Shown here: positions 1-49,298 of the stretch, one piece after another | Layout: every line of letters begins with the position of its first letter | Numbering within the stretch: position 1 is the stretch's first letter | The notes under the pieces: generated by a model | Database searches by the model: none | What the model was told of the DNA's origin: nothing | Seen by the model: the letters and a program-made list of their open reading frames with translations, nothing else | Assembly: GCA_944390355.1 (NCBI GenBank) | Contig: CALXPT010000012.1 | Span: 1-49,298, forward strand | DNA length: 49,298 nt | Origin: an uncultured Alphaproteobacteria bacterium | GTDB lineage: Bacteria > Pseudomonadota > Alphaproteobacteria > RF32 > CAG-239 | Direction of reading: 5' to 3' | Made by a program: the position numbers and the translations under genes

Positions 1-77
1 GTTTTTCCGTGGTCAACGTGGCCTATCGTACCGATGTTGCAGTGCGGTTTGCTACGTTCAAATTTCTCTTTTGCCAT
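1..77 (-). CDS. tuf: Elongation factor Tu, N-terminal fragment (runs off window)
   Basis: Only the first 25 codons are in the window. The translation begins MAKEKFERSKPHCNIGTIGH and continues VDHGKT, the P-loop region of EF-Tu, the GTPase that delivers aminoacyl-tRNA to the ribosome. The start is ATG at 75-77, with a GGAG ribosome binding site about ten bases upstream. It is the last visible gene of the str operon, 177 bases downstream of fusA, the usual order in proteobacteria. No promoter or terminator is evident in the fusA-tuf gap, so it is probably cotranscribed with fusA. Confidence 0.96.
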   Translation of the reverse strand, partial: MAKEKFERSKPHCNIGTIGHVDHGK

Positions 78-254
78 TTAGAATAACTCCAAATAAAAAA
101 AATTAAATAAAAAATAAACTTACAATCAAACTCGATTTTGTCTTTAACGAAGAAGATAGAGCCATACGCTTTTTACAAAAACTCTTAACTCATAGTCTAT
201 TGAATTTTTCGAGACAGCGTAAAATTGCTCTAACTTCCCGTTAAAAACGAAATT

Positions 255-2330
255 TTAGGCGTTCTTGGCCTTCACTTTCTCAGCCACATCCTTTGGCACT
301 TCAGCATAGTGGTCAAACACCATGGTGAATTGAGCACGACCTTGAGACAAAGAACGTAAGGTATTAACATAACCGAACATATTTGCCAAAGGCACGTTAG
401 CATCAATAACACGGGCGTTTGCACGCTGATCCATACCATTGACCAAACCGCGGCGAGAGTTCAAGTCTCCGATAATATCACCCATATATTCTTCAGGGGT
501 AACAACTTCGACTTTCATAATCGGCTCCAAGAGCTTCGGATCGGCCTGACGCATACCTTCGCGGAAAGCGGCACGGGCGGCAATTTCGAAGCACATAACG
601 TTAGAGTCGACCTCGTGATAAGCACCATCATAAAGGTTGCATTTAACACCGGTCACAGGATATCCGGCAATCACACCGGCATCCATAGCGGAACGCAAAC
701 CTTTTTCAACACCCGGAATATATTCCTTAGGAACATTACCGCCGACAACGGTATTTTCAAATTCAAATCCGGTATAACCCTCAATCGGTTCAAATTTGAT
801 TTTAACCTTAGCGAACTGACCGGCACCACCAGATTGTTTCTTGTGAGTATATTCAATATCACAAGGTTTGGTGATGGTTTCACGATAAGCCACTTGCGGT
901 TCACCGACATTGCATTCGACTTTGAATTCACGTTTCAAGCGGTCAACAATAATTTCGAGGTGAAGTTCACCCATACCTCTGATGATTGTTTGTCCGGAAT
1001 CAGGATCGGAAGAAACTTTGAAAGACGGATCTTCCATAGCCAAGCGAGACAAAGCCAAGCCCATTTTTTCAACATCGGCTTTAGTCTTTGGTTCAACGGC
1101 CAACTCAATAACCGGATCCGGAAATTCCATATTTTCCAAGATGATAGGATGAGCTTGATCGCAAAGCGTATCACCGGTCGTTGTATCTTTCAAACCGGCC
1201 AAAGCGATAATATCACCGGCATTAGCCTCTTTCAAATCTTCACGTTTGTTAGCGTGCATCAAGAGCATACGACCAACGCGTTCTTTTTTGTCTTTAACTG
1301 AGTTATAGACATAAGAACCGGCGGTCATTGTACCTGAATAAATACGTGTAAACGTCAAAGAACCGACGAACGGGTCGTTCATGATTTTGAACGCCAAAGC
1401 GGCCAAAGGTTGATTATCATCAGGCTTTCTCTCTTCTTCCTTATCTGTATTAGGATTAATACCTTTAATGGAAGCAATATCCAAAGGAGAAGGCAAATAA
1501 TCAATAACCGCATCGAGCAAAGGTTGAACACCTTTGTTTCTGAAGGCTGTTCCGCAGAAGACCGGCACGAAATCCTGAGCGATAGTACCCTTGCGGATGC
1601 ACTTTTTCAAGGTTTCGACCGAAACTTCTTTACCTTCGAGATAATCATTCATGGCATTTTCATCTTCTTCGACGGCCATTTCGACCAATTCGTGATGATA
1701 TTTTTCGGCTTTTTCCATCATATCAGCCGGAATATCCTGAATTTCAATCGGAGAATCAGCGGTATCGCCGGTATAAACGATAGCTTTCATGTTCAACAAA
1801 TCAACAACGCCTCTGAAGTCGGCTTCGACACCGAGTGGAAGTTGCAGAGCCATCGGGCGCGCGCCCAAACGGTCAACAATCATATCAAGGCAGCGATAGA
1901 AGTTAGCCCCGATTCTATCCATTTTGTTGCAGAAGCAAATACGAGGAACACCGTATTTATCGGCTTGACGCCAAACGGTTTCGGATTGCGGTTCAACACC
2001 GGCAACTGAATCAAATACGGTAATCGCACCATCGAGTACACGAAGAGAGCGTTCAACTTCAACCGTGAAATCCACGTGTCCCGGCGTATCAATGATATTA
2101 ATTCTGTGGCCTTTCCAAAAACAGGTTGTTGCCGCGGAAGTAATTGTAATACCGCGTTCTTGTTCCTGTTCCATCCAGTCCATGGTGGCGGCACCTTCGT
2201 GCACTTCACCGATTTTGTGACTTTGACCAGTATAGTACAGAATACGTTCGGTTGTTGTAGTTTTTCCGGCATCAATATGAGCCATAATACCGATATTTCT
2301 GTACAATTCGAGTTTATGTGTACGAGCCAT
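255..2330 (-). CDS. fusA: Elongation factor G
   Basis: This is the translational GTPase that drives translocation of tRNA and mRNA on the ribosome and takes part in ribosome recycling. It has 691 residues, the normal length for EF-G. The G1 motif [11 protein letters not shown] is at residues 17-27, switch I carries RGITITSA near 59-66, G3 is DTPGHVDF at 81-88 and G4 is NKMD at 135-138. Domain IV-type sequence ([15 protein letters not shown]) and the C-terminal domain V region are complete. It lies 21 bases downstream of rpsG in the order rpsL-rpsG-fusA-tuf. No truncation or unusual residue was seen. Confidence 0.98.
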
Positions 2331-2351
2331 TTTAATATTCCTGTCTTAACG

Positions 2352-3205
<854 letters not shown>

Positions 3206-3329
3206 CACTATTTTCCTTATTAAATTATTAAACATCTCGCATAAGACAAGGAACATACAGTAAAAAACCTTTGTGCAAACACACCAAAAGTGCATAGCAC
3301 AAACATCCCTTGTCTAATTGAGTCTCGGA

Positions 3330-3358
3330 ATACTAGATTCACTTCATCGTAAAGTCAA
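3330..3358 (-). promoter_or_regulatory. Sigma-70-type promoter of the str operon
   Basis: Read on the minus strand, TTGACT and TAGTAT are separated by exactly 17 bases, about 125 bases before the rpsL start. Nothing else in the 363-base gap between rpsL and the next gene looks like a promoter for this operon. The leader between the -10 box and rpsL has no obvious gene. Confidence 0.7.
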
Positions 3359-3521
3359 GTATTTTTTCAGATTTTTTTCATTTTGAGTCTAAATAAGAGT
3401 CAGTGCAAGTGTGCAATAAATTTTTAAGATTCGGCAAACAAAACGCCAGATTCGTTTTATAAGAAAATTAACTTTGCCTTAACACTTTTTATTTAAGTCA
3501 ATTTGAGTCTATTTAATTAAA

Positions 3522-3545
3522 GTAAAAGGGAGCAAACGCCCCCTT
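3522..3545 (-). terminator. Candidate terminator of the small membrane protein gene
   Basis: AAGGGAGC and GCCCCCTT face each other across a four-base loop (one mismatch). On the minus strand the hairpin is followed by TTTTAC, then a T-rich stretch, 24 bases after the stop codon at 3569. The T tract is short, so the call is moderate. Confidence 0.5.
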
Positions 3546-3568
3546 AAAAAAAAGTAAAAAAATCATTT

Positions 3569-4000
3569 TTAAAGTTTTTCATGTTTATACACGATAACCA
3601 CGAACATACCGCCAAAAAACAAAATAAGACTAAAAAGCATTGCCCACGGCGCACACAATTCATGGTGCACTCTTTGAAGAACCTCATCTTCGGATAAAGC
3701 TCCCGAAAAGACATAAACACAATCAGCTTCGGCAATTTTAAGTCCGGTAACTTCAAGCCCTTCATACAACAAAACTTTCGTTCCCTTTGGGATTGACTTA
3801 ACCAAAGAAACATCTGCGCGTTTCCCATTGAGCTCCACATAATAAGTCGGCTTTGACTTATCAAGCTTCAATGTAGTAACTTGGTAATTCTCAACTTGAG
3901 GCACATGAAATTTCCAAGAAAGGGTTAACCAACCAAACACAAGCAACAAAAAAACATAAATCGAAACCACCCAAAAAATTTTCTTACTTTTCGTTTTCAT
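3569..4000 (-). CDS. Hypothetical two-helix membrane protein
   Basis: The 143-residue product starts at the ATG at 3998-4000. An upstream in-frame TTG is possible but has no ribosome binding site. It has a basic N terminus (MKTKSKK), a hydrophobic helix at about residues 7-28, an extracytoplasmic domain of about 80 residues, a second helix at about 115-137 (MLFSLILFFGGMFVVIVY) and a basic tail. The middle part (YYVELNGKRADVSLVKSIPK) looks like a small beta-rich periplasmic domain. I do not recognise the family. It is transcribed away from the lipoprotein pair that follows and has its own hairpin downstream. Confidence 0.7.
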   Translation of the reverse strand: MKTKSKKIFWVVSIYVFLLLVFGWLTLSWKFHVPQVENYQVTTLKLDKSKPTYYVELNGKRADVSLVKSIPKGTKVLLYEGLEVTGLKIAEADCVYVFSGALSEDEVLQRVHHELCAPWAMLFSLILFFGGMFVVIVYKHEKL

Positions 4001-4139
4001 AGAACACAATTTTTATGGTAACACAATAATAATTAACTGCCGGCACTATAACACAACAAAGCACGTTGTCAATCCCCCCCCAATTAACCAACTTTTAAGC
4101 AATCAGACTTATAATGATACCCCAATAAGGAAAGGTTTA

Positions 4140-4529
4140 ATGCTCAAAAGATTAGTAACATTATCGCTGTTTTTCCTAAGTGCCTGTACATCCAGCTATC
4201 GCATGGCGGATTTAGGCATAATTTCACCTGAGATTAATGCCATAGAGCCGGAGCAGCTAAAAGCAGCAGAGATTATTCACGATGTTAAAGGCCAAGACAG
4301 CACTTCTGTTTTTTTAATCTTCCCGCAAGGCTATCCGAATTTAGAATACGCAATACGCCGTGCACTTGAAAACACCCAAGCCGACATACTGGTTAATATC
4401 AAAGTTGATTACATAAGTTCATGGTATCTGTTTCGTGGCGAAAATCGTATTGAACTCACAGCCGACGCCGTCCGCCTCGCCCCGCTTTTTCCCAATTTAG
4501 GCAAAGGAGATAATTCGGAAAATGATTAA
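4140..4529 (+). CDS. Hypothetical lipoprotein, first of a related pair
   Basis: The 129-residue product has a lipoprotein signal: basic MLKR, a hydrophobic stretch and the lipobox LSAC with Cys16. AAGGAAAGG precedes the ATG, and a TATAAT-like box lies about 28 bases upstream. The mature part has the pattern FLIFPQGYPNLEYAIRRALE followed by ADILVNIKVDY. The next gene repeats this pattern (FLILPIGDDPKIDNAVEELV, then YMTNIEISYH), so the two look like diverged duplicates. The genes overlap by 8 bases. The shared module resembles small outer-membrane lipoproteins of unknown function; I do not assign a role. Confidence 0.75.
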   Translation: MLKRLVTLSLFFLSACTSSYRMADLGIISPEINAIEPEQLKAAEIIHDVKGQDSTSVFLIFPQGYPNLEYAIRRALENTQADILVNIKVDYISSWYLFRGENRIELTADAVRLAPLFPNLGKGDNSEND

Positions 4530-4872
4530 ACGCGTACTGACTTTAATATTTCTGGTAATGCTGAACGGCTGTACTTCAAAAGAGGGAACATACAGCATCA
4601 TCAGCTCGCGGCCGATGAATCTGTACACCTTAACGGCAAACAATGAGTTAGTGGCCGAAAATGTTTCCACATCCGTATCAAAATCTCAATTTCTCATATT
4701 GCCGATTGGCGATGACCCCAAAATTGACAACGCGGTTGAAGAGTTGGTTCAAAAATATCAAGGAGATTATATGACCAACATTGAGATAAGCTACCACACC
4801 ATCCGCTTACTCCCTCTGTATAGCAAGAACACATGGGTTATCAAAGGAGACGTTATGAGGGTTTTAAAATAA
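4522..4872 (+). CDS. Hypothetical lipoprotein, second of a related pair
   Basis: The 116-residue lipoprotein has the signal MIKRVLTLIFLVMLNGC, with the lipobox cysteine at residue 17. It starts inside the 3' end of the preceding gene (8-base overlap) with AAAGGAG upstream, so the two are translationally coupled. Its core parallels the first lipoprotein: a hydrophobic strand ending in LPIGDDP, a helix with paired acidic residues, then YMTNIEISYHTIRLLPLYSKN. The following kdsD gene begins 107 bases later with no terminator between, so the pair may be cotranscribed with the LPS genes. The function is unknown. Confidence 0.75.
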   Translation: MIKRVLTLIFLVMLNGCTSKEGTYSIISSRPMNLYTLTANNELVAENVSTSVSKSQFLILPIGDDPKIDNAVEELVQKYQGDYMTNIEISYHTIRLLPLYSKNTWVIKGDVMRVLK

Positions 4873-4979
4873 GTAAAATTATCCCAAATTCCGAAAAAAA
4901 CTTGCTTTTAAAAAACAAACGTCATATCTTAAGCTATTATAACAGAATTAACACCTTAAATTTTAAGGATAGGTACTCT

Positions 4980-5942
4980 ATGGAAAATAAAGATATTATT
5001 TCAGCCAAACATACAATAGACAAAGAAATTGAAGCCCTGCGCATTATGGAAGATTCGCTTAACGGCAACTTAACTGAAGCGCTTGATTTAATGCAAAAGA
5101 TAGAAGGCCGTGTGATAGTAACCGGCATGGGCAAATCCGGCCACGTCGGCTCCAAGATAGCGGCGACTTTGGCCTCCACCGGCACACCGTCATTTTTCGT
5201 ACACCCCGGAGAAGCCTCTCACGGAGATTTAGGGATGATAACACAAAAAGATTGTGTTTTAGCTATCTCCAATTCCGGCGAAACCAAAGAACTTTCGGAC
5301 ATAATAGTTTATTGCAAACGTTATGGGATTCCTCTAATTGCTATGACCAAAAATCCCGAAAGTGCCTTAGGCAAAGCCGGCAATGTCTTATTGCAGCTCC
5401 CCGACGACGGTGAAGCTTGCCCGCTGGGTTTGGCGCCAACTTCCTCAACAACCGCAACGATTGTCCTTGGAGACATTTTGGCCATAGCATTGTTAGAGCG
5501 CAAGGGATTCACCAAAACCGACTTCAAACAACGCCACCCCGGAGGAAAACTGGGAGCATTTTTGCAAAGAGTATCCGACCTTATGCATAAAGGCGAGGAA
5601 ATGCCTTTGGTACAAGAAAACGCCTCCATGGAAGAAACCATTTTAACCATGACGGCAAAAATGCTGGGCTGCGTCGGCGTGCTGGATAACAACGGCAACC
5701 TAATCGGCATGATAACGGACGGCGACTTGCGCCGCTCAATGTCAAATAACATCATGTCGCAAAAAGCCGTTGACATAATGACCCAAAATCCCAAGACCAT
5801 CACGGAAGACACGATGGTTGCTGAAGCTTTGCGCATAATGAACAACACCGGCAAAGGCATAACCCAGCTTTTTGTAGTAAATAACGGCAAACCAATCGGC
5901 ATCATCCATATGCATGATTGCTTAAAAGCAGGAGCAGCCTGA
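4980..5942 (+). CDS. kdsD: Arabinose-5-phosphate isomerase (KdsD/KpsF family)
   Basis: This enzyme interconverts ribulose 5-phosphate and arabinose 5-phosphate, the first step toward Kdo for the LPS inner core, in the cytoplasm. The 320-residue protein has an N-terminal SIS domain (GKSGHVGSK at 51-59, HPGEASHGDLGM at 75-86, SNSGET near 97-102) and two C-terminal CBS domains (ITDGDLRR in the first). The start is the ATG at 4980, where family homology begins and AAGGATAGG lies upstream. The 49 residues that could be added before it have no family resemblance. It leads directly into lptC, lptA and lptB, a functional grouping of LPS synthesis and export common in proteobacteria. Confidence 0.93.
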   Translation: MENKDIISAKHTIDKEIEALRIMEDSLNGNLTEALDLMQKIEGRVIVTGMGKSGHVGSKIAATLASTGTPSFFVHPGEASHGDLGMITQKDCVLAISNSGETKELSDIIVYCKRYGIPLIAMTKNPESALGKAGNVLLQLPDDGEACPLGLAPTSSTTATIVLGDILAIALLERKGFTKTDFKQRHPGGKLGAFLQRVSDLMHKGEEMPLVQENASMEETILTMTAKMLGCVGVLDNNGNLIGMITDGDLRRSMSNNIMSQKAVDIMTQNPKTITEDTMVAEALRIMNNTGKGITQLFVVNNGKPIGIIHMHDCLKAGAA

Positions 5943-5947
5943 TAATA

Positions 5948-6616
5948 GTGGAAAACCAAACTGACATAGATGCATACTTTGCCACAACCGGTTTGAATAA
6001 AAATAAAAACAAATCGGTAGACAAACGTACACGCCTGATAAAGATTATTGAGATTGCCTTTCCGAGCATAGCTGCGATTTTGCTTGGATTACTGATTATC
6101 ACCCCAAGTTTCAAGGAAACGGCCGACAGCATAAAATTTGATATTACACGCCCCCAAAAAGGCGAACTTGAAAAGCTCCACATTGAGAATTCCGAGCTGT
6201 TCATTACCGACAAAAACAATCAAGTCAACAACTTCACGGCTGATAATCTGGATGAAACCTCCCCCGGCTCAAAACTCATCAAATTAACCAATCCCAAAGG
6301 CGAAATGCCCGACACGGACAACCAAATGTACCATCTGGAATCTCCGGTAGGCTACTATGACCAAAATAAAAACACCCTTCGCTTGGAACAAACGGTAAAA
6401 CTGCGCCACACGGACGGTTTAAACGCCACCACGGAAGCCCTTGTTTACGACTTTAAGAAAAACTACGGGCAAAGCGACACCAAGACTTTTGCAGAAAGCG
6501 ACTTGGGAACGCTTAATTCACAAGGTTTCCGCTTTGACAAGAATAAAAATTTGATGATATTTACCGGCAAAACCCATATTGTCATCAAAGAAGAACAATT
6601 GAGGGCACAACAATGA
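5948..6616 (+). CDS. lptC: LPS export protein LptC
   Basis: LptC is the bitopic inner-membrane protein that receives LPS from the LptB2FG transporter and hands it to LptA. The product (222 residues) has a single transmembrane segment at about residues 33-52 (IIEIAFPSIAAILLGLLIIT), then a periplasmic beta-jellyroll-like region with repeated short strands. I chose the GTG at 5948, five bases after the kdsD stop, with AGGAG about 13 bases upstream. An alternative TTG at 5918 would overlap kdsD. The stop overlaps the lptA start as ATGA, indicating coupling. Sequence conservation is weak, as usual for LptC, and the call leans on membrane topology and neighbours. Confidence 0.85.
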   Translation: MENQTDIDAYFATTGLNKNKNKSVDKRTRLIKIIEIAFPSIAAILLGLLIITPSFKETADSIKFDITRPQKGELEKLHIENSELFITDKNNQVNNFTADNLDETSPGSKLIKLTNPKGEMPDTDNQMYHLESPVGYYDQNKNTLRLEQTVKLRHTDGLNATTEALVYDFKKNYGQSDTKTFAESDLGTLNSQGFRFDKNKNLMIFTGKTHIVIKEEQLRAQQ

Positions 6617-7422
6617 GAACAAAATTTTTAATATTTTTTGGACTTGGACTGTTGCTGAACCTCCCCTCATACGCGGGCGACTTGACAATAGACGCCGACA
6701 AACAGGTAGAAGTTCATCAAAACGAACAAAAGCTGGTTGCTCTGGGCAATGCCACGGCCAAACAAGACGGCAACAGCGTCCGAGCAGACAGCTTAACGGC
6801 ATACTACCAAAAGAATGCAAAGGGCAAAAACGAGTTTATCTCTTTTCACGGCAAGGGCAATGTTTATGTTAACAGTGCCAACACCAAAGCCTACGGCCAA
6901 ACATTGGATTATGACCTCAAAAAAGCCGAAATAGTTTTGCAAGGAAAGCCGGCCAAGATAGTCAATATAAACGGAGACACCATCACCGCCGACGGCAAGA
7001 TAACCTACTATCCACAAAAGAACATGGCCGTTGCGGTAGATAACGTCATTGCCACCGGCAAAAAAGAAAACAACAAAGTCCGCGGCGACAAAATGATAAG
7101 TTATTTTAGCAAAAATGCCCAAGGCGAAAACGAGATGCAAAAAGTAGACATCACCGGCAATGTAAAAGTTTTCGGGCAAGACACGGTAGCCACAGCCAAA
7201 ACCGGCACCTATCTTCCCCAAGAAGGGCTGGTCAAACTTGAAAAAGATGTTATAATCAACCAAAACGGCAACATCATCACCGGAGCCTATGCCGAAACCG
7301 ACTTAAACACCGGTATAAGCAAAATGAAATCAGGAGAAAAAGGCAAGCGTGTCTCCGGCGTATTCAAAAGCGAAAAAAAAGAAAAAAAAGTAAAAACAAA
7401 GGACACTGACAATGGAAAATAA
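6613..7422 (+). CDS. lptA: LPS periplasmic bridge protein LptA (OstA-like)
   Basis: LptA oligomerises in the periplasm to form the bridge that carries LPS to the outer membrane. The 269-residue precursor has a signal peptide ending SYA at residue 21. The mature protein carries repeating OstA-type strands (LTIDADKQVEVHQNEQKLVA; GNATAKQDGNSVRADSLTAY). It is clearly longer than the roughly 185-residue E. coli protein: it has extra strand repeats and a lysine-rich tail (residues ~245-269). It overlaps lptC by four bases and lptB by eleven, so the three are one translational unit. Confidence 0.9.
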   Translation: MRTKFLIFFGLGLLLNLPSYAGDLTIDADKQVEVHQNEQKLVALGNATAKQDGNSVRADSLTAYYQKNAKGKNEFISFHGKGNVYVNSANTKAYGQTLDYDLKKAEIVLQGKPAKIVNINGDTITADGKITYYPQKNMAVAVDNVIATGKKENNKVRGDKMISYFSKNAQGENEMQKVDITGNVKVFGQDTVATAKTGTYLPQEGLVKLEKDVIINQNGNIITGAYAETDLNTGISKMKSGEKGKRVSGVFKSEKKEKKVKTKDTDNGK

Positions 7423-8152
7423 TGCGTCCACTTCAAAGTTAGAAGTATTTAACATCGGCAAGAAATACAAAAATCGACCGGTTTTACGCAACGTATCCCT
7501 AAACGTCAAACGAGGAGAAGCCGTAGGTTTATTGGGGCCGAACGGAGCAGGCAAGACAACTTGTTTTTATTGCGTAACGGGCTTAATCACTCCAGACTAT
7601 GGAGATGTCCATATCGACGGCAAAGACATCACGACCATGCCGATGTACCGCCGCGCACGGATGGGAATTGGTTATTTGCCGCAAGAAGCCTCTATTTTCA
7701 GGTCATTAACGGTAGAAGAAAACATAAAATCAATTTTAGAAATTGTGGTAGACAATATAAGCGAACGCGAAAACATGCTTGAACAATTATTATCTGAATT
7801 TTCGATTGCCCATCTGCGAAAATCACCGGCAATAGCCCTTTCGGGCGGCGAACGTCGTCGTCTGGAAATAGCGAGAGCCTTAGCCAGCCAGCCGAATTTC
7901 ATATTACTAGACGAACCATTGGCAGGTATTGACCCGATAGCCGTGGGCGAAATCAGAACTTTGGTATCTCAGCTCAAAAATCGCGGTATCGGCGTTTTAA
8001 TCACCGACCACAACGTAAGAGAAACATTAGACATCATCGACAGAGCTTACATACTGCACGGCGGTTCGGTTTTAATGGAAGGCAATCCGGAAGAAATCGT
8101 CGCCAGCAAAGAAGTTCGAAAAGTATACCTCGGCGACAATTTCACCATGTAA
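7412..8152 (+). CDS. lptB: LPS export ABC transporter ATP-binding protein LptB
   Basis: LptB is the ATPase of the LptB2FG complex that extracts LPS from the inner membrane. The 246-residue protein has Walker A GPNGAGKTT (42-50), a Q-loop in LPQEASIF (89-96), the ABC signature LSGGE (143-147), Walker B FILLDEP (163-169) and the switch histidine in ITDH (H200). The LPQEASIFR sequence is typical of LptB rather than other ABC ATPases. It starts inside lptA with AAGGACAC upstream. LptF and LptG are not in the window. Confidence 0.96.
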   Translation: MENNASTSKLEVFNIGKKYKNRPVLRNVSLNVKRGEAVGLLGPNGAGKTTCFYCVTGLITPDYGDVHIDGKDITTMPMYRRARMGIGYLPQEASIFRSLTVEENIKSILEIVVDNISERENMLEQLLSEFSIAHLRKSPAIALSGGERRRLEIARALASQPNFILLDEPLAGIDPIAVGEIRTLVSQLKNRGIGVLITDHNVRETLDIIDRAYILHGGSVLMEGNPEEIVASKEVRKVYLGDNFTM

Positions 8153-8175
8153 CAAAAAAATAATAGGCAGTAGAA

Positions 8176-9672
8176 ATGGCCATAACGCCAAAGCTTGAAA
8201 TAAAACAATCGCAGTCGCTGTTAATGACACCACAGCTGCGTCAGGCCATTTCAATTTTGCAATTAAACAATCTGGAACTTTCCGAATTAATAGAAAACGA
8301 AATCAACGCCAACCCTTTGCTGGAAAAAGAAAGCGACAAACTACAAGAAATATCGCAGGAAACATCGGAACAAACAATAGACAACATAAATGATTCCGCA
8401 ACAAACGAAGAAGAATTCAGCACAGATATAGACATAGATAATACATTTGATGACTATGCCTCCGACCGTGAAGGATACGATATTCCGCCGGATTACGACT
8501 GGCAGGACTACGCCAAGAAAAAAAACACGCAAAACGCGGAAGAGGCGGACTTTGATTATTTTGAGCAACGCTTAAGCCAAGAAAAATCAATATATGATAT
8601 AATCAAAGAACAAATCAGCCTCAATTTCATCACCAACAAAGAACGCATGTTAGCAACGGTATTAACGGAATTTTTAGATGAAAGCGGATACTTTCGCGGC
8701 GACTTGGAAACAATTGCTCAAAAACTGCATACAACACCGCAAATTCTCACCCCCGTTTTAGATAAGCTTAAAACCTTTGAACCATCGGGAATTTTTGCCC
8801 AAAGCCTGCAAGAATGCATCAAAATCCAGCTAAGGGACAAAAACCGACTGGACCCGATGATGGAAGGATTATTAGACAATCTGGAATTGCTTGGAAACAA
8901 AGATTTCAAGATTTTAAAAAAGAAATTAAACATCACGGATGAAGACTTGCAGTCCATGATAACGGATATCAAATCCACCGATCCCAAACCGGCCGCAAAA
9001 TATAATCAAAAAAAAGCGGACTACATCATTCCCGACGTATTTATCACAAAGACCAAACACGGCGAATACAAAGTCGAACTAAATCAGTCATCACTACCGC
9101 GCCTGCTTATCAATAAAGACTACTATCATCAAATTAAAACCGCCGACTCAAATAAAAACACCGGAAAATACCTCAAATCGCAATTAAACAATGCCGATTT
9201 TTTGGTACGAGCCCTCCGTCAAAGAGCAGAAACGATACAGAGAGTAACCCAAGAATTGCTAAAAGCTCAATACGACTTTTTCGAAAAAGGAATAGAACAC
9301 TTAAAACCCCTATCGCTCAAAGACATAGCCGATGCGGCGGAAATACACGAAAGCACGGTCAGCCGAGTAACCACCAACAAATATGTGCATACCCCGTTAG
9401 GAATTTTTGAACTAAAATACTTTTTCTCGGGCGCAACGGTTTCATACAGCGGAGGCGAAGCCGCCTCATCAACGGCCATCAAACATAAAATCAAAAATAT
9501 GATAGAAGCAGAAAGTGCCGACAACATTTTATCGGATGACAAACTTTCCGAATTATTGGCACGAGCCGGTTTTCAGGTAGCGCGCCGCACGGTAGCCAAA
9601 TACAGAGAAAGCCTCAACATCCCGACATCATCGGTACGCAAGCGGGAAAAGAGACAGCTCAAACACGACTGA
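8176..9672 (+). CDS. rpoN: RNA polymerase sigma-54 factor
   Basis: Sigma-54 directs RNA polymerase to -24/-12 promoters and needs an AAA+ activator. The 498-residue protein has the glutamine-rich region I (LEIKQSQSLLMTPQLRQAI), an acidic region II of about residues 50-125, the core-binding domain, and near the C terminus the RpoN box ARRTVAKYRE at 469-478, which reads the -24 element. It begins 23 bases after lptB. The lptB-rpoN-hpf-ptsN order is widespread in proteobacteria. Confidence 0.97.
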   Translation: MAITPKLEIKQSQSLLMTPQLRQAISILQLNNLELSELIENEINANPLLEKESDKLQEISQETSEQTIDNINDSATNEEEFSTDIDIDNTFDDYASDREGYDIPPDYDWQDYAKKKNTQNAEEADFDYFEQRLSQEKSIYDIIKEQISLNFITNKERMLATVLTEFLDESGYFRGDLETIAQKLHTTPQILTPVLDKLKTFEPSGIFAQSLQECIKIQLRDKNRLDPMMEGLLDNLELLGNKDFKILKKKLNITDEDLQSMITDIKSTDPKPAAKYNQKKADYIIPDVFITKTKHGEYKVELNQSSLPRLLINKDYYHQIKTADSNKNTGKYLKSQLNNADFLVRALRQRAETIQRVTQELLKAQYDFFEKGIEHLKPLSLKDIADAAEIHESTVSRVTTNKYVHTPLGIFELKYFFSGATVSYSGGEAASSTAIKHKIKNMIEAESADNILSDDKLSELLARAGFQVARRTVAKYRESLNIPTSSVRKREKRQLKHD

Positions 9673-9800
9673 TTCGCCCTAAAAAGCAAGAAGTTTTTCT
9701 TGACTTTTGCAAAAAATAAAGCTTGATATAAACAAATAAAAGTGTTAGATTTGATAGTTGAAAAAGTCTGGTTTTATTTTAATTTTGTAAGGAATGAATT

Positions 9801-10370
9801 ATGCAAATAACATTTTCAGGAAAACAAGTAGACATCAGCGAAAAACTGCGCAGACATGTTGAAGAAGGAGTATTAAATTCGGTAAACAAATATTTTCCCG
9901 CACCGATTTCTTGTTCCATCGCTTTTTCGAAAGAAGGAGATGAGTTCAAAGCGGAAGTTACGGTTCATCCTGCAAAAAACATAGTATTGAAAGGCACGAG
10001 TGAGAGTTGCGCCGACCCCTATTCGGCATTTGATTCGGCCAATCAACATATTTCGACCCGCCTGCGTCGCCACAAAAACAAATTAAGCGACCATAAAGGC
10101 AAATCAGGGCTTGACGAAGCCGAGATTGCTCAACAGGCAATTTTCCCGCTGGTAGAGAATGAAGGCGAATTTGACATTAACGAAAATGCCCCGTTGACCA
10201 TAGCCGAAACCGAAGCCAACATTCCGGTCTGCAACGTGAGTGAAGCCGTAATGCGCATGGATTTGGCAGATGAATGCGCCATTATGTTTAAGAATTCTGC
10301 AAACGGGCATATCAGCATGGTCTATCGCCGCAAAGATGGCAACATCGGCTGGGTAGAACCCAAAGCCTAA
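9801..10370 (+). CDS. hpf: Ribosome hibernation promoting factor, long form
   Basis: HPF binds the 30S decoding channel of idle ribosomes and promotes their storage. At 189 residues this is the long form. The N-terminal S30AE domain starts MQITFSGKQVDISEKLRRHV. A linker follows, then a C-terminal domain (EAVMRMDLADECAIMFKNS, ending VYRRKDGNIGWVEP), which in long HPFs mediates 100S dimer formation. AAGGAATG precedes the start. The 128-base gap after rpoN contains TTGACT at 9700-9705 but no good -10 at standard spacing, so an internal promoter is possible but unproven. Confidence 0.95.
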   Translation: MQITFSGKQVDISEKLRRHVEEGVLNSVNKYFPAPISCSIAFSKEGDEFKAEVTVHPAKNIVLKGTSESCADPYSAFDSANQHISTRLRRHKNKLSDHKGKSGLDEAEIAQQAIFPLVENEGEFDINENAPLTIAETEANIPVCNVSEAVMRMDLADECAIMFKNSANGHISMVYRRKDGNIGWVEPKA

Positions 10371-10392
10371 TTAAACAAATTAAGGAACTTTA

Positions 10393-10836
10393 ATGAAAAT
10401 TTCAGATATAATGAACGAAAGCTGCGTTTTTCTGGACATCAAATCAGGCAGTAAACGTGGTCTACTTCAAGAATTGTCAGACAAAGCCTCAAAAATAACC
10501 GGCATAGACAGCCGTACGATTTTTGACGCTCTCTTAGAACGCGAAAGCTTAGGCACAACCGGATTTGGCGGCAACACGGCTCTTCCGCACGCCCGTCTTG
10601 AGAACTTAGACAAACCCTGCGGAATTTTTGCCCGCTTAAACACGCCGATTAACTATGAAGCCATAGATAATCGCCCGATTGATTTAGCTTTTTTACTACT
10701 TTCGCCCGATTCGAGCGGAGCCGACCATCTGACGGCACTCGCCCAAATCTCGCGTATTCTTAAAGATGGCAACTTGTGCGATAAACTTCGCCAAGCCCAA
10801 AGCAAGGAAGAAATCTACGCCTTGTTGAGCAACTGA
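10393..10836 (+). CDS. ptsN: PTS IIA-like nitrogen regulatory protein (EIIA-Ntr)
   Basis: This is the terminal phospho-acceptor of the nitrogen phosphotransferase system, a regulatory rather than sugar-transporting branch. The 147-residue protein matches the EIIA-Ntr length. The phosphorylated histidine lies in TALPHARLE (H66), preceded by GFGGNTALPHA. It follows hpf by 22 bases with AAGGAAC before the ATG, and is last in the lpt-rpoN-hpf-ptsN run, closed by a strong hairpin terminator. Confidence 0.95.
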   Translation: MKISDIMNESCVFLDIKSGSKRGLLQELSDKASKITGIDSRTIFDALLERESLGTTGFGGNTALPHARLENLDKPCGIFARLNTPINYEAIDNRPIDLAFLLLSPDSSGADHLTALAQISRILKDGNLCDKLRQAQSKEEIYALLSN

Positions 10837-10853
10837 CAAGATATAAAAAAAAA

Positions 10854-10891
10854 TCAAATCCCTCTGAACAAAAATTTAGAGGGATTTTTTT
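10854..10891 (+). terminator. Terminator after ptsN
   Basis: ATCCCTCT and AGAGGGAT form a perfect eight-base-pair stem with a twelve-base loop, followed by a run of T. It separates the lpt-rpoN-ptsN unit from the dcw cluster. Confidence 0.85.
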
Positions 10892-10973
10892 ATGTGGATT
10901 TTAATCTTTGCTTTAGATATTTCTGCTACGCTGAAACGCATAATAAAAATTCTATTTTTTTAAGGAACAAAAT

Positions 10974-12035
10974 ATGCTTACTTCATTGTTTGGTTCCGCC
11001 GAAACGGCTGAGACAATATACATTCGCGGCCTCATGGCCTTTTTCACCGCCTTAATCATTGGCCTAGCGAGTGGTTCGAAATTCATCACACTAATGAAAC
11101 AACATCAGGGCAAAGGCCAACCGATAAGAGAAGACGGCCCCAAATCGCATCTTGAAACAAAAAAAGGCACCCCGACCATGGGTGGAATTCTCATAATAGC
11201 CTCATCACTAATCGCAACATTGCTATGGGCAAATTTAAGCAATCCGTTCATCTGGAGTCTGCTGATAATATACCTGATATATGCCGGAATTGGCTTTGCG
11301 GATGATTATGTAAAAGTCAGTAAAAACAGTTCAAACGCCATCACCGGCCCTCACAGATTAATGATGGAGTTTGCCGCCAGCCTGGTAAGCATAGCCATCA
11401 TAAGCTACTTTACGGCAGAAGAACAGAGATTTGCCTTAACGATTCCCTATTTCAAAGATTGGATAATAAATTTAAGCTGGTTTTATGTACCGTTTGCAAT
11501 GTTTGTTATTGTCGGCACGGCCAATTCAGTCAACTTAAGCGACGGCTTGGATGGTTTGGCCGGAGGTTTGTGCACGATAGCTTTTGCGGCATTTGGCATA
11601 ATTGTTTATATTGCAGGCACCGCCGTCTCTTCAGAATTCAATATCGCCCCCCTCACTGACATAGGAGAAATCACAGTATTAATTTCCGCAGTCATCGGCG
11701 GTTGCATAGCCTTTCTGTGGTTCAATGCCGCACCTGCCAAAATTTTCATGGGCGACACCGGTTCATTGGCACTCGGAGGCTTGTTGGGCACCATTGCCGT
11801 CGCCGCAAAACAAGAAATACTCTTGGCAATAATCGGAGCAATATTTGTAATAGAAGCCTTATCGGACATCATACAAGTTTTTTGGTACAAAAGAACCAAA
11901 CGTCGCGTTTTTTTAATGGCACCGATTCACCACCACTTTGAACAACTAGGCTGGAAAGAGACCACGGTTGTAACCAGATTCTGGATTATAGGTTTAATCT
12001 GTGCAATTCTCGGATTGCTAAGCTTAACCCTCTAG
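10974..12035 (+). CDS. mraY: Phospho-MurNAc-pentapeptide transferase MraY
   Basis: MraY transfers phospho-MurNAc-pentapeptide from UDP to undecaprenyl phosphate, making lipid I in the inner membrane. The 353-residue polytopic protein carries the catalytic aspartates in GFADDYVKV (D110, D111), the NLSDGLDGLAGG motif (~187-198), the conserved FMGDTGS and the APIHHHFE segment. AAGGAAC lies before the start. It is the first gene of the local dcw cluster; murE, murF and murD, which usually surround it, are absent here. ftsW starts 12 bases later. Confidence 0.97.
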   Translation: MLTSLFGSAETAETIYIRGLMAFFTALIIGLASGSKFITLMKQHQGKGQPIREDGPKSHLETKKGTPTMGGILIIASSLIATLLWANLSNPFIWSLLIIYLIYAGIGFADDYVKVSKNSSNAITGPHRLMMEFAASLVSIAIISYFTAEEQRFALTIPYFKDWIINLSWFYVPFAMFVIVGTANSVNLSDGLDGLAGGLCTIAFAAFGIIVYIAGTAVSSEFNIAPLTDIGEITVLISAVIGGCIAFLWFNAAPAKIFMGDTGSLALGGLLGTIAVAAKQEILLAIIGAIFVIEALSDIIQVFWYKRTKRRVFLMAPIHHHFEQLGWKETTVVTRFWIIGLICAILGLLSLTL

Positions 12036-12047
12036 GGAGTTCTACCG

Positions 12048-13181
12048 TTGATAAGCATCAGAAGAAACAGCCGCAACATTATCAGCAAATGGCTCTGGAC
12101 GGTAGATAAACCGCTGTTAGCCATGGTAACCGTATTAATAATTTTTGGCGTATTTTTAAACTTTTCAGCCAGCCCCTCTGTTGCCAATCGCATAGGTGCG
12201 GACACATTTCACTTTGTCAAACGCCAGCTGTTTTTCCTACCCATCGCCTATGGAGTAATGTTATTTTTATCGATGCAAAACCTAAAGACGATTCGTCGAA
12301 TATCGATTATCGGCTATGTTGTAGTTATCTGCTTAATGTTAATGACGCTTTTCTGGGGAGAATCAACCAAAGGAGCCTCTCGTTGGATAAGAATATTAGG
12401 CTTTTCTTTGCAACCTTCGGAATTTGTAAAACCGGTATTTGCGGTTGTCGCTGCATGGCTTTTTGAAGGGCAAAAAAAGCATCAAGACTTCCCCGGAGAC
12501 ATCTTATCATTCGGACTTTATTGCTTAACCATAGGCCTGCTTGCACTTCAGCCGGACGTCGGAATGTCGATTGTTGTAACGGCGATTTGGGGTTTTCAGC
12601 TATTTTTAAGCGGCCTGTCCATGACCTTAGTCGGCATATTTGCCTTAGGGGGTATTGGACTGTTAGTTTTGGCCTATTTCAGTTTCAGCCACGTACACAC
12701 ACGCGTTGACCAATTTTTAGCTTCCGGTGGAGAACTGAGCTATCAAGTAAGAAAATCATTGGAAGCATTTGCCAACGGAAGGATTTTCGGGCGTGGCCCC
12801 GGAGAAGGCATTGTCAAAAACAACATCCCCGACGCCCATACGGACTTTATCTTTGCCGTAGCCGGCGAAGAATTCGGACTGTTTTTATGTATTATAATAG
12901 TCGGACTTTATGCGGCCATAGTCATACGCGCGATGATGATATCCATGAGAGACAGCTCCATGTTTATTATCTTGTCAGCGGCAGGTCTATCAGCCTCATT
13001 TGGTCTGCAAGCAATAATCAACATGGCCTCAACACTACACCTCATGCCCACCAAGGGCATGACCTTGCCGTTTATATCCTACGGAGGCTCGTCATTATTG
13101 GCAACAGCCTTAGGAATGGGAATGCTTTTAGCCATAACCAGAAAAAATGTTAACGCGGAGGATAAAGATGAACTCGAATAA
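12048..13181 (+). CDS. ftsW: Peptidoglycan glycosyltransferase FtsW (SEDS family)
   Basis: FtsW polymerises lipid II at the division septum together with its partner class B penicillin-binding protein. The 377-residue protein has about ten hydrophobic helices and SEDS signatures: LGFSLQPSEFVKPVFAVVAA, AVAGEEFGLF, and TLPFISYGGSSLLATALGMG near the C terminus. The start is TTG at 12048, preceded by TAGGGAG at good spacing; TTG starts are weak and may limit expression relative to mraY. The murG start lies inside the last 14 bases. The adjacent murG supports FtsW over RodA. Confidence 0.94.
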   Translation: MISIRRNSRNIISKWLWTVDKPLLAMVTVLIIFGVFLNFSASPSVANRIGADTFHFVKRQLFFLPIAYGVMLFLSMQNLKTIRRISIIGYVVVICLMLMTLFWGESTKGASRWIRILGFSLQPSEFVKPVFAVVAAWLFEGQKKHQDFPGDILSFGLYCLTIGLLALQPDVGMSIVVTAIWGFQLFLSGLSMTLVGIFALGGIGLLVLAYFSFSHVHTRVDQFLASGGELSYQVRKSLEAFANGRIFGRGPGEGIVKNNIPDAHTDFIFAVAGEEFGLFLCIIIVGLYAAIVIRAMMISMRDSSMFIILSAAGLSASFGLQAIINMASTLHLMPTKGMTLPFISYGGSSLLATALGMGMLLAITRKNVNAEDKDELE

Positions 13182-14325
13182 TAACAATGACAATAAGAAC
13201 ACCACCACGGAAAAACCATTGATTATATTAACCGCTGGTGGCACGGGCGGACACGTTTATCCGGCCGAAGCCCTAGCCCAAGAACTCAAAGCAAGAGGAT
13301 ACCGCTTAGCACTGGTAACCGACAAGAGAGGCAAAAACAACTACCACGGAGCCTTGGGAGAAATGCCGAACTTTTCGGTACTATCAGGAGCCCTAGTCGG
13401 CAAAGATATCTTATTTAAGCTGCAAAGTGCCTGCAAATTAGCGTTAGGAATTTTGCAATCAATGTATATTATATGGAAAGAGAAACCGGCTTGCGTCATA
13501 GGTTTCGGAGGATACGCATCGTTCCCGTGCGCCTTTGCCGCCGCCTTGATGGGCAAAGAGCTTATCATCCATGAACAAAATTCGGTAATGAGCCGTACCA
13601 ATCGGTTTTTAAGCAAATATGCAAGTATGATAGCCGAGAGTTTTTCTCAAACCAAATACGCCCCGAGTAATATCAAAACGGTGTTAACCGGCATGCCTGT
13701 GAGAGAGAACATTCTCAAACTTCACGAAAATGACTACCGCCGCTTACCGCAAGACAAATTCCAACTGTTGATTTTAGGGGGGTCACAGGGAGCCAAAATT
13801 TTTTCCTCGGTTTTGCCCAATGCGATAGCCCATTTAGATAAAGAAAAACAACAAAAATTAAAAATCTATCAGCAGTGCCGTGCAGATGATATCGAAGATT
13901 TGAATGCCGCATACAAAGGATGTGAACTAGACATCACCATATCGCCGTTTTTTGCCGATATGGCACAAATCTACGCCGGCACTCACTTGATAATATCGCG
14001 AGCCGGAGCATCATCCGTCAGTGAAATTGAAGCCGCAGGCATACCCGCAATTTTAGTACCGTTGCCCACAGCCGCCGACGATCATCAAACCGGCAATGCC
14101 ATTGATTTGGCAAAAGAGAATGGCTGTATTCTGGTAAAACAAGAACATTTCACGGCCATGGACATGAGCAAACTCATATCAGAATTAATGGATGATGGAG
14201 AAAGACGCACCGCCTTATCGGAAAACGCCAAAAAAGCCGCCAAGACAGATGCGGCCATACGCTTTGCCGATGCGATAGAAGAGCTCATCAAACAACCCAA
14301 AGAACAAGCAGGTTCCAATGTTTAA
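13168..14325 (+). CDS. murG: UDP-GlcNAc:lipid I N-acetylglucosaminyltransferase MurG
   Basis: MurG adds GlcNAc to lipid I to form lipid II at the cytoplasmic face of the membrane. The 385-residue product has the N-terminal glycine loop GGTGGHVYPAEALA, the acceptor-side IIHEQNSVMSRTNR, and in the donor domain LLILGGSQGAKIFSS and SRAGASSVSEIEAAG with the later HQTGNA. I start at the ATG at 13168 because GGAGGATAAAG immediately precedes it; an ATG 21 bases upstream has no such site. The asparagine-rich N terminus (MNSNNNNDNKN) is an extension before the fold. It overlaps ftsW by 14 bases and murB by 8. Confidence 0.96.
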   Translation: MNSNNNNDNKNTTTEKPLIILTAGGTGGHVYPAEALAQELKARGYRLALVTDKRGKNNYHGALGEMPNFSVLSGALVGKDILFKLQSACKLALGILQSMYIIWKEKPACVIGFGGYASFPCAFAAALMGKELIIHEQNSVMSRTNRFLSKYASMIAESFSQTKYAPSNIKTVLTGMPVRENILKLHENDYRRLPQDKFQLLILGGSQGAKIFSSVLPNAIAHLDKEKQQKLKIYQQCRADDIEDLNAAYKGCELDITISPFFADMAQIYAGTHLIISRAGASSVSEIEAAGIPAILVPLPTAADDHQTGNAIDLAKENGCILVKQEHFTAMDMSKLISELMDDGERRTALSENAKKAAKTDAAIRFADAIEELIKQPKEQAGSNV

Positions 14326-15244
14326 TTTTTTCAAAGAGCAAGATTCAATAATTAATTTATTGCCTCGAGTACACGGCCGATATATAGAGAACGAACCGCT
14401 GAAAAGACATACATGGTTTGGTGTCGGCGGGCCGGCGGAAGTAATGTACATACCATCAGATGAAAAAGACTTGTGCCTGTTCATGGAACTAAAACCCGAA
14501 AACATCCCCCTATTTGTCATCGGCGGAGGTTCAAATTTGCTGGTAAGAGACGGGGGCATAAGAGGCGTAACCATCAAGCTGGATTCGCCGGCATTCAAGA
14601 GCTGGAAAATAAACCAAGACACCATAACCTGCGGGGCAGGTATGCATAACGTAGACCTAGGCAAAATTCTCATCAAAAACTCGCTGAGCGGACTAGAGTT
14701 TTTAAGCACGATACCCGGTTGCATCGGCGGATCGGTAAGAACCAACGCCGGTTGTTACGGAAAAGAAATTAAAGACGTAATGATATCGGCCACGGTAGTT
14801 AACGGCGCGGGAGAATTAAAGGAAGTACCGGCAGAAGATTTTCAACTTTCATACCGAAACAGCCTGTTTCCGGAAGATTGGATAATCACGGCCATCACCT
14901 TCAAAACCCAAAAAGACAATCCGGAAAACATCTTAGCCAAGCTAAATGAAATAAAGAACAAACGGCTGAAATCACAACCGCACAATGTTAAGACAGCCGG
15001 TTCGACCTTCAAAAATCCGGAAGGACTAAGAGCATGGGAATTAATCAAAAAGTCTGGCTGTGATAACTTAAGCATAGGCGGAGCAAAAGTCTCAGAAAAG
15101 CATTGCAATTTTCTGGTAAACGGCAACAACGCAACCGCCCGAGATATTGAAGACTTGGGAGACGAAATCATAAAGCGCGTCCGTTCAAACACCGGCATCA
15201 CGCTGGAATGGGAAGTCAAAAAAGTAGGAATAAACAAAGAATAA
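14318..15244 (+). CDS. murB: UDP-N-acetylenolpyruvoylglucosamine reductase MurB
   Basis: MurB is the FAD- and NADPH-dependent enzyme that reduces enolpyruvyl-UDP-GlcNAc to UDP-MurNAc. The 308-residue protein shows the FAD-binding VIGGGSNLLVRDGGIRG, IPGCIGGSVRTNAGCYGKEI, the YRNSLF segment with the catalytic serine region, and the C-terminal GSTFKNPEGLRAWELI and AKVSEKHCNFLVN. The lengths fit the shorter type IIa MurB. In most alphaproteobacteria murC sits between murG and murB, but here murB directly overlaps murG by 8 bases. Its stop shares bases with the ftsQ start (TAATG). Confidence 0.96.
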   Translation: MFNFFKEQDSIINLLPRVHGRYIENEPLKRHTWFGVGGPAEVMYIPSDEKDLCLFMELKPENIPLFVIGGGSNLLVRDGGIRGVTIKLDSPAFKSWKINQDTITCGAGMHNVDLGKILIKNSLSGLEFLSTIPGCIGGSVRTNAGCYGKEIKDVMISATVVNGAGELKEVPAEDFQLSYRNSLFPEDWIITAITFKTQKDNPENILAKLNEIKNKRLKSQPHNVKTAGSTFKNPEGLRAWELIKKSGCDNLSIGGAKVSEKHCNFLVNGNNATARDIEDLGDEIIKRVRSNTGITLEWEVKKVGINKE

Positions 15245-16236
15245 TGTCTGAGCAAGAGCAAACACTATTAAGCCTTCTGGAAGCTCCCGAGAAAAAAGCC
15301 CCTGCGGCCAAAAAAAAGGCACAACCGCAGTCTCAGGAATCTCCTGCATTGCCTAAAGACGAAAAAACGCCTCCCCAAACGGAAGAAAAAACGGCAAAAA
15401 CGGAAGAAATATCAATTCCGACATCCGTAAGTCTGCCGCAAGTTTGGCCCTATCGCTTATTAGGCAATGCCGCAATTTTAGGAATAATATTCTTTTTGGC
15501 CTCACTCACCATCACATTTAAGAATGACCTCATCAACAAACGTCTGGTCGACTTGCAAAACGCCTTTTACGACTTGACGACGAATATGGGTTTTACGATA
15601 GAAGACATTATAATTCGCGGCCACAACCATACCACGAAGCAAGAGATTGCCGACACCTTACAGCTAACTCGCAGAGACAACATCTTAAGACAAGACCTCG
15701 AGGAGATTCGTTATAAGATTAGCCAGTTGCCTTGGGTCAAAGACGTAGCCGTACGCCGTACTTATTTTCCGAACACAATTCAAATTAATATAGAAGAACA
15801 TCGCGTAAAATGTCTCTGGCAGTTTAATGAAAAATTTCATCCGATAGACGAGAACGGTGAAGTAATAGAAGCGGCATACACACCCAACAAACCCTTATTA
15901 TTAATCGTCGGCGCGGGCGCACCGGAAAACATCAACGCCCTGCTGGAAATAATCGAAAGCGATTCCAAGATTTTCAAACGAGTAAAAGCCGCCAACTACA
16001 TATCAGAACGACGCTGGGACATCATATTAGATGACATCAACCACGGCATCACCATCCAACTTCCGGAAAAGAACGTCAAAGCCGCATGGGAAAAATTAGA
16101 AAAATTAAACGAGAGCAAAAACATTCTTAAACGTAAATTAACCAAAATAGATTTAAGATTATCGGGAAAGATAACCGTTAAACTGGAAAAAACCGAACGC
16201 CCCAAACGCTTAAAGAGCAAAGAAAGGAAGATTTAA
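15244..16236 (+). CDS. ftsQ: Cell division protein FtsQ
   Basis: FtsQ is a bitopic inner-membrane divisome protein linking FtsB/FtsL to the periplasmic machinery. The 330-residue product starts at the ATG overlapping the murB stop. It has a long Lys/Ala/Glu/Pro-rich cytoplasmic tail (about residues 1-65), one transmembrane helix near residues 75-98 (LLGNAAILGIIFFLASLTIT), then a POTRA domain beginning FTIEDIIIRGHNHTTKQEI and the beta domain with LPWVKDVAVRR. ddl, which usually precedes ftsQ, is absent. A purine-rich AAAGGAAG at the 3' end serves the ftsA start. Confidence 0.9.
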   Translation: MSEQEQTLLSLLEAPEKKAPAAKKKAQPQSQESPALPKDEKTPPQTEEKTAKTEEISIPTSVSLPQVWPYRLLGNAAILGIIFFLASLTITFKNDLINKRLVDLQNAFYDLTTNMGFTIEDIIIRGHNHTTKQEIADTLQLTRRDNILRQDLEEIRYKISQLPWVKDVAVRRTYFPNTIQINIEEHRVKCLWQFNEKFHPIDENGEVIEAAYTPNKPLLLIVGAGAPENINALLEIIESDSKIFKRVKAANYISERRWDIILDDINHGITIQLPEKNVKAAWEKLEKLNESKNILKRKLTKIDLRLSGKITVKLEKTERPKRLKSKERKI

Positions 16237-16238
16237 CC

Positions 16239-17492
16239 GTGCCACATACATTTAATCGACTAACCACTTTTGCCGCACTGGATATCGGCTCCTCCAAAGT
16301 GTGCTGCATTATAGCCAAAATCAGTCGAGACAAGCGCATCAAAATTGTCGGTTATGGATACAATGCCTCCAAAGGAATAAAGAACGGGGTAATCACGGAC
16401 TTAAATCAAGCCACCCTAGCGGTCTGCAACGCGGTAGAAACGGCGGAACAAATGGCCAACGAGCGGATAGACCGAGTAATAGTTAACGTATCGGGAGACA
16501 AGATAAAAAGCGTAATTAAAACAGCGGCAATTTCCATAAACAAAAATCGCCCGATAAGTGAAAATGATATAAACAAAGTAATCGAAAAAGGCATTCACAA
16601 AATCAATGTTGAAGGCAACGAGCTCATACATTGCCTGCCGATGAGCTATCGCTGCGACAACGGAGAAGAAATCAAGGACCCGCGCAATATTTATGGTTCG
16701 GAACTTTCGGTAGACATTTTGTTAGGGCTCATCCCCGACATTGTTTTCCGCAACGAACACACCATCATAGCCAACGCGCACTTAGAGATAGCGGAAAAGG
16801 CATTCTCGGCCTACGCATCAGGTTTAGCCTGCTTGGTAGAAGATGAAATGGAAATCGGAGCCACGGTTGTAGACATTGGCGGCGGCACAACGAGCATCTG
16901 CTCCTTCAAACACGGACATCCGACTTACTTTGCATCTCTTCCGGTCGGTGGCAACAACATCACCAACGACATAGCATGGGGGCTCACCACCTCAACGGCG
17001 CACGCAGAAAGATTAAAAACCCTGCACGGCTGCGCGTTTATGACCACAAAAGACAAAGAAGAGTTAATTAACGTCTATCCTGTAGGTGAAGAAGATGACA
17101 GCTTAATCAAACAAGTTCCGAAAGCGGAGTTAATAAGTATCATCACGCCGCGTATAGAAGAAACCTTTGAGCTTGTCAATCACAAACTAGATGAACAGGG
17201 ATTAAGAGGAATATCAAGCCACCGCATTGTTTTAACCGGCGGCACGAGTAGTTTATCAGGCATACAAAATGTTGCCTCCATGGTTTTAGACAAGCAGGTA
17301 CGCTTAGGCAAACCGCGCAATATAATATCCCTACCGGATAGTTTATATGATCCGGCCTTTTCGACGGCGGTAGGCCTATTGCTTTTTGCGATAAACTACA
17401 CGGAAAAGAAACCGACCAAAGTCGTAAACAAACCCTCATCGGGCGGCACGAATTTCAGCAAGATTTTCGGCTGGATGAAACAGAATTTTTAA
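16239..17492 (+). CDS. ftsA: Cell division protein FtsA
   Basis: FtsA is the actin-like ATPase that tethers FtsZ to the membrane. The 417-residue protein has the phosphate-1 motif ALDIGSSKVCC (~13-23), a second phosphate motif VVDIGGGTTSIC, the adenosine motif VLTGGTSSLSG and a C-terminal amphipathic helix (SKIFGWMKQNF) that serves as the membrane-targeting sequence. The start is GTG at 16239 with AAAGGAAG upstream, three bases after the ftsQ stop. In nearly all proteobacteria ftsZ follows directly; here two genes on the opposite strand intervene. Confidence 0.96.
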   Translation: MPHTFNRLTTFAALDIGSSKVCCIIAKISRDKRIKIVGYGYNASKGIKNGVITDLNQATLAVCNAVETAEQMANERIDRVIVNVSGDKIKSVIKTAAISINKNRPISENDINKVIEKGIHKINVEGNELIHCLPMSYRCDNGEEIKDPRNIYGSELSVDILLGLIPDIVFRNEHTIIANAHLEIAEKAFSAYASGLACLVEDEMEIGATVVDIGGGTTSICSFKHGHPTYFASLPVGGNNITNDIAWGLTTSTAHAERLKTLHGCAFMTTKDKEELINVYPVGEEDDSLIKQVPKAELISIITPRIEETFELVNHKLDEQGLRGISSHRIVLTGGTSSLSGIQNVASMVLDKQVRLGKPRNIISLPDSLYDPAFSTAVGLLLFAINYTEKKPTKVVNKPSSGGTNFSKIFGWMKQNF

Positions 17493-17495
17493 AGA

Positions 17496-17530
17496 AGAAA
17501 AAAGCCTTGAGCAAAAAACTCAAGGCTTAA
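17496..17530 (-). terminator. Terminator between ftsA and the opposing accessory genes
   Basis: AAGCCTTGAG and CTCAAGGCTT form a perfect ten-base-pair stem with a seven-base loop. The T-rich tail is on the minus strand (TTTTTTCTTC), so it mainly ends the genes coming from the right, just 5 bases past their last stop. It may also slow plus-strand transcription leaving ftsA. Confidence 0.8.
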
Positions 17531-17534
17531 ATTG

Positions 17535-18056
17535 TTAAATTTCTTCTTCAAGAAAAACCACCGGTCGCACAAAAGCAAGTTCAGTTCTGTCATAATAGTC
17601 GGATGCATTTTTGTGAAGCGCGATAATCCATGCCAATGAATTTTCTTGCTCACAATTATCAACCGCCCAATAACCGTCGTTTTCAACCGCTTTGAGGGGT
17701 TCTCCGCCAAATTTCACCAGCATGGCATTCAAGGTCTCAAACATAGCCGGAACAACTTTTTCCATACCCTCCTTGGGCAAACAACATTCTTTGTTGCCGA
17801 TTTTTTGAGTCTTGCAATAATCCCAAGCCTCACAGAAATTCATTTGAGAAGGCGCATCATGCAAAGCAAACACCACGTTTCCGAATTGAATTCCTACAAC
17901 TTGCCCCATATAAATATAGGGTTTAAGAGGATTCTCAACATTCCAATCCCAATTGAGCAACGGCTCGGCAAGACCTTTCAGCAATTTTCGATAAACCATA
18001 GCTGCAGCAACCGAAACACCGATTCCGACAGCAACACCGGATAAAAATTTTTTCAT
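17535..18056 (-). CDS. DUF1566-like (Lcl C-terminal-like) protein with N-terminal membrane anchor
   Basis: The 173-residue product has an N-terminal hydrophobic segment (MKKFLSGVAVGIGVSVAAAM), then a domain beginning GIQFGNVVFALHDAP. The layout fits the DUF1566/Lcl-type fold: an AWDYC helix (~93-97), a CCLP turn in place of the usual WRLP, an NxxL helix, GYWAVDN in place of YWSST, then W, and a final FVRPVVFL strand. The assignment is by pattern only. The next gene is a paralogue sharing FGNVVFALHDAP. The ATG at 18056 was chosen over an in-frame TTG. It lies between ftsA and ftsZ on the opposite strand, so it is an accessory insertion. Confidence 0.6.
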   Translation of the reverse strand: MKKFLSGVAVGIGVSVAAAMVYRKLLKGLAEPLLNWDWNVENPLKPYIYMGQVVGIQFGNVVFALHDAPSQMNFCEAWDYCKTQKIGNKECCLPKEGMEKVVPAMFETLNAMLVKFGGEPLKAVENDGYWAVDNCEQENSLAWIIALHKNASDYYDRTELAFVRPVVFLEEEI

Positions 18057-18083
18057 AAGCAAAATAATTTAGAACAATAACAA

Positions 18084-18584
18084 TTAAACATTTTCCAACA
18101 TAAGCACCGGCCGCACGTTAGCCATAAACTTCTCATCATAAAAAATAATCGTACCGTTTTGCAACCGCATAAGACAGCGAGTATGATTCCAAAGATAATC
18201 TTTTTCATATCCAACGGGCATATCGACCCAATAAAAATATCCAAGCACAGTTTTTCCACCGCTTGCAAGCAATGCCTGATTAAGCAAATCAAAAAAGACC
18301 AAATACCTGTTCAAATGACTATCCCAAAGATTAATCTTACGGGTCAAGTCAAAAGACTTGAGCAAAGAACATTGTTTTCCGTCAATAAGACAAGAACGGC
18401 AGTAATCTACGGCTTGATTATAATTAAGCAATTTCGGAGCATCATGAAGGGCAAACACGACATTGCCGAATTGAACACCTTCAATCTTTTTGCTTGCCCC
18501 GACAAAGGGCTTAAAAAGTTCGGGCAAAACAATACGAGGTTTTTCATTGTTTTGAACTTCGAGAGATAATGTAAAATTTTCCAT
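18084..18584 (-). CDS. DUF1566-like protein, paralogue of the downstream gene
   Basis: The 166-residue protein has no signal or membrane segment. It shares a block with its neighbour: GVQFGNVVFALHDAP, an AVDYCRSC helix with paired cysteines, a leucine-rich NQALLASGG helix and a terminal NVRPVLMLENV strand. This ordering resembles DUF1566/Lcl C-terminal domains, with the WRLP and YWSS positions changed. It is 27 bases upstream of the paralogue and presumably cotranscribed. The start follows an AT-rich leader ending TTTTTTATTATG with no Shine-Dalgarno sequence. The function is unknown; members of this fold often occur on surface or ligand-binding proteins. Confidence 0.6.
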   Translation of the reverse strand: MENFTLSLEVQNNEKPRIVLPELFKPFVGASKKIEGVQFGNVVFALHDAPKLLNYNQAVDYCRSCLIDGKQCSLLKSFDLTRKINLWDSHLNRYLVFFDLLNQALLASGGKTVLGYFYWVDMPVGYEKDYLWNHTRCLMRLQNGTIIFYDEKFMANVRPVLMLENV

Positions 18585-18756
18585 AATAAAAAATATTTAA
18601 GAATAATAGATTAGACAAAAAAGGTATAATATAAAAAAAATCAAAAGTCAAACACAAAAAAATCGCAATATAAATTTTAACGCTAACCAATATTTAATGA
18701 ATTTTTGCCATACTGATTCCAACTTAGAAAAACATATTTTTGGAGAAGAAAAGATA

Positions 18757-20514
18757 ATGTCCATAAAGTTAGCTGTACCTGAAACCAACATCACCCATCT
18801 GAAACCCCGAATTTCAGTTATAGGTGTCGGCGGCGGCGGCGGCAATGCCGTAAACAACATGATAGCGCAAAATCTGGAAGGTGTAGACTTTATCGTTGCC
18901 AACACCGATTCTCAGGCACTAACCAATTCATCGGCAAGCCGCAAGATTCAACTTGGTCTGCAAACGACACAAGGACTTGGAGCCGGAGCCCGTCCCGAGA
19001 TTGGTCGTCAGGCAGCCGAAGAAGCAAAAGAAGAAATCGAAAAAGAGCTTGAAGGATCAAATATGGTCTTCATCACGGCGGGCATGGGCGGCGGCACCGG
19101 TTCGGGAGCCGCGCCGGTCGTAGCCAAACTGGCCAAACAAAAAGGGATTTTAACCATCGGTGTCGTGACCAAACCATTTCAGTTTGAAGGCCGTAAGAGA
19201 ATGGAAACAGCCGAGGCCGCAGTTGAAGAATTTACCAAATCGGTTGACAGCATTATCATTATTCCGAACCAAAATCTTTTCCGTATCGCCGACAAAAAAA
19301 CAACTTTGGCCGATGCCTTTATCATGGCGGACAATGTTTTGTACTCGGGCGTACGCTCCATCACGGATTTAATCACCATCCCCGGATTGATTAACTTGGA
19401 CTTTGCCGACATCACCTCAATAATGCAGGACAAGGGCAAAGCCATAATGGGCACGGGCGAAGCCGAAGGCGAAGACCGCGCCATCAAAGCGGCGGAACAA
19501 GCCTTATCTAATCCTCTGTTAGATGATTGCAACATCCACGGAGCAAAAGGCGTTTTAATCAACATCACCGGCGGTTCGGACATCACGTTGTTTGAAATTG
19601 ACGAGGCCGCCAGCCGCATAAAAGAAGAAGTCGACGAAAGTGCCGAAATCATCTTTGGTTCAAGCTATGATGAATCCCTCACCGGCAAGATTCGCGTTTC
19701 AATCGTGGCCACGGGTGTTGATGAAAAAGCCCAAGCTCTTCCCAAACAACCGCAAGCGGCCAAAATAGCCAGCTACATTGAACAGAGCTACCAAATCGGA
19801 ACCATAGAAAAACCGATTGTACCGACAGCAGAAATAGATTCCAATCTCGAAAAATTTTCAGCCACCAAACCAGTGGTAGAAGTTGAAGAACAAGAAGAAA
19901 TCAAAGTCGAGATTCCTGCACCGTTAAACATTGTTGAAACAGAGGAAGAACCGGCCGCTCCAATATTCACATCAACCCCCGCACCGGCACCACAAGCACA
20001 ACCTGAATCACAAGTTCAAACAGCAGCTGCCCCGACGGCACCGCAAACAATCATCACAGATCCGGAGTTTTCCTCTGTCGAGACTTCTGCTGTAATCAAC
20101 GAGATGCCGAAGGCCTCCTCTTTGTTCAAGGCTATTATAAACAACAAGCCGGAAGATGCCAGCGCAAGTGCGCAGTTAGAGAGTGCGCTTTCTTCTAATG
20201 AAAACACCTTTACCTCAAGGAGCTCTCTGCGTGCGGTAGAACCCGAACCGGAATTATTTCCGAAACAAAATCCGTCTGTATTTGCCGCCAAACCAGCCGC
20301 TGAAGAACCGGAAAAATTAATCGTTGAAGATGAAGACGAAGAATACACCCCGACCTTAATCGAGCGTGTAACCGGTTTTTCCATAGCCAAGCGCAACCGC
20401 AAAAAGAAAGAAGCCATGGAACGCTATGAGCAAATGGCACCGAGCTTTGATTCGGCGGAAAATGATGACAGCAAACTCAACTTGGAGATACCGTCTTTCT
20501 TAAGACGCCGCTAA
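18757..20514 (+). CDS. ftsZ: Cell division protein FtsZ
   Basis: FtsZ is the tubulin-like GTPase that forms the Z ring. The 585-residue product has the N-terminal glycine loop [16 protein letters not shown] (19-34), the tubulin signature [12 protein letters not shown] (109-120) and the T7-type NLDFADI. The core ends near residue 320. A long linker rich in Glu, Pro and Ala (~320-575), typical of alphaproteobacterial FtsZ, leads to the C-terminal peptide EIPSFLRRR that binds FtsA and other partners. The start is the ATG at 18757 with GGAGAAG upstream; earlier in-frame codons lack homology. It is separated from ftsA by the opposing DUF1566-like pair and so needs its own promoter in the 170-base gap. 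Confidence 0.97.
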
Positions 20515-20540
20515 GGATTATGTCTGGATTATAAAAAAGG

Positions 20541-20578
20541 AAAAGCCCCGAGTAAAAGTAAAGAACTCGAGGCTTTTC
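20541..20578. terminator. Hairpin terminator after ftsZ
   Basis: AAAAGCC-CGAGT and ACTCG-GGCTTTT form a stem of about twelve pairs with one mismatch. Each flank is A- or T-rich, so it could stop transcription from ftsZ and also from the small minus-strand reading frame on its other side. Confidence 0.75.
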
Positions 20579-20599
20579 TGTTTTACCGATGCTAGATGC

Positions 20600-20689
20600 T
20601 TAAGCGGTCAGAGGACCATCAAATGCATCCAACATATCAGGAATTGAGGTTATCACCTCATCTTCCAGAATAATAGATTTTTTTTTCAT
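20600..20689 (-). CDS. Candidate 29-residue small protein
   Basis: A short open frame reads MKKKSIILEDEVITSIPDML then DAFDGPLTA and stops. The N terminus is basic and the C-terminal two thirds acidic and hydrophobic. Support: it fills the gap between two hairpins and is followed by the ftsZ-side hairpin. It is preceded by an A-rich leader without Shine-Dalgarno, like other accessory genes here, with TATAAT-like sequence just upstream on the minus strand. It is too short for composition to prove coding. It could be a leader-type or precursor peptide, or chance. Confidence 0.35.
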   Translation of the reverse strand: MKKKSIILEDEVITSIPDMLDAFDGPLTA

Positions 20690-20845
20690 TTTTTTTATTT
20701 TTTTTTATAATTATATGCTTTACAATTATAGTTATACCACAAATTCGCCCCGCACGCAACCCCTCAAATTGTGAACTTTTTGTTACAAACCACCTAAGCC
20801 CCCCATAAAACGCCCTAAAACAAGCCACCAATCCCCTTTTTGAAC

Positions 20846-20880
20846 AAAAAAAATACCTTCGGCACAAACCGAAGGTACTT
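20846..20880 (-). terminator. Terminator of the orphan gene at 20902-21576
   Basis: TACCTTCGG and CCGAAGGTA form a perfect nine-base-pair stem with a six-base loop. On the minus strand it is followed by eight T residues, 25 bases after the stop codon at 20902. Confidence 0.85.
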
Positions 20881-20901
20881 TTTAATCACATAAAAATTTC
20901 T

Positions 20902-21576
20902 TTAATGATGCGTAGGATAAAAAGCCTGTTGAGGTACTTTTTCTGTTTCACGATTGGTTGTTCCTGTCTCCAAATGCCAATAAACCAACTCAGGCAAGAA
21001 ACCGGCCACCGGATTTGGCTTATACAAATAAGGATAATTTACCTTTGGATAGCGACCATTTTTGATGTTTTCCATCACAAAATACAACACTTCCGGCAAA
21101 TAATTTTCGACTCCAAAAATCTTTTCATTAAATTTTTGATAAGATTCAGGAATATCCTTAAATGTCATACAAGAGAACCGCACACAAGCTTCACTGTCAG
21201 CCAAATTGCCATAAACAACATCAGAGATTTTCTCATCAATTTCCACATTTTTAAAAATTCTGTGCCAATTATAATTCGGATTATCATTTGGCTCACTCAA
21301 CAAGCGCAAAATCTGATTTGTAGAGTAGAAACGACAATCCGCGACCTCATCACAAAGGATAAAGCTGTTCATCTGCTCTTGCTGGCGGATAAAGAAATCA
21401 AACATCTCAATCAAAGAAGGAATAAGTTCTTCACCGAGAGTTATACCCAAACTCTGCAAACTCAGGCGGCGCAAATCGAATACCAACACCGGCCCTCTGT
21501 AATCAGACTTATCCAAAATCACACCGAACTCCTTTCCATATCTGGAAAAAAGCTCTTCACAGTTTTTTCTCTGCAT
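20902..21576 (-). CDS. Hypothetical protein, family not recognised
   Basis: The 224-residue protein appears soluble, with no signal peptide or membrane helix. It opens with a polar helix (MQRKNCEELFSRYGKEFGV), then a hydrophobic strand (GPVLVFDLRRLSL), a Gln/Glu-rich helix (IRQQEQMNSFILCDEV), and aromatic-rich segments (NPNYNWHRIF, YPKVNYPYLYKPNP). The C-terminal tail (residues ~195-224) is polar and histidine-ended. The start has an A/T-only leader ending AATATTATG and no Shine-Dalgarno sequence. It stands alone between ftsZ and the IS element with its own strong terminator, so it is probably an accessory gene. Confidence 0.65.
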   Translation of the reverse strand: MQRKNCEELFSRYGKEFGVILDKSDYRGPVLVFDLRRLSLQSLGITLGEELIPSLIEMFDFFIRQQEQMNSFILCDEVADCRFYSTNQILRLLSEPNDNPNYNWHRIFKNVEIDEKISDVVYGNLADSEACVRFSCMTFKDIPESYQKFNEKIFGVENYLPEVLYFVMENIKNGRYPKVNYPYLYKPNPVAGFLPELVYWHLETGTTNRETEKVPQQAFYPTHH

Positions 21577-21710
21577 AATATTTTTTTATTTAAAGTTAAT
21601 AATAGGGATAAAAATAACACTCTAACAATAGGAATATACCAAAGAAAAAAATAATCAAGCAAATTATGCAACAAAGACAAAAATTTCCCTCCAAATATAG
21701 AATAAAAAAA

Positions 21711-22385
21711 GTAACCCACCGGCTTAGCCGGTGGTTCTTCATAAGCGGGTGTAACCCTAATGGTGCCAGCGAACGCCTAAAGGGCGCATGACGGTCTGAC
21801 GGGGCGAATGTTACTTGCTACCCGTAAACGGGTCAAAATCCATAGTTAATTGACTTTGCTCTGCGTCTTCTTTAAGTTGATTTCGTATATACTCAGTAAT
21901 TTTTTGAGTATTCTTCCCTGTGGTATCAACATAGTACCCTCGACACCAAAATTCCCTGTTGCGATATCGAAATTTTGCATTTCCCCACCGTTCATATATC
22001 GAGAGACTGCTTTTACCTTTGAGATAGCCCATTATTGAGCTTACCGAAAACTTAGGTGGAATCTCCAGTAACATATGAACGTGATCTGTACATACTTCCG
22101 CTTCTATTATTGTTACTCCTTTCCACCGACATAATTCTCTAAGAATTTGTCCTATTTCTAGACGACGTCCTCCGTAAAACGCCTTTCTTCTATACTTCGG
22201 TGCAAATACTACATGGTATTTACAATTCCATGTTGTGTGTGCTATTGTATGTGTGTTCATAAAAAAACTCCTTTGCTTTTTATTAGACAGTTGCCAGACC
22301 GTCACTTTATTTTAGCAAAGGAGTTTTTTATCTGTAAAGCTGTAAGCTCTTTGGAACTACCGGCCTAGCCAGTAGTTTTCTTGTT
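21711..22385 (-). mobile_element. IS200/IS605-family insertion sequence (tnpA only)
   Basis: A single HUH transposase gene is flanked by imperfect palindromes typical of this family: CCACCGGC-GCCGGTGG at 21716-21734 and CTACCGGC-GCCAGTAG at 22358-22376. GACGGTCTG (21790) and CAGACCGTC (22295) form an additional inverted pair just outside the gene. No tnpB is present. GTAAC at 21711 and GTTAC at 22381 mark approximate limits; exact ends need comparison with other copies. It lies immediately downstream of the rpoC terminator T-tract. Confidence 0.8.
21811..22260 (-). CDS. tnpA: IS200/IS605-family transposase TnpA
   Basis: This is the HUH-superfamily Y1 single-strand transposase. The 149-residue protein has WNCKYHVVFAPKYRRKAF near the N terminus, the catalytic HUH motif DHVHMLLEIPP (H60, H62), and RGYYVDTTG followed by the helix with the nucleophilic tyrosine in EYIRNQ (Y124). 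All catalytic residues are intact and the length is normal, so the element may be active. The start is the ATG at 22260 with AAAGGAG upstream; the 15 residues that could be added are not family-like. Confidence 0.93.
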   Translation of the reverse strand: MNTHTIAHTTWNCKYHVVFAPKYRRKAFYGGRRLEIGQILRELCRWKGVTIIEAEVCTDHVHMLLEIPPKFSVSSIMGYLKGKSSLSIYERWGNAKFRYRNREFWCRGYYVDTTGKNTQKITEYIRNQLKEDAEQSQLTMDFDPFTGSK

Positions 22386-22386
22386 A

Positions 22387-22417
22387 CAAAAAAGGAAGGC
22401 AGATTTCTCCACCTTCC
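22387..22417 (-). terminator. Terminator after rpoC
   Basis: On the minus strand GGAAGG and CCTTCC flank a twelve-base loop and are followed by TTTTTT, 26 bases past the rpoC stop. The IS element begins directly beyond the T tract. Confidence 0.75.
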
Positions 22418-22442
22418 TCAAAGTTGCAACCTAAAGCCTAAA

Positions 22443-30823
<8,381 letters not shown>

Positions 30824-30926
30824 AAGCATTCATCCTTGTTGTAAAAAAATCCGCGGCCATTCTATTGGTTACGAGCCAAATCCCGCCGACAGAGGGTTAA
30901 AAAAAATCCAGATTTATGTAAGAACC

Positions 30927-30965
30927 GCGCCACACCGCTGGCATAGAAAGAGAACCTCTTGGCGC
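30927..30965 (-). promoter_or_regulatory. Hairpin in the rpoB leader
   Basis: GCGCCA and TGGCGC enclose a 27-base loop within the 180-base rpoB leader. On the minus strand it is followed by two T-runs (around 30898-30906 and 30844-30850), an arrangement that could allow attenuation. No known RNA class is recognised. Confidence 0.4.
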
Positions 30966-31002
30966 AGATTCGCCCAATAATAAAATTTTAAAAAGTCGAT
31001 TA

Positions 31003-31030
31003 TTTATACTCCGAGAGTCGAAAAAAGCAA
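31003..31030 (-). promoter_or_regulatory. Candidate promoter of rpoBC
   Basis: On the minus strand TTGCTT and TATAAA are separated by 16 bases, about 180 bases before the rpoB start. It is the best candidate in the 370-base gap and fits the need for an independent rpoBC promoter after the separation from rplL. Confidence 0.55.
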
Positions 31031-31123
31031 GTATTTTTTGCAAAATGAGTCAAGTTTTTTTATTTTTATCCCAAAGAAATATTTTAAAGCCATTTAAATC
31101 CGCCGCATAACGCCAAGAAATAC

Positions 31124-31152
31124 TTGACAAAATTTTCGTCCTGTTATATAAA
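31124..31152 (+). promoter_or_regulatory. Promoter of the four-helix membrane protein gene
   Basis: TTGACA and TATAAA are separated by 17 bases, a near-perfect sigma-70 promoter 42 bases before the start at 31194. Confidence 0.75.
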
Positions 31153-31193
31153 CTAACCAATTCACATATTATTAACATTAAAACCATACAATT

Positions 31194-31607
31194 ATGATTA
31201 TTACAATTATCAGCACCATTTTCGCCACTCTAACAGGAATCAGGGCTTATAAAATCAAAAACAAAGCCTATCTAGGAAACCTCATAGGCTTTGGCCTTCT
31301 TTTTTCCTTAACAATACTGTTAGGAATAATAAGCGGCATCAATGATGAGATAAACTTCGCCATTGAACACAAATTTGTGATGGGGCTTGTTGGTATACTG
31401 GCTCCGATAGACATCGCTTACAGATTTTGCGAAGCCAAAGAAGAGCACGACTACGAATTTGTCGCTTGGTATGGCGGCATCTTTGTAGTACTCCTTCTTC
31501 TTCTTTGTATATTTAGCCCGCTTGCATATTCAACTTTACTATATGCCTGCGCCATTGCGGCTACATTGCTTTTTCTCGGCATCTTCTTACTGTTCTCGCA
31601 AAATTAA
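31194..31607 (+). CDS. Hypothetical four-helix membrane protein
   Basis: The 137-residue product has four hydrophobic segments at about residues 1-18, 29-48, 60-80 and 94-135 (the last long enough for two helices). Between them lie short polar loops, including IKNKAYLG and an acidic CEAKEEHDYEF loop. It starts after an AT-only leader ending ACAATTATG with no Shine-Dalgarno sequence, under a strong promoter, and ends at its own terminator, so it is a monocistronic accessory gene between rpoB and rplL. The family is not recognised. Confidence 0.7.
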   Translation: MIITIISTIFATLTGIRAYKIKNKAYLGNLIGFGLLFSLTILLGIISGINDEINFAIEHKFVMGLVGILAPIDIAYRFCEAKEEHDYEFVAWYGGIFVVLLLLLCIFSPLAYSTLLYACAIAATLLFLGIFLLFSQN

Positions 31608-31618
31608 AAAAATGCTTC

Positions 31619-31648
31619 AAAGTCGTGGTTAACTCCACGGCTTTTTTA
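31619..31648 (+). terminator. Terminator after the four-helix membrane protein gene
   Basis: AGTCGTGG and CCACGGCT form an eight-pair stem (one G-U) with a six-base loop, followed by seven T. Confidence 0.8.
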
Positions 31649-31677
31649 TTGATATCAATAAAAAATTCAGATAATAT
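31649..31677 (+). promoter_or_regulatory. Candidate promoter of the WG-repeat-like lipoprotein gene
   Basis: TTGATA and TAATAT lie 17 bases apart directly after the preceding terminator, 30 bases before the start at 31707. An overlapping TATAAT at 31675-31680 is an alternative -10. Confidence 0.5.
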
Positions 31678-31706
31678 AATAAATCATAACCGATAAGGAT
31701 AAACCA

Positions 31707-32048
31707 ATGAAAAGCAAAATTCTTCTTATAGCTGCCCTTTTCTGCGCCGCATGTAGTACAGGCAAACATTACGCCATTTATCAATATGACAACGGAAACG
31801 ATTATGTCAAAGACGGCACTGTCCGCATTATTAATACCAAGAACGGCAAGATGGGATACGCCACCGCTGACGGAAAAATGTTAATTGAACCGCGCTTTGC
31901 CTTTGCCCACCCGTTTGAAAACGGCATTGCTAAAGTCACCTACACCGGAGAGTCTAAAACCGTAGGTGATTCCTATGGCGAATATCACTATTGGGACAGT
32001 GATGATTGGTTTTATATCAACAAACAAGGACAACAAATTCAACCTTAA
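31707..32048 (+). CDS. Small lipoprotein with WG-repeat-like motif
   Basis: The 113-residue lipoprotein has the signal MKSKILLIAALFCAAC with the lipobox cysteine at residue 16. The mature part has one clear WG/KWG-type repeat: NGKMGYATADGKMLIEPRFA, then FENGIAKVTY, and a partial second unit (WFYINKQGQQI). WG repeats form beta structures in envelope or secreted proteins; one and a half copies is short for the family. A ribosome-binding-site-like AAGGATAAACC precedes the ATG. It has its own promoter and shares a bidirectional terminator with the opposing TrpF-like gene. Confidence 0.7.
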   Translation: MKSKILLIAALFCAACSTGKHYAIYQYDNGNDYVKDGTVRIINTKNGKMGYATADGKMLIEPRFAFAHPFENGIAKVTYTGESKTVGDSYGEYHYWDSDDWFYINKQGQQIQP

Positions 32049-32052
32049 AACA

Positions 32053-32088
32053 AAAAAATCCCTGAAGATATCAACATCAGGGATTTTT
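32053..32088. terminator. Bidirectional terminator
   Basis: AATCCCTGA and TCAGGGATT form a nine-pair stem with an eleven-base loop, flanked by A7 on the left and T5 on the right. It closes the lipoprotein gene (plus) and the TrpF-like gene (minus). Confidence 0.85.
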
Positions 32089-32093
32089 CAAAT

Positions 32094-32834
32094 TCAAAGC
32101 AACTGTTTTTCAACCCATTTTGAGGCTTTACGCAAATAAGCATGGCATTTTTCAAGAGAAAGATGTTCGTTCTCATCTTCCAAGCCTTTCTGAGCATCAA
32201 TATAAAATTCCGCTTTGGCTGGCAAAACTTGCTTAATTTGATTAAGTGTTTGCAACACATTCTTCGAGGACAAACCACCGGCATACCCTTGAACCACATC
32301 GGGAAAAGCAGGTGATTTTCGCTTGTTTGGAACAATCCCTTTTCCGAAAGATTCGTCATACAAACAATCAAATTCAATATCCTCAACTTGATACAGCTGT
32401 TCAATAATTTCCTTGTTACTGTCATTATAAGACAAGATAAACCTCTGTTCATCAAACAGCCTAATCATCTCGGCCACTTGCGCCGCATCAGGCGTTTTTT
32501 CGCGTCCGACCTTAAAGTTGAGTTGCACCCGTGAAATAACCGGCAAACCATTTTGATGCCTAAACTCAAGAAAAGTTTTCAATTCCTTCGGTACCTCTCC
32601 CGCACAAAAATCTTCAACCCAGTCTTTGTTCAAATGCAACGCAATTTGCGTCATAGGCGTTGCATAAAAACACAAAGCCCAAATCCACCAATAGCGCGCC
32701 ATTCCGAAAGATGCCTTTTCGCCTGAAACCTGAATACCTATTTCAGCCAAAGGATACTTTTCACAAATCCGAAGCAAAGCTTTGATATCCGTAAACTCAT
32801 TTGCACCGGATACCGTAATTCTCGATAACTGCAT
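32094..32834 (-). CDS. Phosphoribosylanthranilate isomerase-like TIM-barrel protein
   Basis: The 246-residue soluble protein resembles TrpF in its second half: FDCLYDESFGKGIVPN in the position of the DS-GGTG loop, VVQGYAGGLSSKNVLQTLNQ corresponding to the LAGGL-xxNV phosphate-binding loop, and EFYIDAQKGLED matching the VD-SSGVE strand. The first half is less conserved, and the N-terminal catalytic Cys/Asp pattern of true TrpF is not evident. It may therefore be a repurposed barrel rather than the tryptophan enzyme. No other trp gene is in the window. The start has an AT-rich leader (TTTGTGTTATG) without a Shine-Dalgarno sequence. Confidence 0.55.
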   Translation of the reverse strand: MQLSRITVSGANEFTDIKALLRICEKYPLAEIGIQVSGEKASFGMARYWWIWALCFYATPMTQIALHLNKDWVEDFCAGEVPKELKTFLEFRHQNGLPVISRVQLNFKVGREKTPDAAQVAEMIRLFDEQRFILSYNDSNKEIIEQLYQVEDIEFDCLYDESFGKGIVPNKRKSPAFPDVVQGYAGGLSSKNVLQTLNQIKQVLPAKAEFYIDAQKGLEDENEHLSLEKCHAYLRKASKWVEKQLL

Positions 32835-32930
32835 AACACAAAAATTTTTAATGAATAATATAAAAAAAATAATACAATCTCAAACAAAACATACAAAAGA
32901 ACTAACTTATTGTCAAGCCGACCGATTAGC

Positions 32931-32967
32931 AAAAAAGTCCCTCATTCACAGCAGGAAGAAGGACTTT
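32931..32967 (-). terminator. Terminator of the small lipoprotein gene at 32990
   Basis: On the minus strand AAAGTCC and GGACTTT flank a long loop and are followed by TTTTTT, 23 bases after the stop. Confidence 0.6.
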
Positions 32968-32989
32968 CGAAGCTTTAAAACACCCGAAA

Positions 32990-33289
32990 TTATTGCGCGG
33001 CGCGCAAAGCATTAATCACATTAGTAGCAATTGTCTGCGCCTCGGAGTCAATCCCCGCCGCCTCAAGAGCCATTTTCTTAAGACAGGTGCTGACAATTTC
33101 ATCTTTAGTCGCGGTCAAACTTTTGGTAAAGAGTGTTCCGTTTTGCAGCATGGAATTAGCCTCGGTAACGGCACACGCGCGAAATTTTTCTTGAGGAGTT
33201 GCATTAGCCCCGACCACCATATATTTATCAAGCTGGCCGCATCCGTTCAACAGCACCGCCAATCCCAAAATCAAGCAATATTTTTTCAT
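32990..33289 (-). CDS. Hypothetical lipoprotein
   Basis: The 99-residue lipoprotein opens MKKYCLILGLAVLLNGC with the lipobox cysteine at residue 17. The start at 33289 is set by AAGGGGAAA at good spacing. The mature part is largely helical (PQEKFRACAVTEANSMLQNG, then DEIVSTCLKKMALEAAGI), has two further cysteines and ends in an alanine-rich helix. It resembles short outer-membrane lipoproteins of unknown role. It belongs to the accessory block between rpoB and rplL and has its own terminator. Confidence 0.7.
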   Translation of the reverse strand: MKKYCLILGLAVLLNGCGQLDKYMVVGANATPQEKFRACAVTEANSMLQNGTLFTKSLTATKDEIVSTCLKKMALEAAGIDSEAQTIATNVINALRAAQ

Positions 33290-33375
33290 AACCATTTCCC
33301 CTTTTGAATAATAAAAGACATATAAAAGATAAATCAAACTGTTTAATTTTTTATAACTCACACAATTTTTTTACA

Positions 33376-33414
33376 CAAAAAAATGAGTGGCAAGCGCATA
33401 GCTTCACCACTCAT
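33376..33414 (-). terminator. Terminator after the 33440 gene
   Basis: ATGAGTGG and CCACTCAT form a perfect eight-pair stem. On the minus strand seven T follow, 26 bases past the stop at 33440. Confidence 0.8.
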
Positions 33415-33439
33415 TCTTAACTTAAAATTCAGTTTTGCT

Positions 33440-33664
33440 CTATTGCTTACTACTTTCGGCCTTATCACCGGTCAACGCATGATAAAATTCGCATTGCCCA
33501 ACACCGGCAGAGGTTATCCGCCAAGTACCGCAACCCAATACAACAAAACCGAGAGACTTAAAACTCTCAACCAAATTCGGCGCAATCGCCTGAATCAAAT
33601 CGCTAATCTTTCCTTGTTGTTTTTGCTTCAAAAGCAACAAAGCTTCTTTTCTGTCAGTAATCAT
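33440..33664 (-). CDS. Hypothetical 74-residue protein
   Basis: The product starts MITDRKEALLLLKQKQQGKI, with a helical N-terminal half rich in Leu, Lys and Gln, followed by LVESFKSLGFVVLGCGTWRI and a polar tail. The start has an AT-rich leader ending AATTATTATG and no Shine-Dalgarno sequence. It lies 19 bases downstream of the DUF1566-like gene on the same strand and shares its terminator, so the two form a small operon. The family is not recognised. Longer upstream extension is possible in frame but would overlap the neighbour. Confidence 0.5.
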   Translation of the reverse strand: MITDRKEALLLLKQKQQGKISDLIQAIAPNLVESFKSLGFVVLGCGTWRITSAGVGQCEFYHALTGDKAESSKQ

Positions 33665-33683
33665 AATAATTAGAATTATAAAG

Positions 33684-34376
33684 TTAAAAAGCCACAACCG
33701 GACAAACATACAATTTAGCCCACTTACCGATAGACCTATCCACAAAAGCCTGTTTTCCGTTAACAAACATAGCTTTTCCGGACTGTTTTTCGGAAGACGT
33801 CCAATATTCATGAGAATCAAGCAGCACATCAGCCCCTTTTATCTGACAGAGAGTCTCATTAACCAGTTTATAATTTTTACAAACACGAGACATTTCATAA
33901 TGACTGGCAAAAAATGCCTCACCGGCTTGAATACCATCCAAAGCATAATTTGCACAATACTCGGCAGCCTCAGCTTTTTGTTTTTGCAAACCAGCCGTTT
34001 CCATAATCAAGCGTGTATTTTCTTTTCCGTTCAGTCCATCAGGCAACCCAACGGATAATTCATCACTTGACCATGGCAAAATTTTTTGATGAAGCATAGT
34101 AATCAACCCATGTCGGCCGGTTTTATCAACATCACCAACCACACCGGACACCTGCTTGCAAGGGATCAACTTTTCAGAAAAAGTCTTGTCTTCGGCGTAA
34201 TAAAACATTTTAACTTTAATGTTACCGCTATCGGCTTTAAGCAATTCAGAGTCACACAACAAACATTGCAAAAAATCTTGACTAAGTTCTTTTTCGTGCC
34301 ACCAATGCCGAACCACATCTTCAGCACTCAAACCCAGTTCCAGAGCCTTAGCTTTTAAGATTACAAATTTTTCCAT
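33684..34376 (-). CDS. DUF1566-like protein, third copy in the window
   Basis: The 230-residue soluble protein has an N-terminal helical region of about 55 residues (MEKFVILKAKALELGLSAED; HWWHEKELSQDF), then a beta-rich middle. The C-terminal part follows the DUF1566/Lcl order: AAEYC helix, AFFASHYEM where WRLPT-xEM is usual, GADVLLDSHEYWTSSE matching the YWSSTE signature, and the final KLYVCPVVAF matching VRPVRAF. The YWTSSE and terminal strand are the best evidence. Unlike the pair between ftsA and ftsZ, this copy keeps the tryptophan signature. The start follows an AT-rich leader (ATGCATTATG). Confidence 0.6.
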   Translation of the reverse strand: MEKFVILKAKALELGLSAEDVVRHWWHEKELSQDFLQCLLCDSELLKADSGNIKVKMFYYAEDKTFSEKLIPCKQVSGVVGDVDKTGRHGLITMLHQKILPWSSDELSVGLPDGLNGKENTRLIMETAGLQKQKAEAAEYCANYALDGIQAGEAFFASHYEMSRVCKNYKLVNETLCQIKGADVLLDSHEYWTSSEKQSGKAMFVNGKQAFVDRSIGKWAKLYVCPVVAF

Positions 34377-34447
34377 AATGCATATAAAATGATTGTTAAA
34401 CAATAATAAAAATTCATCGCACAAGCTATAAAATTTAGCCTCTTTTG

Positions 34448-34837
34448 TCAATCCGAAAAATAAACAAAATTCCACAAACCTTGCTTACCGGATAATTTAA
34501 CCGGATTTTTCAAAACTTTGATGTTTTCGAGTTTCCAAGCAAACCGCCCGACGCGCCAGTCCCCGAAATCACGCTCAGCATCGCTCTGCGCTTGGATAAA
34601 TTCTTCCGTCATCAAAACACAATCCACCAAATCGGCCACAACAATCACCTCACCCAAAGGACAATCTTTTATGCTATACTTTTCCGCCAAGAGCTTGCAC
34701 TCTTTAGAAAGCGGCTTGAGTGAGGCATGAATGGCAAGCTTGCCGCGATACTTTGTCGCCCACGACCGTGTTTCAAACTTTTTCAACCCCAGCGCAATCG
34801 CTTGAGCATAAGGCTGCCAAATAGTAATCGCCTTCAT
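34448..34837 (-). CDS. ASCH-domain protein
   Basis: The 129-residue protein matches the ASCH fold (PUA-like RNA-binding beta barrel). The signature MKAITIWQPYAQAIALGLKK is followed by FETRSW, corresponding to the G-K-x-x-E-x-R core. RGKLAIHAS and EVIVVADLVDC strands and a C-terminal GDWRVGRFAWKLENIKVL follow. ASCH proteins are proposed to act in RNA metabolism or as nucleic-acid-processing enzymes; no specific substrate can be inferred. The ATG at 34837 was preferred to the adjacent TTG. It stands in the accessory block between rpoB and rplL. Confidence 0.8.
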   Translation of the reverse strand: MKAITIWQPYAQAIALGLKKFETRSWATKYRGKLAIHASLKPLSKECKLLAEKYSIKDCPLGEVIVVADLVDCVLMTEEFIQAQSDAERDFGDWRVGRFAWKLENIKVLKNPVKLSGKQGLWNFVYFSD

Positions 34838-34870
34838 CAAACACCCTCAAATTCATTACACAAACCAATC

Positions 34871-35716
34871 CTACCTCACAAATTTAAGATTAAAATAACT
34901 AATCCCTTCATTTTGCAGCAATAATGCCCCAAAGCACTCCTCTTCGGAGAGATGGACAAGTTCGGTAGCCCCTTTCATTCTTTCCGTCCAAGGTAGTTTA
35001 TCTAATTCGGCAAACCGCTCTAACATAAAATTAACCGCACCGAATTTATCAAAATTCTCGATTTTTTCTAAGCGTTTCACATAGGCCAACATCCATAAAT
35101 AGGCTGATAAATAAGACGAACGATATTGCGCGCGCAACTCTTTATCTTTAGGGTTGGAAAACATTCCATTTTTATTCAAAAGCCCCAAGACCGGCAAGAC
35201 TTCTGCATTAATATTTTTGATAGCGTCTATATGCTTTTCATTTTCAATATCCATAAGATAGTGAGGGAGCAACTCAGCAAAACCTTCACCAAGACAGCCC
35301 ATTTTTTGAAAATATGCTCCGTGAACAACGTGGGAAAGCTCATGTACCAAACCTATTTTTTGCTCATTGTCAGGCTTTTTTGTAAACCCTTTTTCAAACC
35401 AAACTTCATCCACCGCTAAGGCTTTGGTATAAACATCATCCAAATCGGCATTGATTCCGCACATCCCTTTAGGAAAAGGGCAAGTGGTTAAAGATTGAAA
35501 AACCTCCCCTTGCGGCAAGACCACAAAACCGAAAATAGGCTTTTTAATATAATTCAACGGCAAAGCGGCAACTTCCTTGGCATACCCATCCAAAACCGCC
35601 ACAAAAGCCTTTCCGCAATCAGAATTATTGTACTTCTGCACCATATCGGGCAACATCGCCAAACGCAAAAATTCACCAGCGTCTACAACTTCAAAAGCCA
35701 AATCTTTAATTTTCAA
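34871..35716 (-). CDS. Putative zinc metallopeptidase (HExxH)
   Basis: The 281-residue protein has a zinc-binding HELSH motif at 125-129 (GLVHELSHVVHG). Glutamates follow in GCLGEGFAELL (E144, E148), one of which could be the third ligand of a gluzincin-type site. There is no signal peptide, so it appears cytoplasmic. The start is inferred as TTG at 35716 because GGGGAGAAAAG lies at ideal spacing and no ATG fits; a TTG start would lower expression. The family is not identified. The substrate is unknown, and the preceding 120 residues (PIFGFVVLPQGEVFQ, PFPKGMCGINAD) give no further clue. Confidence 0.6.
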   Translation of the reverse strand: MKIKDLAFEVVDAGEFLRLAMLPDMVQKYNNSDCGKAFVAVLDGYAKEVAALPLNYIKKPIFGFVVLPQGEVFQSLTTCPFPKGMCGINADLDDVYTKALAVDEVWFEKGFTKKPDNEQKIGLVHELSHVVHGAYFQKMGCLGEGFAELLPHYLMDIENEKHIDAIKNINAEVLPVLGLLNKNGMFSNPKDKELRAQYRSSYLSAYLWMLAYVKRLEKIENFDKFGAVNFMLERFAELDKLPWTERMKGATELVHLSEEECFGALLLQNEGISYFNLKFVR

Positions 35717-35747
35717 AACTTTTCTCCCCAAAAACAAATGGCAGTTA

Positions 35748-36221
35748 TTACAGTAACTTTCTTTTGCGATATTTAAGATTTCTGTAGCCTAGTTTTTCAT
35801 ATAAATTATTTGCTTCGTTATTAAAAGTAAAAACATCAAGTTCAATCGACTTAATATTTTTTGAAATTAAATATTTCTCGGCTTCAGCAATCAGAGCTTG
35901 CGCAATTCCTTGCCGACGATAATTTTCATCAACACATAAATCACCGATATATCCAAAGTCAGGATACACAAAAAACTCTTTTGAACAATCATGCAAATAG
36001 AGGGTTAAATAACCGACTATTCTTTTATTTTCGTCACAAGCTTTAAACACTTCGGCGTATTCATCATCTATAACATTTTTTATATATTCAGCATTATTTG
36101 AGAGTGCACATTTACGAAAATAGGTTGGCTCTTTTTCTTGATGAAGCTCCCCGCTCTGCCGCGCCAAATTAGCAATTTCCTCAACATCTTCATATTTTGC
36201 AAGGCTTATTTCATACCCCAT
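35748..36221 (-). CDS. GNAT-family N-acetyltransferase
   Basis: The 157-residue protein has the GNAT fold order. The N-terminal strand and helix are MGYEISLAKYEDVEEIANLA. KRIVGYLTLYLHD is strand 4, GYIGDLCVDENYRRQGIAQA is motif A with the acetyl-CoA-binding R-x-x-G-x-A loop, and IKSIELDVFTFNNEANNLYE is followed by KLGY (motif B). The acceptor is unknown. The start at 36221 has AGGAATAA at good spacing; an ATG four codons upstream is an alternative. It lies 31 bases upstream of the metallopeptidase on the same strand, so the two may be cotranscribed. The gene is preceded by an odd pyrimidine-rich stretch. Confidence 0.88.
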   Translation of the reverse strand: MGYEISLAKYEDVEEIANLARQSGELHQEKEPTYFRKCALSNNAEYIKNVIDDEYAEVFKACDENKRIVGYLTLYLHDCSKEFFVYPDFGYIGDLCVDENYRRQGIAQALIAEAEKYLISKNIKSIELDVFTFNNEANNLYEKLGYRNLKYRKRKLL

Positions 36222-36339
36222 TTTATTCCTCATTTCTTTACATCACCATCCGTTACGAACACTCTATTTTCTTCCCAAATGCTTGTCAAGCAACAAAAAT
36301 ATATAAAAATTTTCCTCTTACAAAACTTTTTTCACCTGA

Positions 36340-36590
36340 AATACAACACGACCAATCTTTCTCCTCTTATCTTGCTTATCCACTCCTCCTATCTCTCATA
36401 TTATTCTCCTCCCCCTCCCCACACCATCTCTCCCTCCTTTCCTTACTCTTATTATCTTTCCTCTACCTCTACTCGCAATCCTCTCCTTCCCATGTTTCTC
36501 CTCTCTTTCCATCCCTTCCTTTACCTCCTCTCAATCCTCCCATTTATCTCTCCCACTCCACCCTGTCTCTCTTAACACCTTACCTTTAAT
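36340..36590. other. Long polypyrimidine tract (plus strand), gene-free
   Basis: About 230 bases of the plus strand are almost only C and T with scattered A; I count about four G between 36355 and 36580. The minus strand is correspondingly purine-rich with many GGAGG-like words. No palindromes or plausible coding frames were seen; open frames here arise from lack of stop codons in low-complexity sequence. It fills most of the 550-base gap between the GNAT gene and the rplL terminator. Confidence 0.8.
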
Positions 36591-36654
36591 CTTTAGATAA
36601 AATTAGCCACAGTAAAAAGATAACTACCAAACGCTACCTTTTACTTCAGCACAC

Positions 36655-36712
36655 CTTCTCGCCCTCTCGCACATCGACCACTCCTTCTCGCCACTTGCAC
36701 TTCGACTCTCCT
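36655..36712. repeat. Imperfect direct repeat, C-rich
   Basis: CCTTCTCGCC occurs at 36655 and again at 36684, each followed by similar TCGAC-containing sequence, giving two imperfect copies of about 29 bases. It lies in the right part of the same strand-biased gap. No function is evident. Confidence 0.45.
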
Positions 36713-36781
36713 AAAGCCCCATCACACATCGCTATACTCACGCGATACATCTCCTCTTTATTCCCCCCATCTATTCCAAAC

Positions 36782-36827
36782 AAAAAAAATCCCGACCAGC
36801 CACTTATCATAGCATAATCGGGATTTT
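36782..36827 (-). terminator. Terminator after rplL
   Basis: AATCCCGA and TCGGGATT form a perfect eight-pair stem. On the minus strand eight T follow. It ends the rplJ-rplL unit and so separates it transcriptionally from rpoB. Confidence 0.85.
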
Positions 36828-36864
36828 AAATTCTGATTAATTCTCAGAAAACTAAAAAGAAGAA

Positions 36865-37233
36865 TTACTTCAATTCAACTTTAGCACCAGCTTCTTCAAG
36901 TTTCTTCTTGATTTCTTCAGCTTCAGCCTTAGCAACACCTTCTTTAACAGTTTTAGGAGCACCATCAACCAAATCTTTAGCTTCTTTCAAGCCCAATTGA
37001 GTGATAGCACGGATTTCTTTAATAACATTAATCTTGTTAGCACCAGCTTCAGCAAGAACGACTGTGAATTCGTCTTTTTCTTCAGCAGCGGCAGCACCAC
37101 CAGCAGCACCGGCAACAGCAACGGCAGCAGCGGCAGAAACTCCCCATTTTTCTTCCAACATTTTAGCAAGATCAGCAGCTTCCATAACGGTAAGAGCTGA
37201 CAATTCATCAACTAACTTGGCTAAATCGGCCAT
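36865..37233 (-). CDS. rplL: 50S ribosomal protein L7/L12
   Basis: This is the stalk protein, present as multiple dimers on L10, that recruits translational GTPases. The 122-residue product has an N-terminal dimerisation domain ([20 protein letters not shown]), an Ala/Gly-rich hinge at about residues 33-50, and the C-terminal factor-binding domain ([40 protein letters not shown]). The length is normal. It follows rplJ by 123 bases and is closed by a strong terminator; rpoB no longer follows it. Confidence 0.98.
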
Positions 37234-37356
37234 AATTTTTCTCCAAAAAATAAATTAAATCTAAAAAATTTTCAAAAATCACAAAATTTTGCTCTTAACT
37301 TAGGCTCTATCCTCAAGCGCGAAACCTTAAGCCCACACGCTTGAAAGACCAAAAGA

Positions 37357-37839
37357 CTAAGCAGCTTCTTTTTCGCTGTAAGCTTTTGCAAGGCGAGCCA
37401 ATTGAGCTCCCGGAGCTTGCAAAAGACCGATAATTTTGGCGCGCAGTTCGTCCATAGAAGGAATGCTTGCCAAAGTTTTGATATCGTTAACGGAAAGAAC
37501 ACCGGCAGTATTAGCACCACCGACAATAACCAACTTTTCGTTATCTTTAGCGAAGTTGACACAAGCTTTGCAGGCAGAAATCGGGTCATTAGCAAAAGCA
37601 ATGGCCGTCGGACCGGTAAAGAGGTCGGCAATACCTTCAAACTTCGTGCCTTTAAGAGCAAGACGAGTAATGCGATTTTTAGTAACCTTAAAACCAGCAC
37701 CAGCTTCTCTGATTTTATCTCTGAGTTCAGAAACTTCTTTAACAGTCAAGCCCTTGTAGTGAGCAACGACAATGAGTTCAGAACCAGAAAGCAATTCATT
37801 CAATTCGCTGAGCAACTGAGATTTTTCTTCGCGATTCAC
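37357..37839 (-). CDS. rplJ: 50S ribosomal protein L10
   Basis: L10 anchors the L7/L12 dimers to 23S rRNA and represses its own operon by binding its leader. The 160-residue protein begins at a GTG with GGAGACAACAA upstream. It contains SELIVVAHYKGLTVKEVSEL and GGANTAGVLSVNDIKTLASI. Length and motifs are normal for the family, including a C-terminal helix for L7/L12 binding. A 580-base gap to rplA contains a promoter and an L10-leader-like RNA, so regulation is retained although the operon is split. Confidence 0.97.
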   Translation of the reverse strand: MNREEKSQLLSELNELLSGSELIVVAHYKGLTVKEVSELRDKIREAGAGFKVTKNRITRLALKGTKFEGIADLFTGPTAIAFANDPISACKACVNFAKDNEKLVIVGGANTAGVLSVNDIKTLASIPSMDELRAKIIGLLQAPGAQLARLAKAYSEKEAA

Positions 37840-38120
37840 TTGTTGTCTCCAATTTTAAGCACCACTCACAAACAAAGTTCCCACACATTTCACTCAAACC
37901 TCTCTTACAAAACAATATCTTGTTTTATAAAACAGAATTCAACTCTTTCCAAATAGCTCCATTTTTTTTCAAACAGAACATACATTCTGAAAGACAAAAT
38001 GCATAAACAGAACATCGCAAGAGCAATGCCATTTTTTTTACACAATTGCAAGGCCGCAAAACCGCAACCAAGCAAGACCTAATCTGTCCAGGAGAAAAAA
38101 GACATTTATAGAAAAAATTC

Positions 38121-38240
38121 TCTACTCCCGTCTGCGTAGGATATTTAAGAAAAGCATTTGATAAAGCTCCATTTTTAAGACCAATGTCTTAACTCCCAAG
38201 CCTTTATCCCAAACGCCCGCCACCTACGGTCTTGGACAGT
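38121..38240 (-). promoter_or_regulatory. L10-leader-like autoregulatory RNA
   Basis: On the minus strand, ACCGTAGGTGGCGGGCG near the 5' side and TCCTACGCAGACGGGAG near the 3' side are recognisable elements of the ribosomal-protein L10 leader of alphaproteobacteria. CCGTAGG pairs with CCTACGC-side sequence. It lies between the rplJ promoter and rplJ, as expected for L10-L12 feedback control. The assignment is from memory of the family and was not searched. Confidence 0.7.
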
Positions 38241-38263
38241 TCTAAAAAGCAATTACGCCACAA

Positions 38264-38292
38264 TAGATAAAACAAATTTATAACCATGTCAA
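38264..38292 (-). promoter_or_regulatory. Promoter of rplJ-rplL
   Basis: On the minus strand TTGACA and TATCTA are separated by 17 bases. It is placed just before the L10 leader. It lies inside the loop of a long inverted repeat (AAAAAGCAATTA / TAATTGCTTTTT) that could act as the rplKA terminator. Confidence 0.7.
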
Positions 38293-38420
38293 CAATAATT
38301 GCTTTTTGAGTTGGGAAGGACGCCAAACAAACGCCCCTCCCCAAACTTTCAAACAAAGACGCAGTCGAAAAACATAAAATACCAAAGAGGCATAACACCG
38401 ACCGCACCTTTTACCCAACA

Positions 38421-39104
38421 CTAGAGTTGAGTTGCATCAACCTTAACACCGACACCCATGGTACTGCTCAAAGAAATTTTCTTAACATAAGTACCTTTAG
38501 CACCGGCCGGTTTAGCTTTGATAATGGCATCCATAAATGCTTTAGCATTATCATAAATTTTATCTTCAGAAAAGCTAGCTTTAGCAACACCGGCATGAAC
38601 AATACCGTTTTTCTCAACACGATATTGAACTTCACCGGCCTTAGCTTTAGCAACTGCATTGGCAACATCGGCAGTAACCGTGCCGAGTTTCGGGTTTGGC
38701 ATCAAGCCTTTCGGCCCCAAAACGCGAGCAACTTTACCGGCCAACCCCATCATATCAGGGGTTGCGATGCATCTGTCGAAATCAATTTTACCGCTCAAAA
38801 TAGAGTCGATAAGGTTTTCGGCACCAACCAAATCAGCACCGGCAGCTTTAGCTTCATCAGCCTTTTCGCCTCTTGCCAAAACAGCAACGCGAACGGTTTT
38901 ACCGTTTCCGTGTGGAAGAGCGCAAACACCGCGCACCATTTGGTCGGCATATTTCGGATCAACACCGAGGTTAACTGCCAAATCAATTGTTTCGTCAAAT
39001 TTTGCGGTAGCATTTTCTTTAACGATTTTAACAGCTTCTTTCAAAGAATAAGACTTTGTTTTATCAACTGTTTTATAAGCGTTTACAATTCTTTTTCCAG
39101 TCAT
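38421..39104 (-). CDS. rplA: 50S ribosomal protein L1
   Basis: L1 forms the mobile L1 stalk that helps release deacylated tRNA. The 227-residue protein starts at the ATG at 39104 (TGGAGTAAGACT upstream), the normal family start [11 protein letters not shown]. It contains [32 protein letters not shown] and the L1 signature region [15 protein letters not shown]. It follows rplK by four bases, so the two are coupled. In many bacteria L1 represses rplKA by binding the leader. Downstream, the ancestral neighbour rplJ starts after 580 bases. Confidence 0.97.
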
Positions 39105-39108
39105 AGTC

Positions 39109-39546
39109 TTACTCCACAACCTTAATGCCCATAGAAACGGCTTGACCTTTAACCATATTCATAGCAGATTCAACTGTAGAACAGTTCAAATCCGGCAATT
39201 TGGTGGTAGCAATTTCTTTAACCTGAGCCATAGTAATTTGACCGGCAAAAGTTTTCCCCGGTTCTTTAGAAGCAGACTTAACATTAGCCGCTTTTTTAAT
39301 GAAATAAGAAACCGGAGGAAGTTTTGTAACGAAAACAAAAGACTTATCCTCATAAGCGGTAATAATAACCGGCACGGGAATCCCCGGTTCCATTTTTTGC
39401 GTAGCAGCATTAAACTGTTTGCAGAAATCCATAATATTCAAGCCTTTTTGCCCCAAAGCAGGACCAACCGGAGGAGAAGGGTTAGCTTTTCCCGCCGGAA
39501 TTTGAAGCTTGATTAAACCTAAAATTTTCTTTTTAGACTTAGCCAT
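39109..39546 (-). CDS. rplK: 50S ribosomal protein L11
   Basis: L11 binds the GTPase-associated centre of 23S rRNA and is needed for stringent-response activation. The 145-residue protein has the N-terminal [20 protein letters not shown] and [17 protein letters not shown], containing the conserved prolines of the thiostrepton-binding region, and the C-terminal RNA-binding domain. The length is normal. Its stop is four bases from the rplA start. Upstream, a promoter and hairpin leader lie where nusG would normally precede; here nusG is 2.7 kb away. Confidence 0.97.
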
Positions 39547-39628
39547 TTCAAAAACCTCTTTAATAGGATCGTGGTTGAATTAGACGATGGCTCGCCTCCC
39601 ACGAAATTACGTTAAAATACAAGATTCG

Positions 39629-39661
39629 CTCTTAAGTACAGATACAAATCCCCCTTAAGAG
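39629..39661 (-). promoter_or_regulatory. Leader hairpin upstream of rplK
   Basis: CTCTTAAG and CTTAAGAG form a perfect eight-pair stem with a 17-base loop just downstream of the rplK promoter. It could be the L1-binding or another leader structure of the rplKA unit. Confidence 0.45.
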
Positions 39662-39668
39662 TCGCTTT

Positions 39669-39696
39669 TATATACCACAATAATTTTATTTTACAA
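39669..39696 (-). promoter_or_regulatory. Candidate promoter of rplKA
   Basis: On the minus strand TTGTAA and TATATA are separated by 16 bases, about 125 bases before rplK. It is the best match in the gap; an 18-base spacing to TATAAA is an alternative. Confidence 0.5.
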
Positions 39697-39780
39697 GTAT
39701 TTTTTCGCAAAAAAATCAAAAAAAGGGCTGAACAGATTCATTTCAGCCCATTTTTGCAATTATAATTCTGTCTAAAAAGA

Positions 39781-40659
39781 CTAATGGTGCATTCTCTCCT
39801 CGCGTTCTCTTGACAATCTTTCCTGTATGATATGATTGATGTTTTGCTCGCGGCCGTTGCGAACTTTTTGTTGCGGCTTTGCGGGAGCTTTCTTTTGCCG
39901 CCCCTCAGCAATTGTTTTTCCGTTACGCAAAGACTTAACATCATCATTGGTAATCCAGTAAATAGATTTTTTTGCAGATTGTGATTTATCATCACTTTTG
40001 ATGGATGTATTAATGGCTGCATTCGCACCGCGCAGCTTTTGTATTTTGGAGTTATCATCGCTGCTGCCTTTATCCACGCCATCAACCTGCTTATTATTAT
40101 CTTGTTTTCCTCTGGCCTTTTCTTCGTCTTCTTTTTGTTGCTGATTTTCGGGGCAATCGCTGGGCATGGGCACCAATCCGACATCTTGCCACACATCGCT
40201 GATATCTTCTTTTTTTCCGGTTTCGATAATACGTTCAAGCTTTTGCACGCCGCTGTCTATTATCGTTTTAACCGTTCCCCACTGCTGCAAAGCCAAATCC
40301 ACAAACTCCAAATCCTGTTCAAGCAAGCTTTTCTTTTGCCGAGGATTTTGCATTTGCGATGCGGTATTGCCTCCTTGCGCTTTATTGACTTTGCTTTGCA
40401 AAATTTTTCTTTTGGCAAGCAACACTTTGCGGATAACATTCATTTTTTTGCTGGCATGTTGAGCTTTTGGCAGCATCAATTTAACTTTCTGCAAATAAGG
40501 AATGTCTTTATAAACCTCGCTGCGATTTTTTTTATCTTCGGGAGAAAAATAAAATTGGCTCAAATCGCTGTCTCGCCCGATTGCATCATTTTTCCTCTGG
40601 ACGTGAGAATTTTCCATCGCCTCATCCGCCGCCGCATTTTGATTTTCTTTTTCAGTCAT
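39781..40659 (-). CDS. Hypothetical highly charged, probably disordered protein
   Basis: The 292-residue protein starts at the ATG at 40659 with GGAGGATAAT directly upstream, one of the best ribosome binding sites in the window. It has no signal or membrane helix. An Asn/Gln/Lys/Asp/Glu-rich sequence with long polar stretches suggests disorder. A more ordered helical segment lies at about residues 50-150 (YLQKVKLMLPKAQHASKKMN; LLEQDLEFVDLALQQWG). The C terminus is basic and ends LSREREERMHH. The family is not recognised. It is divergent from the next gene and inserted between rplK and nusG. Confidence 0.65.
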   Translation of the reverse strand: MTEKENQNAAADEAMENSHVQRKNDAIGRDSDLSQFYFSPEDKKNRSEVYKDIPYLQKVKLMLPKAQHASKKMNVIRKVLLAKRKILQSKVNKAQGGNTASQMQNPRQKKSLLEQDLEFVDLALQQWGTVKTIIDSGVQKLERIIETGKKEDISDVWQDVGLVPMPSDCPENQQQKEDEEKARGKQDNNKQVDGVDKGSSDDNSKIQKLRGANAAINTSIKSDDKSQSAKKSIYWITNDDVKSLRNGKTIAEGRQKKAPAKPQQKVRNGREQNINHIIQERLSREREERMHH

Positions 40660-40751
40660 ATTATCCTCCGCCAAATCCGCCGACTTAACAATACCATACC
40701 ACATTTTTGACAAAAAATCAAAATAAAAATCGCCCCTTACACACAAAACAC

Positions 40752-40779
40752 TTTACAAAAACAAAAATTATGTTATACA
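40752..40779 (+). promoter_or_regulatory. Candidate promoter of the 40820 gene
   Basis: TTTACA and TATACA are separated by 16 bases, 41 bases before the start codon. Confidence 0.55.
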
Positions 40780-40819
40780 ATCCGCACAAACAATATAATT
40801 TTGTCAAACTAATAAATTT

Positions 40820-41638
40820 ATGCTTATGGAACAATTATTTTATTTAAGTTTAGCAGGCAATGTCGTCTTGCTCATTTTGCTCGTTGTGCTGATAATCAAA
40901 AAAACATCTCCGTCTAAGCAAACAACGCCCAAGACAAGTGATGCCCCTACTTTTGAGAAACCGCAAAACAAAACGGAAAGAAAGCAAGATTTGATAAAGG
41001 AGTCCACATCCGAGTGGCTTTATAGAGCCTCATTGGACGACGTAGCAGCTTTCATAAAAAAATCGGACTGGAAAGCTATATTCAATATTGTTAAAACCTT
41101 TATAAAGAGAGCAGGCTCCCAACATGACAAGCAAATATGGAAGATGCTGACCGACCGCTTGTGCCAAACCGAGCACCCGATATTATCAGATGAATTTATA
41201 CAAAAGCATAATTCAGAGATAATCTGGGTTGAAACCCTCGCAACAGATGAGGAAATAAAAAAAGCCGTAGCCGATAAATGGAATACGACCCAAAAAATTC
41301 CGGCTTATGTACTAAGAAAAAATCGTCAGCTTGTCGGTTTTGCGCTTAGTCAAAAACTTATCATAGACGGCACAACATCACTCTTGGTCTATGCCTCTCA
41401 TATCGGCAATATTGTGAAAAGTTGGCGCAAATCGCTGTTAACCAAAACCGACAGCAAACTTGTTGAAAAACATTTCGATACCTTAAATTCAATGATGGAA
41501 GAGGCCGATGTTCCGCAAATCCGCTTCAAACACTGGATGATTTCCACCGGTGATTACGATGGATATAATATTAATCATCCCAAACGCTACACCTATTATG
41601 AAGACGATGATTGTTCATTGATTCTGGCTAAACTTTAA
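40820..41638 (+). CDS. Hypothetical membrane-anchored protein
   Basis: The 272-residue protein has one N-terminal transmembrane helix at about residues 8-27 (LSLAGNVVLLILLVVLIIKK), a basic and Thr/Pro-rich linker to about residue 60, then a soluble domain. The latter begins as helices (ASLDDVAAFIKKSDWKAIFN) and continues with an alpha/beta part (LVGFALSQKLIIDGTTSLLV) and an acidic end (YYEDDDCSLILAKL). The family is not recognised. The start follows AATAAATTTATG with no Shine-Dalgarno sequence; a second ATG lies two codons later. It is transcribed divergently from the charged protein and ends at a terminator shared with mscL. Confidence 0.7.
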   Translation: MLMEQLFYLSLAGNVVLLILLVVLIIKKTSPSKQTTPKTSDAPTFEKPQNKTERKQDLIKESTSEWLYRASLDDVAAFIKKSDWKAIFNIVKTFIKRAGSQHDKQIWKMLTDRLCQTEHPILSDEFIQKHNSEIIWVETLATDEEIKKAVADKWNTTQKIPAYVLRKNRQLVGFALSQKLIIDGTTSLLVYASHIGNIVKSWRKSLLTKTDSKLVEKHFDTLNSMMEEADVPQIRFKHWMISTGDYDGYNINHPKRYTYYEDDDCSLILAKL

Positions 41639-41644
41639 GAAAAA

Positions 41645-41678
41645 AAAGCAAACGGAGGTTTTTACACCTCCGTTTTTC
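41645..41678. terminator. Bidirectional terminator between the 40820 gene and mscL
   Basis: AACGGAGGT and ACCTCCGTT form a perfect nine-pair stem with a six-base loop, A-rich on the left and T-rich on the right. Confidence 0.85.
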
Positions 41679-41699
41679 AATTTCTGCAAACCCCAAAGC

Positions 41700-42182
41700 C
41701 TACTTTTTCAAATCGCTAGTGCAGTTCGGGCATTTAACCGCCGCCTCCGGAATTTCCGAACAGCAATAAGGACAAGTCTTGGTTTTCGGCGCAGCCTTGG
41801 CCGCGTCTTGCGCCTCTTTTTTATCAATTTTAGCCTGCAAATTATTAATCCCCTTAATGAGGATAAAAACCGCAAACGCCACGATAACAAAACTGATAAC
41901 CGCATTGATAAACAAACCATAATTCAGCGTAACCGCACCGGCAGCCTGAGCAGCAGCCAAAGAATTATAAGGAGCTTCGGTTGCACCGGATTTCAGCACC
42001 AAATAAAGGTTTGAAAAATCCACTTTTCCCAAGAGCAACCCGATAGGCGGCATAATCACGTCTTTTACGAGTGAGTCGACAATTTTCCCGAACGCCGCAC
42101 CGATAATAATACCGACAGCCATATCAATCACATTGCCGCGCATGGCAAATTTTTTGAACTCATTCACAAAATTTTTCAACAT
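41700..42182 (-). CDS. mscL: Large-conductance mechanosensitive channel with C-terminal zinc ribbon
   Basis: This is the channel that releases solutes on hypo-osmotic shock. The 160-residue protein begins [20 protein letters not shown] and [20 protein letters not shown], the MscL amphipathic N-helix and first transmembrane helix, followed by [19 protein letters not shown]. The second helix is at about 89-110. Instead of ending after the cytoplasmic helix, it continues with CPYC (137-140) and CPNC (151-154), a zinc-ribbon-like module separated by [10 protein letters not shown]. It sits between rplK and nusG, outside any LPS or stress cluster. Confidence 0.93.
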
Positions 42183-42203
42183 AAAACACCCCCCGCAAAC
42201 TTA

Positions 42204-42233
42204 ACAAAAAGGGCTCGAAAACCCGAACCCTTT
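42204..42233 (-). terminator. Terminator after nusG
   Basis: On the minus strand AAAGGG and CCCTTT with inner TCG/CGA pairing form a hairpin followed by TTTTTG, 20 bases after the nusG stop. It isolates secE-nusG from the genes downstream. Confidence 0.7.
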
Positions 42234-42252
42234 CAAACTAATCACCAAAAAC

Positions 42253-42786
42253 TTACTTAATTTTTTCGACTTGAGAAAACTCAAGTTCAACCGGTGTAGA
42301 GCGTCCGAAGATAGAAACCGAAACCTTAACGCGCATTTTTTCGGTATCCACATCTTCCACGAACCCGATAAAGGAAGCAAACGGTCCGTCAATAACGCGG
42401 ATTTGTTCACCGACCTCAAAATCAGCGGCAGTACGCGGCCGTTCAACACCTTCGGTCAGCTGTTTCATAATCCGCTCCACCTCGGCCTCAGTAATAGGTT
42501 GAGGTTTATTACGACTACCCAAAAAACCGCTAACGCGTGAAGTACTTTTAATAATGTGCCACACATCATCAGACATAACCATTTTCACCAGCACATAACC
42601 GGGGAAAAACTTGCGTTCGCTGCTAACCTTAGCACCTTTTTTAACATCCACGACTTCCTCAGTCGGAACCATAACATCCAAAATTTTATCTTCCAAATGC
42701 TTTTGAACAATCTGCTCTCGAATAGATTCGGCCACTTTTTTCTCCGAACCGGAGTAGACATTCACAACATACCAACGGGCTTCCAT
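42253..42786 (-). CDS. nusG: Transcription termination/antitermination protein NusG
   Basis: NusG binds RNA polymerase, promotes elongation and couples transcription to Rho or to ribosomes. The 177-residue protein starts MEARWYVVNVYSGSEKKVAE. The NGN domain is followed by a linker (ERPRTAADFEVGEQI) and the KOW domain (VRVIDGPFASFIGFVEDVD region; residues EQIRVIDGPFASF are visible). The ATG at 42786 is used rather than the TTG before it. It follows secE by three bases. The gene that normally comes next, rplK, is 2.7 kb away. Confidence 0.96.
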   Translation of the reverse strand: MEARWYVVNVYSGSEKKVAESIREQIVQKHLEDKILDVMVPTEEVVDVKKGAKVSSERKFFPGYVLVKMVMSDDVWHIIKSTSRVSGFLGSRNKPQPITEAEVERIMKQLTEGVERPRTAADFEVGEQIRVIDGPFASFIGFVEDVDTEKMRVKVSVSIFGRSTPVELEFSQVEKIK

Positions 42787-42789
42787 CAA

Positions 42790-42987
42790 CTAAACTCCCA
42801 AATCCAAAACGATTTTCACAATCCAACCCAGAATTTGATCGACAAAGAAAAAGAAGGTAGCCGCAATAGCGACCAAAACAATCACCACCAAAGAGGTCTG
42901 CATAACTTCTTTTCTGGTCGGCCAGGTAACCTTTTTAACTTCTTGTTTAACCTGTCTGAAGAACTGTATCGGACTAACTTTTGCCAT
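42790..42987 (-). CDS. secE: Preprotein translocase subunit SecE
   Basis: SecE clamps the SecY channel in the inner membrane. The short single-helix form has 65 residues from the preferred start MAKVSPIQFFRQVKQEVKKV; an ATG four codons upstream is possible. Then come TWPTRKEV, the signature amphipathic motif, and one transmembrane helix (SLVVIVLVAIAATFFFFVDQ). Its stop is three bases from the nusG start. The tRNA-Trp gene that often precedes secE is present in the window but six kilobases upstream. Confidence 0.95.
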   Translation of the reverse strand: MAKVSPIQFFRQVKQEVKKVTWPTRKEVMQTSLVVIVLVAIAATFFFFVDQILGWIVKIVLDLGV

Positions 42988-43151
42988 GAACTTATCCATA
43001 AAATAAAAACCACAAACGACAGACGCCTGACAACAAAGCCAACGCGTCCACCCAATGACGACAACATATTAAATTATTTTAGATATGTCAATAACTATAT
43101 TTCCATAATGAAATAAATAATCCCCCGCCGCCGCCCCGACCAAGCGCAGGA

Positions 43152-43345
43152 TAAAAAAAGGCGGTGGATGTTACAAACTACGGTCATTATGAGTGGTAGC
43201 CCGCTTATTCGCGCAAGCCTTATCTCGCGGCATCCACCTTACGGCAAATGCCCACACAACAAAGACACCCCTGTATAAAAAATTCAACAGAAGTTCTTCT
43301 TTGCCCATAATGACCAGGTTTTGTAATCCCTTGTTGAGATTTGGG
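43152..43345 (-). ncRNA. Candidate structured RNA upstream of secE
   Basis: The 470-base gap upstream of secE is GC-richer than its surroundings and full of complementary words. GGTCATTATG (43182) is complementary to CATAATGACC (43306), and GGTGGATG (43163) to CATCCACC (43231). These helices cross, so they form a pseudoknot or exclude each other. On the minus strand the 3' CATCCACCGCC is followed by TTTTTTT, like a terminator. A small palindrome TTGGG-CCCAA lies near 43340. I do not recognise the RNA: hallmarks of RNase P, tmRNA and SRP RNA are missing. A 6S-like role is possible but unsupported. Confidence 0.5.
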
Positions 43346-43403
43346 CTATCCCAACGATTTTACTATAAACGTATACCACCTAAAAAACAACAAAAAAAAC
43401 ATA

Positions 43404-43432
43404 TTGCACTCAACAGAAAATTATGATATTAT
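43404..43432 (+). promoter_or_regulatory. Promoter of the 43471 gene
   Basis: TTGCAC and TATTAT are separated by 17 bases, 39 bases before the start codon. Confidence 0.65.
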
Positions 43433-43470
43433 TCAGACAATAATAGAGTGCCTTACTAAGGAGAAATTAC

Positions 43471-44160
43471 ATGACGCCTAACACTAAAACGGAAAAAAAC
43501 GATACATTATGGACAGAAGCTATAGAAGCAGGAAAAGCCTTTGATTTATTTCCCAAAGAAGATTATAAGTTTACGGAGGACTATTATTTTAATGATGAGT
43601 CTACAGAAGATACAGACGATATTATTGATACTTGCCGAGGTTTTATCAAAGAGAACCACGCTAAAGAACTTAACTCACTATCAGCTGAACAACAAGATAA
43701 TGTTTTAGTAATGGCTACATGGCTATATGAAACAACCGGAAACCTTCATAGCCTTGACGCATTAGAACGGATGAGCGAACAAAATTTCAACAATAAAAAA
43801 ACACCCAAAGGCTCACTCGAAAAAATATACCAAGAAGACCAAGAATTTCAAAAATCTCTAACGTATGGAGGAGACGCACTAGAAGGAAAAGCAAAATGGT
43901 TAAATGTTTTGCGTAACCACCCTCTAAAAAAAGAATTGTTTAGTTTTGTTTATGATTATATCAATTCTCGTGAAGCTAATGCTAAATATATAAACCCTAT
44001 TTCAGAACCTAATTTTGATAAAAAACTTGCAGAAAAAACCGAAACAAGGCTTGAAAAATATGCCAATTTAGAAATTACGAAACAGAAAGCTTCATCAAAC
44101 ACAAAAAACACAATGCTTTCTCCTCAATTAATGACTAAAATAATGGGAAAAACAAGATAA
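43471..44160 (+). CDS. Hypothetical soluble protein, family not recognised
   Basis: The 229-residue protein is rich in Glu, Asp, Lys and Asn with no signal or membrane helix; it looks mostly helical. It starts MTPNTKTEKNDTLWTEAIEA, with an acidic stretch (NDESTEDTDDIIDTCRGFI) near residues 40-58, and a C-terminal segment of lysine- and serine-rich helix. AAGGAG precedes the ATG, a good promoter lies upstream and a strong terminator follows, so it is monocistronic. Base composition is lower in G+C than the core genes. The effector-like size and composition are only suggestive. Confidence 0.7.
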   Translation: MTPNTKTEKNDTLWTEAIEAGKAFDLFPKEDYKFTEDYYFNDESTEDTDDIIDTCRGFIKENHAKELNSLSAEQQDNVLVMATWLYETTGNLHSLDALERMSEQNFNNKKTPKGSLEKIYQEDQEFQKSLTYGGDALEGKAKWLNVLRNHPLKKELFSFVYDYINSREANAKYINPISEPNFDKKLAEKTETRLEKYANLEITKQKASSNTKNTMLSPQLMTKIMGKTR

Positions 44161-44180
44161 CTTGAAAGAGCTTTAATTTA

Positions 44181-44213
44181 CCTCGAAGAACACATATTCT
44201 TCGAGGCTTTTTA
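44181..44213 (+). terminator. Terminator after the 43471 gene
   Basis: CCTCGAAGAA and TTCTTCGAGG form a perfect ten-pair stem with a six-base loop, then CTTTTTAT. Confidence 0.85.
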
Positions 44214-44248
44214 TATATCCCCAAACATATATCCCCAAACAAGCAACA

Positions 44249-44285
44249 AAAAACTCGCTGCCCACAAACGACAACGAGTTTTTTT
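44249..44285 (+). terminator. Second terminator-like hairpin before the repeat array
   Basis: AAAAACTCG and CGAGTTTTT form a nine-pair stem with a 17-base loop and seven T on the right. It lies directly before the structured repeat array. Confidence 0.6.
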
Positions 44286-44289
44286 ATAT

Positions 44290-44577
44290 CGACCTGAACA
44301 AACGGCTCTAGAAAACCATTCCTCCCTTAAAAATCTCGGATAATGGAATTTATAGAGTTGTTTGAAAGGCGAAAGTACGCAGCGTACATAGAAGTACGTG
44401 AGGACACTTTCGACCTGAACAAACGGCTCTAGAAAACCATTCCGCACTTAAAAATCTCGGATAATGGAATTTATAGAGTTGTTTGAAAGGCGAAAGTACC
44501 ACAGCCTACATAGTAGTAGGTGAGGACACTTTCGACCTGAACAAACGGCTCTAGAAAGCCATTAGACGAGATTTTTC
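44290..44577. repeat. Tandem ~121-base repeats forming long rod-like hairpins
   Basis: Two full units start with CGACCTGAACAAACGGCTC at 44290 and 44411, and a third partial unit at 44533; the periods are 121 and 122. Within a unit, short helices nest outward from a small loop: CGTAC/GTACG, CGAAAGT/ACTTTCG, GTTTG/CAAAC, TAGAG/CTCTA and AATGG/CCATT. They are separated by internal loops of two to seven bases. In the second unit the inner helix is CCTAC/GTAGG, a compensatory change, and an outer AAAAATCTCG/CGAGATTTTT helix extends the rod to 44450-44576. A related element is at 49105-49251. Confidence 0.85.
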
Positions 44578-45171
44578 TGGGTTGAGTTTTTCAAACTCCT
44601 CCCCCCTCATCACTAACGACGCATAAACATTGGGCAACTTATCAGGAGTAGAACGCTGAGGAAAATGATCAAACGTCACATGATCCCGATATTGCGGATA
44701 GCCATCGTTTTCAAGTTCGCGCCACCAACAGTCATGAAAAGATTCAAAACCAAAATCATCGGACATAGAGGTAAAAGCGCTAGAAATCAATGTCGCATGA
44801 TATTGAGGATAATGCGTTTTTGCCCATTCTTGGATTAAAAAAATACTTTCGCGCAATCCGGCATCATGAGCGATAGGTTCTAAGAAAGCGATATTGATAA
44901 AAGGCTTGTTAAAATGAAACCTATCAAAAAACTCATCATCAAGAAAAATAGATTCAGCAATCGGGTCATCTCTATGAAGAAGAGCCGCCACAGCAACCGC
45001 ATCATCAAAACACGAGCATTTCAAATCTTTATCAACGAAAAGATATCTTCTGAAATTAGCTTTTTGAGCCTCTGCCGTTTTTTTGGCAAACACCTCTTCT
45101 ACCGCCGCTAAAGCCTGTTCTTTAGATAAGCGATGTAACGTAATAATTTTTTCAAATTCTCTAACACACAT
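44551..45171 (-). CDS. Hypothetical protein whose 3' end lies in the repeat array
   Basis: The 206-residue soluble protein starts at the ATG at 45171 after an AT-rich leader ending TTTATTATG without Shine-Dalgarno; residues that could be added upstream include an unlikely hydrophobic run. It opens MCVREFEKIITLHRLSKEQA and is rich in His, Phe and Asp (CSCFDDAVAVAALLHRDDPI; ESFHDCWWRELENDGYPQYR). The last nine residues (EKSRLMAF and stop) are encoded by the outer arm of the structured repeat, so the reading frame and the repeat overlap. The family is not recognised. Confidence 0.65.
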   Translation of the reverse strand: MCVREFEKIITLHRLSKEQALAAVEEVFAKKTAEAQKANFRRYLFVDKDLKCSCFDDAVAVAALLHRDDPIAESIFLDDEFFDRFHFNKPFINIAFLEPIAHDAGLRESIFLIQEWAKTHYPQYHATLISSAFTSMSDDFGFESFHDCWWRELENDGYPQYRDHVTFDHFPQRSTPDKLPNVYASLVMRGEEFEKLNPEKSRLMAF

Positions 45172-45317
45172 AATAAACAAATTTAATAGATTAATAATAA
45201 GTTTTCTGCCTAGCTGATAGCAGAAATCCCGCATAAAGTCAAGTTCAAAGGAAGACCCCGCCAACAAAACACACAAAAAAATCGCCATGTAGCGTTTCGG
45301 CCGCACAGCGAATAAAA

Positions 45318-45560
45318 TCAATCAATATGCGAAGGAGGGATAATCCGAGGTCTGCTTTCAAACTCTTTAACATAAATTTCATATTTCAATTTATGAAACC
45401 AACCTTCTTCCCATTCCTTAATTTGAGCTTTTACCAGCTCCATATCAGTCATTTTCTTTGCCTTGCGGATAAAATAATATTTTATACACCATACAATCAA
45501 GGCATAGAACACGGCGATAATAAAAACTGCCCAAACAGCAGCAAAAATATAAATCTTCAT
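45318..45560 (-). CDS. Small single-pass membrane protein
   Basis: The 80-residue product has an N-terminal helix at about residues 5-28 (IFAAVWAVFIIAVFYALIVW), then a basic cluster YYFIRKAKK and a charged cytoplasmic-type tail (KAQIKEWEEGWFHKLKYEIY), ending in PRIIPPSHID. No ribosome binding site is seen: the leader is ATAATTTTGTATG. It lies 146 bases upstream of the preceding gene on the same strand. The family is not recognised, and the small size leaves some doubt about coding. Confidence 0.55.
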   Translation of the reverse strand: MKIYIFAAVWAVFIIAVFYALIVWCIKYYFIRKAKKMTDMELVKAQIKEWEEGWFHKLKYEIYVKEFESRPRIIPPSHID

Positions 45561-45672
45561 ACAAAATTATATTTTAAGTTTAACAAAATTATATTATCTA
45601 ACATACTCAGCCTAACAAACTTCTTTTCTAAAATCAAGCGTAATCATTTTTTGCTTTGCCGCCCAAAAGTTC

Positions 45673-45700
45673 TTTACATTCTTCTCCCCCTTTTTATAAT
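45673..45700 (+). promoter_or_regulatory. Promoter of the S51 peptidase gene
   Basis: TTTACA and a perfect TATAAT are separated by 16 bases, 47 bases before the start at 45748. Confidence 0.65.
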
Positions 45701-45747
45701 ACAAGCACAAATAAAATTAAGATATAGGACCAAAAAGAGAAGAACGA

Positions 45748-46452
45748 ATGAATAAGAAAACAATAGTTGCCGTTGGCGGTGGAGAAATTGGCAGAATAAA
45801 AATTTTGCCTGATGGAACAACTTATCAAACAGAAATAGAAACGACATTAATAGATAAATTTATTGTTGAAGCATCTGGCAAAAAAAATCCCAAAATGCTT
45901 TTTATCGGAACGGCTTCAAATGATAAAGCTAGTTATCTTGATGTGATAACAACACATTTCAAAGATAGATTAGGCTGTTCATGCGTAGAACCGCTAAATT
46001 TGGTAGGAACAAATATTTCCTTTGAAGAGATAAGACGCAAAATATTTTCAGCCGATATTATATATGTTGGAGGCGGCGACACCACAACAATGCTAAAGAT
46101 ATGGAAAGAACTTGGTGTTGATAAGCTTTTATTTGAAGCTTACAACAAGGGAATTATTTTATCTGGGATATCCGCAGGAGCAATTTGTTGGTTTGAATAT
46201 TATGATAATGGAGATGATATTGATAATATAGAACAACTGGACATCATTTCCGGATTATCTTTTATTAAAGGTTTTGGCGTACCTCATTATAATTGCCTGA
46301 CACCGAAAGAAAAGAAAAAAATAAATGATAAACTTAAAGATAAAAATATTAAAGGCTGGAGTATCGATGACTGTGTCGCATTAGTTTTTCAAAATGATGA
46401 ACTAAAAATCATTTCATGTCGACCGGATCGTACAGCAACTCCAATACCTTAA
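45748..46452 (+). CDS. Peptidase S51 family protein (dipeptidase E-like)
   Basis: The 234-residue protein has the S51/class-I-glutaminase-like fold. It has an N-terminal strand TIVAVGGGEIG, LFIGTASND (residues 51-59), DIIYVGGGDTTTML (103-116) and the nucleophile elbow SGISAGA with Ser142. A later GVPHYN gives His180 as the probable general base. The family includes aspartyl dipeptidase PepE and cyanophycinase; this one lacks a signal and is likely cytoplasmic. The G-G-G-D substrate loop is intact, so it is probably active. An AGAGAAG site precedes the ATG. It is the first gene of the tRNA-Trp-linked region. Confidence 0.88.
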   Translation: MNKKTIVAVGGGEIGRIKILPDGTTYQTEIETTLIDKFIVEASGKKNPKMLFIGTASNDKASYLDVITTHFKDRLGCSCVEPLNLVGTNISFEEIRRKIFSADIIYVGGGDTTTMLKIWKELGVDKLLFEAYNKGIILSGISAGAICWFEYYDNGDDIDNIEQLDIISGLSFIKGFGVPHYNCLTPKEKKKINDKLKDKNIKGWSIDDCVALVFQNDELKIISCRPDRTATPIP

Positions 46453-46461
46453 TATACCCCC

Positions 46462-46490
46462 AAAGAGCCGCCCATTCGGACGGCTCTTTT
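46462..46490. terminator. Terminator, copy 1 of the tRNA-Trp-type hairpin
   Basis: AAGAGCCG and CGGCTCTT enclose CCCATTCGGA. The same hairpin sequence recurs at 46899 and at the true tRNA-Trp terminator (48905). On the plus strand it ends the S51 peptidase gene. Confidence 0.85.
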
Positions 46491-46495
46491 GTTGT

Positions 46496-46505
46496 TGGCA
46501 GGGGC
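46496..46505. repeat. tRNA-Trp 3'-end fragment, copy 1
   Basis: TGGCAGGGGC equals the complement of the last ten bases of tRNA-Trp including CCA, and follows the same terminator at a similar distance as in the true gene. It continues into the perfect palindrome GGGGCGTCAAGACGCCCC and then ACGGACTACTATC, also found after copy 2. Confidence 0.7.
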
Positions 46506-46543
46506 GTCAAGACGCCCCACGGACTACTATCAACACAAAATCA

Positions 46544-46571
46544 TTTACTTTTTACAAAATCCCGATATAAT
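46544..46571 (+). promoter_or_regulatory. Promoter of the 46618 gene
   Basis: TTTACT and a perfect TATAAT are separated by 16 bases. A leader with ATGTTTAACTATTAAA follows, which recurs upstream of the 47468 gene. Confidence 0.6.
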
Positions 46572-46617
46572 GTTTGCAAAATAAAATAATTATGTTTAAC
46601 TATTAAAATTAAGAATT

Positions 46618-46851
46618 ATGGAAAAAAAAGGCCCTGTAAAAACAGATTATTTGAATCTTTCAGCTTTACTTAAGGCCGAGAAAAACGGCTATCTAGAGGA
46701 ACAATTAGCATTGCAACGTGCAAATGCCGGAAGTTCTGGCCTGACAACGGAAAGTTATGTCCTTGAGATTATTAAGATGAATCGCCACAAAAAATCTGCT
46801 CCACTGAGCGTAGAAGATACCGTCAGGAAACACTTTCACGGCGATTATTAA
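46618..46851 (+). CDS. Hypothetical 77-residue protein, cargo of a tRNA-bounded module
   Basis: The product starts MEKKGPVKTDYLNLSALLKA, continues EKNGYLEEQLALQRANAGSS and ends VRKHFHGDY. It is soluble, charged and probably helical. The start is in an AT-only leader (AAGAATTATG) with no Shine-Dalgarno sequence. The gene lies between tRNA-Trp 3'-end copies 1 and 2 with a promoter and a terminator of its own. The family is not recognised; a small regulatory, immunity or antitoxin-like role would fit the size but is speculation. Confidence 0.6.
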   Translation: MEKKGPVKTDYLNLSALLKAEKNGYLEEQLALQRANAGSSGLTTESYVLEIIKMNRHKKSAPLSVEDTVRKHFHGDY

Positions 46852-46898
46852 GAATGTCAGTATTTATATTGATAATTCATCGAACCCAAAAGCTCTAA

Positions 46899-46928
46899 AA
46901 AAAAGCCGCCCATTCGGACGGCTCTTTT
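46899..46928. terminator. Terminator, copy 2 of the tRNA-Trp-type hairpin
   Basis: AGCCG and CGGCT enclose CCCATTCGGA, flanked by A8 on the left and TTTT on the right. It ends the 46618 gene. Confidence 0.8.
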
Positions 46929-46933
46929 GTTGC

Positions 46934-46942
46934 TGGCAGGGG
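46934..46942. repeat. tRNA-Trp 3'-end fragment, copy 2
   Basis: TGGCAGGGG follows the hairpin directly. Further on come ACGGACTACTATC and AAAATCATT, as after copy 1, so the module borders are homologous while the bases between (ATATAGGATAAT) differ. Confidence 0.65.
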
Positions 46943-47065
46943 ATATAGGATAATATACGGACTACTATCTTATAAAAATCATTGCCATTTTATGAAAGCT
47001 CAACATAATATATGTTGAAAAACTTCACCTAAAACAAATCTCAATAAGCGACAAATAGAAAAAAA

Positions 47066-47170
47066 TTATCTATTCCGCAAAACTTTTAATTCCTTAAACA
47101 CTCCTATAACAATTAATATCTCTGAATGAGCTCGTAAATCGGCTATTACAAAGGTGATAAATTCTTTCAT
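47066..47170 (-). CDS. Candidate 34-residue small protein
   Basis: In the 515-base gap between copy 2 and the 47468 gene, a minus-strand frame reads MKEFITFVIADLRAHSEILI then VIGVFKELKVLRNR. The hydrophobic centre with basic end recalls small membrane peptides. The leader is AT-rich without a Shine-Dalgarno sequence, like other accessory starts here. The rest of the gap is very AT-rich with only a short palindrome (CAACATAATATATGTTG near 47002) and the promoter of the next gene. Confidence 0.3.
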   Translation of the reverse strand: MKEFITFVIADLRAHSEILIVIGVFKELKVLRNR

Positions 47171-47390
47171 AAAAAATATTTTTAAGTTCGACAAATAATT
47201 ATTACGACTATTTCAAAAAAAAGAACTGAAAAATAAAAAAATATCTATAATAATCTCTTAACAAGGTTTTTATAAAACAATTAAACAAAAAAATGCAATA
47301 CATACGGTCTCAATTAATTTCTTGAATAGCAGAGTAAGTCAAGATCATCTGCAAAATTATATTTTTTTCCGACAAGATAGATAAAAATAC

Positions 47391-47419
47391 TTGACAGATT
47401 GACGAAAACATACTATTAT
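47391..47419 (+). promoter_or_regulatory. Promoter of the 47468 gene
   Basis: TTGACA and TATTAT are separated by 17 bases, 48 bases before the start. Downstream the leader contains ATGTTTAACTATTAAA, shared with the 46618 gene. Confidence 0.75.
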
Positions 47420-47467
47420 CAATTCGCTAATAAAAATTATAATGTTTAACTATTAAATGTATTTATT

Positions 47468-48679
47468 ATGATTAGGGAAGAATATCTTAATCCAGAATTT
47501 ATGTATAAACTCATAAATTCATTGTGTAAAAAAGATGGTTGGATTATGTCAGATTTTACTTTTGGAAAGTTGACATATAAAAACTTTAAACAACCAATAC
47601 TCATGCAAAACAATCATGGTTATAACATAGTGTATAAATTCACGGTATATAAGGTTCCTGATGTTAATTTTGGACGAAGAACCTCCTGGCAAGGACGAAG
47701 AGTTACTTCTGTTAGCGGTCCAAACTTGATGAAAAATCTTATCTACAAAAACATTTATTTTGATATTTCTAATGAATGTTTTGTTGAACATGACGATACA
47801 ATTTCAGAGTTCGAAGAATTCCCATCTTTCTTTAAACTGGATAATCAGTTATATTATGGAATATATGATCAGCCAAAGATTTTAAAGTACCATTATAGCT
47901 ATGCCAGAGACTGTTCCAGTATCTCAAACTATATGTGTACGATGAATATTAATTTGCGCAATCTTTTTGATCCATTCAGTATATTATACAATATGACTGA
48001 TGAAAAAAATAAAATAGAGCAATCTTTCATGGATGAAGGTTGGGAGATATGTTTTGAATCGCAAGAAGAGGCAAATGCTACAATCAAAGCAATTTTGATG
48101 GGCAATAAATCTTATAATTGCGCAGAATTCTATAAAGTATTAGATGACTCCAGCGGAAAAAAGTTTCACGGTGAAAACAATTATTTTAATCTGCATATTC
48201 ATAATCCCAAGTTTCCGGTATTTTACACAGACAATGTTTTGGAATTAACAACTCCAATTGCTGAAGCTGTAATTGGATTAGGAAACAGCGTTAACCGGTC
48301 TTTAAATAAGATACACGAAACTCTTATTTTATTATCTCACTCTGTAACCCGTCTGATAGAATGCAATATGGATAAGTTATTTGATGACGAATGGTATGTT
48401 TCACAATTCCATGGTTTAAACTTGATCGAAATAGGTCGAACGGAACGTTCGCTTGAAATAATACAAAATAAGCTATTAGTGGATCATAATTTTGGATCAA
48501 AACATGATATATGCCTTAACGCCGTATCAGAAGCCAATTCGCACATACAAGAGAGCTATGCTTCTCTCTATTCAAGCATAAAGAAGTTAAAAACTTCAAA
48601 TTTATCATTAAATACTTTGCTTGAAATATCGAACGGATTTAAGAAACTGGAAAACAAACAAGAACAAATCCATCGTTAA
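47468..48679 (+). CDS. Hypothetical 403-residue protein, cargo of a tRNA-bounded module
   Basis: The protein has no signal peptide or transmembrane helix and is rich in Asn, Ser, Tyr and Ile, with clearly lower G+C than the core genes, suggesting transfer. The first part, to about residue 250, is aromatic-rich and beta-like (GYNIVYKFTVYKVPDVNFGR; QPKILKYHYSYARDCSS). The C-terminal 130 residues are helical and coiled-coil-like (GNSVNRSLNKIHETLILLSH; LNTLLEISNGFKKLENKQEQ). The start follows TATTTATTATG without Shine-Dalgarno. The family is not recognised; a beta-rich head with a helical tail is compatible with a sensor or effector but proves nothing. Confidence 0.7.
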   Translation: MIREEYLNPEFMYKLINSLCKKDGWIMSDFTFGKLTYKNFKQPILMQNNHGYNIVYKFTVYKVPDVNFGRRTSWQGRRVTSVSGPNLMKNLIYKNIYFDISNECFVEHDDTISEFEEFPSFFKLDNQLYYGIYDQPKILKYHYSYARDCSSISNYMCTMNINLRNLFDPFSILYNMTDEKNKIEQSFMDEGWEICFESQEEANATIKAILMGNKSYNCAEFYKVLDDSSGKKFHGENNYFNLHIHNPKFPVFYTDNVLELTTPIAEAVIGLGNSVNRSLNKIHETLILLSHSVTRLIECNMDKLFDDEWYVSQFHGLNLIEIGRTERSLEIIQNKLLVDHNFGSKHDICLNAVSEANSHIQESYASLYSSIKKLKTSNLSLNTLLEISNGFKKLENKQEQIHR

Positions 48680-48717
48680 GTTGTTAGTTCTCATCAACCT
48701 CCCCTAAATGCCAACAA

Positions 48718-48748
48718 AAAAAGGCCACCTTAACGGTGACCTTTTTTT
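48718..48748 (+). terminator. Terminator after the 47468 gene
   Basis: AAAGG-CACC and GGTG-CCTTT form a stem with one mismatch, a five-base loop and seven T. It differs in sequence from the tRNA-type hairpin of the other modules. Confidence 0.8.
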
Positions 48749-48750
48749 AT

Positions 48751-48769
48751 TGGCAGGGGCAGAAGGATT
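48751..48769. repeat. tRNA-Trp 3'-end fragment, copy 3 (19 bases)
   Basis: TGGCAGGGGCAGAAGGATT is identical to the complement of the last 19 bases of tRNA-Trp, from the CCA end into the T arm. It then departs into unrelated sequence that contains CATTGCG/CGCAATG. The 135 bases up to the tRNA terminator hold no gene I can support. Confidence 0.8.
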
Positions 48770-48904
48770 GTCCGCGACATTGCGTTCCGCAATGCTTGTT
48801 CCTTCTCGCTCATTCGCTACGCTCACCGGCGTTCTTTAAGCCCGCCTTTCACTTGACGTCGAACCCTCTTTCCGGTTTCGAACCTTCGCCTTTTTCTCAA
48901 CAAC

Positions 48905-48933
48905 AAAAAAGCCGCCCATTCGGACGGCTCTTT
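48905..48933 (-). terminator. Terminator of tRNA-Trp
   Basis: On the minus strand, seven bases after the encoded CCA, AAAGAGCCG pairs with CGGCTTTTTT around the loop TCCGAATGGG. This is the parent of the hairpins at 46462 and 46899. Confidence 0.85.
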
Positions 48934-48939
48934 GGTTAT

Positions 48940-49015
48940 TGGCAGGGGCAGAAGGATTCGAACCCTCGACACTCGGTTTTGGAGACCGATGCTCTACCAA
49001 CTGAGCTATACCCCT
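48940..49015 (-). tRNA. tRNA-Trp (anticodon CCA)
   Basis: The 76-base gene reads AGGGGTATAGCTC at the 5' end, GGTCTCCAAAACC as the anticodon arm (anticodon CCA), GGGTTCGAATCC as the T arm, and ends TGCCCCTG plus encoded CCA. The acceptor stem AGGGGTA/TGCCCCT pairs fully with one G-T. It decodes tryptophan. In many bacteria this gene lies just before secE; here six kilobases separate them. Its 3' end is repeated three times downstream. Confidence 0.97.
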
Positions 49016-49032
49016 AATAAATTTCATATACT

Positions 49033-49061
49033 TTGATACACAACTCTGCATAAGAAATCAA
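49033..49061 (-). promoter_or_regulatory. Candidate promoter of tRNA-Trp
   Basis: On the minus strand TTGATT and TATCAA are separated by 17 bases, about 18 bases before the tRNA 5' end. Confidence 0.5.
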
Positions 49062-49104
49062 GAACTTTTTTCAGATTTAAGCAAAAATAAAGATGTGCTG
49101 TTAT

Positions 49105-49251
49105 ACGAGCTTTACAAAAAGGTTGGAGAACGAGGCAAATAATAAGATTTCAGGGGGACGACACCGGAGCGTACAAAGAAGTACGTGAGGATGTCGTCAC
49201 CCCGCAAAATCTGTATTAGTCGCCCGTTATACAAGATAAACAAAAGCTCGT
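49105..49251. repeat. Long rod-like hairpin related to the 44.3 kb array
   Basis: Nested helices CGTAC/GTACG, ACGACA/TGTCGT, GGGG/CCCC, AGATTT/AAATCT and an outermost ACGAGCTTT/AAAGCTCGT are separated by small internal loops. The core AGAAGTACGTGAGGA is shared with the tandem array although the surrounding helices differ in sequence. AAATAATAAGATTT inside the element (49137) is nearly repeated at 49262 (GAATAATAAGATTT), so another unit may continue beyond the window. Confidence 0.75.
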
Positions 49252-49298
49252 TATGTGAGTCGAATAATAAGATTTAAGAAAAATTGTGAAGGAGTGTA

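What the first reader, a model, noticed from the sequence alone, without database searches (positions are those of the whole stretch)
44290..44577. Tandem repeats with covarying, rod-like secondary structure
Each ~121-base unit folds into about six nested short helices divided by small, nearly symmetric internal loops, giving a rod of 100 to 127 bases. In the second unit the innermost helix changes from CGTAC/GTACG to CCTAC/GTAGG, a two-sided compensatory change, while the TGAGGA internal loop is kept. The evidence therefore favours selection on structure, as RNA or single-stranded DNA. It is not a REP, ERIC, CRISPR or terminator layout I know.
Basis: partly seen in the sequence, partly recalled or inferred. 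Interest (0 to 1): 0.75.

Follow-up and report, generated by a model that had tools for sequence, protein, structure and literature searches.

The report
Gut-bacterium cousin of ERIC/RPE palindromes
The repeat is a ~125-base, rod-shaped palindrome that occurs about 45 times in this gut bacterium's genome; it shares a conserved hairpin tip with ERIC and Rickettsia RPE1 repeats and with uncatalogued repeats in at least three phyla, which suggests that many 'unrelated' bacterial palindromic repeats are one kind of mobile DNA.

Summary
Window 44289-44578 holds a truncated unit plus two tandem copies of a ~121-129 nt imperfect palindrome; a third copy is at 49115-49243. In 32 full-length copies from the same bacterial family, 35 of 49 pairs show two-sided changes and 91% of cells pair (38% when slid). 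A model built only from this family's tips finds ~45 copies here, 0-56 in family members, and 55-128 in Rickettsia, a termite Clostridiales and a Nitrospirota genome. Sampled Rickettsia hits are the known RPE1 element. A broader model hits 107/398 Pseudomonadota, 24/118 Nitrospirota and 13/299 genomes of the Clostridiales phylum; in 40 kb of E. coli its best hit is the ERIC copy. None is in Rfam. Pairing is almost purely Watson-Crick (G.U 0.8-2.5%, tRNA 11.7%), favouring a DNA-level hairpin over a structured RNA. Clusters sit at the 3' end of a gene on the opposite strand (34/54 versus 1/54 mirrored) and repeatedly fill the spacer of the split tmRNA gene. Best reading: a new member of the ERIC/RPE kind of non-autonomous mobile palindrome, and evidence that these form one cross-phylum superfamily. 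The mobilising enzyme is unknown; neither Y1 transposase nor reverse transcriptase accounts for the distribution.

The parts
44289..44320 (+). 3' arm of a truncated third unit at the left end of the array
   Evidence: direct repeat D1/D2
44328..44441 (+). unit 1 of the palindromic element; tip domain 44365-44419 (GCGTAC-ATAGAA-GTACGT)
   Evidence: R1 match 70.3 bits, E 5e-15; RNA z -7.2; one-base deletion beside the tip. R1's training set includes this copy.
44450..44578 (+). unit 2, complete rod; tip domain 44486-44541 (GCCTAC-ATAGTA-GTAGGT); outer stem about 44450-44459 with 44567-44576
   Evidence: R1 73.2 bits, E 8e-16 (copy is in the training set); DNA z -10.8, RNA z -9.7
44551..45321 (-). 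ORF on the opposite strand whose last codons and TAG stop lie in the 3' arm of unit 2 (the antisense-gene 3'-end placement typical of the family); true start probably about 45170
   Evidence: ORF list, reading of the junction
43471..44160 (+). convergent upstream ORF, no confident family
49115..49243 (+). third copy, near a tRNA gene (48943-49015, -); tip domain 49151-49206
   Evidence: R1 74.5 bits, E 3e-16 (copy is in the training set); RNA z -8.0, DNA z -6.7
49226..49298 (+). 5' half of a fourth copy cut by the contig end; complete at the orthologous place in G001:C1 (45085 region)
   Evidence: sequence comparison

Best explanation
The array consists of copies of a non-autonomous, interspersed palindromic mobile element of the ERIC/RPE kind. 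Shown: a 120-130 nt rod whose stems change freely but in pairs, with a nearly invariant tip (CC-GNA-G[CT]NTAC-loop-GTAN[GA]T-GA-GG), multi-copy, patchy between related genomes, in tandem arrays with modules swapped between orthologous sites, and placed next to the 3' end of a gene on the opposite strand or in the spacer of the split tmRNA gene. Inferred: what is recognised is a folded DNA strand (hairpin or cruciform) carrying the tip; a factor supplied in trans copies it into tolerant sites near gene 3' ends; homologous recombination then builds arrays and exchanges inner modules. RPE1, ERIC and the Nitrospirota and Bacillota repeats found here would be branches of one superfamily.
For: Covariation: 35/49 two-sided pairs, 271 double-changed cells vs 84 shuffled, score 0.473 vs 0.160; 91% paired vs 37-41% when slid. 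Cross-phylum search with a model trained only on this family: 55, 111, 128 and 89 matches in two Rickettsia, a Clostridiales and a Nitrospirota genome, 0 in a same-class control; the aligned cross-phylum set still covaries. Sampled Rickettsia hits are TIGR01045 RPE1, E down to 1.6e-23. The broader model R2, without ERIC in training, ranks the ERIC copy first in 40 kb of E. coli, E 8e-4, next 1.5. CAAGGC / tip / AACG boxes lie at similar distances in sequences of several phyla. G.U deficit. Placement 34/54 vs 1/54, random 5.8 and 3.9; 11/22 vs 3/22 in unrelated genomes. tmRNA spacer holds elements in at least five genomes of the genus (853, 379, 282, 230, 173 nt), nearly empty in three. Gain of a unit and swap of an inner module at an orthologous site. 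Patchy copy number 0-56.
Against: No transposition event, target-site duplication or enzyme was identified. ERIC support is moderate (R1 alone E 0.032; R3 E 0.0076). A short tip could converge. Shuffle controls ignore relatedness of copies. G.U scarcity could also come from template-switch repair of quasi-palindromes. E-values of the models are rough and ORF calls are simple.
Confidence: 0.7

Rival explanations
1. A structured RNA: the element acts in 3' UTRs as terminator, stabiliser or RNase target, and structure is kept for that.
For: Placement at gene 3' ends and A-tract/stem/T-tract outer stems; one invariant G.U and conserved GNA/GA loop; ERIC is reported to alter mRNA decay in Yersinia (PMC2229807).
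Against: Genes beside the element run antisense to the core strand, so their transcripts carry the complement, where the invariant G.U becomes A.C; G.U share is 2.5% against 11.7% in tRNA; copy number 0-56 within one family.
Confidence: 0.15
2. Apparent covariation is mutational: template switching between the arms of a quasi-palindrome rewrites one arm from the other, with no selection on structure.
For: Two-sided changes greatly outnumber one-sided ones and G.U intermediates are rare.
Against: The same process would erase the mismatched loops, yet the GNA/GA loop and bulges are kept across phyla; a half-converted tip (GCCTAC/GTACGT) in the C17 array looks like recombination between units.
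Confidence: 0.1
3. ERIC, RPE1 and this element resemble each other only by convergence on a stable tip hairpin bound by a conserved host protein; they are the same kind but not one family by descent.
For: Arms outside the tip are unrelated between this family and RPE1; the shared motif is about 25 nt.
Against: Many fixed positions including loop and G.U, same rod architecture and size, shared outer boxes between Nitrospirota, Bacillota and ERIC-like elements; both this family and Rickettsia RPEs occur in tmRNA genes.
Confidence: 0.3
4. REP-type element moved by a Y1 (RAYT/IS200) transposase.
For: One IS200-type gene is in the window.
Against: Y1_Tnp is absent from eight of eleven genomes of the genus, several of which carry copies; no GTAG tag.
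Confidence: 0.03

Closest known systems
RPE1, Rickettsia palindromic element (TIGR01045)
   Same: 100-150 nt palindrome, same tip CCGCAGCGTAC-N6-GTACGTGAGGA, multi-copy; RPEs are also reported inside tmRNA and RNase P RNA (PMC2229807)
   Different: Arms differ in sequence; RPE1 is often inserted in frame inside proteins, whereas this family's copies are almost all intergenic
ERIC / IRU / RU-1 (enterobacteria)
   Same: 127 nt palindrome, tip GGAGCTTAC-ATAA-GTAAGTGACT, AAGGCG/AACGC boxes shared with Nitrospirota and Bacillota members
   Different: Four-base loop, GA/GA instead of GNA/GA under the tip; the gut family lacks the AAGGCG box
REP/BIME (GTAG- or CGTC-tagged)
   Same: Interspersed palindromes in intergenic DNA
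   Different: 20-40 nt, tetranucleotide tag, RAYT link for the GTAG kind (PMC3733652); not seen here
Integron attC sites / VCR arrays (from memory)
   Same: Structure kept while sequence changes, ~120 nt units in arrays, extrahelical bases
   Different: No cassettes between most units, no GTTRRRY core seen; integrase not tested

Membership tests
RPE1 | palindrome of about 100-150 nt dispersed in many copies | tested here: met
RPE1 | match to the TIGR01045 peptide | not tested
   only Rickettsia hits were scanned; window copies were not translated against it
RPE1 | shared tip hairpin | tested here: met
   model from this family finds 55 copies in R. rhipicephali
RPE1 | restriction to Rickettsia | tested here: not met
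   gut alphaproteobacterial family, plus other phyla
ERIC | nucleotide similarity to the 127-bp consensus over its length | tested here: not met
   similarity is confined to the tip
ERIC | tip motif and rod layout | tested here: inconclusive
   R2 E 8e-4, R3 E 0.0076 in 40 kb, best hit both times
ERIC/RPE kind of non-autonomous palindromic element | small, multi-copy, no enzyme gene of its own, presence/absence at orthologous sites | tested here: met
ERIC/RPE kind of non-autonomous palindromic element | target-site duplication | tested here: inconclusive
   sites too diverged or T-rich
REP/RAYT | GTAG tag and Y1 transposase | tested here: not met
   and sequence
CRISPR | short identical repeats with unique spacers | tested here: not met
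any Rfam family | gathering-score match | tested here: not met
Integron attC | IntI integrase and gene cassettes | not tested
   integrase search not run

The most novel reading that the evidence does not exclude
ERIC, RPE1 and hitherto uncatalogued repeats in Pseudomonadota, Nitrospirota and Bacillota (and probably Acidobacteriota) are one ancient superfamily of DNA-hairpin parasites, recognised through a common tip by a widely conserved host or mobile factor and copied next to gene 3' ends in antisense orientation.
Probability: 0.5. Interest if true: 0.87.

Novelty: new variant of a known kind. Interest (0 to 1): 0.72.

Why it matters
How ERIC and RPE sequences move is a long-standing open question (the review PMC2229807 says that movement by transposases has no experimental support). 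If they share one recognised tip with elements in about a quarter of sampled Pseudomonadota, the missing factor can be sought by co-occurrence across phyla and by pull-down with one hairpin. It would also replace several separately named repeats with one structural definition and a searchable model.

Tried and rejected
Rfam at gathering and permissive thresholds: no family. Y1 transposase as mobiliser: absent in most congeners. Reverse transcriptase: absent in this genome, which has ~45 copies, though present in many congeners. Outer stem taken from a pre-existing terminator at the target: considered, not shown; the stem is part of the gained unit at one site. Comparison of G005/G010 for target duplications: only 54 kb aligned, no clean empty site. 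RU-2/RU-3 as members: their published sequences were read but not tested. Literature searches for a link of ERIC with RPE or for the motif: none found in the open library. The file of the window's genome was not available.

Full report
Observation. Window 44289-44578 holds direct repeats with spacing 121/122: the 3' arm of a truncated unit, unit 1 and unit 2. Unit 2 folds into one rod (DNA z -10.8, RNA z -9.7); a third copy at 49115-49243 does too (DNA z -6.7, RNA z -8.0), and a fourth is cut by the contig end. The conserved TGAGGA is partly paired: GA is unpaired, GG pairs with CC.

Copies. A pattern for the tip, with up to three mismatches, gives 25 places in this genome and none for the reversed control; it occurs in the same family and not in the same-class genomes searched. 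A covariance model of the 56-nt tip domain from 53 family copies (R1) finds about 45 copies here. Across 30 family genomes copy number is 0-56; all 16 genera have it but single species lack it. Copies stand alone or in tandem arrays of up to seven.

Structure. In 32 gap-free copies of 129 nt, 91.1% of cells pair, 35 of 49 pairs have two-sided changes and the covariation score is 0.473 against 0.160 shuffled; sliding the partner lowers pairing to about 38%. The structure was taken from one of the copies, and the shuffles ignore relatedness, so these figures are upper views; the size of the effect is not in doubt. Unpaired boxes are the conserved part: GNA opposite GA under the tip, and an invariant G.U. 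Outside that G.U only 11 of about 1,400 paired cells are G.U (counted). By predicted folds G.U is 2.5% of pairs against 11.7% in tRNAs of related genomes and 10-13% in other controls. RNA helices normally pass through G.U; this set hardly does, so pairing seems to be kept at the DNA level or rewritten in one step. This is inference, not proof.

Relatives in other phyla. The exact tip is in Rickettsia, termite Clostridiales, Nitrospirota and others; some single hits in that scan are expected by chance. Four Rickettsia copies match TIGR01045 RPE1 at E 5e-12 to 2e-23. To lessen circularity, R1 (this family only) was run on whole genomes: 55 and 111 matches in two Rickettsia, 128 in a Clostridiales Family XIII bacterium, 89 in a Nitrospirota genome, 6 in another family of the same order, 2 in Manganitrophus, 2 in Serratia, 0 in a 4.3 Mb same-class control (E up to 1). 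R2, from 72 matches across phyla, hits 107 of 398 Pseudomonadota (E 1e-3), 13 of 299 genomes of the Clostridiales phylum and 24 of 118 Nitrospirota (E 1e-4). Whole elements there are 130-180 nt rods, many with a CAAGGC box on one arm and AACG on the other, at similar distances in several phyla. ERIC has corresponding boxes. In 40 kb of E. coli the ERIC copy is the best hit of R2 (E 8e-4, next 1.5) and of R3 (E 0.0076, next 0.24), neither trained on ERIC; R1 alone gives E 0.032. ERIC membership is therefore likely, not settled. None of the sampled elements is in Rfam.

Placement. In this family 34 of 54 clusters have, 20-80 nt beyond the 3' end of the core, the stop codon of an ORF on the opposite strand; the mirror arrangement occurs once; random intergenic placement gives 5.8 and 3.9. 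Unrelated genomes, mostly Pseudomonadota, show 11 of 22 against 3 of 22; Rickettsia, Nitrospirota and Bacillota samples show only weak excess. In the finding itself the opposite-strand ORF 44551-45321 ends inside the 3' arm of unit 2. The spacer of the split (permuted) tmRNA gene is 853 nt with seven units here; it is 379, 282, 230 and 173 nt in four congeners, loaded also in G008, and 7-16 nt in three others. A member of another family of the order has a 168-nt insert with tip AGCTTAG/CTAAGT. RPE in tmRNA of Rickettsia has been reported (PMC2229807), so this is a recurrent tolerated site.

Dynamics. At one orthologous site G000 has one more unit than G001, and the neighbouring unit has the same outer arms but a different inner hairpin. 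Sites of two closer relatives differ in whole units. Recombination between units explains mosaics and mismatched tips. Target duplications could not be read.

Mechanism. Shown: gained and lost quickly, structure-conserved, placed by gene 3' ends. Not shown: the enzyme. Y1 transposases are absent from most bearing genomes of the genus and reverse transcriptase from this genome, so a universal host factor or an unrecognised enzyme is needed. I give 0.7 to a DNA-hairpin mobile palindrome of the ERIC/RPE kind, 0.15 to a 3'-UTR RNA role and 0.1 to pure template-switch covariation. Whether the groups share descent or converged on one tip is a separate question, about 0.5-0.7 for descent.

Novelty. 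The kind is known (ERIC, RPE); this family and its tip model are not catalogued, and no paper found in the open library links ERIC with RPE1. Subscription papers could not be searched. The ERIC consensus used as a query was written from memory; it found 127-bp matches of 90-95% identity in most E. coli genomes, so it served its purpose.

Noticed in passing
window 21877-22258 (-) and 22270-22377 (-): IS200-type Y1 transposase gene with an Rfam STnc490 match (65 bits) just upstream, so the STnc490 family may describe IS200 leader sequence.
   Followed up: partly
L009:4420-5270 (G000:C17:28419-29269): Seven element units fill the spacer between the two halves of the permuted tmRNA gene; congeners range from 7-16 nt to several hundred nt.
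   Followed up: yes
L014:5448-5690, L010:5750-5992 and G001:C7 near 41000, 56700, 68300: A ~500-bp repeat with an 80-aa XRE-type helix-turn-helix ORF lies between palindromic elements in many copies; possible passenger or helper of the element.
   Followed up: partly
window 46458-46530, 46896-46945, 48905-48950: Near-identical terminator-like repeat GCCGCCCATTCGGACGGCTCTTT..GGCAGGGG, three copies.
   Followed up: no
window 44213-44241: Perfect 14-bp tandem duplication ATATATCCCCAAAC beside the array.
   Followed up: no
L033:846-1862 (-) (G018): Two element copies lie inside a 338-aa open reading frame, an RPE-like intragenic case.
   Followed up: no
G001:C1:42959-43214: Homologue of the ORF at 44551-45321 is truncated and carries a stop in G001, where the array is missing.
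   Followed up: no

Follow-up and report, generated by a model that had tools for sequence, protein, structure and literature searches.

An ERIC/RPE1-like family of palindromic repeats with a stop-codon rule in an alphaproteobacterial genome

The right edge of contig C12, whose full length of 49,298 bases is the window analysed here (the genome comprises 1.71 Mb in 42 contigs), carries an array of a palindromic repeat family that is ERIC/RPE1-like and follows a striking stop-codon rule. The units of this family are dispersed, are exchanged as modules, are gained or lost in tandem, and keep a fixed position and orientation. We regard it as likely that the feature at the edge is a unit of a dispersed, non-autonomous mobile repeat, MITE-like and of the RPE1/ERIC type, that settles behind stop codons. 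To settle there without breaking genes is a rule that, to our knowledge, few mobile elements follow.

The edge array and the second array of the window

The features discussed below are the following.

49116..49241, plus strand: unit 1 of the edge array, a 126-nt nested palindrome with left end AAAAAGGTTGGAGAAC, right end GTTATACAAGATAAAC and a degenerate outermost helix; a homologous unit is present in L100
49154..49203, plus strand: inner stem of unit 1 together with its apical hairpin, which holds the core; matched by covariance model R1 with 71.7 bits; this stretch covaries over 42 sequences
49177..49191, plus strand: exact core AGAAGTACGTGAGGA, by sequence match
49092..49113, plus strand: remnant right end of another unit type (GATGTGCTGTTATACGAGCTTT), the same right end as in units in L016, L117 and L013
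49242..49298, plus strand: left part of unit 2, truncated where the contig stops; the remainder is in contig C6, which shares 77 bases with the window end, and after it come unit 3 and the stop codon of a convergent gene
44289..44567, plus strand: second array, comprising two units, whose cores are at 44368-44416 and 44489-44538, and an incomplete third; from folding and R1 matches
44551..45321, minus strand: convergent ORF with its stop codon, TAG, 45 nt from the core and within the right end of the 44.3-kb array
48940..49015, minus strand: tRNA-Trp (CCA), adjoining the edge array but outside the element; the order is identical in L100 and L124

The core AGAAGTACGTGAGGA occurs twice in the window, at 49177-49191 and at 44390-44404, and the arms of the edge unit mostly differ from those of the 44.3-kb array while pairing is retained. 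This confirms the preliminary description, made from the letters of the window, which had seen a second family member at the right edge. The long rod described there is likewise real, in that the stretch 49095-49265 folds with -63.3 kcal/mol (z -7.8), a value reached by none of 200 dinucleotide shuffles; the 44.3-kb array folds with -90.5 (z -7.5). The outermost helix of the rod (approximately 49104-49112 with 49243-49251) is, however, made up of the remnant end of a neighbouring unit and the start of the next one, and so links two neighbouring units rather than closing a single one. Taken alone, unit 49116-49241 gives z -7.6 on the plus and -8.3 on the minus strand; as both strands fold equally well, the energy cannot say which strand matters.

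The left arm of unit 2 (AAAAGCTCG) could pair just as well with the right arm of the same unit (CGAGCTTTT), which lies outside the window. The further unit that had been suspected past the edge is indeed found there: the last 77 bases of the window are the first 77 of C6, and C6 supplies two further units, behind which lies the stop codon of a convergent gene ending in NVNE. Contig C12 ends inside a tandem array. The same holds for the start of C6 and for the starts of C15, C31 and C17, and since contigs break within unit arrays, the arrays probably break the assembly and the copy number is underestimated.

Structure of the unit and its copies

The units, each of about 126 nt, form a rod in which helices are stacked around a constant apical hairpin, and follow a common plan consisting of a stem, a bulged A, a 3x2 internal loop ending NNA/GA, a six-pair stem GCGTAC/GTACGT and a short loop, with the closing G-U pair of the six-pair stem kept almost throughout (41/42 and 42/42). 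In L016 a unit measures 126 nt from TAAAAG to CTTTTA, its ends having been read by eye. In alignment A2 (42 sequences) 85% of the pair cells are standard and both partners vary in 12 of the 16 pairs; covariation reaches a score of 0.384 as compared to 0.141 after shuffling and at most 0.149 with slid partners. Alignment A3, to which further Pseudomonadota were added, behaves similarly (84% standard, 13 of 16 pairs changed on both sides, score 0.399 as compared to 0.140 shuffled and at most 0.235 slid). The number of further pair types is unremarkable, being equalled in 79 (A2) and 359 (A3) of 500 shuffles. An off-centre position of the core (about 55 nt on the left, 70 on the right) was considered as a shared trait and dismissed as an artefact of measuring from the 5' side of a symmetric hairpin.

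Copies of the element are numerous. The core within two mismatches is found at 23 places genome-wide, as compared to 3 for a reversed control pattern, and model R1, built from 42 sequences and comprising 50 ungapped columns, has 43 matches at E <= 0.01 in the own genome, many of them in tandem with a spacing of about 120-130 nt. The genome-wide copies that had been expected are thus there, and of the two observations whose absence had been named as speaking against the family, pairing is present in the C6 units of the continuation and copies elsewhere number 43. When 37 genomes taken as relatives were searched with R1, 23 matched. Copies are present in all 21 genomes of the same family (own included), with 1-49 in each; outside the family they are found in 0/1 genome of another family of the order and in 2/15 genomes from other families of the class.

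Several arrays of the own genome (L012, L013, L015, L016, L017 and L018) contain a repeated module, for example at L015:6055-6492, which lies upstream of the units on the same strand and consists of a strongly folded RNA of approximately 190 nt (z -6.8) and, after it, a gene for an 81-aa HTH protein. The RNA weakly matches sRNA-Xcc1 (RF02221, 35.6 bits as opposed to a cut-off of 53), which is an integron-encoded RNA. Might these then be integron-like cassette arrays, in which the palindromes serve as attC-like sites and HTH gene and structured RNA are the cassettes? Apart from the module itself, the exchange of units at a fixed anchor would suit such an arrangement. However, most clusters have no cassette gene: among 135 related loci, 3 hold the HTH gene and 13 the RNA. 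Moreover, attC sites carry their conserved part basally and their variable part apically, and the units described here are built the other way round. We consider this the most remote of the explanations discussed in this work. Beside the arrays in L012 and L013 there are, in addition, paralogous ORFs of about 300 aa (L012:7367-8278 and L013:6327-7214) with membrane-like stretches (VEYFxRRHMRLFKLKAE), which gave no Pfam match over its cut-off.

Position behind stop codons and turnover between relatives

We defined a boundary as an ORF of at least 100 aa (own ORF calls) starting 35-100 nt to the right of the core. Among 76 distinct boundaries over all loci, 72 are convergent and 4 co-directional, and in 45 of the 76 the stop codon lies 65-73 nt from the core. 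This count excludes the Rickettsia loci together with L077, L118 and L119; a given 60-base gene end was counted once, and cores were required to have at least 60 bases on the left and a 135-nt fold no weaker than -28 kcal/mol. When grouped by protein similarity, the boundaries represent 45 gene families, 41 of them convergent and 4 co-directional only. For comparison, 12,258 noncoding positions drawn at random from these loci yielded 1150 convergent and 1622 co-directional boundaries, with 145 at 65-73 nt. A less filtered count of 84 clusters yields 55 convergent and 4 co-directional cases, 17 in which the gene is far away and 8 at a contig edge. In the own genome, 10 clusters have a gene near their right end (top strand), and in all of them this gene is convergent; the cluster genes include what we take, from their sequences, to be ftsH, PPDK, htpG, fabZ, fliE and infB. 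No insertion within a reading frame was seen for the window units or in these 10 clusters, all of which are at gene ends.

This bears on the tRNA-Trp gene next to the edge array, which had led to the suggestion that the elements are mobile or serve as a landing site. Mobility is likely. A tRNA landing site, by contrast, finds no support and was rejected, because all 10 own-genome clusters with a close right-hand gene sit at the stop codon of a protein gene and the far end of the edge array also abuts a protein stop codon, as elsewhere.

In a set of 79 boundaries, of which 75 are convergent, the stop codons are TAA in 61, TAG in 13 and TGA in a single case, and 18 of the 75 convergent genes end at a stop codon that belongs to the element itself (at 44-45 and 56-57 nt). 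A TA target, as published for ERIC, would fit the use of TAA and TAG and the near absence of TGA, although the ends are only partly TA (right 43/69, left 32/91 of those scored). The trend is weaker among 42 hits from other Pseudomonadota and other phyla, where 13 genes are convergent at 63-91 nt as opposed to 5 co-directional at 60-100 nt and the rest have the gene farther away or none in reach.

Comparison of relatives reveals how the gene ends are occupied. Behind infB, G000 and G017, which belongs to another genus, carry units directly after the stop codon and in the same orientation, and 13 of 15 readable genomes have none (18 were searched, 16 matched and one is cut by a contig end). The infB insertions in the two genera are independent. 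At ftsH, units of varying type and number are present in five of ten readable genomes of the genus (an eleventh is cut); two have other palindromes and three have none. These other palindromes, in L187 (G010) and L186 (G005), lie directly behind ftsH at the same gene end, and that of L187 is possibly a related, diverged hairpin (GTGTACACCAAACAGTACATAAGGAG) on the opposite strand. In the sister genome, where it is represented by L100 (L124 being the corresponding place in G001), the edge locus has two units as compared to three here, beside the same tRNA-Trp. The third unit, missing in the sister, amounts to 128 bp; in G000 a copy of TTATACGAACTTT stands on either side of it, and the sister has a single copy. 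Judged from these sequences, the difference may be either a gain in G000 or a loss in the sister; since the leftover end in the sister resembles the right end of the missing unit, loss is favoured. Unit-by-unit turnover between sister species makes the arrays of these Alphaproteobacteria, presumably a gut lineage of RF32 type, a source of natural filled and empty sites in which the mechanism could be sought.

These comparisons also speak to the view that the element is a conserved structured RNA or bidirectional terminator which regulates gene 3' ends and was spread by ordinary recombination rather than by transposition. The covarying stems and the invariant apical core with its fixed G-U pair would be expected of such an RNA, as would ends formed by an A-run and a T-run and a location immediately after stop codons; judged from gene layout, moreover, the copies often lie in the path of the small HTH gene's transcript. 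Then again, presence and type of the unit vary at the same gene end between sister species, the gene families bearing copies are unrelated, copy numbers range from 49 to 1 within one bacterial family, and a search of Rfam returned no RNA family matching the element. We therefore consider a purely regulatory RNA or terminator unlikely and retain the mobile repeat as the preferred explanation.

Kinship with RPE1 and ERIC and candidate movers

A scan of genome contigs with STACANAGNAGTASGTGAGGA returned 93 stretches, of which 80 could be read for their organisms. Among the matches listed are uncultured Alphaproteobacteria and Rickettsia (tamurae, rhipicephali, MEAM1 and endosymbionts) as well as MAGs called Clostridiales, Thermoanaerobacteraceae, Oligoflexia and Nitrospirota; by our estimate, about 7 exact matches to the 21-base pattern are expected by chance in the 257-Gb collection. 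The same core with covarying stems is found in Rickettsia RPE1, in other Pseudomonadota, and in Oligoflexia, Clostridiales and Nitrospirota MAGs, and nearly all of the 42 re-read hits have the core in the middle of a long palindrome (the exceptions are L226, which does not fold in this way, and L222, L228 and L229, which do so less completely). When 12 such genomes were searched with R1, 11 had 2-58 matches; the L077 genome had none, so that L077 looks like a chance match. Nine of the 12 had contributed a sequence to the R1 training set, whereas the two Nitrospirota genomes had not; one of these has 5 matches (best E 4.4e-6) and the other 7 (best E 7.5e-4). In other phyla the copies come from MAGs, whose contamination could account for single cases. 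A sample of the phylum comprised 200 genomes, namely the own and 199 others; of the latter, 13 match at E <= 1e-4, and three of these have at least 5 copies. Carriage by phages was considered and set aside: a scan of viral contigs with the 21-base pattern gave two stretches whose surroundings lack this palindrome, and both are probably chance matches.

To judge from their sequence, the Rickettsia copies with the same core are RPE1, as translated stretches match TIGR01045 (L050, E 2.5e-21; L051, E 3.7e-22). RPE1 is the textbook case of selfish DNA inside genes. The window family shares with it the apical core GCGTACAnAGAAGTACGTGAGGA, the 3x2 internal loop, the bulged A, the nested palindrome and an abundance of tens of copies per genome. 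RPE1 differs in its length, greater by about 20 nt according to the medians of the folds, in its open frame and in its frequent location within genes, whereas the window units stand behind stop codons in tandem arrays. The translated window stretch 49124-49216 had no TIGR01045 match at E <= 10, under conditions in which L051 served as control.

The second likeness is to ERIC, long used for bacterial typing. A 44-base ERIC core sequence occurs in 5373 of 5426 E. coli genomes. The ERIC next to ybhI measures 127 bp from TATACTC to GAGTATA, as compared to about 126 for the window units; like these it is a nested palindrome, with an apical GGAGC-TTAC-loop-GTAA-GTGA and the same closing G-U and GA/GA loop. 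The stop codon of the convergent ybhI lies 71 nt from the start of the ERIC core (one ERIC locus, two strains). Stem letters differ, however, and the ERIC loop has 4 nt. The hosts differ too, the window family occurring in an alphaproteobacterial family and other phyla as opposed to the Enterobacteriaceae and Vibrionaceae of ERIC. Model R2, built without ERIC, gave the ybhI ERIC the best score among 12 hits over 49 kb of E. coli sequence (16.4 bits, E 0.043), and R1 gave it 11 bits (E 0.23). Anatomy and this weak score suggest kinship of the window family with ERIC.

The literature, as far as the portions available to us extend, treats the two as distinct. In the excerpt of PMC2229807, ERIC, with TA ends and target duplication, and RPE are given as separate elements; PMC10969869, in the part at hand, places ERIC in Enterobacteriaceae and Vibrionaceae and RPE in Rickettsia, and the accessible part of PMC2267715 keeps the ERIC and Rpe families apart. 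Passages of PMC2759123 describe TA ends and TA duplications for ERIC together with its fusion to gene 3' ends, those of PMC5896051 locate QMITE2 mainly in 3' untranslated regions, and those of PMC2635572 count RPE proteins. Within the open-access text portions covered, with subscription journals mostly outside this scope, no work was found that joins ERIC with RPE1.

Could all these elements be of one kind? Tentatively, and with a little less than even confidence, we propose that ERIC, RPE1, the window family and the unnamed palindromes of Clostridiales, Oligoflexia, Nitrospirota and many Pseudomonadota form one ancient superfamily of mobile repeats, with a common apical recognition hairpin, a common stop-codon rule towards convergent genes and a putative common enzyme or host pathway. 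If core and orientation-fixed stop-codon position are shared, one mechanism could be sought for ERIC and RPE1, for neither of which we know of an identified mover.

For the window family, we infer transposition in trans. An enzyme acting in trans or a host machinery would recognise the folded apical core and spread copies, which would insert at A/T-rich or TA-containing sites just behind stop codons. Arrays may then grow and shrink unit by unit, the T-run of one unit and the A-run of the next presumably creating a new target or recombination site. A copy consisting of A-run, hairpin and T-run may be a harmless or even useful end-of-transcript structure for the flanking genes, and this would explain why such insertions persist. 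Among candidate movers, reverse-transcriptase mobilisation was rejected, as no RVT_1 was found in the own genome at the sensitivity of the search; so was IS630, which has a TA target, as DDE_3 was likewise not found in any of the 11 genomes of the genus; and so was IS200, of which the own genome has one copy only.

Modular palindromic repeats in intergenic regions include BOX of Streptococcus pneumoniae, and the window family resembles BOX and REP/BIME in this build and in clustering near gene 3' ends. REPs lie near gene 3' ends according to the excerpt of PMC3733652, and REP/BIME repeats moved by a RAYT, an IS200-like Y1 transposase, would be palindromic and clustered in the same manner; the window moreover contains one Y1 transposase. 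We nevertheless hold this derivation to be very improbable. The window units have 126 nt, as opposed to the 20-40 bp of REPs, which bear a GTAG or CGTC tag, and a different core, the same excerpt of PMC3733652 equates RPE-4 and RPE-6, not RPE-1, with REPs, and no RAYT was seen in the own genome. The partnership with an IS200-type or RAYT transposase that had been envisaged is thus unsupported, the single Y1 copy of the genome lying more than 20 kb from both arrays. This lone IS200-like gene (window 21877-22233, the sole Y1_Tnp of the genome) adjoins an Rfam hit to STnc490, an IS200-type leader, gene and hit together lying at 21877-22377, and we accordingly read it as an ordinary IS200.
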